Assembly: GCA_006384855.1 (NCBI GenBank)
Contig: VCJN01001387.1
Location: 186,001-250,000, forward strand
Length of the DNA stretch: 64,000 nucleotides
Reading direction: 5' to 3'
From: Tetraselmis striata
Taxonomy: Eukaryota; Chlorophyta; Chlorodendrophyceae; Chlorodendrales; Chlorodendraceae
Numbering within the stretch: position 1 is the first letter of the stretch; each line of letters opens with the position of its first letter. Under the pieces are notes generated by a model that worked only from the letters and a program-made list of their open reading frames with translations, was not told where the DNA came from and did no database searches. Below, piece by piece: positions 1 to 64,000 of the stretch. The position numbers and the translations under genes are program-made.

Positions 1-890
1 CCACCTCGCAGTTGCTGTAGTGGACGTTTCCTATTGTCTTTTCGGGTGACTTCCTCATCGCCTCGTACAGCTAGCTGATGTATTAATTGTATATACCGCA
101 GTATTAGCTCATGAATGTAAGACTAACATGTGATTCCAGCATGCGCGCTTCTACCTGTACTTTGAGCGCGCTCATCACAGCACACGCACATCCCGCAATC
201 CGGAATTATCGATAAGGATAAGGCGTGCTGCATCCCGAGCGCTCCAAATCCCGCGCGGCGCTGCTGCGCTGCTCGCCACCCCTCATCATCATCGTCGGCT
301 GGTTCTGCAATATTAACGCCTCGTCGCCCGCCTCCGCTGCTTGCTTCCGAAAGGGCCCGGCACTGCTTCACCCCGGCGACAATCAGCGAACGGCCAAACC
401 GACCTCTTCCGGCCACAGCACTACGACCCTCGACAAGTCGTCAGCACTATATCTAACTATCATGGAGGCTCGAGTACACTCGGACGCCACAGACAGCAGT
501 GTGCTGTCGGCTCTCCAGGTCGACAGCGCGCTCGACGTCGACGTCGGCAGGTTCGATGTACTACTGCGAATGCACGACTACGTGGCACATATTATGTATA
601 TATGCAAACAGACACAGACACCCCTCTGCAGCACTGGCCTCTGCCAATATGCAGTCGCTGTGTCGTTAAAGGCCCACTGACCTCGTCACCCCTGGCCCCT
701 TTTTATCTTCCCGCCTCCGAAACGGGAGCTGCGCCTAAGTAAAGCAGGCTCGACGTCGACGTTTGCATTTCGCTCGCTTGCACCCTGTTCATAACAAATT
801 GAAATATTTGTCTCGGCCTTGCTGTCTGAGTCCGCTACTCGGCGCGTCCCGCGCCCAGACGCGCACACTACTCTCCACTCTGTGCGTTGA
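1..890. other. Upstream region, no gene resolved
   Basis: I see no confident gene here. The first clear exon of the VIT-family gene has no ATG before its first membrane segment, so a 5' exon with the start codon probably lies in this stretch. An ATG at 462 followed by a short open reading frame is one candidate, but no splice could be fixed from sequence alone. Confidence 0.4.
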
Positions 891-946
891 GTCATCTCGA
901 CTGACGTTTATACGTGGCATGTTGTGGCTTCTGCGAATTCCGCCAG

Positions 947-1965
947 CGAGCACGACTGCACGCACCAGCACTACTCGAGCCGCGGCGGCTGGCTGAGAGC
1001 AGGTGTCATGGGTGCCAGCGACGGTCTTGTGAGCACGGCAGGCCTGATGATGGGTATCGCCGGCTCGTCCAGCGATCAGACAATGCTGATTATGTCGGGA
1101 GTTGCCGGTGAGCGCCCACCTCATCGAGTTTCTCCGGTTTCATTTTCTACGTCCGATCTGACCGAGTGTAACATTTACACTACCGAAACATTTATTTCTC
1201 GCTGCCGACCGCGCAGGGCTGGTTGCGGGCGCTCTCAGCATGGCGGTCGGCGAGTTCATTAGCGTGTCGAGCTCGCGAGACTCCGAGGAGGCGGACGTGG
1301 AGAAGGAAAGGATTGAGCAAGTCAAGAGCCCCGCGTCCAGGCGACACGAGCTGACTGAGCTCACCCAAATCTACGTCGACCGGGGGCTTTCTCCTGGCCT
1401 GGCGCACCAAGTCGCCCTGGTGGGTTGGGTGTTTGTGATAGACTGTCTTATTAATTTTCGGTACTGTTTCTCCTCCTGGTAGACTGGGGAACAGGGGGCG
1501 GGGGGGGGGGGGGGGGGGGGGGTTAATCGCTAGCGCCATGCCTAGTTATGCCCCCTGCCGTGATGCGGTGCGTCATTGTGATTTGCTGACCAGTCTCAGC
1601 TTCCGCTTCCACAGGAGCTGTCGGCCGACACCGAGATGGCAGTGCGTGCACATGCCCGAGATGAGCTAGGCATCGACGTGGACGCGATGTCCAACCCCTG
1701 GCAAGCTGCCTTCTCGTCCCTTCTCGCCTTCATTGTGGGCGCGCTCTTCCCGCTACTGGCATCCATCCCGTTCTCCAACTATGTGGTCCGCACCGCTGCG
1801 GTGGCCGTCAGCAGCTGCGTGGGCCTCGTCATCATGGGCGTGACAGGCAGCCTACTGGGCGGCGCCAAGCCTTGGCGGGGGGCAGTGCGCGTACTCGTTG
1901 GTGGCATCCTCGCGATGGGCATCACATTTGGGATCGGTGCAGCCTTCGGAGTGGCCCTTGCCTGA
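947..1965 (+). CDS. VIT/CCC1-family vacuolar iron or manganese transporter (5' end incomplete)
   Basis: This is a VIT1/CCC1-type transporter, a family that moves Fe2+ or Mn2+ out of the cytosol, usually into the vacuole. Three exons are visible: about 947-1107, 1217-1419 and 1615-1965, with GT-AG introns in phase 1 and phase 0. The first exon reads SSRGGWLRAGVMGASDGLVS and continues into the first membrane helix. The second carries GALSMAVGEFISVSSSRDSE, the conserved helix 2 and its cytosolic extension, and the third holds three hydrophobic helices up to the stop at 1963-1965. The layout resembles the short plant VTL/nodulin-21-like branch rather than VIT1 with its long metal-binding domain. 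The first exon has no upstream in-frame ATG, so a 5' exon is missing. A TGTAA signal sits at 2103-2107. The gene converges with PNO1, with stops about 200 bp apart. Confidence 0.88.
1500..1522. repeat. Poly-G tract in VIT-family intron 2
   Basis: A run of about 22 G residues, broken only at its left edge, lies in intron 2 of the transporter gene. It is typical of the G/C homopolymers found in introns across this window. Confidence 0.9.
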
Positions 1966-2102
1966 CGCAACTTGTTCAGTCTTTTTTCTTTTACAAGTAT
2001 CTTCGCAGATCGGCACAGGCTTGCTCATGCCCGCCATCTGCACATAGCCCTGTAGCAGGCAGCTTGCTTCCCGCCAAGGGAAGCCGACCCCGCGCCCCGT
2101 CA

Positions 2103-2107
2103 TGTAA
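2103..2107 (+). terminator. TGTAA polyadenylation signal of the VIT-family gene
   Basis: TGTAA, the polyadenylation motif established in chlorophyte algae, begins about 140 nt after the stop codon at 1965. Confidence 0.45.
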
Positions 2108-2167
2108 ATACTTTATCCTACAAAGCGAGACCGGAAAGACCGCGCTCGCCGACACCGGGCAGCGCCC

Positions 2168-3794
2168 TCAAGAACCCTCGTTGAGACGAGCTGCGGTGCT
2201 CCGAAGCCGGCTGTACACCTTGCCCGCCGGCGAGCCCAGGATGAGCCCGCACACCGCGTCCCTTGGGGCCATCGGCAAAACGGACGAGTCAGCAACGATG
2301 CCTCAATTCATTGACATTCGCATAAGCCAGCGGGGTGAAGATCCGGATGCTGGGATCGGGGGGGAGGGCAAGAACCTTGCGACGCGGATATTTTGAAAGG
2401 AGCCCAGGATCCAGATCTTCGTGTCTGCCAGCACGATGCGCGTCCGCGTGGTGTTCTCGATCGTGTACTTCGTCTTGCCGCCCTTGCCGGCAAGGCGGCC
2501 GATGCAGCGCGACAGATGCTCTCCCCGTAGCGTCTGAGCACAGGGATACGGGCATGTGGGAAAAACATCACGAGGCGCCGAGATCAACGCCAACAGTGCG
2601 GCCCACTGTACGTGTATCGGGGTGGGGTGGACGGGGGGGGGGGGGGGCTGTGTGGATGTCTTCCTGGCAGCCAATGGCCCAGCTGGTGTGGATGCCGTGC
2701 CGTGAGAGACCAGCAGGACATTTAAATCTCTGCACTTTACAGTTCCCCACCGGTCATGGTGCAGGACCGGCGGATATCAGGAAGAGCAGCAGGCGGTGGC
2801 GCGGTATGGGTGAGGGGTGAGGGACAAGGGGGTGGAGAAAGGATAGAGGGGCACATGGGGCACAGGCGGGGCGGCACCTTGACGTCCTTGATCTCAAAGC
2901 CCTCCACGTACAGGTCGTCAAGTCGCAGAAGCGCAACAGCATCCTGCACCTCAAAGCCTGCAGTGAAGGGCCAATCACATAGGTCAGCGGCTCCCGCTGG
3001 CGAAAACAACACAGCACTGTGGGGGGGGGGGGGGGGGGGGGGCGCTGCGGCCAGCTGGCAGATGGGGGGAATGGGGCCAGGGGGGGAGTTGGGGGCTCAC
3101 CAAGGATGTATGCGTGCACAAAGTCCGCCGCCTTCTGCAGCATCGCGCTTTCCTTGGTATCTTTCGTTGTCTTGATCTCGACCTGCAGCAGACGAGGGGA
3201 GGGGGGCTTATGAGAGGTGGGCGGCAGAGCCATCGAGCCTCCTCCCGCTTTGTGCTTCCCCATTCCAGTAGCTTGGCACTGAAGCTATCCTCTTGCATCT
3301 ACTACAACCTGCCCTCACGTGAGCTTTGCGCTGCTACACACAGTTTGGCTAGATGCCGTGGACAAACAGTGTAGGGCCCAGCAGCGAAGTTCCACCTACG
3401 CCCACCTTTTTTGTCTTCAGATTCATTCGCATGTCCAGCTTCAGCTGATCTGTGACGGGCTCGTACAGCGTCATCCAGGCGTTCTTCAGCGGCGTCATCC
3501 TATGCTGCGGCACCGGCACCTGCATGGCGGCGGAGGCAAAGCTCAGCCCTCCATCCTGCAAGACACCACGGACGAAACGCATAACCAGCCTAGAGATCAA
3601 CTGGGTTTGAAAAAGAGGAGCGGGTCGGGAGGCGGGCAGGGGGGTTCACGCACCCGCCGGAACTCGACTTTCTTGCCGTTCTGCTGCTGGGCACTAAGGG
3701 GAGGGAAGGCCGGCTTGCCGCCGTCGTCGGCGGACAGCGGCACCAGCACCTCCTGCAGCGGCGCCGCCGCTTCCTTCCGCGTCACTTTCGGCAT
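2168..3794 (-). CDS. PNO1: PNO1 (Dim2), KH-domain 40S ribosome biogenesis factor
   Basis: PNO1/Dim2 binds pre-18S rRNA in the nucleolus and escorts the Nob1 endonuclease during small-subunit maturation. Six exons join in phase: 3654-3794, 3406-3555, 3101-3182, 2878-2957, 2376-2533 and 2168-2261, giving 234 residues, close to the usual size of about 250. The family pattern is present in order: MTPLKNAWMTLYEP, then DMRMNLKTKK, then the KH core with FEVQDAVALLRLDDLYVE, and the diagnostic GRLAGKGGKTKYTIEN followed by GSFQNIRVA. The C-terminus GLILGSPAGKVYSRLRS also fits the family. The start is the only ATG that gives a typical short basic N-terminus. A TGTAA on the minus strand (1995-1991) may end the transcript. 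The gene is broken only by introns and looks functional. Confidence 0.95.
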
Positions 3795-4266
3795 GGCGCC
3801 GCACTCCTTGCTATTTTACTTACCCTTACGCTGAAGGCTATGGCTATGACCGCGGTAAATCTCCGGCCCCGTCGACACCGAGAGGAACACCGAGACGCCG
3901 CGGCCGAACCGATGTGCCGCCGAAACGCCGCCGCCGCGTGGGCGAGCTTCTACCTGCCCAGGGGATCGGCGACAAGAGCAGACCGTGTTTTTACGTTGCT
4001 GTGAAACACTTAAGGACGGTGATACTTCTATCTTTATGTCTTGTGGGTGGCGGAGAGTTGCGTATGGTGCTGCACTGCAGCGTGGGGGAGAGTTATTCTG
4101 GTAAATGGTGGATGTGGTCGGCCGCCGCAATCTGGTGGACGCGCAGGCCGACGGCGCAGGGACGACGGCCCCGCCGCCCCGCCCGGCGGCGCGGGCGGGT
4201 GAATGCAGTACAGTAATAATGAACTTTTTGGTTACAGGGAGAGCGTCCGGAGTACAGTAATAGAGT
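3795..4266. other. PNO1 upstream region and left flank of the transposon
   Basis: No gene is seen. The 3' half holds a short repeated block (4219-4252) that recurs near 40,550, and two nearby copies of agtacagtaat. The PNO1 promoter must lie here or inside the transposon edge. Confidence 0.4.
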
Positions 4267-4341
4267 AGGAGTTCCACAATAAGGTGCCCGTACAGAATTA
4301 CGGTGTTAAGCATTCGTACCCGTATTTTCGCTACGGAGAAC
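4267..4341 (+). repeat. Left terminal inverted repeat, outer part
   Basis: It begins aggagttccacaataagg and matches the reverse complement of 9748-9822 with one mismatch, near 4296. It stops abruptly at 4341 where the nested insertion begins. Confidence 0.93.
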
Positions 4342-4821
4342 GTAGGTTCGCGTAGGTACTCGTTTCTGAAGACCGAAAACGGGTCTCAAATCCGAGATGT
4401 ATAGCTGGCAACTCTTTTTGGCGACGTGGCACGCGCTACGTGCGTAATATTAGCACGTGACCGCTCGAGCTCCTCCCTCATCATCCCGCCGCCAGCCCCA
4501 TCCCTGCCCGCGACACACAAGACGAGGCACCTGAACGCCACCATATGCCTACGTTAGCGCGCTGCTACCGCGGTATGCGCGTGATGGTGCCGGCCGGTGT
4601 GTTCGATTGGCATCGGTGGGGCGGGATGGGTTGGCGAGACGGGTGGTCACGTGGGCTCTGAGTTTTCATCAAATGACGTTATATTTGACTGTATCAACCG
4701 GATACTAATCACAATTGGCGCTCGTTTCGGTAGTTGCATCTCAGGATTGTGACCCCGCTATACACAGCTTAAACCCCGGAAGGATTTCATTTAGCGAGTA
4801 CCCGGGGAACCGGTGTGATAC
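4342..4821. mobile_element. Nested insertion of about 480 bp inside the left inverted repeat
   Basis: In the right repeat the sequence gagaac runs straight into cgctccgcc. In the left repeat these two blocks are 480 bp apart, so this stretch was inserted. The dinucleotide ac occurs at both edges (4340-4341 and 4820-4821) and could be a 2-bp target duplication. The insertion has weak, imperfect inverted ends (ggttcg...ggtactcg against cgagtacc...gaacc). It has no convincing coding potential and may be a MITE-like element. It now forms the region just upstream of the nuclease gene. Confidence 0.75.
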
Positions 4822-4863
4822 CGCTCCGCCGCAGCCCAGGGCCAGCGCACCGCGCCCGCGCAG
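4822..4863 (+). repeat. Left terminal inverted repeat, inner part
   Basis: It is identical over 42 bases to the reverse complement of 9706-9747, completing the 117-bp repeat beyond the nested insertion. Weaker similarity continues inward for some tens of bases on both sides. Confidence 0.9.
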
Positions 4864-4942
4864 TTGCATTGCTGACCGCCGTCGGCACATCGTCATTCCA
4901 ACCCTAACCGCACCTGACCGCTCCGTGTTGGCCACCCACGAG

Positions 4943-7368
4943 ATGGGCATCCCAGGTCTCCTTACCCTCGTTGACCCCATATGCGAGAAAACCAACTTGT
5001 ATGCACTTGCCCGCGGGAGGCGTTTAGGCATTGACGGTCACGTTTGGATGCACCAGTTGGGCTACCACCACGCGCAATCCATTGTCTTGGACAAGGACTA
5101 CGAGCCGCTCGCCAAGCACTTCCTGCAGCAAACACAGTCTGTTCTCGGGCGAGGGGTAGACCTTTTGTTTGTCTTCGATGGAGCACCCACGCCCGCGAAG
5201 CGGTCTACAGACTCCGCGCGTCAGGTTAGGCGTGCGAAAGCGTATGCCGCAGTTCAGTACGATGGCGCTGAAGCCGACCCTAAGATGCTGCGCGCCGCTG
5301 TTTCCTTGGGATGGCCGGCTGTCGTGGCAGTGTTATCACATCTCCGCCGCGCAGGGATCCCCTACATCGTCGCGCCCTTTGAGGCAGACGCGCAGCTGTC
5401 TTTGCTTGCGCGCGACGGGAAGATATGGGATGCAGTCACAATCGACAGCGACTTCATCATCCACGGCTTGCCCAGGGTTTTTTTTAAGGTCAACTGGAGG
5501 TCAGGCCGTTGTCTTCTGTACTCCAAGGCGGTGCTGCAGGATCCTGACCGGTGGCCAGAACTGCCATCCAAGTTTAAGCCCCCGCAGCAGCTTTTACCCA
5601 TCGTGAAGGATGTTGGGCTGCCTGCTATGTTGTGCTTCGGGCTGCTGGACGGCTGTGATTATGGTACCAAGATAAGGGGTGTCGGTGTGGTGAAAGCCGC
5701 GGAAATCCTGGAGGATGTGGTTAAGCAGCATGGTGCTGTTGCGCTCCAAGATGTCAGAGGAGCAGTGACTCTGATGGCGCAGGAAGTTCTAAAGCACCTC
5801 AACAGGCGGGGAGGTAACCCCCCCCCCCCCCCCCCTTCCCAAAATGGTAACTCCAGTGCCGACTTCACATTGTGGAGTGCTATTTTTTTCTATTCTTTTT
5901 TCTTGCCAAGTGCACTTTTAACAATTCTGCATCACTATTCTGCATGCTGTGTGCTGTGCAGATTTTGATGCCGATGCATTGATACCTACTGCACTTAACG
6001 CCATTGATGTATTTCAGCACGCGCTGGCGTATAATCCCGAAACGCGCAAAGTGGAGACTGTCGACCATATGCCAATCAACGAGGCCATCACGCGCTGGCC
6101 CTTCCTCGGCTTCAACATCAATGATTGTGATGCGGAGGGCAGGGCATTGGGCCTCATCACCCCTGCAGGGGCACCTCAGGAGCTACCTCATGTGAGCAGT
6201 ATTCGCACTCCAGCCATTGCATGGCAGCTGACAGATGATATGGTCTTGGGCCCAGAGCTGCGGGAGCCTTTTCCATTACCAAATGAACATGGTGAGTGGC
6301 CGGCTGACTTCCGCCCGACCGTTGCACAACTGCGGCACTGGTGCCGTACCAGGCATGGAATGCCCTTATTCTCTGGGGCATCTCGCTCCGACCTAGTGAG
6401 GCGGGTGAAGGAGCGTCAATTGGTGGAGAAAGAAATGCAGGATAAGGAAGAGCGGGTGCTATTTCGTGACCCGCATGGCCGCAGTCTCCAGGATCATATT
6501 CTGTCCAGTCACCCTGATCAGGCATGGCATTTCGCTGAGGCTACTGATGGCGAACGAGAGGAGCTGCTGCCCACAGAGGGCTGGGTGACTGGCATTCAAC
6601 AGATTGGGCGCGATGCGCCCACTGTGGATCAGACGCTTTTGCTGTCGCACTGGGAGCACAGATTACACCTGCAAAATGGTGGTACGCGTACAATCCTGGA
6701 CGACGCCTTCTCCCGCGTTGCGGAGATGCAGCACCTGCCTCACTTTGCGTTTCACCCCAATGAGAACGCAACCATGCCTCGCACTCGGCATGGAGGGAGT
6801 CAGAGGTCGGTCTTCTTTTTCAGAGTTTTCAGCCCCAGCCAGCCAGCGTATGGAGACAACCTACCACGTGTGGGTGGAGTGCAGCGTGTCAGCACTTCCA
6901 GGCTTGCGCCCTTTCATTTCCCGCATCCTGCGTTGTGGCTGCACATGCCCTCTGAGATCAAGTGCAGATTGTGTGCATTTGCTCTTGCTTATGGTGGTCA
7001 TTCTGAACCTGCCGCGCCCATGGGGTGAGCCACCCTGCACCTCTTTGCGATGCGCATGGCTGAATCCTGGTAACGGCGACACCTACGACGTCACCACCCC
7101 CTTGCCTTTCATTCCATTCATGCGCACCAGCTTCACTCCTCAGCGCCTCAGGGACGCAAGTGGGATGGCGAGGCGGGTGCTGCCCGTTTCAGACAATGCA
7201 GGGTGGCGCTACAAGTTCAACCATGTGCCACTCGCGGACCGCGATGCCGTTCAACATGGCCGCAGCACTGCAGCACGTGTGGCTGCCAGGGAGGCGCTAT
7301 GGGAGGAGATGCAGCGTGCCCTAAACGGAGACCGATGTGCAGCCGATGTTGCGTGGCGTGGGCTGTGA
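4943..7368 (+). CDS. Transposon-encoded FEN1/EXO1-type 5' nuclease fused to SAP motif and SWIM zinc finger
   Basis: The protein starts at MGIPGLL, the catalytic N-terminus typical of FEN1/EXO1/XPG nucleases. Its acidic metal ligands are all present: D31 (GRRLGID), D79 (FVFDG), E147 and D149 (APFEADAQL), D168 and D170 (TIDSD), and D239 (LLDGCDYGTKIRG, leading into the helix-two-turn-helix). The EADAQL form is closest to EXO1. After a GT-AG intron (5814-5961, phase 1) comes a SAP-like DNA-binding motif (PTVAQLRHWCRTRHG, near residue 410). Toward the C-terminus is a SWIM zinc finger, CxC-x8-CxH, in CGCTCPLRSSADCVH at about 6,933-6,977. Total length is about 760 residues. The frame changes once between about 6,680 and 6,835, through either a further intron or a frameshift. 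The gene ends at 7368, with TGTAA at 7504. Such nucleases cut 5' flaps and ends; a role in transposon excision or repair is inference. Confidence 0.85.
5814..5961 (+). other. Intron 1 of the FEN-SAP-SWIM gene with a C tract
   Basis: A GT-AG intron that begins almost at once with a run of C and ends tgctgtgcag. It restores frame exactly (g|at gives Asp), which shows the transposon gene is spliced like host genes. Confidence 0.85.
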
Positions 7369-7564
7369 GCTTGATGTTGTGGCTGCAAACACGTACTTGT
7401 GTTGTGTGCATGCAATGCAGGGCAGAGCAACATATGGTAGGCCACATCATAGGCCGGGTGGGACAGGGGCCCTCACCCATACCCTTCCACAGGGTGGGGG
7501 ATATGTAATCATCATCCACATTATTTTACGTGTGAGACGGTTCAGAAATAGATATTGCATTACA

Positions 7565-9619
7565 TTAGAAGTCTGCCTCTGCAGCCTCTTGCTCTGCATC
7601 CACCGCACTAGTGGATGCTGAGCTGCAAAGAGGGCGCTGCAGGTTGCACAGATGTCCTACGACATCAAAGGCCTTCTCTATCATATCTACAGAGTATAGA
7701 GACAGTTTCTTACCAGAGAAGGCCCTCCAGTTATGCACGCGGCTGAAATGCCGCTCTACATGGATGCGCAGGTTAGACTTCTCTCCGTTGCCCTGCCTCT
7801 CATCCGCTGTGTAGTGACGCTGCCCCTGCCAACGCCGCGCTGGTGCAACAATGCATGCACCGCGCGCAACAACCAACGCCTCGCACTGGTCAAACCCCTT
7901 GTCTGCTGGGATGCAGTCACCCCTCTGCAGGATCTGCAGCCAGTGGGAAACGCGTAATATGTCTGTGTCTGAGATGCGGCCAGGATATGCTTGAGAGGTA
8001 CCGCAATAGGCACCCACAGGGAGGACTGCAGCCAACAGCTTGGCTGTGTGGGCTGTTTTGTAATCGGAGTAACATGTCCGAGCTGCTTTCCTGCTGCATG
8101 GCTGCTGCAACCTGAGCTCTGTGCAGTCCAGCACAAACCGGACCAACGCGCCGTACGCCTCCCTCCACTCAGGATGCACCCGGTCCAACATATCCGCCGT
8201 GCTGGGGACGGGGAACTCCGCTTTGAAAAACTGATCAAGGTAAGAAATCCATGTCGGGAAAATGCGGGTGAGGCACGACACCTTGATTCCTGACCACGCA
8301 TTGATGACGCGGGTCCCCAGCCCAGTGCGTAGCTTCACCATAGTGACCAGCAAAGCATTCTGCGTAGTGAAGGTCCGCTGTTCCGGTTTCCCGACTGACT
8401 CGCGTTGTGCGGTGCCATTAGCCTCCGCCTCCATGCGCTGCATGCTCTGCTTGCCGTTCCAGTAGCGCAGCCGGTCCGCCACTCCCTCGCAGTTCACCCA
8501 TTCAAAGAATTTCTGCAGAGATTGGGCAGTTGGAAACCCAACAATGTGATTGATGCAAGCATTCCAGGCAGAACCTTCCTTCATCACATTCTCCCATGTG
8601 AGCCGGTCCACCAGTCCATCCAGCATGCCGTCAATCTCCGCATTTTTCCTCTCCAGCTCCTTAGCCAGGTTAGCTATCACATTGCCACATGTGTGCTGAG
8701 CAGCGCCAAGCTGCGCCTGCACGTGCTCAAGCTGCTCCATCAGCACCTCCTTCTCCCTCGCCGCCTGCCCAAGCTTCTCCCGCAGCCTCTCCGCCTCTAT
8801 TTTTGCTGTTGAGTAAAGATTCTTGTTGTCCGCCAATTGTTCCTCCAACAGCTTAATTCTCGACCGCATGTGGGAAACCACCAGGGAGTCCATCTCTGAT
8901 GCACCTGACCGACGGCGAGGAGCAGGCGGTTGCTGCATGGGCTCATTTAAACCGCCGCGTGGCAGCGGCGAGCCCCAACGAGCCGGGGCACTAGGCGGCA
9001 GCCTAGGTGAGGGGGGGATGTTCTCCTGCTCCCTAATGCTCGGAGACCTTGGCCTCACTCTAGAGAGGACAGAGGACGTAGCTGCTCGCTGTTGGCTGTT
9101 TGTGCTTATGCTCCTGAGCGGTGACCGAAACGCTGCCCGCGGACCTGCCGGCGTCGACGGCTGCACACCAGTGGAGCCTACTGCGGCAGCCATGCCAGCT
9201 CCACGGGAGAGAGGGCGCTGACGCACGGGGGTAGCAGCGCTGACGGGCGGCGGCCGCGGCGCTGCCCGTCGCGCGCAGTTTTGGTCAACTGCATCCTTGA
9301 ACGGCAGAGGGGTTGCACCGGGCTTCAACGCCTTACCCACCGCGCCACCTTTTCTCTTGATGTCCCTTTTGTCGCTGTCCGCGAAGTGGGAGGTGTGTAC
9401 CTTGTAGCTCCTAGGGTTCTTGAGCACCTTGTCGCGGTAAGTTGGGTCATTGAAGACGAGGATGTCGACGACCTTCCGGTAGTGGTCTGGGTCACGCGCG
9501 AGCGTGTCCATGCCATGCGCATTCTTGGTGACCGGTTTGCGACAGTTCGGGTGGTTGCAGACGCAGTATTCCCCGCGTGCATCTTTCGGGGTGGGTAGCG
9601 GAGTGTTTTGCGTCGACAT
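7565..9619 (-). CDS. Transposase: THAP-like finger, coiled coil, DDE_Tnp_4 catalytic domain
   Basis: A single-exon gene of 684 residues from ATG at 9619. The N-terminus resembles a THAP DNA-binding domain: CVCNHPNC near residue 20, then HTSHF and the distal LKPGATPLPF, though the third metal-binding Cys of the usual CSxHF is a His here. A proline/arginine-rich linker and a strong coiled coil (SRIKLLEEQLADNKNLYSTA, about residues 250-320) follow. The C-terminal third is a DDE_Tnp_4 (IS5-like) domain: first Asp in FVLDCTELRL, YSDYKTAHTAK, second region GRISDTDIL and ADKGF, and final Glu in LRIHVERHFSR. An ATG farther upstream at 9805 lies in the terminal repeat and is less likely. The reading frame is intact. 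It should act in the nucleus on the 117-bp ends. Its stop lies about 200 bp from that of the nuclease gene. Confidence 0.92.
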   Translation of the reverse strand: MSTQNTPLPTPKDARGEYCVCNHPNCRKPVTKNAHGMDTLARDPDHYRKVVDILVFNDPTYRDKVLKNPRSYKVHTSHFADSDKRDIKRKGGAVGKALKPGATPLPFKDAVDQNCARRAAPRPPPVSAATPVRQRPLSRGAGMAAAVGSTGVQPSTPAGPRAAFRSPLRSISTNSQQRAATSSVLSRVRPRSPSIREQENIPPSPRLPPSAPARWGSPLPRGGLNEPMQQPPAPRRRSGASEMDSLVVSHMRSRIKLLEEQLADNKNLYSTAKIEAERLREKLGQAAREKEVLMEQLEHVQAQLGAAQHTCGNVIANLAKELERKNAEIDGMLDGLVDRLTWENVMKEGSAWNACINHIVGFPTAQSLQKFFEWVNCEGVADRLRYWNGKQSMQRMEAEANGTAQRESVGKPEQRTFTTQNALLVTMVKLRTGLGTRVINAWSGIKVSCLTRIFPTWISYLDQFFKAEFPVPSTADMLDRVHPEWREAYGALVRFVLDCTELRLQQPCSRKAARTCYSDYKTAHTAKLLAAVLPVGAYCGTSQAYPGRISDTDILRVSHWLQILQRGDCIPADKGFDQCEALVVARGACIVAPARRWQGQRHYTADERQGNGEKSNLRIHVERHFSRVHNWRAFSGKKLSLYSVDMIEKAFDVVGHLCNLQRPLCSSASTSAVDAEQEAAEADF

Positions 9620-9705
9620 GATGTGGGTATGAGAGGTAGGAGATGACGATGTGGTGACTGGCGACAAGATGTCTGAGCAATGTGGGAGCGACCGAGTCAA
9701 CAATT

Positions 9706-9822
9706 CTGCGCGGGCGCGGTGCGCTGGCCCTGGGCTGCGGCGGAGCGGTTCTCCGTAGCGAAAATACGGGTACGAATGCTTAACACCGTAATTATGTACG
9801 GGCACCTTATTGTGGAACTCCT
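9706..9822 (-). repeat. Right terminal inverted repeat (117 bp, uninterrupted)
   Basis: The reverse complement of this block equals 4267-4341 followed directly by 4822-4863, with a single mismatch. It starts 87 bp upstream of the transposase ATG, so it probably also holds promoter sequence. Confidence 0.93.
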
Positions 9823-9932
9823 CTATACGGCAAACATGCGATCGTGTCTGGTTCTGCCAAAAAATATTGAGGCTGTTTTACCCAAAAGAAGCGCATATTT
9901 ATGGCTACCAGTGGGGAGGCTCAAGCGAGAAA

Positions 9933-9976
<44 letters not shown>
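9933..9976. repeat. Poly-G tract of about 44 bases
   Basis: The longest pure homopolymer in the window. It marks the 3' edge of the decayed reverse-transcriptase element. Long open frames across it are artefacts encoding poly-Gly or poly-Pro. Confidence 0.9.
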
Positions 9977-9979
9977 CGG

Positions 9980-10850
9980 GGAGGAGGAGGAGGAGCCTAC
10001 ATGCAATGCGGAAACGGAAACGGGAGGGAGCTGCCGAAGGCAGCAAGCTGGAAGATGGCAGGCCAGCTGGTGGTGGCTGTCCCAAGTAGCTCCCCGGCCG
10101 GGAGCGCAAGGCTCGGACGCGGCCTTGGCCAGTGCGAGGAGCTTCACCTCGGGGGCGCGGAACTCGCTGCGCTGTAGGTCGCCGATGAGCCGCAAGTGAG
10201 GACCGACTTGGGTGGGCTCCCATACTCCCTTGTTGGGGTTGCGCAGCAGACCGAGGTGGTCCAGCAGAATTTCCAGCCGGCCGGGCAGCTCATCCAGGGA
10301 TGCTTCGCGGGAGTCCGCAAAGAAAAGAAAGTCGTCCATGTAGGGTAGGTGCCGCTCGCCCTGCCAGCGAGTGTTGCGCATGATGCAGCGAGTACGCTTG
10401 GACGGGGCCGTGGGAGGTGAAGATGGGTCGCGCCGCTTCAGGGGCGTCCGCAGATAGTCCGTTAAAGCCGCTGCCACCTTGCAGATGTAGTACGACTAGC
10501 CGGTCTTGCCAGCAGATCGATAGGCACGTTAGTCGACACAACTCCCCCGCCCGGTAGCAGTTCACGGTGAAGTCGCGGTCCTCCTCCCGAATCCCGAGGG
10601 CGTAGTAGCCATCGGTCAGGTCCGTCGAAACGAACAGTCGCATGCGCGCGCCAAGTGCCACAGGTGCTTGAGCGTCTCATAGGACATCTTGAGGGTCTTG
10701 CACCACTTGTTTAGCTCCCGTAGGACGATGTTGAGGCGCCACTTGTTGGTGCCGGGCTTGGGGACTAGAAACATCCCGGATACATACCCACTTGTCTCAG
10801 CGTCCTCGCTCCCACGCGCCGATAGCCTCGAAGCAAGGTAGTTCCGTAGC
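9980..10850 (-). pseudogene. Reverse transcriptase remnant (YMDD)
   Basis: Minus-strand fragments of one reverse transcriptase occur in order. FLVPKPGTNKWRLNIVLREL is at about 10,780-10,720, followed by LFVSTDLTDGYYALGIREED (first catalytic Asp, about 10,640-10,570). LPYMDDFLFFADS with the catalytic DD is at about 10,350-10,310, then GVWEPTQVGPHLRLIGDLQ. The motifs fall in different frames, with at least two frame changes (near 10,680 and 10,490), so the gene is dead. The YMDD/GVWEPTQ style is common in algal retroelements; I cannot assign it to Ty3, DIRS or another order. The 3' end is cut off by the poly-G tract. Confidence 0.8.
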
Positions 10851-13850
10851 CATGAAATCTAGTTGTGCTTGAGTGGCGTCGCAGATAGATACGCCGTGGT
10901 TCTAGGGTCGAGGGCGTTGTCCGTTCGTGAAGCGGAACCGGACTCCTTGGCGGATCCAGCTCAAGACTTGTCCGCTCGCGCCGATGCTCTCCAAGTCGCG
11001 CCATCTTCTCCGCATGCGGTGTCGCATGTAGAGGGAGATGGGCATACATGAGTCGGCGCGGCGGGCCACGCCGTCACTTGAGGACCTTGGCCTTGGCCTT
11101 GTCGGCTGCTGCGGCCGTCGCTGCGGCCTTCCGCGCGGTTGCGGCTTGCTCGCATTGATTGCGAAATTGAAGTTGAAATTGATTACAAATGCTAGTCTGC
11201 TGCGGCCACTGGCTCAGACTGAGTTGTTCTATCTAGGGGATGCTATCTCAAACCATGGTACTATGGAACACTAGGTGTAATTACAGCTCAAGCTACATGC
11301 CGTCCTTTTGTGTGTCCTAGCCCCTCCTCCTCCCAACGGGTCGTAGCTAGGAAAGTAGCGCCCAAAAGGTAGGGTCTATCCCATTCAGAGCTCAGCATGT
11401 AATAGGCTTAGGCAGCCAAAGCGTCCCGCCTATAGCTACTAAGGTGAGATGGGGGAAGGGGGCTGACCGGAATAGCTAATGCTCGCTCAGTATTTATCCA
11501 CCGATGAGCCGGCTAGCAGAATTTGGTGGGGGCTGCGATGCCCTCCTTCACTTGGGTATGTAGGGATTGTTGTATATGTTTGGGGAGAACTGCTGCGGTA
11601 GTTGGCAATGGGATGTCCCGTGTTTCGGGCGATACTGTCCTAATTGCGTGAAAGTAGCACACCGGTTGCAAGGCTTAGCAGCGGTCGGTGTTCTTGGGTC
11701 TTCTGATTGGCTTGTCGCAGCGGCGGATCGCGCGGCCGTTACTGGTGTGAGCTGCCGGATTGGTGGGCTGTTTCGTCGTCACTCTCCCACTCGTTGTCGG
11801 CGTCGCGAGTGCCCGAGAGGCGTGACTTGCTCCTGCTGCGGTTGCGGGTGGTGCCGCCTCAGCGGCTACGGCCCATGGGCTGCCTCTTCTTGTGCTTGCC
11901 AGGTGTTGCTCCCTTGCCCTTGCCTGCCGGGAGGGATTGGCATGGGCGTTGCTTGAACTGGATCGAGTGGCGTTGGGGGTTTCGCATGCGATGTGACTCC
12001 GCCATGAGTCGGGCGAGTTCGGCCGCGAGTGCAAGCAGACTGGCCAGGGAGGACAAGGCAAGCAGCTCGGCGGTCTCGGCGGTGAGGTGCTGAAGCTCGA
12101 CAAGTCTTTCTGTCGTGCCGTCAGCAAGGTGTGCCCTCGCGGAATGTGCGCTGAGCTAGAGAGCGCTGGGGGGAGATGAGGGAAACGTCAGCCGGACCTA
12201 GTACCTCCGCTGCTCCGCGATGGGCGGCATCCACGTCCATGGCGTTGTCGTTCTCCTCGTAGTTCAGTTCGAGTTCGTCCTCGTCGTCTGCCTATGCTCC
12301 CGTACTTGCGTTCGTCGTTGGGGCTGTGATAGTAGGCGCAGGGGCTGGGCGGGCTGCTCCGGGGGCGGGCTCCGGTGCTGTTCGGCGTCGGTCGATGGCT
12401 GCGACGGCAGTAGCTACCGCCCCTCGCCTCTTTATCATGTGCTCGAACCCAAAGGGGGAGTGTCATTGACCTGAGGTTCGGCCTCGGCTGTTGGGGTCGC
12501 TGTTAGTGTCAGTTGGGCTGGGCCGGCTGGTGGTGGTGGTGGTGGTGGTGGTGTTGTGCCCGCAGGTCACCCCTCGGCCGGTGCATGAGGTGGCGCGGCC
12601 ATGATCTTCCCGCTCGCCGTCGAGACTGTCTTACGCCACTGCTCTATTCTGTCATTTGCGCGGGTGCCACCGATGATGTTGTGGTGGTGGGCGGTCAGTT
12701 GCAGGGTGGGAGTGTAGACTGGGCGTTGTTCGGCCCGGAGGGCGAGGGATGCTGGAGGGGTCTTCCGAGCTTTCTTACGCATGCCCATCGCTGTGCGTCG
12801 GAGCTGGTTGTGGCTTGTGTTGCCGCCGAGTTCTCCCACCTCCCGGACCGTCTGGCTGAAGGGGTGTATGAGTAGTTCTGAGGGATCGAACTCGGACTCC
12901 GTGGTATCTGACGATGGTGCGGAGGCGTACCGCCCGCAGCAGTGCGACGGGAGAGGTGAGGGCCCCTGCCATGCGTAGGGTGTCCGCGAACTCCTCGTGC
13001 TCTTTGCCGAGGGATATGGCGCAGAGATTGTCGTCTCGCCCCCACGCGCAGCAGTTTCGGCTCGGTATGGTATTGCTACATCTCGACGCCGGCAGCCATC
13101 ATGGTGTCCGTCAGCCAATGGGCGTGCTGCCGCTCCGGGGTTGTGTTGATACGCTAGCTGATGGTGGCTGCGATGGCCCTTGCTAGCTGCTCGACCGTCG
13201 GCAGCTCCAAGTTGGCTAGGGGGGCGGTGCAAATTGCTCGGGCCGTCAGTGCGCATCGGAAGAACTTCGTCGACAGTGCTAGGGGCAGCACTCCATGGTG
13301 CGGAGTGGGGGCCGGGTCCTCGCATTCTTCACGGTGTTCGGCGGTGACCTATATCACCGCTCGGCCCTGCGTTTGGTCGCCAAACGGCAGCGCCAGTACG
13401 GCGTCGCGGCACAGATAATGTAGTAGGCGCGCCGCTTCGGGGTCAAGGAGTTCGAGTCGCACCGTGTCGGCCGAGCGGCGGGCCTTCCACACCTCGCGGA
13501 CCTCCAGGAAGGCCAATAGGGTGCGGGTCGGGGGCAAGATAACGGCGTCGTATTCGTCTAGGTCGGCCTCGTACTCGGCCTAGGCCGTCACGCCGGCCCG
13601 TGCTAGGTTTTTTGTTGCCCCCGGTTGGTCTACCGCCGCTTCGCCAGGTTGGGGTTGGTCGTGCGCCGGGAGGAGGCACTCCGCAAGGTGCTGCCACATG
13701 TCGGCCTATGTAAGGCCTATGCCAGTCCTGTCCCGGGGGCGGGAAAATCAGTTCGCAGCACACGCGTGCCGCGCGCTCGCGCGACGACTACTTGCGATGT
13801 CGTCGGCGCGGCCAGCCAATCAAGAATTGCGCTAACGCGAGTAGCGATTC
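10851..13850 (-). mobile_element. Probable 5' part of the decayed retroelement
   Basis: This GC-rich stretch lies upstream of the reverse-transcriptase fossil in its own orientation. Minus-strand reading frames such as RTLLAFLEVREVWKARRSAD (13,349-13,537) and a 252-residue frame (12,567-13,325) are interrupted by stops and frame changes. A gag-like origin is inferred from position only; I recognise no domain. A TGG microsatellite lies near 12,530-12,555. No terminal repeats were found. Confidence 0.35.
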
Positions 13851-14277
13851 TACACGGCAGACGACCAGTCGAGACCCCTCTATATGGAATATCGCCTACT
13901 CGACTGCCGCCTGGCACGAAAGATATCTGGGTGGGTGGAGGCAGGGTCCCCCATCCTCATTATCGCCATCCTCATTATCGCTTTCCAGGCCTTGGGCGTC
14001 CCGCTCCTCCGCCTGCTCGCAACTTGTGGTGGCGGCAACAGCAACGCGGTTGTGAAAGCACAGGGAGGTTATCCCGCCCCTAGTACTGTCCCCTGCGGCC
14101 CGAGCGGTGGGGCATGGCCTCTGCATCGGAGCAGGGAGGGACTCATGTACAAAAGGTACCGGTACGGAGCTGGCCCCCCGACCAATGACCTGCTTGCTTC
14201 TGCATGGGCAGTGACGTTGCACGCCGCAGGCGTGCCGCTGCTCCGTCCCGAACTGCTCGTGGTTCTGAAAGCTCGCT

Positions 14278-16453
14278 ATGTTGTGCATCTGCGGACTGCA
14301 GGCCAAGCCGGTATGGCCACGCCTGGCCGCCACTACCGTCGCTGCGGCGATGGCAGAGAGCTTGACATTCCCCATAGACATAGTGAAAACGCGGTTGCAG
14401 CTGCAGGTGTGAGCCCGCCCCGCTCGGCATGCTGTACACCCACCGTATGCCTGTGCCGCAATTGCATTGATATGGCTGCAACCACGCCTTTTCAGGGTGA
14501 AATGCAGAAGCAGGCGTCATCCAACGGCGCCTTCCGTACCGCCGCTGCCATCATTAGGCAAGAGGGCATCTCTGGGCTCTATGCCGGCGTCAGCCCTGCT
14601 GTCGCTCGACACATCCCGTACAGCGGTGCGCATGACGTAAAGCAATCGTCGGTTTGCATTCTTAATGCCGTCCCCGAGGCCCCCGCTGTCTCTTTCCCAC
14701 TGTCTTGGCGGCTGACGTGATGCGGACCCCCTCCCCCCCCCTTCCTCCCCTCCTCCTGCTCGCAGGCACCAGGATCATGGTACGCCTGGCGCAACCGCCC
14801 ACTGCCTGCCAGCCACCCATCCAGGACCAGGATGGAGCTTTGCTGAGAGCCCGTGCCCGTTCCCTCGGCATGGTTCCAGGTGTTTGAGTCCCTGCGCAAC
14901 TCAGCGAGCCCTTCGGCGGACAGCCCACTCCTTGCAACCATCGCCAAGATGGGCATGGGCCTAGCAGCGGGCGCCATGGGGCAGTTTGTGGCTGTGCCTG
15001 CTGATCTCGTCAAGGTTTGTGCACTCCCTGCGCATGCCGCGGAACCTGCGGCCGGTGGGTGCGCCTAAGCGGGGGTCATGCACGCCGCAGGTGCGCATGC
15101 AAGCTGATGGGCGACTGGTGGCTGCAGGCAAGATAGCCAGTCCGCGCTACCGGGTATGTGGCGCCACCCAGCCCGATCCCCTTTTGACAGGCGACACGGC
15201 ATGTAAATCACCTGTGTAATGAGAGCGTGGTGTCGATGGCGCGGCCATGCGCATGATGTATGACAGGGCATGACGGACGCCCTGCGGAAGATAGTGGCGC
15301 ACGAGGGCGGGATCCTGGCGCTGTGGAGGGGCGCCACGCCCGCGATCCAGGTGAGGGTTGGTAACCAAAACAACGCATCTGCACCAATATGCCCAGCCCT
15401 GCCATGCCTGTCACAAGCCTCACTGCCGTCTCCGGGTTTTTATTATCAAGATGCGCATGCTGGTTGAACGATGGGCTACCATCATCCCGACATGGCGGAG
15501 CCTGAATTGTGCTTACTGTGGCAGCGTGCGGCTCTGGCCAATCTGGGGGAGCTAGCTACATATGACCTGGTGAGCTGACCGACCCATCGCTTTTCTGCGC
15601 TCCTTCATTACGGATCCAAATGCTTTGAGCAGCGCTCCGGTCCGGAGGACTCAAGCATCACCGACGGCCTCCCGGCGATGCCTTGCAGGCCAAGCAGCGT
15701 GTCGTGGACTGGGGGCGCCTGGGCGACGGCTCCTCGCTGGCTGTGCACGGCGCCTCCTCTGTGTGCAGCGGCCTGATGAGCGCCATCATAAGCACACCAG
15801 CAGACGTGGTGAAGACGCGCATGATGAACCAGGTAAGGGGGGGGGGGGGGGGGGGGGAGAGGCCGCCTCATGCTGCACCACAGATGCAAGGTTGGTGCCA
15901 TGTTGCATAAGTATGCCCCCCCCCCTGCTGCCTTGGCTGTGCGCCAGAGCCCCGACAATCCAGTTTATCGCGGCTCTCTCGACTGCTTGCTGAAGGCGGT
16001 GCGCAGCGAAGGCGTGGGAGGGCTGTACAAGGGGTGAGCCAGCCCTCCTACTCAGAGCTGAGCTCTGCGTGGCGAACCATGTGATTCATGCGTGGTTATA
16101 GGGTTTTAGGATATCAAAACCCTAACCGGCAAAAATCCTTAAACCCTAAAACCCATATTCCGGAACGAACTACAACCTGGATTAGGGGTTCCGCAGGCTT
16201 TGTGAGGGCGTGCCATGCCCGCTTGCGGTTCAAACTTGATAAAGACCGCACAAGGAGGTGCCTCTGTGGCCAGTCAAGTTGCTCGACCACCTCTGGCGGG
16301 GCAGGTCAGTACGAGTGAGGCCCCTCACAGCGGCCGCCTTCTTGCCCCACGCGCAGGTTCTTTCCGACCTGGGCTCGCCTTGGCCCGTGGCAGATCGCGT
16401 TCTGGGTGAGCTACGAGCAGCTGCGGGTCGCGACGGGTGTCGGCGCCTTCTAG
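14278..16453 (+). CDS. Mitochondrial carrier of the PUMP3/UCP4 uncoupling-protein type
   Basis: A six-helix SLC25 inner-membrane carrier of 308 residues. Ten exons join in phase: 14278-14406, 14496-14625, 14766-14779, 14880-15014, 15091-15153, 15267-15350, 15525-15569, 15689-15832, 15948-16033 and 16357-16453. The three signature repeats are FPIDIVKTRLQ (residue 31 on), VPADLVKVRMQADGRL and TPADVVKTRMMNQ. The C-terminus GFFPTWARLGPWQIAFWVSYE is characteristic of plant PUMP3/UCP3 and animal UCP4, not of the DIC or UCP1 branches. Family members move small anions or protons; the substrate here is unknown. The ATG at 14278 is the first after an in-frame stop at 14266. Exon 3 is only 14 nt. Intron 9 contains telomere-like motifs. 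The gene converges with IFT22. Confidence 0.93.
15838..15857. repeat. Poly-G tract just after a splice donor
   Basis: A run of about 20 G begins within ten bases of the donor of carrier intron 8 (GT at 15833). Confidence 0.85.
16099..16154. repeat. Telomere-like motifs, inverted pair, in carrier intron 9
   Basis: Tagggttttagg is followed within 15 bases by aaaaccctaacc, and then by aaaccctaaaaccc. Units of (T)TTTAGGG thus appear in both orientations. Confidence 0.7.
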
Positions 16454-16948
16454 CCCCTGCAGCACAGCAAGGGAAGGCGGGCGTGCAGGCAGCGGCGCCG
16501 AGGTCCTGCCGCCACTTGCCATCCCAATAGCCGCACAGTGTCAGCTAGCTTGCAAGGAGGGTAAGTGCTGGTGCATGTTTGATGCGGTTGTATACAGTGG
16601 GATATGCAGGGGCGGCCTCCGAGCCCCCTTCTCGTCTGCGCCGCGCAGCCTGCTGATGGGATGCCCCAGAGCGCTATGTGGTGCCACGCACGGGCTTATT
16701 TCCGTGGGGAGATCCCTTTCCCTCGCTAGCATTCAAAGATGGCATACGAGCCGCTGCTTTGGGCTACCAGCCATGAACACCTATAGTCATAACATGCTGG
16801 GAATGATACCAGTGCTGACCTTATCGGATGATGCCTATAGTGTGGTTTGGCAGAGCTACGGTCAGGGCGGAGGTTGGTAGTGGCAGCGAATGGGAGGCGC
16901 GGGGGGGGGGGGGGGGGGGGGGGTGGGAGGGGGGGGTCCACGGTTATA

Positions 16949-16953
16949 TTACA
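16949..16953 (-). terminator. TGTAA polyadenylation signal of IFT22
   Basis: TGTAA on the minus strand, about 41 nt after the IFT22 stop codon at 16994. Confidence 0.5.
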
Positions 16954-16993
16954 AAAAGTCATGCGAGTCGAGCGGGTCAAGCCTGGCCGGCTG

Positions 16994-18188
16994 CTACGCA
17001 TCGCCCTTCGCCGCCTTGTCCTTCTTCCGCGCCATGCAGCCCTCCAGCAGCTTGTCCAGCAGCTCGAGGCCGTCCGCCTGCGAGGCAGCAAAGTTGCCCT
17101 GCGAGAGGTCCAGCGTGCCGCCCTGCAGCTTCTGCAGCTTCCCCTGCAGGCCTGCGGCGAGGCAACGGGGCGGGGGGGGTGGGGGGGCGGGTTGAGGGGA
17201 GAGGCAGGAGCTACTAGCAGCCATATGTCGGCTCGCACCATCCACTTTACCCCAGGCTGCCGTCAACCCAATGTCTGCTGCAGCAGGTATTGCATATACG
17301 AGGGGGGTGAACAGGAGGGGGTTGACAGGATCTCACCGGCGCCGCCCCCGCCCGGGGTCAGGCTGATGCCCAGCGTCATGCACTGGCTGGTCGTCAGCCG
17401 GCTGGGCTGCGCAAAGGAGGTGTACAGCTTCTCCATCTCCTGCTCGTGCGCCGGCTGGGCGGGGTCGTACACCATGAGCAGCCCATCCAGGCCCTGCCAC
17501 GCGCAGGCCGGGGCAGGATCCGCAGAATCAGTGCGCCAGTCGCTCCCGCAGTCGCAACCTCCCCCTCGCCAACCCCTCATCCCACTTGCCAGCTTCTCTT
17601 CAGGGTTGCGGGTCAGGCCCGGCTGGGTGCCACCTTGGCAAGGACAGGCCAGTACGCGCGGTACTGCGCCCCGCCGGAGCAGTCCCACAGCTGCACCTTC
17701 ACGCCCTGGTGCCTGATTGTGCGCGACAGCTCCTGTATTCTGCAGGCAGGCAACGCCCCCATCCACAGCAGCACACAGCCCTCAGTGGCTGTCCCTCGCA
17801 CCGAGATCCACCGGCCACAGTAGGTGGTTGCTCTGCCGCCAGCCTGGCGCCAATGCTGGGCGCACGGGGAACAAGATAATTGCCAGCAAGCATGCTTCCG
17901 GTTTCGACATCACAGCCCCCTATCCCTGGCCCGACCCGACCCCGTATATGTGACATTGTGGGCAGCCACGCCCGCTGCCCCAATGGCAAAGCCATCCCCT
18001 CCGTCACTAGCACTACGTAGTGCTGCTGTGCCTGGTGCTGATGCGGCCGCGGTGGCGGCCCACCTCACGCCGGCCGTGGGCTGGTAGACCTCCTCCTCCG
18101 GCACGCTCTGCTCCGCCAGCAGCTTCGAGAGGAAGCTCTTGCCGGTACGCTCCGGCCCCACCAGGCACACTTTCAGCGGCCCCGCCAT
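16994..18188 (-). CDS. IFT22: IFT22 (RABL5), small-GTPase-like subunit of the IFT-B complex
   Basis: IFT22 is a Rab-like protein of the intraflagellar transport B complex, so its presence indicates cilia or flagella. Four exons join in phase: 18064-18188, 17634-17739, 17337-17493 and 16994-17151, giving 181 residues, the usual size. It starts MAGPLKVCLVGPERTGKS, with a P-loop (GPERTGKS). PTAGVRIQEL fits switch I, and VQLWDCSGGAQY takes the place of the usual WDxxG motif, as in RABL5. LDGLLMVYDPAQPAHEQEM and the following helix fit the family. The NKxD guanine-specificity motif is not evident, which is known for IFT22. The last exon is rich in Gln and Lys. It converges with the mitochondrial carrier gene. 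Confidence 0.92.
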
Positions 18189-18800
18189 CGCCGCAGCCTA
18201 GTTGAGCTCGTCTACAGTCTGCAGTATTATCCGGGAAAAGTCAGTGCGGGGCGAAGGGCGCGGGTGGGTGGGGTTGGGGGGGAGGGGGGGGGGGGGGGGG
18301 GGGGGGACGGCCGGCGGCACGACTCCCGGCTGAGAGGTGTCTATGTGAGGGGTTCATGTCATGCACATAGCGCATCGGGCCGCGGGGGGAGAGGGGGAGG
18401 GGGCAGTGGCCACCTCGCAAAGTTCTCGACCGCTGTCCTTCCGCGGTACCACGGGCTTCTCTTCCGGGACGAGCTTTTGAGAGGGTTGCGTCGTACCAGT
18501 ACCACGGCGGAAAGAGATGACGGGGAATGCGAGCGGATTGAACAGGTTGAGCAGTGAACGGTGGCTGTCCCGCGGCTCGCTGGGCGCATGGGCGTTGTCA
18601 ATGTAAGCACCCGCGCCGAACGAGTGTGCGGGTGTGGGTGATGGCATTACGGCGATATATTAATTACATGAACTAGCAGCAGAAGGCGATATATTCAAAC
18701 GAGACCGCATTACGCCAGCAAGCTGCCCGATGGCAGCTTGGGGGGAACGGGTACCGGTTGTAAATGAATATAGGTAGCGAATATTTGGGTGATGTTAAGG
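18189..18800. other. IFT22 upstream region
   Basis: A GC-rich stretch with a poly-G run near 18,288-18,306. A 97-codon ATG frame on the minus strand (18,354-18,647) lies here, but I recognise nothing in it and it has no supporting context. Confidence 0.4.
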
Positions 18801-18811
18801 CCACCACGATT

Positions 18812-18827
18812 TGGGTTTTAGGGTTTT
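18812..18827 (+). repeat. Short TTTTAGGG-like motif
   Basis: Gggttttagggtttt, two units of a Chlamydomonas-type telomere repeat, stands alone directly beside the poly-C repeats. Confidence 0.55.
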
Positions 18828-18833
18828 CGTGCC

Positions 18834-19030
18834 CTCCCCCCCCCCCCCCCCCCCCTCCGTTTTTCCAGAACCCACAGTAAGTTCGTTACAGTCCCCAGTA
18901 ACAAGGAATGTACTACACATACTCAACACCCCCCCCCCCCCCCCCCCCCCCCTTCGTTTTTTCCACGACCCGCACTTTGTTCGTTAGAGTCCCCAACCTA
19001 ACGGAATAAATGTAGTAAACATACTCAAAT
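18834..19030. repeat. Two diverged tandem units led by poly-C tracts
   Basis: Each unit of about 95-100 bp starts with about 20 C and continues cgtttttcca, then acccrca, gttcgttaca or gttcgttaga, gtcccca and acatactcaa. The second copy differs from the first at many sites, so the duplication is old. Confidence 0.75.
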
Positions 19031-19559
19031 TCCGTGGTAATCCATGAGGGTTGTTGTTGCCGCTTGCTGCCTCATGCATGGTGTTGTCAAAGGGTGAAGT
19101 CGCTAGCGCTTATTCAAAAATAGCCTATGCGAAAAGCACTTGTTTGGCAATGACAAATAATGCAGACACAATACGTATTGTAACCACAATTACAATAGTT
19201 TGTGGCTACGCCCCCAAACCTCGCAGACTATGGGTCTACCGCTCCATCTAGCATGCTGCATGCTGCCGCACCTAATACATATTATCCAAGCCACGCGCTT
19301 GATGCTGATGCTAGGCCTCCGCCTCCTAGAGTCACGGGCATCCGTGATCGCAATTTTCCCCCTCGGTGGGCTCAAATTGATGATCGTCTCCTCCTCATCC
19401 TGAGCAGGAGCCTCATATGCACCGACTAGCTCCGGAGTTCGCAGCGACGAGTTGGTGGCGGCCGAGCTGGGTTTGTGGTAGTCCATGGCGCGAGTGCTGC
19501 CGCTCGTACCGCAGTGCTGATTTGAATTACAAAAAGGCCAGCCAGTAACAAATCCACCG

Positions 19560-19910
19560 CAAAAAGCAATACAATTGTGGCCTTGATGCAGAGTTGTTGT
19601 GATACATTTACGCACTCCCCGAGTATTTCCCACTGCCCGCCGATATTGGCCCGGATTTATGCCGTGCATGAGCGGTTCTTTATTTTAACATTGCCATGCA
19701 TGTGGCGGAAGTGAACATGAGACTATCGAACATATGTTGGCGGGGTGCTCGCGGTGGGTTTATCACCGTTATAATTTGGGGTTGTTAGTTCCAGAGTTGA
19801 GGGATATTATTATTAGTAAGGTAATTTTGTCAACACCCGAGGACTATATAAACCGCCTTTATTCTGGGCGGGGTCCTTCCCTCCCTTCACGGCGCCTTGG
19901 ATTTCACTAG
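19560..19910 (+). pseudogene. LINE-type C-terminal zinc-knuckle remnant
   Basis: The reading frame gives CHACGGSEHETIEHMLAGC, which fits the CxxC...HxxxxC knuckle found at the C-terminus of many non-LTR retrotransposon polyproteins (zf-RVT). It continues for about 55 codons to a stop near 19,910. A stop codon lies directly before the first Cys, so the upstream part is broken. The surrounding 19.0-20.9 kb is AT-richer than the genes and holds nothing else I recognise. Confidence 0.5.
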
Positions 19911-20995
19911 GACGTATGGGATTTTTTCCCCATTTTTGGCGCCAGGCCCTCCCTCACAGTGACTTTTGTATTGCACATGGTTCGCACTCCCGAAATGCTG
20001 TGCTCCGCGGCATGGGGTTTGCCCCAACTCGCATTAATTGCTCGAATAATGGGCTAACGCCCGAACGGGTAGGACATACATTTTGTGGTAAGTGCCGGGT
20101 AGTCTGACGGCATTGTTATTTCAAACTAACGGTGATCCAATCGTGTTGGAAATTCCGCCATTGGCTTTCAATTTGTCTTGCAGAATGTTTCGGCAATTTG
20201 CATGCTTGTTGAATATAACGGGGCGTCTATAGGGCTTTCGGTAAGTGGACCGCTTCCTATACGGCCGTCGTAGTGGCTATGCAAGGTTTTCACTGTTGTC
20301 AGTCACGTCCCGGGGGCGGAAAATAAGCACCCGCGCCTATCCGTACCTTCGTTATTTTGCCTTTGTCCAAATAATAAAGGGGCAAAGTCGGTTTAACACC
20401 CTGCGCTTTGTAATTTTTCATTGCACCCTGTTGGTCTGCAAAAGCCGGGTATGCACACTGTTATTATTATGCTAAAACGGTCGGATTTGTTATTGCACCA
20501 TGTTTTACAATTTTCACGTTAATAATAACAGTATTGGGCTTTTATTGTTTCCAAACCTGCAATTATACGGTAAGTTTCTCATTAACGACTATTTATCCCG
20601 ACAGCACAAGAATAATATAAGAACCAATCGAATTTATCTGCCGATGACGATGATGTGGAGCCTGGCGCCGGTCGATGCTGACGTATTGTCGGATAGATTA
20701 TGATAACGACGACATGGTGTCGAATATCTGCTACTAGCGATTAACGCAAAACAATACAGTCGCGACCTACGACATCCGCATCCGCTATTTCAACGTATAC
20801 TCTGCTGACACGCGTTTAGCGACTAATAATCCTTATATTGTCCCGCTAGTACTACGCTATTTTTGAACCTGAACGCGCGACTAATATGCATCATCAGCCG
20901 GCCGACAATGAGCAGTACCCGTACTGGTACCGGCCAACGATGAACTACCAGCAGTACGGGTACCGGATCAGTAGCTAGTCGCTACCGGCTGATAA

Positions 20996-22454
20996 CAGGG
21001 TTGGGCGGGACTCCAAAATGGAGTTCCATTCCGGCGGAACTGAATTCCCCGGAATTCCGCGGAATTCAGTTCCGCCGGAACGAACCACGGAATTCCGCCG
21101 GAACATACTAGTTCAGCCGGCACTGAACGAGATTCCGCCGGATCCAAGGCCGGAATTGGGCTGTTTGTACTTGGCCGTTGGGGAGCTATGAGCTGTGCAG
21201 TTGCGCATGGAGGTGACACCAATGTGAGCCGCGGATTGTAAAAAACCAATATTACATGTTGTGATGTCTACGCCCCTTGCCCACCCGGCCTCACGGCCAA
21301 CCATGCTAAATATGCATTCTAACACATCACATGACGAAGCGGCTGTTGGTATCACGTTCTCCTCATCAGCACGCTCCAAGGCGGCCAGCTCCTCCTCCTC
21401 CTCAGCCATGTAGCGCTCTAGCGCCGATCCCTCTTGCTCACTGATGTCAAGCAGCCCCTCGCATGCTATTGCCTCGAAGGATGGCGCGCGCATCATCCAT
21501 CTCCGATGGGATCGTGATGCCAACAGCATGGAACGCAACCTTGAGCGTGTCCGGGCCCATGTTGTCCTTGAGGATGGAAGATATCTCCGTCGTAGTGGCA
21601 GCATCCATGTTCTTGGTGATGAAAACTTGATCGGACATCATCTCCACACCCTCGCAGCGTGACAACGAAAGCACTCGACGTGTAGATCACCGTCCATGTA
21701 AGTCGTTTCGTCTATATTCTCAGGAGCGGGATCACGAGGGACGTAGAAGGCCCACTCCGCCCTTCGCTTCTGACTGGATACCCAGGTTTTGTTGTGGTTC
21801 CGGACGAGCATATCGACGCGACAACGAAAGTTAGGATCGGTTGTATCTGCTTGAATGTTCATTCTCGTCCTGCTCAGCATCGGTATTCTGCTGAACAGTG
21901 CCATGAGTTTCGGGTCGGGCGGACTAGCCGGCAGTGGCGGGCGCGAGGGGGGGCGTCCACTGACCCGGGCGGCACAGCGTGGCGGCGTCACTAAATCATC
22001 GGCGGCATCACCGCCGTCGCGGCGGCGGCGTGATCCTCCTCTACGGCGCCTTCCGCTTTCTCCTGATCCATAGGCACGTCCTCTTCAGCGCCTCCGGGTC
22101 GAGAGGGAAGGTAATGTTGTCGGAAGCCATAGCTCAGGATGAGGGGCGAGGGGTGAATTAGGTGTCAACAACTCTAGTGTGGCATGCCAGCTGTGATGGC
22201 ACTGATATATCTGCCTCTCTGGCACCCGCGGTGTTTTTCTCACCGTATATCATAATATCTCGACGAGCCAAATGAACGCGATAGCAACACGCTTGAGTCG
22301 ATTAGGATAAGTTTCCATGTAGTTCCGGGGGGGGGGGGTCAGTTCCACCGGGTTTTTGGCCAAGTTCAGGCGGAACGGAATTCCGGCGGTTCAGTTCCAC
22401 CCGGGCCGGAACTCCGGAAATCGCCGGAACGGAACCAAGTTCCGCCCAACCCTG
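20996..22454. mobile_element. hAT-like element with repeat-rich ends
   Basis: The ends are inverted repeats of 17 bp (cagggttgggcggRact, one difference), followed inward by many copies of ggaattccgccggaac-like motifs on both sides (about 21,020-21,150 and 22,330-22,450). Such clustered subterminal motifs and a CAGGG terminus are typical of hAT transposons. No clean 8-bp target duplication is seen (gctgataa against gttcatac), so the element is old or was rearranged. The interior is only about 1.2 kb and lacks a transposase. Confidence 0.65.
21113..22130 (-). pseudogene. Unrecognised protein-coding remnant inside the hAT-like element
   Basis: Minus-strand frames of 117 (21,638-21,991), 75 (21,447-21,674) and 163 codons (21,113-21,604) overlap and could be exons of one gene. 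They include DPKLMALFSRIPMLSRTRMN, EVHITKNMD-like VFITKNMDAATTTEISSILK, and an acidic helix RYMAEEEEELAALERADEEN. A further ATG (MASDNITFPLDPEALKR) lies near 22,128. I recognise no family. It could be captured host sequence or non-transposase cargo. Confidence 0.3.
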
Positions 22455-23134
22455 GTTCATACCGGCGGTACTGGTGTGAATTACAAAAAGGGCAGCTCCC
22501 CAGACCACCGGCGGTACTGCGGCACCCTACCCGGGTTGACTGAATAACCGTGATCCTCTACCGCTTCGGGCTTGTTATCCATGATGGCGGCTTAAATTAT
22601 TTCCACCTAGCCTAGTACTCGCGGGGCTTGATCTCCCAGTTTTCTTTATATTACTGCTTGTTGTAGCAGCCGCCAAGGATTAGTCGCTAATTTAGATTTT
22701 ATTATTCCGCCATGAATTACAAAAGGCCTTTCGTCGCAATTCACACCGGTATACTGGTACCGTATAGTCCAAAAGCGGCGCAGGGCAGCGATGGGCAGGC
22801 GGCCCATCGTTGGTTAGATTTAGATTGGCTTCGCCACCCGCCATACATCCTGTCGCCACTTCCATACTACCGCCCCCGGAGTATTTATTTTGGCGATTTC
22901 CGATATCGCCTTCTGCTGCTAGCTCATGTAATTATTTATACTACCGCCCCCGGATACTGCTGGGCAATAGCAGCAGACACACGATACCGGATTGCGGTGA
23001 CGGAGAATAGGTGACGAGGCCCGTGCTACACAGCGATCGGGGGAAAGACAGCCTGATTGGCTCGTCCGCCGGAGTACCCCCCTCCCCCCCCCCCCCCCCC
23101 CCCCTCTCCCCCCCGGCGACACGCCTGCTTGGGC
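22455..23134. other. Region upstream of the CASTOR/POLLUX-like gene
   Basis: It contains two of the three gaattacaaaa-type motifs (22,478 and 22,714) and a poly-C run near 23,085-23,104 just before the proposed start. No gene is seen. Confidence 0.4.
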
Positions 23135-26100
23135 ATGCCGCCGACGGCGATGTTGGCCACCCACCGCCTTGCGGTGCCCTGTGCGCCCGTGCCGCTGGGA
23201 TCCTTGCGTCGCGCTGCTCGTGGCGCACCGAAGCACGCCCGGGACCGACGGCGAGCCACGCTCACGTTCGTGGCGGCAAGCAAAGGTGGTGGCTCCCAGG
23301 GGAACGGCAGCGGGCGGCAGGCGTCCGAGCCGAGCGGGTGGGCGAGCTTTTGGGGGATTCCGAGCCTCCTACCAGGAGTTGGCCGGGGCGACCGAGTGGA
23401 CGACCCCCAGCGGCGGGATCCGAACCAGCCACGGGCGGCATCCCCGTTCTCTGAGAACGGGTCCGGTCGAATCGTGCCTCGGTCCAATGATGCCATGGGG
23501 CGTGGCAGCGGCAGCCTGGGCTGGAGCAGCATGGAGCAGGAGCTCCCGCGCGGCGACCGCTCTCTTCCGAGGCAGACTCAGCCGCCTCCCCAGCACACCG
23601 GCAACGGAGAAAGCAGACACCGAGGCGAGACGGGCGAAGGAATCGGCGCAGGCGAGGCACAGTGGGGAATGAACGGCGAGCGCGTGACGGAAAACCTGCT
23701 GCTGCTGGAGGTGGTGGAGGACCTGCGCTTTCTCGCCCTCGCCGCGCTGGCCAAGAAAACCGACGCCAACTACAACATAATAAAAAAACACCAGTACACG
23801 GGCTTCGTGCGCCTCAAGTATAAGGTAAATCCTGCGGCTTCCGGCCGGATCTGCAGGCCCAGGTCTCCCATGAGCCCCTCACCCCAGCAGGGCATGCAGT
23901 TACTCAACATGACTCTCTCTAGCCAGCATGCGCGAGCAAGCCACCGGCAGCTGCGCCGGATCCTTTTGTCATCGCATCATTCTCTGATTACCCAACGTGC
24001 CACCGCTCATATTTTACGTTCTGTTTAATTCAACATGTTGCATTGTTTTTAATGCAGCATTTTCCATTACTTCTCACATCCATTTATCAGTGAGCGCGTC
24101 AATAATGCACTTTTGAGCTTTGATCCCTCTGCATGCCTCCCTTGCAGTCATATTTGGCCCGTGGCTAGAAACAGGTAGATAATTTACATGCCAATTCATG
24201 TGGGTAACCTGGTCATGCCCTGCCCACATGTCTCTCCACAACGCTGATTGCGCTCCCAGGCACTTCCCCATGACCCCGCCCCCACTTGCTCTCCCACCCC
24301 ACATCCGCAGATTGAGCGCGCCATTTGGAGCGATGTGAGTGGGCAGTACACGCTGCTGCTGATCACGGTGCTGCTGCTGGCCCTCAGCGGTGGCGCAGTC
24401 TACTCTCAAGTCACGGGGGAGGTGGGACCACCGCCATTGCCCTCCGCCCCGGCGCTCAATGCCGGCACTCAGCGGCGTACACTGCTCCCTCGTGTGAGGC
24501 TGCGCCGCGCATGATGCCACACAGCAGGATCTACCAGAGGCGCTGTGGCGCGCGCAGCTGTTTGTGCTGGACAGCGGCTCGGTGTCGGAGGAGCAGACGC
24601 AGCCGGCGCGGCTGGTGGGGCTCGTGCTGACAGTGGTTGGGCTCCTGCTTGTGTCCGTCCTGGTCGGCATCGGTGAGCGCTGTGCCGGCCACTCTGCCAC
24701 TCTCTCCCCGTACCACCGGCCCAGCGGAGGCGAAGCTGACCACTCGCCGGCTCCCCCCCTTCATCCCTTGGCGCCTCACAGTGAGCCAGACAATCGAGCA
24801 GCAGGTGGCAAACGTCACGAGCCAGATCACGCAGGTGCTGGAGACGGACCACATCGTGGTGCTCAATTGGAACTCCTCTGCGCCGCGGCTCATCCGGGAG
24901 CTGTCCCTCGGCAACCGCGACGTGGAGGGCTTCACTCGAAACAACACCATCGCGGTGCGCCTTTTCCGCCGATGCCCTTCCCTGCAGTCCCCCCAGGAGC
25001 CCCTCCATAGACGATTTCCGGTGCTTCCATGGGCGATGTATTTTTACACCCCACACCGGCTCCTGTCAAGCGTGCTCAGGCCTGGAGCCTGTCCCCATCA
25101 CTCACCTCCCTGCCCAGGCCTGAAGGACTGAGTCAGCGCTGTGGCTTGTTGGGGCAGGTGCTGGCGGAGGCTCCGCAACGCATGATGGCCAATGCCGTCC
25201 GGGAAGTGTCGCGCCGCGCGGACGTGCTGTGCATCGAGGGCAGCCCGCAGATGGTGAAGGGTCTGGAGCAGATCTCAGCCACACGCGCACGCGCCGTCAT
25301 CATTCTGGCTGACGACGACAAGTCGTTCGCCACACAGCAAGAGGACTGCGATGCCAACGCCGTGCGCCGCCCCCTCCCCCTCGTGTGCACTCGCGTGGTT
25401 CCCCTCTCCACCGGCGTCGTCGCCTTCCTCCCCTTGGAAATGGAGGGGCTGCAGGCGGTGTGTTATCGTACATCTGCCATGTCCCGCTGTGCTCTGCAAC
25501 GAGCCAACACCCTGTCCCCTCACCCCTGCCCCCTTGGACCCAGATCACCACAATGCTGGCAATCACCACAGCGGCCGCCAAGCTGGGTACCAGCCTGCCG
25601 CCGGTGGTGATGGAGGTGCACTCGGCCGACACGGTGGGCCTCGTGCGGCGCACCTTTGGGGACGTCGTGTACCCCATCCTCATTGGCTCGTACGCCGCCA
25701 AGATGACGGTGCAGACGCTGCTCATGCCGGGCGTGAGCCAGGTCTACAAGAACCTGCTCTCCTTTGACGGCTCTGAGTTTTACTTCCTGCTGGTGCCGCC
25801 CAGCCTGGTGCGCTCCCACCCAAAGATCAGACTCGGTCGTCTGCTGTTTGGCTTCATGGAGTCTGGCGTTCAGTAAGCTCAGCATGAGTAAGCGATATTC
25901 CAATGTGCTCAAGGAAGGTCGCAAGTGGCACAGTGATAGCTGGATGAAATGTGATTAACATATATGAAGTTTACTTGACGTTTATCGCAAGGGGGACGGG
26001 TTCCATTGCCGCAGTAGGGATGCGCTGCAGGCACGGCTGAGGGGAGGCTGTGGTCGCGGTCTGGCGCGCAGGTGGGCATGAAGTACGGGCGGCTGGTGCA

Positions 26101-28247
26101 GCTCGCACGGCCGGGCACCATCCCGGTGGGGCTGCAGCGCCCCGCGGGGCTGGAGATGCTGCCCGCGGAGGACACGGAGCTGACGGCGGAGGACCAGATC
26201 GTGCTGCTTCAGGCCAGCCGGCGGCAGGGCGGCCTGGACGTGCGGGATGGCGCGCGCCTGGGAATGAGCGGCCCCGCGAGCCTGCAGAGCTCCTTCTCGG
26301 AGGAGCTGCCCTCCTGGGAGCTTGATGGCAGCGGCAGCGGCAGTCAGGATCCTATCAAGCTTGCGAGCAACCAGCGCATGATGGATGCGCTGTTCAACAC
26401 GCTGGACGGCGACTACATGCGCGGCGGCGACACGAGCTCCAAGAACAGGGAGCCGCTGCCGGCGGACTACGCCAGCATGCTGCAGGGCGCGGTGCTCATC
26501 TGCGGGTGGCGCCCTGGCATCGCGATGGTGCTGCGCACGCTAGACAGGGTCATGAGCTTTGGCAGCGAGGTGCACGTGCTCGCGGACGTACCGCTGCGAG
26601 ACCGCGACAGCCTGCTGCAGGCGGACGGCCTCGACCTGGACTACATCCGCAACATCAAGCTGAAGCACTTCCATGGCCGCCCAGGCCTCGCGCAGGACCT
26701 GGCGCAGCTGCCCATCACTCCGGGCGGCTACACCGCCGCCGTGCTGCTGGCCAACTGGGTGCTCTCCCCCACCTCCCCCCCCCCCCCTCTTGCCCACCTC
26801 CGCAGAAGAACTAAAACAGCGACGACAATCACCGGTATATATGATAACTATTGCTCAATTTCGTCATTAAGTAGTAAATGAGCAGGATATGGATGCCCTC
26901 GCACTCGCAAGAGCCTAGAGAGAGAGGGGTGGAAGGGGGGGGGGGGGGGGGGGGGGGATTCGTTTTCCACGAGGTGCAATCAAAAGGCCCGTAGAAGCAG
27001 TAAGTCGCAGAAGAAGGGTAGCGGAAGATGTCCTGAATTGTAGCTACTGCCTTCGCGATAATAACGGCTCAAATTCAGCTGGAAAGAGGCATGTTGTGTG
27101 TTTTAAAAAGAATGCTCTTGCAAGTGTGCGGGCACGCATAGGGGGGCGCCCCACGTGGGCACGTGGGAAGCTATGCGGGTGTGATTGCTGTTTGTCAACA
27201 TGCTTGCGGTGGCACGATTGACTGAGAGACTCGTCACCCTCACCGCCCTACCCCTCCCCCCCCCCCCCCCCACCCTTGTGCGGCAGACCACTCGCAGCGG
27301 CAACCTCGCGCTTGGCGCCGCCGACGCCGTGCGCATGAAGGCGGCGCTGCTGTTGCGCGACTTTCTGTGGCAGCGCGCCCGCGACGGCTACCGCATGGAG
27401 AACACATACTTTGTGACGGAGGTCAGCGGCGCCGGCACCGACGTCTCGCTGCCCTTCAGCGAGTTTGTGGAGGTGGGCGCGCTGGACGTGATGGCTATCA
27501 GCCAGGTGACCCCTGCTCCTCGCCCGCCCCAAATGATGATGCCGCGTTCTATATGTTCCAAACCGTTTATATATATACATATACATACAACATTTACATA
27601 CACAACGTTAAAAATAATGATAATAATAATAACAGCAACAAGAATAATGATGATGATGATAATAATGATAATGCTAATATGACTCTATATGACTCTATAT
27701 GATATGATATGATATAGTACGTTATATTTATACTACATATAGGGTTGTAAAAATGTATCCAGTAATGATACATGTAACGCCCTGCAGGGAGTAGTCGGCT
27801 TGCAACATTACTGTTTCATCCACGTTGAATCTATATTCCATAATTGGTCCGTATCCGCCCGCCATCGCTGATAGCGCGCGTGCCTTTCGTGCCTCCCCTG
27901 TCCGCCTGAGCCCTGCTCTCCCCCCCCCCCCCCCCCCTCCCTCTCCCCCCCTCGCCAGGTGGTCTTCCAGCCCTACCTGCACAACCTGCAGATGCAGCTA
28001 CTCAACACGGGGGAAGGTGCGCAGAGCGGCGCGGCATTTGTTGGCTGTGGAACTGGCAGCACCCCCCCCCCCCCCCCCTCTACCACCACCACCCAGCTAC
28101 TAGCTACTTTATACCGTATGTTAGACCATTGTGTAGGTACTATGATTGGTTTGACCTGCTTCAGAGGCGCCAGGGTCGCGCTGCTAGGAGCGCTGCCTGT
28201 ACCCAGGTGCCCGCACAACCAGTCGCTGCCACAAAACATTGAGCCCC

Positions 28248-28278
<31 letters not shown>

Positions 28279-28914
28279 TCCCATCCCCTCCCAGGCGTGC
28301 ACATCACGCTGGAGCCCGTCACCTTCTGCGCGAGGTTAAACGTGGTGCTCAGCTTTCGGGTGCGCCCTCACGCCTCGCCCAGCCCCCTTCACCGTTCCTC
28401 CTGCTAGCCATGCCGCGGCGCTGGCAGCGCTAGGGTTTAGTGGGGCTAGCTTGTCCTGGAGTGCGCCAAGTGAGAGCTGCCATAGCGGGTCATGATTGTC
28501 GTGCGGGGCCCCAGCTGGGTGTAACCCGCACCCACCCGCCTCGGTTTGCTCGGTGGCCCACAGGAGATGTCCAACCGGGTGAGCGCGTTCTCCAAGGGCA
28601 ACAGCCTGCTGATAGGCTACAAGCGCGACATGGACGTGATGCTCAACCCAGAGGCGACGCGCCGGCGGCGCTGGGACGAGCGCTACGAGCTGGTGCTGCT
28701 CAACCGGCGCGACTCCAAGGCGCGGCGCGCGGCGCGCGGCAACCGCCGCGAGCAGCGCGCGAACAACATGATGCGGCGCGGGCTGCAGTTCCAGAAGGCG
28801 CTCGGCTCGTCGGACGACGCGCTGCCGGACCTCTCTGCGGAGCTGCTGACGCGGGGGGAGGGGCAAGTGGCGGAGCGGGCGCCCAAACCGGCGGAGCGGC
28901 TGCGCAGCCGATGA
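23135..28914 (+). CDS. CASTOR/POLLUX-family ion channel with plastid-transit-like N-terminus
   Basis: The family comprises cation channels with a pore and paired RCK-like domains, in the plant nuclear envelope (CASTOR, POLLUX) or plastid envelope (PEC1/2). Eleven exons join in phase: 23135-23824, 24311-24421, 24528-24672, 24782-24954, 25158-25361, 25544-25807, 26072-26758, 27287-27505, 27959-28016, 28295-28359 and 28564-28914, giving about 988 residues. The first 50 residues are rich in Ala, Arg and Ser without acids and end in FVAAS, like a plastid transit peptide. Membrane helices are YTLLLITVLLLALSGGAVYS and LVGLVLTVVGLLLVSVLVGI, with the filter-like region ALWRAQLFVLDSGSVSEE between them. 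The RCK region shows ETDHIVVLNWNSSAPRLIRE, RARAVIILADDD and AVLICGWRPG, and the C-terminus has GNSLLIGYKRD. ATG 23135 or 23150 could be the start. Exon 3 could begin at 24525. Confidence 0.9.
26937..26957. repeat. Poly-G tract in channel intron 7
   Basis: About 20 G in the 528-bp intron 7. A C run precedes the acceptor of the same intron (27,256-27,271). Confidence 0.85.
27590..27725. repeat. AT-rich microsatellite in channel intron 8
   Basis: Interrupted ataat and gatgat units are followed by two copies of atgactctat and then gatat repeats. It sits in an intron and stands out from the GC-rich surroundings. Confidence 0.8.
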
Positions 28915-31900
28915 TGGCAACAACGCCCCCGGGCGCACCGGAGCTGCACAAGCTTGCCATGTGCGTTGTGGACCGCTGCACGAGTTCCGTCCGAGACATG
29001 ACATCCTATGGCATTCCATTATATATTATCGCATGGCATTCCATTACATGATGGTCAAGGTGCCGTCGCATCTTCGTATTCCCGTGTGGGGCGTTGTCAC
29101 CAGCTCAATGGGCGGCCCACGGAGATACGCTTCTCCACGGAGGCTATAAGATGCGCCCAAATGGGAGCAGGCGTACACTTCGCCACAGAGTCCAACCGCC
29201 GAAATGGCAGCAACTGTACATTTCGTGTACACTTCGCCACAAACTTCAGCAAGGGCTTGCTTGTAGATCGCCTCGCGCCATGCCTAGGGCTGTGACTAGA
29301 GTATAAACCCTAGCCAACTAGGTCCCCTATCTGGGTATAAGCCCCCAGCTGACCAGGTAGGTTCTGGGCTGTCGACGTCGTTGTGCGCTCGCGGAAATGG
29401 AAGACGCTTCGGCAAAGTTTGGATAGCGGCAACAGATAGACTAGTTGTTTAAATAATTATTATTATTATTATCAGAGAGCAGCATGATGACAACTTCACT
29501 GCTGCACAAAACGCTAAACATAGGGGTTACCAGCAGCGGGGGCCGCCAAGGAAGTAGGAGGGTCGGGGGCGCTCTTGTACGCATTGCCCCGCATGTACTC
29601 GCGCGCGAAAGATAATAATAGCCAGGGGCGGATTGGCTGCTGGCTCTGCAGCCATTGTAACACAAAACGCGAGTTGCGATTTCACTTGAGAGTCCATATG
29701 CTGAGGGCGGACATAATATAGCCTTCGGCTGCTGAGATGCCATGTTTTGCGCAGCACATTAGCGTACTCATCGCCACTGTAAATAAGCAATCGAAATTAA
29801 CACTTGTAGCGTGCAAATGGGCATGCATCGTGTCAAAGAACCGCTGTGCCTCTTTGAAATACATGAAAATGAGGATGAGGCCTTGGGGATGCAAGGCGAG
29901 AAGGCGAGGATAATGCACCTAAATCCATGTGAAAAAAGGAGCGCTCTGTGCAGTGGCAGAAGTAGCACTATTAAGCAACTTATTACCAGTATAAGTAAGA
30001 ATAATTGACAAACTGCGTACTCGGGGGGGGGAGAGGGCGCATGTGGAGTGGCAACAAATGAACTAGGATGAATATACACCCCCCACAAAAGTATTGCCCC
30101 CGGCCTCAAAATCGCACAACACGCGGGAATTCACTGTTGCGCGGGTATACGGCAATACTATCAAGTGCCATTCAACTAACTGGATTAGGTGCACTCAATA
30201 GCCACTGAGTGCATCGTCTTAAATAGGTAAATGTCTGTTATTGTGGCTCGGAGAAGTGTGTGATTAAGTGGTAGAACAACCGCAACAGTGCCCCATTTTC
30301 AGCATTCATTTGTCAGCGAGTTCGGAGCATATAAGTAACGGTTTTGGGCAAGCATAGGTGCAGCTATCTTACAAATTCGCCGACACAGTGGTGTCATGCG
30401 ACCACTCGGTTTTTTTTTGAGTAAAAATGAGTCTCCACTCGAGAGGGTACATGAATCTGAGCGGCATCAGTGTTAGAAAAAATGCTGCAATTGCAGTTTT
30501 GGGAGGTGTGCCAAGAGGGCTATCTTCGTGAAACGGTGCCGAATTGAGGCGTACGAGATCGAAACGGAAAGCCCATGGCAAAAGTGGAATATGTTGCCCA
30601 GATTTTCACGCTCAGAATTATCATTTGGTGACGTTCAAGGGGTCCGCCAGCCCAAAAGCATGTATGCAAATTTTAGAGCCCAGTGTTAGGCCCTGTAACG
30701 GGCACCTAGGTGCAGCCCATAGTGCCTCAGATTTGAGCCCACTATACTTCTCAAGGGAACAAACAACTCTTCATAATAGCGTTTCCCAAACCAGCAGACA
30801 TTTTTTTGGTTGCAATGCGTGGTAGAAATTTCTGCGATTTTGCAACAGTCGGTGCTTTGGCACAATGTCTATCCTTCCTCCCACATATCCCGCGCCCCGT
30901 CGTGGCAGTAGTGCATCGGAAGGACTTTAGTAATATGGGCTATCCACCTGGTGAAGCTTGGGCCATATAGCGCGTCGCGCGTGTTATGCTACCAATGGAC
31001 TACAGTTCTAGGCCATGTTGACTGAGCACTGACAGAACTGTAGGGGTAGTGGCGCGTGCACGGCTGCGATGCCACGTCATCCTCCGAATGGCACGACACT
31101 CCCGCAATCTATTCATTTGCTATCATACTATCCGTGCGTCAAAGCTTGCGGGCGATGCGCAACCCCATGAAGCTGAAACGCGTGCAATCGCATTGTGCAA
31201 TTTTCTGTTGAGAAGCCGCTTTTTCTATTGTGAGCGGAAAAAAGCAATACAGGAAATGATGCATCAGCGCGACGTTTCGGAGGGTGCGCTGCAACCAAGG
31301 TCATGGGAGATAAGCTTCTGTATAAGTAAAAGGCTATACGTGGTTTTGGCCATATGCTAGTGCGCAGCGATGCGCCCACATGCAGATTCGTGTAGGGCTA
31401 AAGTTTTGTGGGAGAGTGTAGCAATGAAAGGCGGGCGGCGCGGCGGCGGCGGCGGGCTGGTCAAGCCGAGGCACGGCCGTGCCTTTACCGGTAAATGCGG
31501 TGCATCATATTCCCAAGCTGCAGATGCTGCGTCATATTCATGGTCGTGTCTCTTGCGAGACATTGTATCTGCTAACTGCATTTTCGCGCGGCTCGCGTGT
31601 TGGTGAGTGACGCTGGTTCTGCAGACAGGTGTTGCGCTGCGCTCGGCGCGCGTGATCGCGTAGTCGTCCTGCATCGTCGTCGCGCCATCAGCGCGATAGT
31701 AGATGACGACGGCAGGGGGCGGTGGCGATGAACAAGTTGCGACAACGCGACTCGGTCTAGTCGTGAGACGCGCGGGGCTTCCGTCTGCTCGTCAGGCATG
31801 GTGGGGAGAGCCAGCAGCCGCCGCCACCACAGGACCATATCTGCGAATATTTATATTACACGCCCTTCTTATCATAACGTGTCGCCCCTGCGTACAAATG

Positions 31901-32841
31901 CCACATCGCGCAGCGCGAATCGGCAGAAGGCTACAGCATGCGCCATGTCGTCGCGGAGCCTCGCCGCGCGGCGAACATGGCGTTGTCGCGCAAAGCATCG
32001 CGACGAACTCCTGGTAGCGAAATCAATTTCGTCGGGTGCGCAGAGGGGCCGGCTGCCCCGAGCTTTCGTTCGCGGACAGTGTGCGATGGTTTCGGAGCGG
32101 ATGTATACGCAGTCGACGACGGCGGCGTGTGCGGCGCACTGCATGGGCCGTGCTGGGCTAGGATGAGAAATGCACCCCCCCCCTCCCCCCCCCCCCCCCC
32201 CCCCCCCCCCGCGCGCTCCGCCCAACAGGCGGGCAAGGTCCGATAATTACAGCTGTATTACACTATATCACATGTGCTTCAATAATTACAGCGGGGGCGC
32301 ACTACTCATCTTATGCTGCTGGGCGATGTCATAGACTCCATGTTTTTGAAAGTTCGCTCGAAGCATAAATCAAAAGATGGGGGATAAACGCAGCAGATGT
32401 GAGTGCACATAGCCAGGATGCATGATAGAAGTATACGGCCGGCCGACGACAAGCCCCAGCGGTCTTAGCTGATGATGGTAACGGTGGGTGAGGGCGGCGG
32501 GCTCGGCTTGCGACATTGGGCTGTAAGGCGTCGAGGCTGACAGCGCGATGTCTGGCGTGGCCCATGAGTATAGACAGTAGGGACAGAGCAGCGAACGTTG
32601 GTGCAGCGGTTGAGGCGGGAGGAGAGGCGGTCACTCGCACCGTATGAAGGCGATACGTTTTCTAGTACGGCAGCGGGGGAGCACCCGACTACCAGAGCAC
32701 CGGGAGGGTTTCCAGCAGTCGGCCATCTCACACGGGCTCCCCGTAAAACCCTCAAATACGTCGCGCTGCGTGAATACAAATATGAGTACATATGCAGCAG
32801 GTGACGACACGGCCTGCGAGTGAGGTATAGTAATGCCATCC
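28915..32841. other. Long intergenic stretch with no recognised gene
   Basis: Nearly 4 kb between the channel and the b561 gene. It holds small local duplications (gtacacttcgccaca at about 29,173 and 29,228; gcattccatta at about 29,012 and 29,037), a TTA run near 29,457-29,471 and a poly-C run near 32,175-32,210. Minus-strand frames at 31,572-32,236 are Arg/Ala-rich and unrecognised. Transposon debris is possible but not shown. Confidence 0.45.
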
Positions 32842-33050
32842 CTGTCAGAAGCCTCGCAAATGCTCGTATGGTGCTGCCGCTGCTGCTACAGGTGGCATTG
32901 GATGAAAAGAGAAGGCGCATGTTGCATGGTTGATGTGCGACTGGGGGCGGTCGCCAACCACACTCGAAATCAGATTGTCAAAAATGGTGTAGTGTGATAT
33001 AGTGAGGGAGCCGGCAGGCTGATCTATCTAGAACGTTTCAGGGTCTGTTT
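32842..33050 (+). repeat. Dispersed repeat, copy 1
   Basis: It runs from ctgtcagaagcctcgc to the sequence before gtctgttt and matches 38,112-38,345 in the same orientation at roughly 80-85 per cent by eye. Blocks such as tggtgctgccgctgctgctac and ctgggggcggtcgccaa (each about 20 bp) are conserved. Confidence 0.85.
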
Positions 33051-33788
33051 AGGCCGGCGCAGACTGAGATGGCGCCGTCACATAGTGCACTTGAGGGCGG
33101 GGATTATCATCGATGGAGCTGCGGGCAGGCCTTAGACCGGGGGGTGGGAGGGGCACCGGGGACCATGACAGGGACAACCGAGCAAGTAACATTGGCCTCG
33201 CCGGCAGTGTATATGGAGGGAGACCAGCAGCACGGCGGAGTGCTTTGCCGGAGAAATGGATGGCCACACCACACCGAACGTAGATAGACAACCTCGCCAT
33301 CCACCAGCAAGGCCGGACACATTCACCCGGTTTTTTGGGGCGATGGGACTCGCCCAACTCACCAGGGATGGAAGAGGCATTGGCCGACAGCCGGCGGACA
33401 GTAAGTAAACCGTCGCTACTGCGCGCAGCCAATGTTGGGGCCTGCGAGCAACTCAGCTTGGGGGTCGGAGAGCGGCAAGTTGGCACGTTGTAGTTCAATG
33501 CAATTATCACGGACCAGTCCCGTGGAGTGCCTCGCAGCGCTTTGGTGGATGAGTGTATCGGAGTTGTTGCATACACGGCGCGGTCCGCGGCAACTGGATT
33601 GCTGCGATAAACCACCACCACCGCATCATGAGGGGCTGTTTCTAGGCGTGTCCCGGGAAAGCCGCAACGGTGGGGGGGGGGGGGGGGGGGGCGCACACGA
33701 TGGGCGCGCCATCACACACCAGGCCAACCGGAAGAGCATCGCAGCAGTGCTTGCTGGCCTTCAAAGGGCGGCACGCTACGCCCTGTAA
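33051..33788. other. Region between dispersed repeat and gag-like fragment
   Basis: No gene is recognised. A poly-G run lies at about 33,672-33,691. A 215-codon minus-strand frame here shows no family motifs. Confidence 0.35.
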
Positions 33789-33890
33789 TTAGTGGATCTC
33801 ATGAGGGTTCGTGCCGCCGGGCCCTAAGACAGCTGGCCTGTTTACCGTGAAAGACTCAGCAGGAATAAAGTTGTACGAAAATGCAGTACT
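33789..33890 (-). pseudogene. Gag-like fragment A
   Basis: The minus frame SYNFIPAESFTVNRPAVLGP aligns with [18 protein letters not shown] at 35.8 kb. At the DNA level the two share aagacagctggcctg and aggaataaagtt-like blocks. It lies just downstream of the b561 stop codon. Confidence 0.45.
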
Positions 33891-34060
33891 TGGTGTGTGG
33901 TCACAGCCGTCGCCTGTGCCGCCCAACAGCCCATAAGCGACCCCCCTCCCCCCCCCCCCCCCCCCCCCCCCCCCCGCCGGGGCATTCCCGTCCTCCACCA
34001 ACATGGCGTTTATTTCAAAACCCCGGCTAGCTCCCCGCCCTCAGCGCGGAAATCTTCGCG

Positions 34061-37000
34061 CTACCCCTCCTCCGCCTCCACCTCCAGCGTCTGCTCCTCG
34101 ATGGCGCCCTCCCCGAGGTTGTGCATCTCCACAAAGCCGCCGGGGTCGCGCGCCGCCATGTGCGGGCGCAGCACCTCCAGCACCACGGCGATGACGAGCT
34201 GCAGCGCCAGCAGCGTGCAGGTGGCGGCCACCCAGGGCAGCAGCGACCCGTCCAGCTGGGCGCAACCAACGAGAACCGGGAGGGGGGGGGGGGGGGAGGG
34301 GCGGGGGGGGGGGGTCAGGACGCGATCGGGCAAAGCCAGGGGGAGCGATGCTATCCAGGTTTCATCAGAGGGCACAGGCAGAGTGACGCTCCCAACCCTA
34401 TACAAAGGCGACTACCACAAGACCGCTGCGACTCATAAGCACGCAATGAAGCGAGGGACGCGCAGATGCATGTCGAGCGCCGACGCACCCGGGAGACCCC
34501 GCACTGTACAGACCTGTGACTGGGCTGGCAAGCTATAGCTACAGGGACTATTGCGGCAGTTCTGCTATGGTTCCGTCGACCGCTTCACGGGCAGCGGCGG
34601 CACCCCAGTCTTCGTTTCGCCGCGCCGGCACCCGCAGTTTGAGGCCTCGCATACTCCAGGATAATGAGAGCGAGCGAGCGAGCGAGAGAGAGAGAGAGGG
34701 AGGGAGAGAGAGGGAAAGCTCTTGAAGGTGTATGGGTGCGCTGCGAGTAGCACCACTGATATACCCTGGCGGAAAGGCGTCAGCGCAGCCCATTGGGCGT
34801 GCAACTATGGCCCAAAAAACTTTTGTGGTTCAGTATATCATGAATAGGGGGACGAATTGCGTGCACTGGAAAAATGAGGGTTTTAGGCTTTAGGGTTGGG
34901 GTTCTTAGATTTGGCCAGAACATTAACCCTAAAATCCTTCACGGGACGCCCTTTGTACAGTGTAGGCCACCGCACAGCATGTTCTAATCACGCAGTTGCG
35001 GTGATATCAGCACCAACCGTGTTCGAACACGGCATGTACAAGGTGTGCACGCTGCTTTCCCCGGATACATACCCAAGTGGGCGTCCAGGCGCTGATTTTC
35101 GTTCGTAGACACGTAAGGGTGCCGACGCGACCATGAGGATAAAAAAATAACGCGCAATGTCCTAATTGGTCAAATCTCGGACGAATACATCACGGTATCA
35201 CTTCGAGAATTACAAACATCCGCTAGCACCCCATTCCTGAGCAGAGCAAAAAAATTGGGTTCCTATAGTTGGGTCGGGTGGCACCCGTAGGTGGTTTGGC
35301 GGGGGGCTATCGGACTTGCACCAACTGTCGGGGACTGTCGGGTCGACTGAGGGGATGACAGGCCCACGATGTGAAATCTGACACCCAAACTGCCAATGAC
35401 AGTGAACACCCATACGATCCCCCGCGTCATGCACCTTGGTTCGGGGGGCGCGTGCAGGCTGGCGACCTTGTACGCGTGTGATCACTCCCATACAAAACAC
35501 TAATCATAAAACGTGTACTCCTGCCATTGATGATGATTAGCACCGCTGTAGCGCAACATAGGAGACGGGTGCTACGCCCGTACTGCCACTGAATACTAAT
35601 TGAGCACTACCCGTATTCATCCTTGTTCTCCGGACAGCCTTGGAACTTATGACCCTCCTTGTCACATTTGAAGCGGGTACGGTTACGAAAGCGCTCGCGA
35701 GCGAATAGGGACTCGGCCTTCAGAGGACTATAAATGCTACCGGCAATGCCGATGACCCTAACGGGAGCAAACCGACCCTGAGTACGCGGGTTCAGGTAGT
35801 CAGGCCGTATCAAGACAGCTGGCCTGCGCCGGCCGGGAATAAAGTTACAAGAAATTTTATGATTCATATTTCCTCTGCGTCCGCGAGTGAGTGGCACTCT
35901 TTATCATTTCGCAGCGGCGACGGCAGATAGCACATTCGGGGGGCACTGGAGAGGGAGGGGTCATGGAGTTGAAGTCAGGCAGGGGAAGGGGGGGAGGGGG
36001 GCCGGGGGGGGGGGGGGGGGGGGGGGCGCACCATGTCCCCGAGCGCGAGGGAGCCGAGGACGCAGTTGATGGCGGCCAGCAGCAGCAGCGAGCGGCCCAC
36101 CCACGAGTGCGCAGCAAACCAGAGCCGCCGGTACCTGAGCCGCAGGGAAGTGGATTCAGCCTGGCGCGCCTCCTTTCCCGTCGGTCAGTTTCTGGGGAGA
36201 GGCGCTGGAGAAGGGGGGGGGGGGGGGAGGGGGGATGAGAGGGCGGAGGAAGAGGGGGGGCAGTTTGGGGTGGGGGGGGCCACCGGCTGTCCTTGGAGGC
36301 GCGGAGGAAGCCAAGCAGCAGCTGCGCCACCAGCAGGCCGCAGATGACAAAGCCCACCGCCTGCACAGGGGTCCAGTGCGAAGGTGGGGGGGGGGGGGGG
36401 GGGGAGACGTGAGGAGAGGAAAGGGATGTGGCCAGCTGATGCCGGGGCTACGGCCATTGATGGACTTGTCATGGCAGTGTGATGCCCCCTCCCCCCCCCC
36501 CCCCCCACACATGTTGCACTATAGATATCATATACAAACATTCACATACGTATATACATATATATATGTATTTATGTATTTATACATATGTACATATATA
36601 TATAGGTATATATATGTATATGCATATGCATATATATATACATATTTTTGTGCGTGTGTGTGTGTGTGTGTGTCATGACGCTGGTATCACCATATCCTCG
36701 ATCAGGTACCAGTTCCCCGTTGCATGTACATGAGGACGTGTTGGGGGGGGGGGGGGGGGGGGGGGGGAGAGGCTAAACCAACTTACATATGTGACGCAGC
36801 TCATTCACATCTAAGATCTCTCGTTATCTGCACATATATTTGAGGGCTCAAGAGAGAGAAAGGAAAGGGGGGGGGGGGGGGGGGGGAGGGGGCTCCCCAA
36901 GGCAGCGCCAAGGCGACCGCGCACCATGTGGAGCTGGTGGGAGGGGGAGACGCCGCCCGCCTCCACGACCGCGAGGATTACCGCCACCGCGGTGATCAGC

Positions 37001-40000
37001 GCGATGCCCAGCGCGGACCACCTGTGGGCGCGCAGCCAGGCGTCGGCGGCGGAGCAGGCGGAGGCGAGCCACTTGTGGCGGGACACGTGCGCCGTGAAGG
37101 GCGCCGCGACCACCCAGGCGAGCAGCATCATGCCGCCGTGCAGCTGGCAGGGGAACAGAGTAGCCCAGGGGCGGGGGTGGGGGGGTCTTAGCGTAGCTTC
37201 AGAAAGGGAGGGGGGGGGGGGGGGGGGGGGGGGGGCTAAGAGGGTCGCCCGTCCGGTGTGTGACTGGTGGCATAGATTAGTAATAGAATATAAGTAGAAT
37301 GGAAAATGTGTTGATAATTTCCCTTTTCTTGTAAGAAAACAGACGGATACATCTCGATCGTGTTGCGAACCAATTTTGGAAAGCACCAAGGACATTGTTT
37401 GATCATGTTCTGCCCATATACTCAGGAAAAGGCAAAGGGGCAGAGGGGCCGCGCGGCGGCCCCGCAGGAGGACCAGGATGGGCAACGGTGTGCTCCGTTG
37501 GCCGCGGCGGCGCGGGGCGGCTCACCAGGTAGGTGCGCCGCGCGGCGCTGGCGACGTGGACGGCCGCGCCGCCGTCAAGGAGGCTGACGCTGAGGACGCC
37601 GCGGTACCGGGCGCCGCCGGGGTGCTCCTCCAGGGCGTCACGCCGCCCGAGGGCGTAGCTCAGGTAGGCCAGTCCCTGTTTTCAGGGAACCAGCCGGCCC
37701 GCACGTGAGCGCCGGGGGAGCAGAGGCGCCCGGGGAGTGGCGCCATTGGAGTCGGAGTTAGGTTATAGTGCGGCGTCGAAGCATTTTTGGATCATTAACC
37801 AGGTTAGAGCGTCGGAGCCATTAAGCCGTAGAGAGCATGGGGTCTGAGAAGGAAAACCAGTCAGCCGGATGAAAGTGTCTGTGTGGGTGTGTGTGTTGGG
37901 AAGGGGGGCTACCTCCTCCGGGATGGCCACGAGGCCGTCCGGGGCGGCCAGGGTCCGGCTGAAGCGCAGCACCGTGGAGCCGCCCACCTCCTCGACGGAC
38001 TGATTGCTAAGGCTGGCGTGCATGGCGTCGTCCAGCTTGACGCTCGCCAGCGAGTAGCCCTGCGGCCCCAGGCAGGGACAGGGGTTGGCGGGTAGGGGGG
38101 GAGGGGGAGGGCTGTCAGAAGCCTCGCGAATGATCATATGGTGCTGCCGCTGCTGCTACAGCCGGCATTGGATGGAAAGAGCAGGCGCATGCTGCGTGGT
38201 TGATGTGCGGCTGGGGGCGGTCGCCAATCTCGCTCAGAATGGGTTGTTTTAACAGAAATGATGTAGAGTGAATAATATGATATTGCGAGCGAGCCGGCAA
38301 GCTGATCTATAGACAACGTTTTCTGGGGGGGGGGGGGGTCTGTTTTGTTGGGGTTCCGGGGGTTGGGTGGGGTGAAGGGTAGAAATGCCTCAGAACCAGG
38401 CGGCCTGGGCCACAGCCTTCTCATTGGGGAGGCGGAGACTGCCGGCATGCAAAGCGCGGTGAGAACTCCGCCCCGTGAACTCCGCGCCGGTTGGGGGGAG
38501 GAGAAGGGAAAGGGGGGGGGCACCGTGATCTTGTACCCGCCGACGTGGCCCTCGCCCGAGGCGGCGTCCAGCCAGCCGATGACGGCATCCGCGGGCGCCA
38601 TCCGGCTGTCCGCCGCGGGCTTGAAGCCAAGTGCGACGTAGCCCTGCGTGTCCGCCACCACCGCAAAGTCCACGCTCGCCTGCGGGGTGCCCACCGCGTT
38701 GGGGCGCCAGTGCACCTGCAGAGCCGCGCGCTCCACCTGTGCCATGCCGACCAGGTCAGCGACCCGCCACCCCCCCCCCCCCCCCACCCCCACAAAAACA
38801 CACACATACACACACACACCCGGCCATGAACCCCCCACCCCGCTGTGCCTGCCCAGCACCTGCGCCGATGGTCACACTCCGCGTGATTACCACCCCCCGG
38901 GGCTCGAGCTATATCTACATAGGTGTATGTATACCCGCCTGCTCACGTATGCATGTGGCGATGCCTCATACTTGAGCTCCATGTTGGGTCTCTCCCCCCC
39001 CCCCCCCCCCCCTCCCTTCCCTCTTGTGCAATTGGCTCATCTCGCACCTGCGCCATGCAGGAGTAGCCCTCCATGCTGGACGGCGTGCAGCCGAGCTCCA
39101 CGCCCTCCCCGTCATCGTCCTCGTGGCCTCCCTCCCCGTCATCGTCCTCGTGGTGCTCCGCGTCGTGGGCCACCAGGGCGCCGTCCTCGTTGCGGTGCAG
39201 GTGGATGGGGCCGTACCACTTGTTGCTGCGCGGCATGACGATGTACTCGAACTCCAGTGCCGCCAGGCCCGCCGCGTCCTCCGGCACCTGCCCGCCCACA
39301 CCGCCCTCAGCCTCGCCCCACTCCCTGCCATGATCCACCCCGTTTGCCTGCCTGTCGCCGACGGCCGTGGTGTGATGGGCACCGCCCCAAAAGTGCCCCG
39401 CCCCGCGCCCCCGCGGCACCGCCCACCTGGAAACTGATCGTCACGCTGTGCTTTCCGCGGGAGCTCCGGTGCGTCACGAAGCTCGCGTCCGTGAAGCCCG
39501 GCTCGCCGTCCTCCAGCTCCGCGCAGCTGAACTTGCTGTAGGAGGCCGCCAGCTGGTAGTCCTCCTCCGCTGCGTCGCCCGCTGGCGCGAAGGCGCCCGA
39601 GGTTGCGCGGACCAGAAAGCCCTACGGGACCAGAGTCCAACAAGCGACGAGGCATTACACGCACAGGTATACTTATTGCCTGCGAACACCCCCCCCCCCC
39701 CCCCCCCCCCGGCCGCACATGCATCACCTAATGGGCATGCCCGGGGGGGGGGGGGGGGGGGGGGGGGGGGAGGATGTCGGGAACTCTGGCCGATCGAAGC
39801 ATCGGGCGGTACTCGTCGCGGCCGGATAGATATGACAGCGCCGCGATGGGTGGCGGATGCGGGGGAAGCAGGGGGAGAGGCAAAGAGAAGGGGGAACCAG
39901 GGGGGGGGGACCTGGAAGGAGAAGCCCTCGCTCCGCAGGACCAGACGCGCAGTGCCGCCCGGCTGCAGCCCGCCGGCGGCGGCGGTGTCAGGGTGCAGCT

Positions 40001-40196
40001 CCAGCTTGAAGCCTCCGTCCGTGTCGTCGTAAGGCTCGTCCGGGTGGTGCCCGCGACTGTTCGCGGGGCCGTGGCAGCTGCCGGCGCCCTGGCCGTAGGC
40101 GGCGGCGGGCCGGAGCAGCGGCGGCAGGAGGAGGAGGAGCAGGCAGAGCAGTCGCGCCGCCACCACCGCCGCCGAGGCGTCACGGGCCGCCATCAT
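34061..40196 (-). CDS. Reeler-DOMON-cytochrome b561 membrane reductase (FRRS1/SDR2-like)
   Basis: Such proteins carry electrons across membranes to ferric iron or other extracellular acceptors. Ten exons join in phase: 39912-40196, 39427-39621, 39048-39287, 38524-38736, 37913-38059, 37526-37675, 36925-37143, 36284-36360, 36032-36134 and 34061-34255, giving 607 residues. A signal peptide ([20 protein letters not shown], to about 34) precedes a Reeler domain (about 35-240) starting [13 protein letters not shown] follows (about 241-370; [20 protein letters not shown]). The b561 helices (about 405-600) show the heme His set: [24 protein letters not shown] and AAHSWVG. The Reeler part holds an acidic His-rich loop with two HEDDDGEG units. 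Introns carry many G/C runs, the second copy of a dispersed repeat (intron 4) and a gag-like fossil (intron 9). The start is the first of two adjacent ATGs. Confidence 0.92.
34676..34722. repeat. GAGC/GAGA microsatellite in b561 intron 9
   Basis: Alternating gagc and gaga units, purine-rich on the plus strand. Confidence 0.85.
34877..34937. repeat. Telomere-like motifs, inverted pair, in b561 intron 9
   Basis: Gggttttaggctttagggttgggg is followed about 30 bases later by ttaaccctaaaatcc. The arrangement, G-rich strand then C-rich strand, is the same as at 16.1 kb. Confidence 0.65.
35607..35897 (-). pseudogene. Gag-like fragment B with degenerate zinc knuckle
   Basis: A 96-codon minus-strand frame ends [20 protein letters not shown], which fits the retroviral-type knuckle CxxCxxxGHxxxxC except that the first Cys is replaced by Arg. 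It shares NFIP...RPAVL with the fragment at 33.8 kb. It sits inside the last intron of the b561 gene in the same orientation. It is probably a relic of a Ty1- or Ty3-type retrotransposon. Confidence 0.5.
36540..36672. repeat. Compound microsatellite (ATAC/ATAT then GT) in b561 intron 7
   Basis: About 100 bp of tatacata-like repeats run into (gt)n. It lies between a poly-C run at about 36,488-36,506 and a poly-G run at about 36,743-36,767. Confidence 0.85.
38112..38345 (+). repeat. Dispersed repeat, copy 2, in b561 intron 4
   Basis: Same repeat as at 32,842-33,050. It adds about 20 bp, mainly a G run near 38,326-38,338, and lies antisense within an intron of the b561 gene. No inverted ends are evident. 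Confidence 0.85.
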
Positions 40197-41275
40197 ACCA
40201 AGCCGACCCGCCCGTGGACAGCGCCAGTGGTCGGTACCGAGTACAGGGCCCCGCTCGCCGACTGCCGACCACGGCGCGCGGTGGGGTAAGACCGGCGGTA
40301 GGTGCCTGCTGTGTGGTCTGCAGTAGGCTCTGCTATGGGCGCCCGATGTCGTCACCATCAGGACTTGACCGCGCCGGTCACTCGTGCGCGTTGTCGCATC
40401 GCCAACTTCGGCAGCCCATGTCGCGACCTGATGATGTTGCCCTGCCTGGCTGCACGATCGATGGCTTGATGTCGCTGATTGTTTTTTTCGCCCCCGGGAA
40501 AAGCTTGATGTCGCTGATATCGCTGATATCGATGGCTTTCGCATTGAACTTTTTGCTTGGTTACAGGGAGAGCGTCCAGAGAATGCACGCAAAGTACTTT
40601 CGCATCGTCGTCGTCGCGCGTGCTGGGCACGCGCAGCGTCGCATGAAGCGCATCAGCGCGCGTGTAACGCGCCGTAATGGTAACTGCGCGCGCGCGGCAG
40701 AAGTAGGGGTCTTTAAGGTAGGGCTTTAGGTTCTTTCAGGGGTTTCCACTTACCCTGCGCTGTGTATTGGCGCAGTGTGTCTCGATGACACAGCAGGATG
40801 ACGTGCGCGCGCGAAGCGCAGGCCGGCAGCAGCAACTGCCAAACCACCCCAACCAACCCCATCGCACCGCTGCCTCGGCAGAGCCCGCCATCAATCCTTC
40901 ACCGCGCACTTGCAGTTGCACTACACGCTCGAGCCTGGAGAATCAAACGGTTGCTTCCACCTGAAGTCCATCGCTTTAGCGAAATCGTCTCGTCCCAGGT
41001 AGCGGGTCTTCGGGCTGTCAACAGGGAGCAGTAAACGCCAGGCCGGGGCGTCATAGGCCTCGACGACGCGCGAGCGGAACGGTTGCACCGAACCATCAGA
41101 CAGTCGCCACAGCCTACGTACATATCCTGTACGTACGAAAACCGACGAACCCAGCGACTTAGGACCCCCTGTCACCCACTCCGGCCTCCCACCCGAAGAA
41201 TATCGACACCGCGTCCGCTGCTCTACGTCGACAACCGAGGAGCGAACGCTGGCTGGAGGCGGCTCTGCGGTTAAG
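40197..41275. promoter_or_regulatory. Divergent intergenic region between b561 and CRAL-TRIO genes
   Basis: About 1.1 kb separates two divergent start codons, so both promoters should lie here. The stretch 40,550-40,590 contains gaactttttg and ggttacagggagagcgtcc, which also occur next to the transposon at 4,219-4,252. Several gtcgtcgt and gcgcgc clusters are seen. I could not identify a TATA box or operator-like site. Confidence 0.4.
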
Positions 41276-43526
41276 ATGGTGTCCGGGCCGGTGGCGATGC
41301 CGGACGGCACGGTGCAGATGGACGCGGTCGACCCGAAGGCCACTGCCGAGGTGGACGCCACGGAGATTGAGAAACTCGCAGGGTGAGTGATGGAAGTTAG
41401 TGCTGGGACTTTCTTGCCGCTTAAGCGCGGCGGGGTTGCGGGGGGCTCGGTCTCGGTAAAACGCGGCTATCGGCGGGCTATAGCACTGATAGCGACCCGG
41501 GGAGCCGGTGGAGCCGGTGGAGCCGGTGGAGCCGGGGGCGGGGGGGGGCGGGGGGGGGGCACAGAAGAGGTTGTGTGCCTCTTCACCGGCCTCGTTGATA
41601 AAGATTGTGTGCACAGAGCCGTCAAGGTCGTGGTGAAGGTAGGCTGCGAGCAGTCGACAAGTGGCGAGGTGGACAGCATCGGCTACACTCCTTGCTTCGG
41701 CATGAGCTTCGCCGACACTTTCGACCATCGCGTGACGGAAGGCAAACCCGGTACGAGTACGACAATTATACTGCTCCGCCGGAACCTCTCGCCAGAGACT
41801 ATATGAACTTATGCGGTGCCTGAATGCCGCCCATCCATGAGGTGTCGATGTGATCACTTCACTGATGCCTGCTTTATGTTTGTGGGCTGCAAAACGAGCA
41901 GTCCAGGCAAAGCTTGCCCCGGAGGAGGAGATGGCACTGCAGGCGTACAGGGATGCGAATGGATTGCAGCCCAAGAGCAGCTGGGTGGTTGCGGAAATTC
42001 CAGAGTCGTCGGGCACTGAGAAGCAGATGGTTTGCTCCTTTTTCCACCTGCTCTCTACTCTAACCCAATGTTCCCTCCTCCCTGAAACTCGTAACATTGC
42101 TGTAGCGATGGTCTGCATGCGGCTCGTGTGCAACTTGGATTATGTAGGCATGCATTATTTAAGCTTGGGCAAATGCACGAAGTACACAAGGTTTATAATA
42201 TGTGATTTCCTGGGAAGCGACCGGGGTAATGAAGCTGTGCACTTCTGACGGCCGTGTCATGTCGTCCTGTGCATTCACAGCTGTACAGCTTCAGGGAAAA
42301 ACTGATTTCCCACAAGGTGACCCGCACCCCAGAGGCGGCTGAGTTCTGCACCGACATCACCATGCTGCGCTACTTGCGGTGAGACCCTTCCGCTATAAGA
42401 GGCTCCATACTCTGCGAGAGCATGCGTGTGTGCCTGTGTGTCACAGCACCTGGTCTTGCCGATTATGTATGTATGTGTGTATGTGCCACTGATGACTGCG
42501 GGACTGATTTTCTGGATCTATCAATCCCGGCAGGGCACGCAACATGAGCATGGATAAGGCACAACACATGCTGGAGCAAACAATACAGTGGCGTGCCAAA
42601 ACGCAGCCTCGCCAGATGAGCAACGACACCACAAGGTACGGCCGCCAATTGACGACAGCCACTGAACAGCGAGCCGGTTTGTAGCGAGGCTACTAATTAT
42701 GAACATGCGCAGTGCGTGCAACTTCTGAGCACTGTTTGTTGCATGCCTGCACGGCCCAGGTTCAACGCTGAGGTGACGGACGTCCGCATCATGGGAATGG
42801 ACGAGCACCACCGCCCGGTGATCTTCCAGTCCTACACCGGCTCCAGCGACCACTCTGCGGCCGCCCTCAAGATGAACAACATCTGCATCATGGAGAAGGC
42901 CATGCAGTGCATGAGCGCGCACACCCCACACAGCGTGGTATTTGTGTATGATCTGGGCGCGCACCGAAAGAACGGCCTTACCAGCATCAAGGACCAGGCG
43001 CGCGTGGCGAGCGCGGTGAAGAAGGTCACCAAGATCTTCCAGGACCATTACCCGGTGAGCCTTCCCCGCCACTAATCTCAAGTCATCAGCAGCTTGCCTA
43101 GCATGCTCCCTCCGCCAAATACGCAAATTCCTGTCGTATCTCAATCCCATGCGCTGTAACTCCGCAGGAGATGCTCAGCCTGATGGTGTTCATCAACCCG
43201 CCTGGAGTCTACGAAGCTGCGTACCAGATGGTCCGGCCCTTCATCGACCCAAAGACAGCCAGCAAGGTGCGCGCTAAGCACGTGCTCCCGCCGCACTTCG
43301 CCCAGGGATGCAGGCGGCCAGTGTCAGGCGGCACCCGCGTGACGCCTCAGCCACAACCGTACAGACGGCCTCCGCTTGCTACCAGGGTGTGGAGACGTTG
43401 ACGGTTGCTCTTTCCCCCGCTTGTCAGGTCTTGATTCTGCACGACGATGACATGATGCCGCAGCTTCGGTCCACAGTCGGGGACAGCATGGCCAGCAACA
43501 TCTTCAAAGCTACCCACCAGGCCTAG
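41276..43526 (+). CDS. CRAL-TRIO (Sec14-like) lipid-transfer protein
   Basis: Sec14-like proteins bind phosphoinositides or hydrophobic ligands in a CRAL-TRIO pocket and move them between membranes. Exons: 41276 to about 41395 (MVSGPVAMPDGTVQMDAVDP), one ending at 42029 with LAPEEEMALQAYRDANGLQP, then 42281-42378, 42534-42635, 42760-43054, 43168-43266 and 43428-43526. The last six close in phase. The junction between the first exon and the LAPEEE exon does not close with the obvious donor, so an extra small exon or another donor is likely. The CRAL-TRIO N part is MLRYLRARNMSMDKAQHMLE. The lipid-binding fold follows with VTDVRIMGMDEHHRPVIFQS, VVFVYDLGAHRKNG, EMLSLMVFINPPGVYEAAYQ and MVRPFIDPKTASKVLILHDD. 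The domain appears complete. The product is probably cytosolic: no signal peptide or membrane helix is seen. Confidence 0.86.
41490..41560. repeat. GGAGCC tandem repeat in CRAL-TRIO intron
   Basis: About four tandem ggagccggt units are followed by G-rich sequence. Confidence 0.75.
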
Positions 43527-44581
43527 GCAGTTGCCCCACCTCTCCGTAGCGCTCTTAAGCCTTCACCTCCTGAAACACGGCCGAGTATAAGGCAGTCGCG
43601 CTTTGGGTGTCTATGGGACTGTATCGCTTTGCAGCAGGGGCTGATGATGGATGCGATAGGGAGTTGGCCCCTGATCATCCAGCTGATCTGGACAGGTGCG
43701 CCATCGTCCCTGTCTCGGCCGCTGTCTCATCCAGAAGCCGTGACAATGATGAGGTACCATATCCCGGTGACTTATACCAAAGTCGTCTAGCGAACAGCAA
43801 CATGCATGCGCCCCGCAGCGGATGGCATGCGTGGTGAACGCTGCAGAGCCAAGCTCCGCTGCGTGCGTTGACTTGGCTGCATGCTGTAATCCCAAATCCC
43901 CGTCACTCTAATTCTGGAACTATCCGCAGGCAACGCCTTCTCCATCATATCATTCTCCCTTATCATCCTGCGTCTCTTATGCGTGACATGTCAACATGTA
44001 TTTTATGTGTGACATGCAGCTGCCAGTCGAGTGAGATGGGCAGTCAGTGGTCTAGGCAATGCCGCAAACCCGTCAGTGCAACAGCGCGAGGGGGGGGGGG
44101 GGGGGGGGGGGGGTACCAGGCGGCAGTGAGCTTAGTATGACAACTGACAGGCGGGGCTTTTCAGCAAAAGTGGATGGCCCGTACTTTGAGCTGTAATAAC
44201 ACAATGTGTGTCCCCCATCGCGGTGAGAGACAGCAGACCCTTAGAACAACTTGGGATGTGCGGAGAAGAGCGGCAGACTAGCATGGTGTCATCAATTTCA
44301 ACTTGATAGCTGGCAACTCAACTGATACATGACATCACACATGGATGGTCTCCGGCACACACTTGGGTCATCGGACACTGCCATCCCAGGTGATTGCCCG
44401 TCGTGCGTAGGTATGTGGATGATGACACCTGAGAGTTGGATCATGACGCCGAGGTTGTCAAGCTTTCCTGGATGTTTGCGAGTATAGAGAGCCATGCTGA
44501 CAATAACAATGGCAGGATTATAGGATGCCGGTCTCACCAGCTCCCCCCTCCCCCTCCCCAAATGTTCGCCCTCTGTACAGC
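43527..44581. other. 3' intergenic region between convergent CRAL-TRIO and ABC genes
   Basis: No gene is seen. A poly-G run lies at about 44,090-44,113. TGTAA occurs at about 43,884 and 44,193 on the plus strand, rather far from the stop codon at 43,526. Confidence 0.4.
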
Positions 44582-47500
44582 TCAGCTAGCCGCCGCCTTT
44601 CCCGTGCCGTCGCGCAGAACGGCGTCCACCGGCAGCACCTCCCAGTTGCGCTCTCCCGGCGCTCCGGCGGGTGCCACACGCAGCACCTTGTCGTGGTGAT
44701 GCAGCAGGCTCGGACGGTGCCCCACGCTCACAAATGTGACGCCGTCGCTCTTGAGGCACTGCATTGCCACAGCGCCCAGCCAGTCAGTGCAGTGGGCGAC
44801 TATTATTATTATCACTATTACTATCATTCTCATTTATTCATTCATTCATTCATTCATTATCATTATCATTATCATTATTTATTTATTTATTTTGGGGGGG
44901 GGGGGGGGGGGGGGGCTAGCTGGACAATTCAAGCGAGCAATGCGACAGGCGCGGAAGTCGCCGCTCCCCACAGGGAGTTGGCGGGCAGAAGGGCGCTCGC
45001 CGCACCTGGTACAGGTGGTCCTGGTTGACCTGGTCCAGCGCCGACGTGGACTCGTCCATCAGCACAAACCGAGGGCGGCTGAGCAGCACGCGCGCAAAGG
45101 CGAGGCGCTGCTGCTCCCCCAGCGACAGCTCGCTGCCCCAGTCCGTCACAATGTCCAGCAGGCTCCCTGCACCGCCTGCGGGAAAGCGGCGGCGCATCGA
45201 AGCTGCTTGTGGGGCCCTTGAGGGAGGCGCCGCCGGCTGGCTTGGCACTACTAAGGGCGCCAACACCCCTCCCAGGACACACAAAGATACGTAATCGGTG
45301 CCCTGTGTCTGCCCGCCCGGAACCCGAAGATCCGACAACCACCTGAAACCCAGAGACACCGCCCAAAGATTAGATTCCTTGAGTGTTAACAACGTGCCGC
45401 TAAGCACCGAAGTGAAGTTCTGTGCCCTGGGAAGCATGTACGTTGCCAAGTACTGATTTCCACTATTCGCCGGTGGTTTCAGCCAGCTGCCCGTCATTGT
45501 AGAGATGCGGTGAGACCCCTTCAGCCGCCTATGGGTGCCGAGCCGGCAATATGAGCACTGCGAATGGGTTTATCCCCCAGCTGACAGAGGTCGTGTAGCC
45601 GAACTATGGCGGGTGCTCCTGGAGGTTGTTGCATTGCCACCCCAATTCGAGGCTTATATCCCGGGTTCATGCAGGTGCGTCGGCAGCTGTGGTAGGTCCG
45701 CATACTGGTCCATCGCCCAGCCATGGTCAAGGTGGGTGAGCATAGGATCGTGTGGGCATGGTGGTGTAGGCAAGAGAGAGAGACAGTGAGAGAGAGAGAG
45801 AGAGAGAGTGTGTGTTAGAGAAGGAGGGGAGGGGTAGTACCGCAGCGCTCGCGCAACCTGCGGACGACCTCCGACAGCCTCACCCTCTCCAGCACCGCCT
45901 CCATCTCCTCCTCCGTGGGCTCGCCCCCCAGCACCGGGTGCGCCGCTACTTCCCCCGATGCAGCAGCGCCCTCCGGCGCCTCCCCCCCGCCCTGCAGCAG
46001 CGCCGCCTCCGCCTCGATGCCCTGCCGCGGCAACGCTCCCACCGTCAGTCCCCAAGCAAGTCGGCAGCCCGTACCGAGGCGGACCGCGGCACATCAAAGC
46101 CGCGCTATCCCGGCAGACATGGGCAGCAAGAGCACGGCGGCCTCACCAGCTCCGACAGGTCTGCCCACGTGGGGTACAGCAACTGATCCCGGAGCGTGCC
46201 CAGGACCATGTACGGCTTCTGCTCAGCGAGGACGGGGGGGAGGGAAGGGGGGGGGGGGGGGGGGGGGGGCAAGTGGCGGTGTCAGCATCACCACTTTTAG
46301 GATTATTATTATCGTTATTATTATCAATAAGATATATATTATCATTATTATTCTGGTCCAAAATATGGCGATAGACAGCGGATATGACGACAGGCGCCGG
46401 ATCGGCCTTTCTTGCTTGGATTGGGGGTGCACATTGGCATGATAGTCGTGCTGCAACGCTCGTAAGAGGCGGGCCGCAGTGGACTCGCAGCAGCGAGGTG
46501 CTGACGCTGCTCTGAATTGCGCCGCGACAGCCACCAACACTCATCCTGATTTCGCAAGAGGGGACAGATGCACATGCATGGTGTCTCGTACATTGAAAAC
46601 GCCGTAAGCGGTCCTGTTTGATTGAGCGTCAGGCGGAGGCACACAGCTGCGGCGTTGCTGTGGTGACCGTAGTATCTACCACCGCAACAGAACCAGCAAG
46701 AGGGGTGAACACCGACCTTTGCTCCGAGGTGCTTGCCCGTCCAAGCAGACATGGACGCTGATGACGCGATTACGCGTGCAGGTGCCAACGCGACCGTAAG
46801 AACTAAATCTGTCGCTCTCAAATGTGAGGTGCTAGCGAATGTCTTAACTTATCGTAATGATATCGTGATGTATTTATCTGAACACGGACAAATAAGGACA
46901 TAGCGCGTTCTCATTTTTTTGTTCTTCCAGCCGGTTCGGCACCCGTAGTGATTGATGGCACCCATGAGTGCTTGAGCGGGAGAGAGTGTCTATAGAAGCT
47001 GATGGTGATGACGATGAATGAATGCCCCGCCTGTTGTTATTTTGGCTGGGTTTGCAGCCACGCACACGCAGGGCGGCCGTAAGCGTGGGGTACAGTCAGG
47101 CGGTCGAAGTCGGCCAGCTGACCTGCGGCATGAAGAAGATGTCCCGCGGCGTGGCACGCAGGCCCTCGCCAGTCGCACCTCCCGCCGTGTTCTCGACAAA
47201 GCGGTCCACGCGCCCCGTGCCGCTGGTCCAGAGGCCCGCCACCGCGCGCAGGATGGAGGTCTTGCCCACGCCGGAAGGGCCCGTGATGAGCAGTGACTCG
47301 CCGGCGCTCACCTGGCCGGCAACACAGCGCACAGGAAGCAGAGCTCGCCTGTCAGTGGCCCGCAAACCCAACCCAGGAGAAAGGGGGGAGGTAGTACATG
47401 CAGATGATGGATTGCCTGCTGGTAACACATCCGAAGACGACACGGCTATGGAAAGAGAGAGTCGGGATGCCGGCCCAGCAACGTGAATCTCGCCAGTAAG

Positions 47501-50500
47501 ACAGCGCCTGTCTTTTAGAGAGAGAGAGACCTTAAGATGTAGGCAGCCACGCGGGCACGCAGAGAACATAAGATGGCTCAGGGGTATCACTCCATCCCCA
47601 TTGGGTGCGTGGCTGCAGCCCTGTCTGCTCTCTTTCACTGTAGACATGCAGACAAGCGATGCTATGTAGAATTCAAAACAGATGGCCTTGCAACCCTCAA
47701 AGTCGCTATAACACGCTCTCCCGCTGCCACGCTGGCACCTGTAGCAAGGCACACGGCAGCTGAGGCATAACAACACCGGTGAGTACGGGTGCCAGTGCGA
47801 CTCTTTTGCCTACATTTGCCCCCAGAATTAAGGTGCTGGCAAAACTGTTCCTTCGCCCCGTGCCATATTGGGGCTCATTTCGTCTGCATTCAACCCATGC
47901 GGGCCAGGGCGCTTTCTTGTAGATACTGCTCATACAGCCGCGTCGGCATCTGTGTATGGACAATGATTTGTATTTATATTCACATCTATATTATATGAGT
48001 ATTATATGGTTGAGAGCTCGCTTATAATAACCTCTTTTGTCAGCCTCGAATTGGGCCTGCACGCTACCTGCAGGAACAGACGGTAGAGTTTGCCAGATTT
48101 TCCTTGGTATTTGACCCCTGGCAGGCAGGGCAGGTTATCATTCACGGTATTCTTAATACCGCGTAGGTATCCGCGAATAAACATGAATTTTTATGTCCTT
48201 GGTATTTCTATACAAGCATGATGGGGTGCCGAATCGCTTACAAGAGCCCTCATCATAAGCATCTAATCGGGCCTGCATGCTATTTGTAGGAACACTCAGT
48301 AGACTTTCAGTAGACTTCAGAAATAAGTTTCGTTTGTATTTGACCTCTGGCAGGTAGGGCAGGATAGTATTCGCAGTGTTCATAATACTGCATCAACATT
48401 CGTGCATAAACAATGATTTGCATTTACTTGATATATCTATACATACATGTATTATTTGGTTACCAACTCACTTACAAGGGCCTTATCATAAGCCTCCAAT
48501 TGGGCCTGCATGCTACCTGCAGCAACATTCGCTAGAGGTCCAGTACAGTTTCGTCTGTATTTGACCTCTGGCAGGTAGGGCAGGTTATCATTCAAAATGC
48601 TCTTAGTACTGTGTGAGCACCGGTAGTAATATTATCTACTATCTGCATTACTGATGTGTACATATACGCATCATATGCATGCAACAAACACACACAGGGG
48701 GCCCGACCTGCAGGTGAAGGTCGCTGATCAAGGTGGCGTTGCCGCGCGGAGTGCGAAGCGTGAGGCCGTCAATGAGCAGCAGCGGGCTGCGGGGGCCCGC
48801 GCCCTGCTGCACGGGGGCCGGCACGTCCTGCATGCAGATGTACTCCTCGCCGCCGGCCGCCTCGCCGCCGCTGGGCACTGCCTGCGCCGCAGCCTCCTCC
48901 CTGCCGGCGGCGCCCCCCGCGGACAGGCTCAGCAACGGGCGTGCCGCAGGTGAAAACAGACGGCCACTGCCGCCCGCGCAAACAGCAAGATCTTGGTATG
49001 TCAACCGCCTTGGCAGCATGCGAGGAGGGGGCTCTGGACCAGGCAGCACAAGTGGAGAGCCTATCTAGGGTCCACAAGTTGAACAAGCTAGGGCTTGATA
49101 CCCTAGACACCAGCTACCATAATGCCGGCAACAGCATTGGCGGCTGGCAAGCGTCATGCTCCAGTTGGTGGTTGGGGGGAGCTCACTTGCAGACTTCCAG
49201 CGCCTCGGTGAACTCGCCCAGGCGGTCCACCACCGCGGAGAAGCCCGCCAGCGCCTGAAACTGGAAGACGATGAGGGAGACGTCGCCGAGGATGTGGCTG
49301 AATGCGGAGGAGCTCTGGTTGATGACGCCAAACTCGATGTCGCCCTGTCCAGGGGGGGGGGGGGGGGGGCACATGTGTGAGGAGGGGGGCGGGGGGGGAG
49401 GGGGGGGGGGGGGGGGGATTGGGGCGAGGAGTGCGGCAGCCGGCCCTGGGCGCAGGGTTCAAGTGTTAGAAGGGGAGCCCAACTTGCCGCTGTACCTTGA
49501 AGTACAGCGGCGCGACGACGGCCGCGGGGAGCAGCTGGATGAGGTATCGGTAGAAGGAGGTGAAGAACTCCAGGTTGCGCGACGTCACCAGCAGTGAGCC
49601 ATAATTCTCGACCACATTTGATAGCCTCTGCCGGTGGAGGCAACGGGCCCGCAGGTCGCGGCCGGCTCAGGGCGGCGCTGCAGGCAGGGTGGGGCAAGAG
49701 GCAAGGGGCAGCGCGGTGCTGGGTGGGGTAGGGCGACAGGGATGGCGCCCCCGGTGGGGGGGAGGGGCGGGGGGCGCACCGCAAGCAGCAGCTGGCGCTC
49801 CTTGTCCTCGCCGCCGTAGAACGCGACGCTCTCCGCGTTCTCGCGCAGCCTCACCAGGCCGTACCTGCGCAGAGGGTGAGCGGCGGCACGGGCATCCGGC
49901 GCTTAGAGGAAGCAACGCAGCGAGACACTGCGCACTTCTGATCGCGCACACTTTGGGTGGTCGCACACTTGTCTTCTTTTGACCACCCCCCCCCCCCTCC
50001 GCGAGGAGGGAAACAGCCAAAGTATACAAGACTACGCCACAAGTATACCACAGAAACATCGATGCAACTCGGCAAAACATTTCATAATGTGCTGGATGCG
50101 CGAGACAAATAGATTGGTACGGGTATGACGATGGCATGAGCACGGACGGAGAGGGTATTACGTGGGAAGGGGGAGGGGGGGCAGGGCGGGGCGGGGCGTG
50201 CCGGAGATCTGCCTCCTTGGCCTCCTGCGTGAAGTTGAGCCCAACCAGGGGCCGGCCCAGCAGCGCGGAGACGGCGGTGCCGCCCACGGCATAGATGAAA
50301 AGCGCCACAAAGAGCGGGGGGTAGATGGAGAACAGGATGCCTGCGGGAGGCATTGGCGGGTCACCCGGGCCGGCAGGGGGGGGGGGTGCGCTCAGCAGCG
50401 TGCGGCGGCAGGAGGGGGGTGGCGGGACGCGACGGGGTGCGGGGTGCGGCGCCGGCCCCCACCTGAGAACGAGACCATGTCCACGCCGGCGCGAAGCACC

Positions 50501-51687
50501 GTCTCCGACAGGCCCAGGGCGGACTCCGTGAACTGCGCGACGTCGCTGGTGATGCGCTGGTCCGGGTTGTCCACCAGCCCCTCACTCTGCATGCGGGTGT
50601 TAGAGGGGGGAGGGGCGGGCATCAGCGGGCGCACAGTAGCGGCTTACTCCGATGCGTGTCTTGCGGGGTGTTTTCTGTTTCCAGCGCCCTGAAGGGCCGG
50701 CGAACGGCGGCAGCGGAGCAACCTGCAGCTTGTAGAAGGCGCGGCTTTTGAAGTAATCCTCCACGTAGTTCTGTGTCATCCAGTTGCGCCACTCCAGGCT
50801 GAGCTTGCCCTGAGGAGGAGGAACGGAGGGGGAAGGGGGGGGGGGGGGGGGGGTTGGCTGCCTGGCTACGGAAGGCGAAGGGAGGACCAGTAGGGTTAAG
50901 AGGGGTAGAGGGGGGGGCCCACCATGTAGTAGTCGCGCAGCACGAACACGGGAATGCCCACCACGAAGCCGCCCAGGTACCTGTACAGCTGCAGCGTGAA
51001 GTTCTCCACATCTTTCTCGGAGAGGTAGTTGAAGAAGTCGCGCCCCAGGAAGTTGAACAGCACGCTGCGGGGGAGGGGGCAAGGGGGGGGGGGGGGGGGG
51101 TAAGTCACGGCTCAGACGCCTAATCCATGATCCAGCGACTAGGCGGACGGGATGTGGGGGGGCATCTCCGGGACGCAATAGGTGAGTTCCCAGAGCGGGC
51201 GTACCTGACGCCGGTGGTGCCGATTGTGAGCACCGTCACGCCCGCCAGCCGCAGCCGCGCCTCCCCCTTCTTGTCCGAATCCAGCCAGTAGGGCGCCGCC
51301 ACCTGCGCGGAAGGGGAGGATCGAGAGACGGGCGACGGCAGGCGCCGGGCCGTCACGCTCGCTGGCCTGGACGCTGCCGCGGTGGGTGGCAATATCGAGG
51401 ATAAATATATGTGGGGTTATGATGAGGCGCGCGCACGCCTTCCAGAACCGCTTTCCGATGACGCCGAGGTCGGTGGATGCCCCTTCCTCCTTGCGCGCCA
51501 GCAGAGCCGCCCTCCCACTGCCCGCACCGTTGCTCTCGCTGCCTTCTCCCGCGGCGGCGGTGGCCACCTGGCCCGGGAGCCGCGGCAATGGGGCCCGGCG
51601 CGGGCGGCGCCGTGTGAGCGCCGTCAGGCGCGGCGGTGGAGGCGTGACGCCGCGTCCGCCCGCTACTAGCGCCACGGCGGCCGGCAT
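44582..51687 (-). CDS. Plastid-type half ABC transporter (ABC_membrane_2, ABCD class)
   Basis: A half-size ABC exporter of about 750 residues, related to ABCD transporters and plant plastid members. Fifteen exons join in phase: 51439-51687, 51205-51302, 50923-51064, 50723-50809, 50463-50586, 50202-50340, 49780-49864, 49496-49627, 49187-49344, 48708-48966, 47123-47311, 46147-46218, 45841-46021, 45006-45166 and 44582-44758. The N-terminus is rich in Ala, Arg and Pro without acids for about 45 residues, like a plastid transit peptide. The membrane domain begins KRFWKVAAPYW and includes GRDFFNYLSEKDVENFTLQL and RLRENAESVAFYGGEDKERQ. The nucleotide domain has Walker A GPSGVGKTS, Q-loop MPQKPYMVLGTLRDQLLYP, signature LSLGEQQR, Walker B FVLMDESTSALD and H-loop SVGHRPSL, all intact. 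Two introns appear to use GC donors (51438 and 50201). Substrate unknown; lipids or acyl compounds are plausible. Confidence 0.92.
44780..44892. repeat. ATT and CATT microsatellites in last ABC intron
   Basis: Tattattattatcactatta is followed by (cattt/attc)n and (ttat)n, then a poly-G run at 44,894-44,915. Confidence 0.9.
45786..45815. repeat. GA microsatellite in ABC intron
   Basis: (ga)n followed by gtgtgtg, in the intron next to the donor at 45,840. Confidence 0.85.
47930..48612. repeat. About three tandem units of ~225 bp in the largest ABC intron
   Basis: Landmarks repeat in order: aaYatgatttgYatttat-like at about 47,958, 48,180 and 48,409; gcctgcaYgctacctgcagg; and tttgacctctggcaggtagg at about 48,110, 48,340 and 48,570. 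Spacing is about 222-229 bp. The units are diverged, with the third most like the second. A partial unit may precede at 47,890. Confidence 0.8.
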
Positions 51688-52483
51688 CGCTGCGAACACT
51701 ACCCCGCCGGGAAGAAGGCGTGGCGTCAGCTAGCGATTTCGGCTGTTGGGTGGCGGGACGGCGGCGGGGCGGGGCGTGATAGAGGCCGAAGTCGTCTGAT
51801 GGACGACAGCACTCCAATGCCGTGGTCGTCATCGGGGTCGTCGTCATCGTCGACAGAGTCGTCGTCGTGGCGAAGCGCCAACGCGCAGCGCCTAAATAGT
51901 ACGCGCGCTCTTCCTCGATGATGTACTTTTTTAGATAAGAATCTGTATTATATATATATGATGATTTTAATATAAGGGTGGTTTCATAAATACAGATTGA
52001 AATACCGGTACCGGCACCACCGTAATTTTATTGATATTTACAGCATGCATGGTGAATTGCTGCTCTCCGCCGCCCAAGCGTAAGTCGAGTTGCTCGGATA
52101 TACCCGACATAGGGCCGCCTGCCATTTGCTGCTCGCAGTTATTGGTGACTTTTACTATGTTGATTGTCGGCCAACGATGCCTCCTCAATATGTCCATCCC
52201 TCCCCATGTTGTGACTGCATTGGATCCTCACATTCATCTTGATGCCAACAACTTTGCAGCTCTAGCAGAGGTCAAAACCAGCATGCTATTCGGGGCCAGC
52301 TATACCGCGGCGCCCCGTTAGCAAAGCCTGTCGACCGCTACGAAGTTACCGTACCGGGAGAGATCCGCATTGGCATGGCTGGTAGCGATCATCGACTCTG
52401 GCAGCATGGCGCTTTACTGTCTATTGTATCACCTTGTGTCATTGTTTACCACCTTGAGCAACATCCAGGCCATACTTCTAGTT

Positions 52484-52603
52484 GATCCGTGATGGGGATA
52501 CCTACCAGTGCTGTTGTTACCGCACACTAATGAATGGTGTCGACCCGTGATGAGGATACCTACCAGTATTGGTGTTGCCTGACACTGGTGAATGGTGACA
52601 ACA
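52484..52603. repeat. Tandem duplication of about 58 bp
   Basis: Ccgtgatggggatacctacc and ccgtgatgaggatacctacc start two successive units, each ending ctggtgaatggtg or ctaatgaatggtg. Confidence 0.85.
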
Positions 52604-54456
52604 AGTCAAGCAGGCAAACAAGGAGCATTATAGTACATATATCGCACTATTAATAGTGACTACACGTAGTAGATATTCAAATATATACGAACGGGCGCGG
52701 TCCCATTGGCCAGTAAGTGCATATATTTTGGGGAAATTTGACATTTTTTACAACCCGACCCGGCACTCATGCGTGCTTGCAGAGCCACTAGCTAGCAACT
52801 GCCGTCTCGCCGCCCAATACCTTTGTCAAATAATACAAAATAACCCGTGTAGGTCGGATAGGCCCGTTGGATGTCGCCCCTGTAAGGGCGGCATCGGTGC
52901 ATATAATGATATAGTATACACGAAAGGAAACAGTGATGCAGTCATTTTCACACTACCAAGCTGCAGTCATTACATTTTTTATGAATTGTACGACGCGACA
53001 GCAGCCGTGTATTAAGGCTTTAATTCTAGGTATTACAATACGTGTTTACTTTGCATAGCATACTTCGTTTGATTCGCATTGATGGTTTATTATTATATCG
53101 TGCTGCGGATTGTCAGACAAGTACATATCGCGTGTGGGGTGATATAAGGACTGAGATGTAGTAATAATGATACAAATACACATATTATATAACGATGTAA
53201 TGAAATAATATCTGAGTATATGAACGGCGGGTTGCAGTTATCAAAGGTGCAGCAAGATCGGCGTTATTCCCTGCGCATGCAAGGCGAAAGTAACACATCT
53301 GATTTGCTTTTGATTCCGCGGGAGCTTGCACCACCCTCAACATTGGCTGCGTACAGGCTTGCCCCCTTGGGAAAAGCTCCGAAACCATCGCAGTGCGCCG
53401 GTGTTCGTCGCACCGTGTGTATAACATGTTGCCCTTCACCCGAGAGGCTAAGCCGAAACTGTGGAAAAAAGGTCGACACAACGTTGTGGGGTATAGCTCC
53501 CTCCAAAAGACCAAAAGGTCTTTGCTTAATCGATGGATGCACCTGCTTGCAAGCGCCCCGTGTGAAATGGCAGGCTATCACACAGGCCCCTCGTGTAGTG
53601 CCCATCACAAGGTGGCTGCTTGGCATGCCGTGTAAGAGGGGAAATCTTTGCTTGAAAATTTGCGTGCAGCGTTCGTGCTTCTCTATTCTATCAGACGTGC
53701 CAGTAAGACAGATACGAGGTAGACTGTCCATGGCCGAGCCCTACAGCGCACCTGCCCCTCCCTGCTCACAGCCTTTTCGGAACATCCAGCAGAATAAACG
53801 CGAGCAACCAATTGCTGGCGCAAAGCTGCGACCGAATTATATTACCCTCATATGTTGTGATTATTGCAATAAGATATAACATTTCTGGCTTTTGCCTTGT
53901 TAACACGCAGATTATGGCGCGTCTCACATGCAGCTGCTAGTTGGGTGTAGAGCCCGAACCATTGTACCAAGCACCATAGGGAAGGAGACTAGTTCGCCAT
54001 TTATTCATCCCGGCAACCATGAGAGAATAATATTGCCTTGATCCTTTATGTCCGACAAGTATTGGCGGGCATTATGGACCATTGTTCATCTGAACCACAG
54101 ACCTACTGCAGCCATGTTGGTTACAATAGTTTCGTGGCCACAGATTAAGTGCCCTGCGGTAGGTGTCCTCCACATACTTATTGCACCAATGTCCTTGACA
54201 CAACTGATACATCCTGCGTATCTTCACCACGGCTGCTGCAACGGCATGGATAGTATGCAAGGTGTGTATTCCATAGGAGCAGCACAATACAAAAGTACAC
54301 CCATCAGACAAACACCCAAGGCACTTTGTGGGGCACTGCTATGGGGAGCGGATGCATAGACAAGCAGCAAGGACAATGAGCCACGTGTAACGGGGCGATG
54401 ATCGTGCAGGCAGGATTGTCCCCCATTGGTACCTGTTCCACAACATGTGGGCATCA

Positions 54457-54461
54457 TTACA
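54457..54461 (-). terminator. TGTAA polyadenylation signal of the giant surface-protein gene
   Basis: TGTAA on the minus strand, about 120 nt after the stop codon at 54582. Confidence 0.45.
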
Positions 54462-54581
54462 GCCAATACGTACGCGGCATGTGACCAACTGTGGCGCAGT
54501 ATCAATTCCAGCGCCCAGCTACCACCCTGATTGTTCCAACCCTCCGAGGTTGGAAGTGGTCCCAAACCCGCCAAGCAGCCA

Positions 54582-57500
54582 TCATGGCTGGTCAAAGAAG
54601 CTGATGTGCCTCTTTGCATTTGCGGCCTGTGTTTCTTCGTCGTCTTCTCCCTCCTTGTGCAAGATCGGCTTGACGGTGCGTTCCCCGGGGCGATTGTCCG
54701 CGACAGCGCTCGAGGGGTCTGCATCGCCACCTCGCGCCACCGGTGCCGCACCCTCCGCCTCGGAGCGGGTGCCCTCCTCCCCAGCAGTCGCGCCACCCTC
54801 AGCGCCGCCCTCAGCCTGACTGGTCACCACCACGCGCGGCGCCTCGAGAGCGGCCAGCTCCGTGCTCAGCGGCTCCTCGTCCTCGCCAGGGTACAGCAGC
54901 GCAAACTCCTCCGGCCGGGGAAACTCGTCCGGCGGGAACAGGTTGGGGCTGATGCGGATGGCCTCGCTCCGCAGCAGCGCGCGCTGCTGGTCCGTGGCGT
55001 GGAACGCGTACCACTCCATGACCTTGGCGACCTTGTGGGCGTCGCCGGCAAGGAGGGCCATGATGCGCTGGAGCGGGGGAGGCGGCAGCCCCTCTTGGTA
55101 CTTCTCCAGTGGCTCAAACCCCTCCTCCGCCTCCGCCTCAGCCACCTCCGCCTCCGTCCCACTCTGACCGGCGCGCTCGGCTCCCTCCTCGCTGCCCGCA
55201 TTGCTGCCTGCATCCAGGGCCTTGCCCTCCCCATCCCCCGCCTGAGAGCCCTTCTCCCCGTCCCCGCCCTCGTCCTCGTCCTCGTCATCCACCAGCCCGC
55301 CCTGCCGCTTCCACCACAGCTCCGTGGAGTCCTCCTCACTCAGCGCAGACTCGCCGCCACAGCCGCCGCCGCTTCCGCCGCTGCTGCTGTTGCCCGCCGA
55401 CTCCAGCTTGAGCGAGTCACTGTCGTTGTGCGCACCGCTCAAGTCGCCCTCGTCGTCGCTGTGGGGGCCCCCGCTGCCGCTGGATGAGCCGCCGCTCGAC
55501 AAGCTCCCGTCGTCAAACGACTCCTCCCACGCGATCGGGATCAGACGCACGCCAGGTTCCACGTCCCTCGAGGCCGGCAGCCGCTCCATCCACAGCGGGT
55601 TGGCGCCCATGGCGGAGGCCGCGATCGACGCGATGGCCGCCGGCGCCGCTTGCAGCGACCAGCGGAGCAGCGTGAGCGACAAGTGCTCCAGGTACCGCAG
55701 CCCCTCCTCTTCCTCCACCGTCTGCTTGGAGGCCCACTCCACTAGCTGCCGAGCGAGCTCTGGCACCAGCACTGTACCCAAGTTGGCAGCGATCCGCGCA
55801 GCAACAGCGCTCGGTTCTGGCTCCGGCTCTGGCTCCGGTTCTTCCAGGCCTTCCTTGCCCAGCTTGGCGTCTGAGGGGTCAACCCAGGCGCTGTCACCCT
55901 TTTCGAGCTGCGCAGCAGACTCCTCGTCTGCCAATCTGCGCGACCGGCGAACCCCCGACACGGACCGCCACGAGCGCGAGAGGCTGCGGCCAATCTTGAC
56001 CACCATTGCCTTGGGGCTGCGCACCGGCGAGGCGGCGTCCTCCGCCGCCTCGCCGCCGTCGCCCTCCGCTTCACTGCCGGATCCGTGCTCCGCGGGGATG
56101 CCGCCCTCCTGGTCAGCCTCCGCACCAATGCTGATCGTCAGCTGCGATGTGTCGGTCACGGACGACTTGCGTGACTTGTGCGTCCTGGCCTTGCCGCCGC
56201 TCCTGTCCTCCTCCTTTTCCTCCTCCGATGACGACGACGAGAAGTCCGGCGCAATGAAGCTGCGCACCTGGTCGATCCACGCGTCCGGGTCCCCTTTCCC
56301 GTCGGCGTTGTTGCTTGCCGAGACCGCGTAGCGCCGGCCGCTGCCCTCCCCCGGCACCTTGGGCATCTTGCGCTGACTGACGGTGCGAAGCCCGGTCGCC
56401 TCGTCCGGCTTGCTCCACACAAGCGCGTCCCCGATGCGTCCGTACCAAGGCCGCGGCCCCTCAAACGCCTCGCCCAGCGGGCCGGCCGGCGGGCCCTCCG
56501 CGTCCTCGGCGGCTGTGGCCGTGCGGGCGTGCCTCTTGCGCCGCGCCTTGCGGTCCACCTTGGGCCGCTCCCGCTTTGGCGGGGCGCGGCTTGTGCCGCC
56601 GTCGCCAACGCCGCCGCCCTCATGGTCATCCTCCTCGGCGAGCCCGAGCAGCAGCGCTTTGGCCTTGTTCGTCGGCATTGTCTCCATGGGCTTCAGCACC
56701 ACGCGCGCAGACGTCGAGCGCTTGGAGCGGGCGCTCACGCGGCTCACCGCCGCGCTGGCCATCAGCACCGGCGTGAGTGTTGTCTCGCGCACCGAGGGCG
56801 ACGCGGGCTTGGGCGCCTCAGCAGGCGCCGGCCCCGGGCCCGCACTCCCAACGCGCTTCTGCTGCTTCAGCACCAGCGACGCGACGTCCGAGACGTCCAG
56901 CCCGCCCACAGTGCCGGGCTTGACGGACATCAGGCGCCGTCTGGTGGCCCCGCGGCTGACGGCGCCGGTGCGTGGCTTGGAGGGCGCGCCTGCGGTTCCC
57001 AGCTCCTTGAAGCTCTTTGCCGCCACAACACGCTTCATGACGCGCTCCATCTTAGACTTGCTGCGCAGGATTCGGGCGCTGCGGTAGGGGGACGCGCCCG
57101 GCTGCTCCCCGGCATTCAATGCGGCCGACACCAGGTTGGCCAGCGGCTCAAACACGACGACCGCATTGGGGTCGCCCCACCGGTACGACCCCTCTACCGT
57201 CAGCCCGCGCGCTGAGATCGGGTCCACCAGGTCGCGCCCGAAGGCCGACATGCGCTCCGGCTCCGGTGGCGGCGTCGGGGGAGGCGGAGGCGGCGGCACC
57301 GGCGGCGGCCGCGGCATCCACGCCGCCCACGCCAGATTGTAGCCGTCCAGCACCGTCACGTTGCCGTAGCGCCCATTGGGCCACAGCGGCGCCCGCCAGC
57401 GCCACGACTTGTAGCGGCCTCGGCGGAGCCGCGCCGCCTCCGAGCGCATCGGTTCCAGCCGGCGGCGCAGCGCGGCCTGACACGCCGGCCGCCTGGAAAA

Positions 57501-60500
57501 CAGCCAGACGGCCACCTGCAGCGCTGCACAGACGGCGGCGGCAACGATGGCCCCCGCCTCGACCCAGTCCAGTGCGGACCGTGGCATGCCAAAGTACCCG
57601 CCCGGCACGCTGGCTTCCGTGGCCAGCGCACGCGCATAGGCCACGACGGCCAGGGCAAGCGGGCCGATGGCGCCGAGCGCAGCCGAGGCCGCGAGCCAAG
57701 GCGAAACGGAGGGCGAGTACGGTGCCACCACGCCGGACGCCACCGCAGCGGCCAGGATGACCAGCGCGGAAGCGAGCGACTGCATCGGGGGCGGCATCCA
57801 GGGGCCGCCGAGCGCCGTCAGGGCCACCAGCACGGCGAGCTCACCCACAGTCGCCAGCTCCCACGCCCACGCCTCCGGGCGGTACACCTCCAGCGCAAAG
57901 CCAAGCATGGCGCGCATGCGTGCGAGTCGCGCGACGGCCGCAGACGCCGGGGCGCTGAGCAGCGCCCGGATGCTGGTGCCGCCGGCCTCCGACGGGCAGC
58001 TGGCACCGGGCGCTGCCTTCTTCCACGGCCAAACTCGGGCGGTCTTCTTGCCAGTGCCTTCGTCGCCCGGCTCCTCCCCTGCCTCCCCCGGAGTGATGGT
58101 CACCGCCGGCTGCTGCAGGGCGGGGGGGAGAGGCGAGATTGCCACGGTGTCGCTCGCCTCCAAGTCCAGTGCTGCATCCTCCTCGTCTTCCGGGTCAAGC
58201 TGCTGAAGCTGGAGGTAGAGTCCCAGCGCATCCATGTGGGGCGCCCACCGCAGCAGGCGGGCGTGCGAGCACAGCACGCCGGCCAGGCCCGCTGGCAGCC
58301 CGATGACAAACACCAACGCCGTGGCCGCCATCAGCGGCAGCAGCATGGCGATGCCCTCTGCGCCGCACTCCACCGCCGGCTCCGCATCCAGGAGGCGCTG
58401 GCCTCCGGGAGCTTTGTGGCAGCTGAAGTAGCTGAGCGACACGTTGGCCGCCAGTGCAAACGTCCACAGCAGGAAAACCAGCAGCAGCTGGACCGCCCGG
58501 GCGTCATCTGGCAGGATGTGCGTCCGGGCAGGGGAGGGAGCGAGAAGCGATCGCATCAGTACGCGCTCTGCGGTGAAATGCGGCCGGAGAGCAGCCCATA
58601 TGCCAGTGGCATTACCCCTCGAGTGTATCTGTTCATGCCGCAGATGCCGGCCCCACAAAAATGCATGCCATTACGTTGCCAGTGCACGACGACGCACAAG
58701 GCAGCCCTAGCAGGGTGAGATGTGCAGGCTTAGTAGAACGGCTGGTTTATACACATGAGGCACCACACTACTGTTACTTGCCCCTTTGCTTCAAAAGCAT
58801 ATCTGTCGTAGCAAGAAACTGCGAGTGACGCGTTGATTGGATATCGATGTCCCCTTCAGGAGCAAGCATAGCGCTGTTATGCCGGTGATGAGGGCAAAAC
58901 TCGACAGTCCAATAGGATGCATGTCCGGCAATTCGAATAGACGAGAAGAGAAATGGAAATGGAAGTGACTATAAATAGAATAGAATATAATAATAAAATC
59001 TTGATATTTTTTTCTTGAAAGAAAACTGACATAGACATCTCAGTCGTTTTGGGAATTGATTTCGGATAGCACTAAGCACATTCTTTGTATTGATCATTTG
59101 TTCAGGAAAAGTTTACGTTCATTTTTGGAAATTCGATGTACAGGAATGCATGCCGATGCAGAACGATAAAAATTACGTTAATCAAACGCACAACCACACT
59201 ACGGTTATTATTACAGGTAGGTTGTCAGGATCGTATCTGATAGTATCCCTGGATTGTATTCTGATTGGGTACGGTGGCAATCCTTATCATACGGTATACA
59301 AATACATCGCCCGTGTTATATATCCGGGTACGACAGGGAATAATTATAGAGATTATGGCAATAAACGCCAGTAATCACAAATCAGCAGTAATCATCAGCA
59401 CGTATAGCGGTAGACGATAGGTGGATGATCACATAATCCGTAGTAGTGCGTCCAAACAGTTTGTTATGATGGAAATTAGTCAGCAACAACAATAACAGGA
59501 GAATTTACTAGTCGCTACAGGTAGTAGCAGAACATAATAATCGGAAAACACTATACAAGTGGCAAAACACGGCCAGGCACCGCTGTTAAAAACTTTTGCC
59601 ACCTATGCGCTAGTCATTAATATAAGACAGCGCTATGAGTCGGACAATGCGCCCTGGTAAGAGGTGAGAGAGCAGTATGGGATCGCTGCGCGTTGGGACG
59701 ATGACGATACAGTCATTTCCATGCGTAACACCAGAACGCCGTGTTCGCGCTTGGGTGTGAACGCAAGGTCAAGACAGACGTGAGGTATCCATAACACACT
59801 GCCTTTCTGCGTCTCATCTGGCTGGGTGTTGGCCCCATCTCCCCAGCACGTTTGAACCTAGTATATTGCTTCTGTAGTTCCATGAATACAAAACGCCATT
59901 GGAACAGAACTGAAGGGGGCAGGAATTGAGGGGGGGGGAAGGGGGGGGAGGGGGGGGGGGGGGGGGGGGAACTCACCACCGCGCGCATCCGACCCGCCCT
60001 GCACCTCCTCCTCTCCCCTCTCCGCCGGCTGCGCCCCCTCCAGCTCCGGCTCCTTGCCCTCTTTCTCCTCCTTCTTGTCCTGTCCCGCGCGTTCCTCCCT
60101 CCCTGCCGCTGTGCCGTCTTCGGCGGCGGCTTCCTCGCCGGCCGGCTGGCCCTTGCTGGCACGCTTGGCCGCTTTCTTTGCTCGCCGCGCCTCCTGCAGG
60201 CGCCGCCCCATCTTGCGCACGGGGCGCAGGCAGACGGCACCGTAGCGCCTCGCCAGGATGTTGGCGCAGCCCAACAGCAGCACCGCCCAGACCACTGCGG
60301 CGCCGGCGGCGAGCTGCAGCGCGTGCCTGGCGCCGGCACTGAGCTCACTCAGCCCGCAGGACGGCAGCAGCTGGTGTGGGGAGGCCAGCGAAAAGGCGGC
60401 TGCCGCGTCCGCCAGCGGGCGCATTGCGGCTGACCACCCCACATCCAGGGTGGCCACCAGCGCCAGCCTGGCTGCCGCGACCAGGCACAGCCGCAGGGCG

Positions 60501-63500
60501 GCCAGCGTGGGGGCGTCCCCACCCACCGCACGCCACAGCACAGCCGCCGTTACGACAGACGCGAGCAGCGCCGCGGCCCAGCGGCCCAGCGCGTCTGCGG
60601 TGCAGCCTCCCGGCATGCACTGCCGGTCGGCCGAGCGCTCGTAGCCGTCGGCGCAGGAAGAGCACGCAAAGCCGGTGTAGCCAGCCGCGCAGCGCCCAGT
60701 GGCCACCTCATCCGCGCTGCCCAGCTTTTCGCACGCGCCAACGGGGCGGCAGCGGTGCACAATGACCAGCTCCTCCGGCGGCAGATCGTCCAGGATGCCA
60801 GGCTGCGACCAGATGCCGGGGTCCACCCACAGGCCGGCGCGCCCCGGGAGCGGCAGCGGCTGGTTCGTGAGCTCGCAAACAGCGGAGCCGTCGATGGGGC
60901 AGGCCACGCACGTGTCGGTGGTGCCAAAGGTGCCGGGCGCGCAGAGGCAGGCGGAGGGGTGCGTGCTGCCCTTAGGCGCCACCATCAGGGGGTCCGCGCA
61001 CGGGAGGCACGCCGCGCCACCCTCCACCGGCTGGTACGTGTCGTCGGGGCACAGCAGGCAGGCCGTGGCGTCCGCCGCGGCGATGCTGCCCGCGCGGCAC
61101 GGCACGCATGTCGTCGCGTCGATGGCGCCTGCCAGCGTGACGAGGCCCGGCTCGCAGCGGGTGCAGGAGGAGCCGTTGCCGTCCTGGCGGAAGCCCACTG
61201 CGCAGCTGACGTGAACTTCGACGGTCGCCGGTGCCGAGCGCCGCCCACTGGCAGTCACGGCCACCCACTCGAACGAATCCAGCGGTGTGCCACGCGCCAG
61301 GGGCTCCGGCCGGTAGCTCGCGAGAGCGGGCACACCGCGGCCGCCCGCTGACGCGGAGAGCCGCACCTCACCTACAGCGAGCATACCAGGGCAGAGCGCT
61401 GAGTCAATACACAACCGCCAGCACGTGCCCCCCTCCACAGCGGATATCTTTTCAATATCAAATTCCGGGCTGCCACGTGAGGGTCATTCTCAGAACCCGT
61501 GACACTTGGCACAACCGGACGAGGTAGCCACAGTCAAACACAGCCGCAAACTATTCAAATGGAAAACTGCGTGCGATTTCATTCCCGAAGGTAATTGAAA
61601 CCGGAAACTATAATTACCAATTTTGTCAAGGATCGGAAAAGGACCCGACTTTCTTTTCATAATAAACTTTTAATGAGGTTGTCCTTATTGGATTATCAGC
61701 AAGCAAGTCACAACGCTCACATTGTCTCCAACATGGAAAACAGGAACCTCCCCCTGTTGCCTTTCCATAGGAGGAACAGTCAACTGAGCTTTATGAAGTG
61801 CCAAAATTGAGTTCACCAAGTCCTGGATGTCTTTCATATCCTAGATTTTCTGTTGAGCACCATCAGACCCAGGTGTCGTTGGCCGCATGGCAAACAACAA
61901 ATCTGGAGGTGTTTCAGGATTAAATCCATCACATCAAACGGTGTTGTATGCTTAGTACCAAGTGCCCTGATAGAATTATAGGAAAATTCCATCAGTGTTA
62001 ATTGATCAACCCAGTTTGTGCCATCGAAGCAATAAAACACACGAGCCAATTCACAGACAACGGCGTTTCTTCGTTTCTAAGTCAAACGTTGTTGCTTCAA
62101 GGTGTTGATTGGCCACTAGACATCTTTAATTCAGTGCCAAGGAGCGGCCACAAAGTCCGCCAAAAAAGAGGATATAGATCGTGGGTCTCTGTTGGAAATC
62201 AGAACCCATGGTAAACCATGTAGCCTGTGTATTTCCTGCAGGAACAATTAATCAGCTGAGTATTCACCTTTCACAGTTGTAATCGTCGAAACAAAGCGTG
62301 CTTGACGGGTCAGACGATGGCATACGACAACAAACATTGCATCAGAACTTTACTCACAGGTAAATAATTGGTAATGACATCCACCCCCGCCCCACCCGAC
62401 ACACACACACACACACACACACACAGTAGGCGAACTTGTGGACGGATCTCTTCGCCAGTTGCTTGATTGTGGCGGTACAATATTGTACGATATGGTATGT
62501 GAAGGCACGTTATAGCACATCATGGTACGTGGTACGTGGTACGTAACTGTCATGACATGTCACCTATATATTTAATCAAGCTGCTTGGGAGGGGGGGGGG
62601 GGGGGGGGACTAGCAACTATAGAGTGTAGGAGTGATGGATAGGGACTGTATAGCATGGGGTAAATTCCAGCCTAGTAATTAAGGAAAGAATATGCACATT
62701 TCAGGACATTCCCCGTGCAACCAACGTCCTCAACATTGACATGCACAAGGCAAGTGACAGGCAGTATTGGCATCCACGTTATTCGTAGTCAATGTGTGGT
62801 GTCGACAAAACAGGACCAACGCAAGCTGCAGAGGTAGTGGGGCCATGAATGCATACATACAGGGGCGGGCGCATGCACCGCGCACCTGACAGCCAGTCGA
62901 CTTCGCTGGGCGGCGAGCGAGCGTCTTCCCACAGGCGGAGAGTCCCGTGCTCCGGCAGGCGGGTGATGACGTAGTCTGCGATGGCGTCGCCGTCCAGCGT
63001 GGGGTCAAAGTCGGCGAGCAGGCCGAGCACCACCCCGCCGGCGTCGCCGCCGGGCTCGGCTGCCGCCATGCGCGCGCGGACAGTGCTCCGGGCGGAGCAA
63101 ACCATGCGCCCGCCATGGGCGCCGTCGGCGCGGCTGAGCGCCTCCAGGGACGCGGACAGCGCCGCAAGGCCCGCGGCGCTGCTGCTGGACGCCGCTGCGG
63201 CCGCCAGTTCAGCCGCCAGCGGCGCCTCCCACCAGCGTGCTACACCCACGCCCTCAACCACCCTGATCGGTAGGCTGCTCAGGTCCTGCTTCAGGCTGAG
63301 CGCCGCCAGCATCTTTGCCTCCAGGGCGCACACGGGCACCGGGCGCCACGCCCACTCGCCCAAGACCTCGATGACCACGGTGGCGGGTTCCGCGGATTCA
63401 AGCCCGCTGGGCACATGCCGCGCCACCACACGGAAAGACACCTGCCCCTCCTCGCCCACGTTAGAAGAGTCGCGTTGGTAGAGAACCGACGTGGAGTTGA

Positions 63501-64000
63501 GCAGGTGCAGGGATCCCCCACCTACGGGGCCGTCCACCACGACAAACTCCACGGCCCGCGCCCCAGTCGCCAGCGGGTTGGCCAGCGCGCCGGTGAGGGA
63601 GGCCTCCAGCGTCAGGCTGGCATTGGGGCGCGCGTCCATGCGCAGCGTGATGTCCTGCACCGCCACGTCAGCCACGGAGCCGCTGCCCGTCGGCTGGATG
63701 ACTTCCACCAAGACTCGCCTCCGCCGCACGGTTACAGCCGGCAAGCCGTTGTCCGCCTCCACTACCACGGCATACTCAAACTCATCTGTTGCTATGCCCG
63801 TGTCCGGCGGGGAGTAGATCGCCAGCGGATGGCGGCCGAGTCGGCGAGTGGAGCCCGGCTGCACGAGAGCCTCATCGCTGAGGTGGAGCGACACCGCACG
63901 TGGCTCGGATGTGACGACGAGGCGCGCGCGCGGCGGGGCCGACGCAGCCGGCAGAAAGACAGTGTTGTTGCGACCCGCCCACACGCGGATGAGGTCCACC
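54582..64000 (-). CDS. Giant surface protein: cadherin-like repeats, GCC2/GCC3 Cys-rich repeats, multiple membrane helices (5' end outside the window)
   Basis: Three coding blocks lie on the minus strand: 62886-64000 (open at the right edge), about 59977-61469 and 54582-58567. The last two join in phase 1. The join from the first is not resolved and may need a small exon. Block 1 has cadherin-like extracellular modules (ATDEFEYAVVVE; VITRLPEHGTLRLWEDARS). Block 2 has Cys-rich ephrin-receptor-like repeats (CVPCRAGSIAAADATACLLC; CLPCADPLMVAPKGSTHPSA) and then three hydrophobic helices. Block 3 is one 4-kb exon (1,327 codons) with more helices (VQLLLVFLLWTFALAANVSL; GIAMLLPLMAATALVFVIGL). It ends in a long, highly charged, Ser/Glu-rich tail of about 800 residues that should be cytoplasmic. 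The domain order matches large algal GCC-repeat membrane proteins; function is unknown, with adhesion or sensing plausible. The stop is at 54582. Confidence 0.78.
58568..59976 (-). other. Intron of the giant gene, AT-rich
   Basis: A GT-AG intron of 1.4 kb. It starts with a G/C-run block (59,930-59,969) and then becomes AT-rich (58,960-59,600). I see no gene inside. Confidence 0.6.
61640..62345 (-). pseudogene. Ty3/gypsy integrase remnant in an intron of the giant gene
   Basis: Minus-strand frames give, in order, VVVCHRLTRQARF, FLQEIHRLHGLPWVLISNRD with DPRSISSFLADFVAA, and then DQLTLMEFSYNSIRALGTKH and TTPFDVMD. These match the integrase core and its C-terminal stretch in Ty3/gypsy (chromovirus-like) pol. 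Several stops and frame changes show it is dead. It sits between coding blocks of the giant gene in the same orientation. Confidence 0.75.
62400..62426. repeat. CA microsatellite
   Basis: About 13 ca units in the intron of the giant gene. Confidence 0.9.
62520..62545. repeat. Short ggtacgt tandem
   Basis: Ggtacgtggtacgtggtacgt, three units. Confidence 0.85.

Follow-up and report, generated by a model that had tools for sequence, protein, structure and literature searches.

The functions of the additional open reading frames (ORFs) of PHIS transposons were called still unknown in a 2015 survey (PMC4482050), and the Myb-like partner of Harbinger has since been reported as necessary for transposition (PMC9179366). 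Within PHIS, ISL2EU is marked by AT duplications (PMC4482050), and its second protein is a YqaJ nuclease, for which no role was found in the literature searched. Several transposon lineages have accessory nucleases or helicases (PMC9587614). Among the open-access papers listed in the searches made, no XPG or flap nuclease paired with a transposase was found.

Here, we describe a 5.56-kb DNA transposon in a 64,000-nucleotide stretch of Tetraselmis striata DNA (the window). It shares with ISL2EU a DDE_Tnp_4-type transposase with a helix-turn-helix (HTH), an AT duplication, two genes of which the second encodes a nuclease, a length of about 5 kb and perhaps a THAP-like N-terminus in the transposase, the evidence for which is here structural only (features of ISL2EU as described in PMC4482050). 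It differs in that the second protein is of the EXO1/XPG type instead of YqaJ, the ends begin with AG whereas ISL2EU repeats usually begin with GG, and the host is a green alga whereas the ISL2EU families in that survey are all animal (PMC4482050). Since both YqaJ and the GG start were looked for and neither was found, the element is regarded as ISL2EU-like and not as ISL2EU. It had been proposed from the sequence that a structure-specific 5' nuclease has replaced YqaJ; the XPG-type second ORF, in which no YqaJ was found, supports this in part, and EXO1 is the nearest relative of the nuclease core. Two YqaJ matches are listed in this genome; they lie on contigs (C2605 and C613) without a listed transposase match, and a YqaJ version of the element coexisting in this genome is not supported by these frames of 456 and 357 aa. 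The two loci (L078 and L079) have similar neighbouring frames, and one guess is that their proteins belong to another, perhaps virus-like, element.

Other systems are more distant in one or more features. PIF/Harbinger elements have a TWA duplication and a Myb/SANT second ORF, in contrast to the 2-bp AT and to a second protein without a Myb match here. The target-site duplication of Kolobok is TTAA, and the nuclease of AcademX is an XPG nuclease. AcademX is a DDE lineage said to encode a nuclease, as here, but its duplication has 3-4 bp (PMC10045372) and the transposase here matches DDE_Tnp_4. The KolobokE, KolobokD, KolobokP and KolobokH lineages resemble the element in having an accessory lambda-exonuclease-like enzyme, DnaQ or His-Me nuclease or RecQ helicase, and the two genes of KolobokP are also on opposite strands (PMC9587614); they differ in belonging to another transposase superfamily and in the nuclease folds. 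EXO1 itself (RAD2/XPG family) differs from the transposon nuclease, which is 22% identical to it, has a SAP-like and SWIM-like tail, is transposon-borne and falls outside the EXO1 clade.

Ends and target site of the element

The element extends from 4262 to 9824. An AT dinucleotide adjoins it on either side (4260-4261 and 9825-9826), and from a comparison of flanks these are taken as the left and right target-site duplications (the empty-site comparison was made for another copy, see below). Its genes are convergent, with the nuclease on the plus and the transposase on the minus strand. The left terminal inverted repeat has an outer part (4262-4341, plus strand) that begins with AG, has 3 extra nt near its tip relative to other copies and is complementary at 99% to the right repeat (9706-9824, minus strand) over 4267-4341 and 9748-9822. 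The inner part (4820-4863, plus strand) is 100% complementary to 9706-9749. Between the two parts lies a 478-nt insertion of another repeat (4342-4819), with AC at both junctions. Thus, of the 117-bp inverted repeats enclosing two convergent genes that the sequence-only reading had described, the repeats and the convergence stand, while the left repeat is not continuous. A chance inverted repeat was rejected, as the end pairs recur in the genome and terminal repeats are found in other families. The termini of the 478-nt insertion read GGTTCGCGTAGGTACTCG and GGTTCCCCGGGTACTCG in inverted order. A stretch of 39 nt near its start recurs at no fewer than 15 further places, with 100% identity at 14 and 95% at the other; one of these places (C747:32299-32337) lies 13 nt outside another transposon copy.

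Considering the 17 two-ended elements identified (11 found by their ends and six through their proteins), 16 read AT|AG...CT|AT at both ends, four of these (the window copy and those on C1445, C1267 and C1590) being slightly altered immediately inside one end; the exception, on C2218, has AC at the right end. The element on C1259 sits in a repeat with uninterrupted relatives on C1963, C1911 and C1418. These empty sites read TATAT and the filled site reads TAT-element-ATAT, a gain of 2 bp; two more copies of the repeat, on C861 and C845, differ at the insertion site. This pattern could not be told from that of an A|T target without duplication and ends of TAG...CTA; taking AT as the duplication, all three families start with AG. 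For the copy on C2683, the search for an empty site recovered only its own two flanks. On C1911 (L074, 120808-121348), the repeat that is the target on C1259 occurs in tandem with a spacing of 190 nt.

Transposase and nuclease genes

The transposase (7565-9619, minus strand) is an open frame of 684 aa with D498, D573 and E622 as catalytic residues. Residues 497-659 (7643-8131, minus strand) match the DDE_Tnp_4 profile at 1.5e-25, above the cut-off. HTH_Tnp_4 was matched by six of the six aligned members (best 7.7e-9), with the window transposase scoring 21.1 bits against a cut-off of 27. The THAP-like domain at the N-terminus (residues 16-106; 9302-9574, minus strand) is suggested by structural evidence only; of the two domains of the THAP/DDE_Tnp_4 transposase first proposed, DDE_Tnp_4 is confirmed by its profile and THAP is weakly supported. 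The predicted model of the catalytic part is of low confidence, and a comparison with the sequences of solved structures gave nothing under an E value of 0.5. A profile search for distant transposases returned seven proteins, of which three have a Tetraselmis name, four are unnamed and none is named from animals; transposase relatives that JGI names Tetstr1, three in number, are 78-98% identical.

The nuclease gene has two exons on the plus strand. Exon 1 (4943-5813) encodes XPG_N, XPG_I and seven metal ligands, and exon 2 (5962-7366) an EXO1-like helical part followed by the SAP-like and SWIM-like parts. The GT...AG intron between them (5814-5961) is absent from the MMETSP protein P0002, which from residue 61 on is identical to the spliced nuclease of the copy on C2226. 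The profile matches and the ligands are those of an EXO1-type enzyme, the EXO1 fold was seen on the relative P0004, and the core is closest to EXO1 in sequence and in structure, the latter by way of this relative. All seven ligands named in the sequence-only reading (D31, D79, E147, D149, D168, D170 and D239) are present. Its other domain calls fared unevenly: the profile searches that it had suggested recovered XPG_N/XPG_I and DDE_Tnp_4, while what it called a SAP motif and a SWIM finger are a SAP-like two-helix region (6316-6430, plus strand) and a SWIM-like CxC-x7-CxH (6934-6993, plus strand), both weakly supported. In the window copy, the latter is shifted out of the exon 2 frame by a 4-nt insertion near 6817-6822, which is absent from seven of the eight other aligned family-1 copies, the remaining one (C1445) being deleted over this stretch. 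Hence, of the two frames in the window copy, that of the transposase, which had been read as intact, is open and that of the nuclease is broken. The copy on C2226 has the whole 757-aa nuclease frame together with one stop in the transposase, and in none of the nine translated family-1 copies are both frames whole. A relative of the nuclease at 52% identity was found in Prasinocladus malaysianus.

Genomic copies and origin of the nuclease

The surveyed genome (224 Mb, 2,903 contigs) contains three or more families that carry the two genes. The 75-nt end is paired, at distances of 0.8 to 9.8 kb, at at least ten further places, and is single, among the matches listed, on C2470 and C427; as 40 of 283 candidates were scored, these numbers are lower bounds. 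All 11 two-ended elements that were located solely by their ends, the window copy among them, have matches to parts of both genes. Further copies with both genes between the same ends, which the sequence-only reading had anticipated, thus exist, and copies lacking the nuclease, which it had named as a sign of cargo, do not occur among these 11. Family 2 (C1590, C1508 and C1293) has repeats of 93-96 nt matched at 94-98%, and family 3 (C1259, C2683 and C2011) has repeats of about 80 nt matched at 75-77%; these two were located via their proteins, and their both-gene status is partly a matter of selection. With an identity of 98.7-99.0% among them over 5.95 kb, and with flanks that share only pieces of 24-46 nt, the three copies of family 3 moved recently. 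Not all of their frames are whole: the transposase on C2011 has one stop and that on C1259 has E at the second catalytic D.

At the protein level, 84 nuclease matches and 62 of 66 transposase matches (60 of 128 candidates having been scored; four short ones derived from the terminal repeat were dropped) were clustered into 55 and 35 loci, respectively. A listed transposase lies within 12 kb of 28 of the 55 nuclease loci, always convergent (28 of 28), while 27 nuclease and seven transposase loci are without a listed partner, with many of the solo matches carrying stops. From family 2 to family 3, identity drops for both genes. Between families, dN is 0.22-0.54 with dS at saturation. Within families, the changes are few and give a dN/dS of 0.21-0.85, for the transposase as for the nuclease, which does not demonstrate recent selection on either. 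Judged from these sequences, the nuclease belongs to the element as a regular component in the surveyed genome and is no stray cargo. A 783-nt deletion derivative (C2631:43899-44681) has both ends, AT on each side and the starts of both genes, and is possibly a non-autonomous form. A fourth, more distant nuclease (L031 on C1619; 37% identity, 313-aa open frame) has G at the second metal ligand and no transposase nearby among the matches listed; it may be a decayed family or a solo gene.

Of the four reference groups proposed for a nuclease tree (FEN1, EXO1, XPG and GEN1), EXO1 and XPG were included and FEN1 and GEN1 left out. The tree is unrooted, with 17 sequences and 281 columns, the rows of human EXO1, XPG and host EXO1 being partial. 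A split with 98% support sets EXO1 from human, Coemansia and the host, together with two long-branched XPGs, apart from the transposon group and its relatives, and three proteins (P0010, P0008 and P0009) are intermediate. Host EXO1 shares 46% identity with human EXO1 over 48 sites and 25% with the transposon nuclease over 96. A recent capture of host EXO1 is rejected by this split and these identities, and the tight grouping with host EXO1 that had been named as the mark of a single captured gene is not seen. In viral contigs, two pattern scans yielded 84 and 8 matches and tblastn no relative, which leaves a viral origin without support.

Possible roles of the nuclease

EXO1 resects 5' ends from breaks and cuts 5' flaps, and YqaJ of animal ISL2EU is an enzyme of the lambda-exonuclease kind, which also acts 5'-to-3'. 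The sequence shows a two-gene DDE_Tnp_4 (PHIS) transposon with an ISL2EU-like AT duplication and an EXO1-type second gene with a SAP-like and SWIM-like tail, and we give about an even chance to the reading that its nuclease would resect the donor break and thereby promote re-copying. Binding of the transposase to the long inverted repeats would be followed by excision of the element at AT, and the nuclease, which its tail would keep close to the ends, would either resect the donor break on its 5' strands or clear 5' flaps there. Resection would steer repair to copying from the sister chromatid, restoring the element at the donor site with a net gain in copies. As both would act 5'-to-3', YqaJ and the EXO1-type enzyme could be unrelated enzymes filling one role, and this shared polarity is the best argument for such a role; KolobokE likewise has a lambda-exonuclease-like enzyme (PMC9587614). 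When C2226 was compared with four copies, four internal-deletion junctions were found, two of them in C1445 and one each in C2631 and C747. The shared stretches at these junctions measure 4, 10 and 2 nt, and there is one insertion of 2 nt; C1398 has a duplication in place of a deletion. Failed gap repair would leave such junctions, and four are too few for proof. A stronger form, in which the EXO1-type nuclease would be a required partner of the transposase, each excision would lead to a copy, and YqaJ (in animals) and the EXO1-type enzyme would have been recruited to the same place, we hold as tentative, with the chances somewhat against it.

It is also conceivable, if rather unlikely, that the nuclease processes the element's own ends: the transposase would cut the 3' ends only, with the XPG-type enzyme making the second cut or removing a 5' flap. 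TnsA makes the second cut for Tn7, XPG-family enzymes are established as cutting 5' flaps, and the nuclease has all metal ligands, a SAP/SWIM-like tail that would suit DNA targeting and a conservation between families at least equal to that of the transposase. However, its EXO1-type core favours resection, and a PHIS transposase can work alone: Spy carries a single ORF (PMC4482050), and its native transposases are active (PMC11304231).

That host EXO1 was captured once and rides along as a passenger with no part in transposition is very unlikely, and its variant by recent capture is largely refuted; the closeness to EXO1 in sequence and structure and the broken nuclease frames of many copies would fit it, but the tree split, the identities to host and human EXO1, the 11 of 11 elements with both genes and the occurrence of the pair in several families speak against it. 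A use in rivalry or control, such as cutting other elements or limiting copy number, seems highly improbable: no choice of target sequence is known for EXO1-type enzymes, and a nuclease that is tied to one transposase lineage and diverges in parallel with it would suit a shared pathway better. An accessory place occupied by two unrelated nucleases, plausibly of the same 5'-to-3' polarity, would point to end processing as the role of that place and make it testable by a nuclease swap.

A few other features of the window were noted. Beside the element, at 9905-10661 (minus strand), there are frames with a YMDD stretch, which we take to be a mark of reverse transcriptase, and other words of that appearance, and a G-rich run lies at about 9933-9976. 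A 1,357-aa open frame at 54585-58655 (minus strand) gave no Pfam match at E <= 0.01, and another open frame, at 59861-61435 (minus strand), matches Ephrin_rec_like at 8.3e-7.
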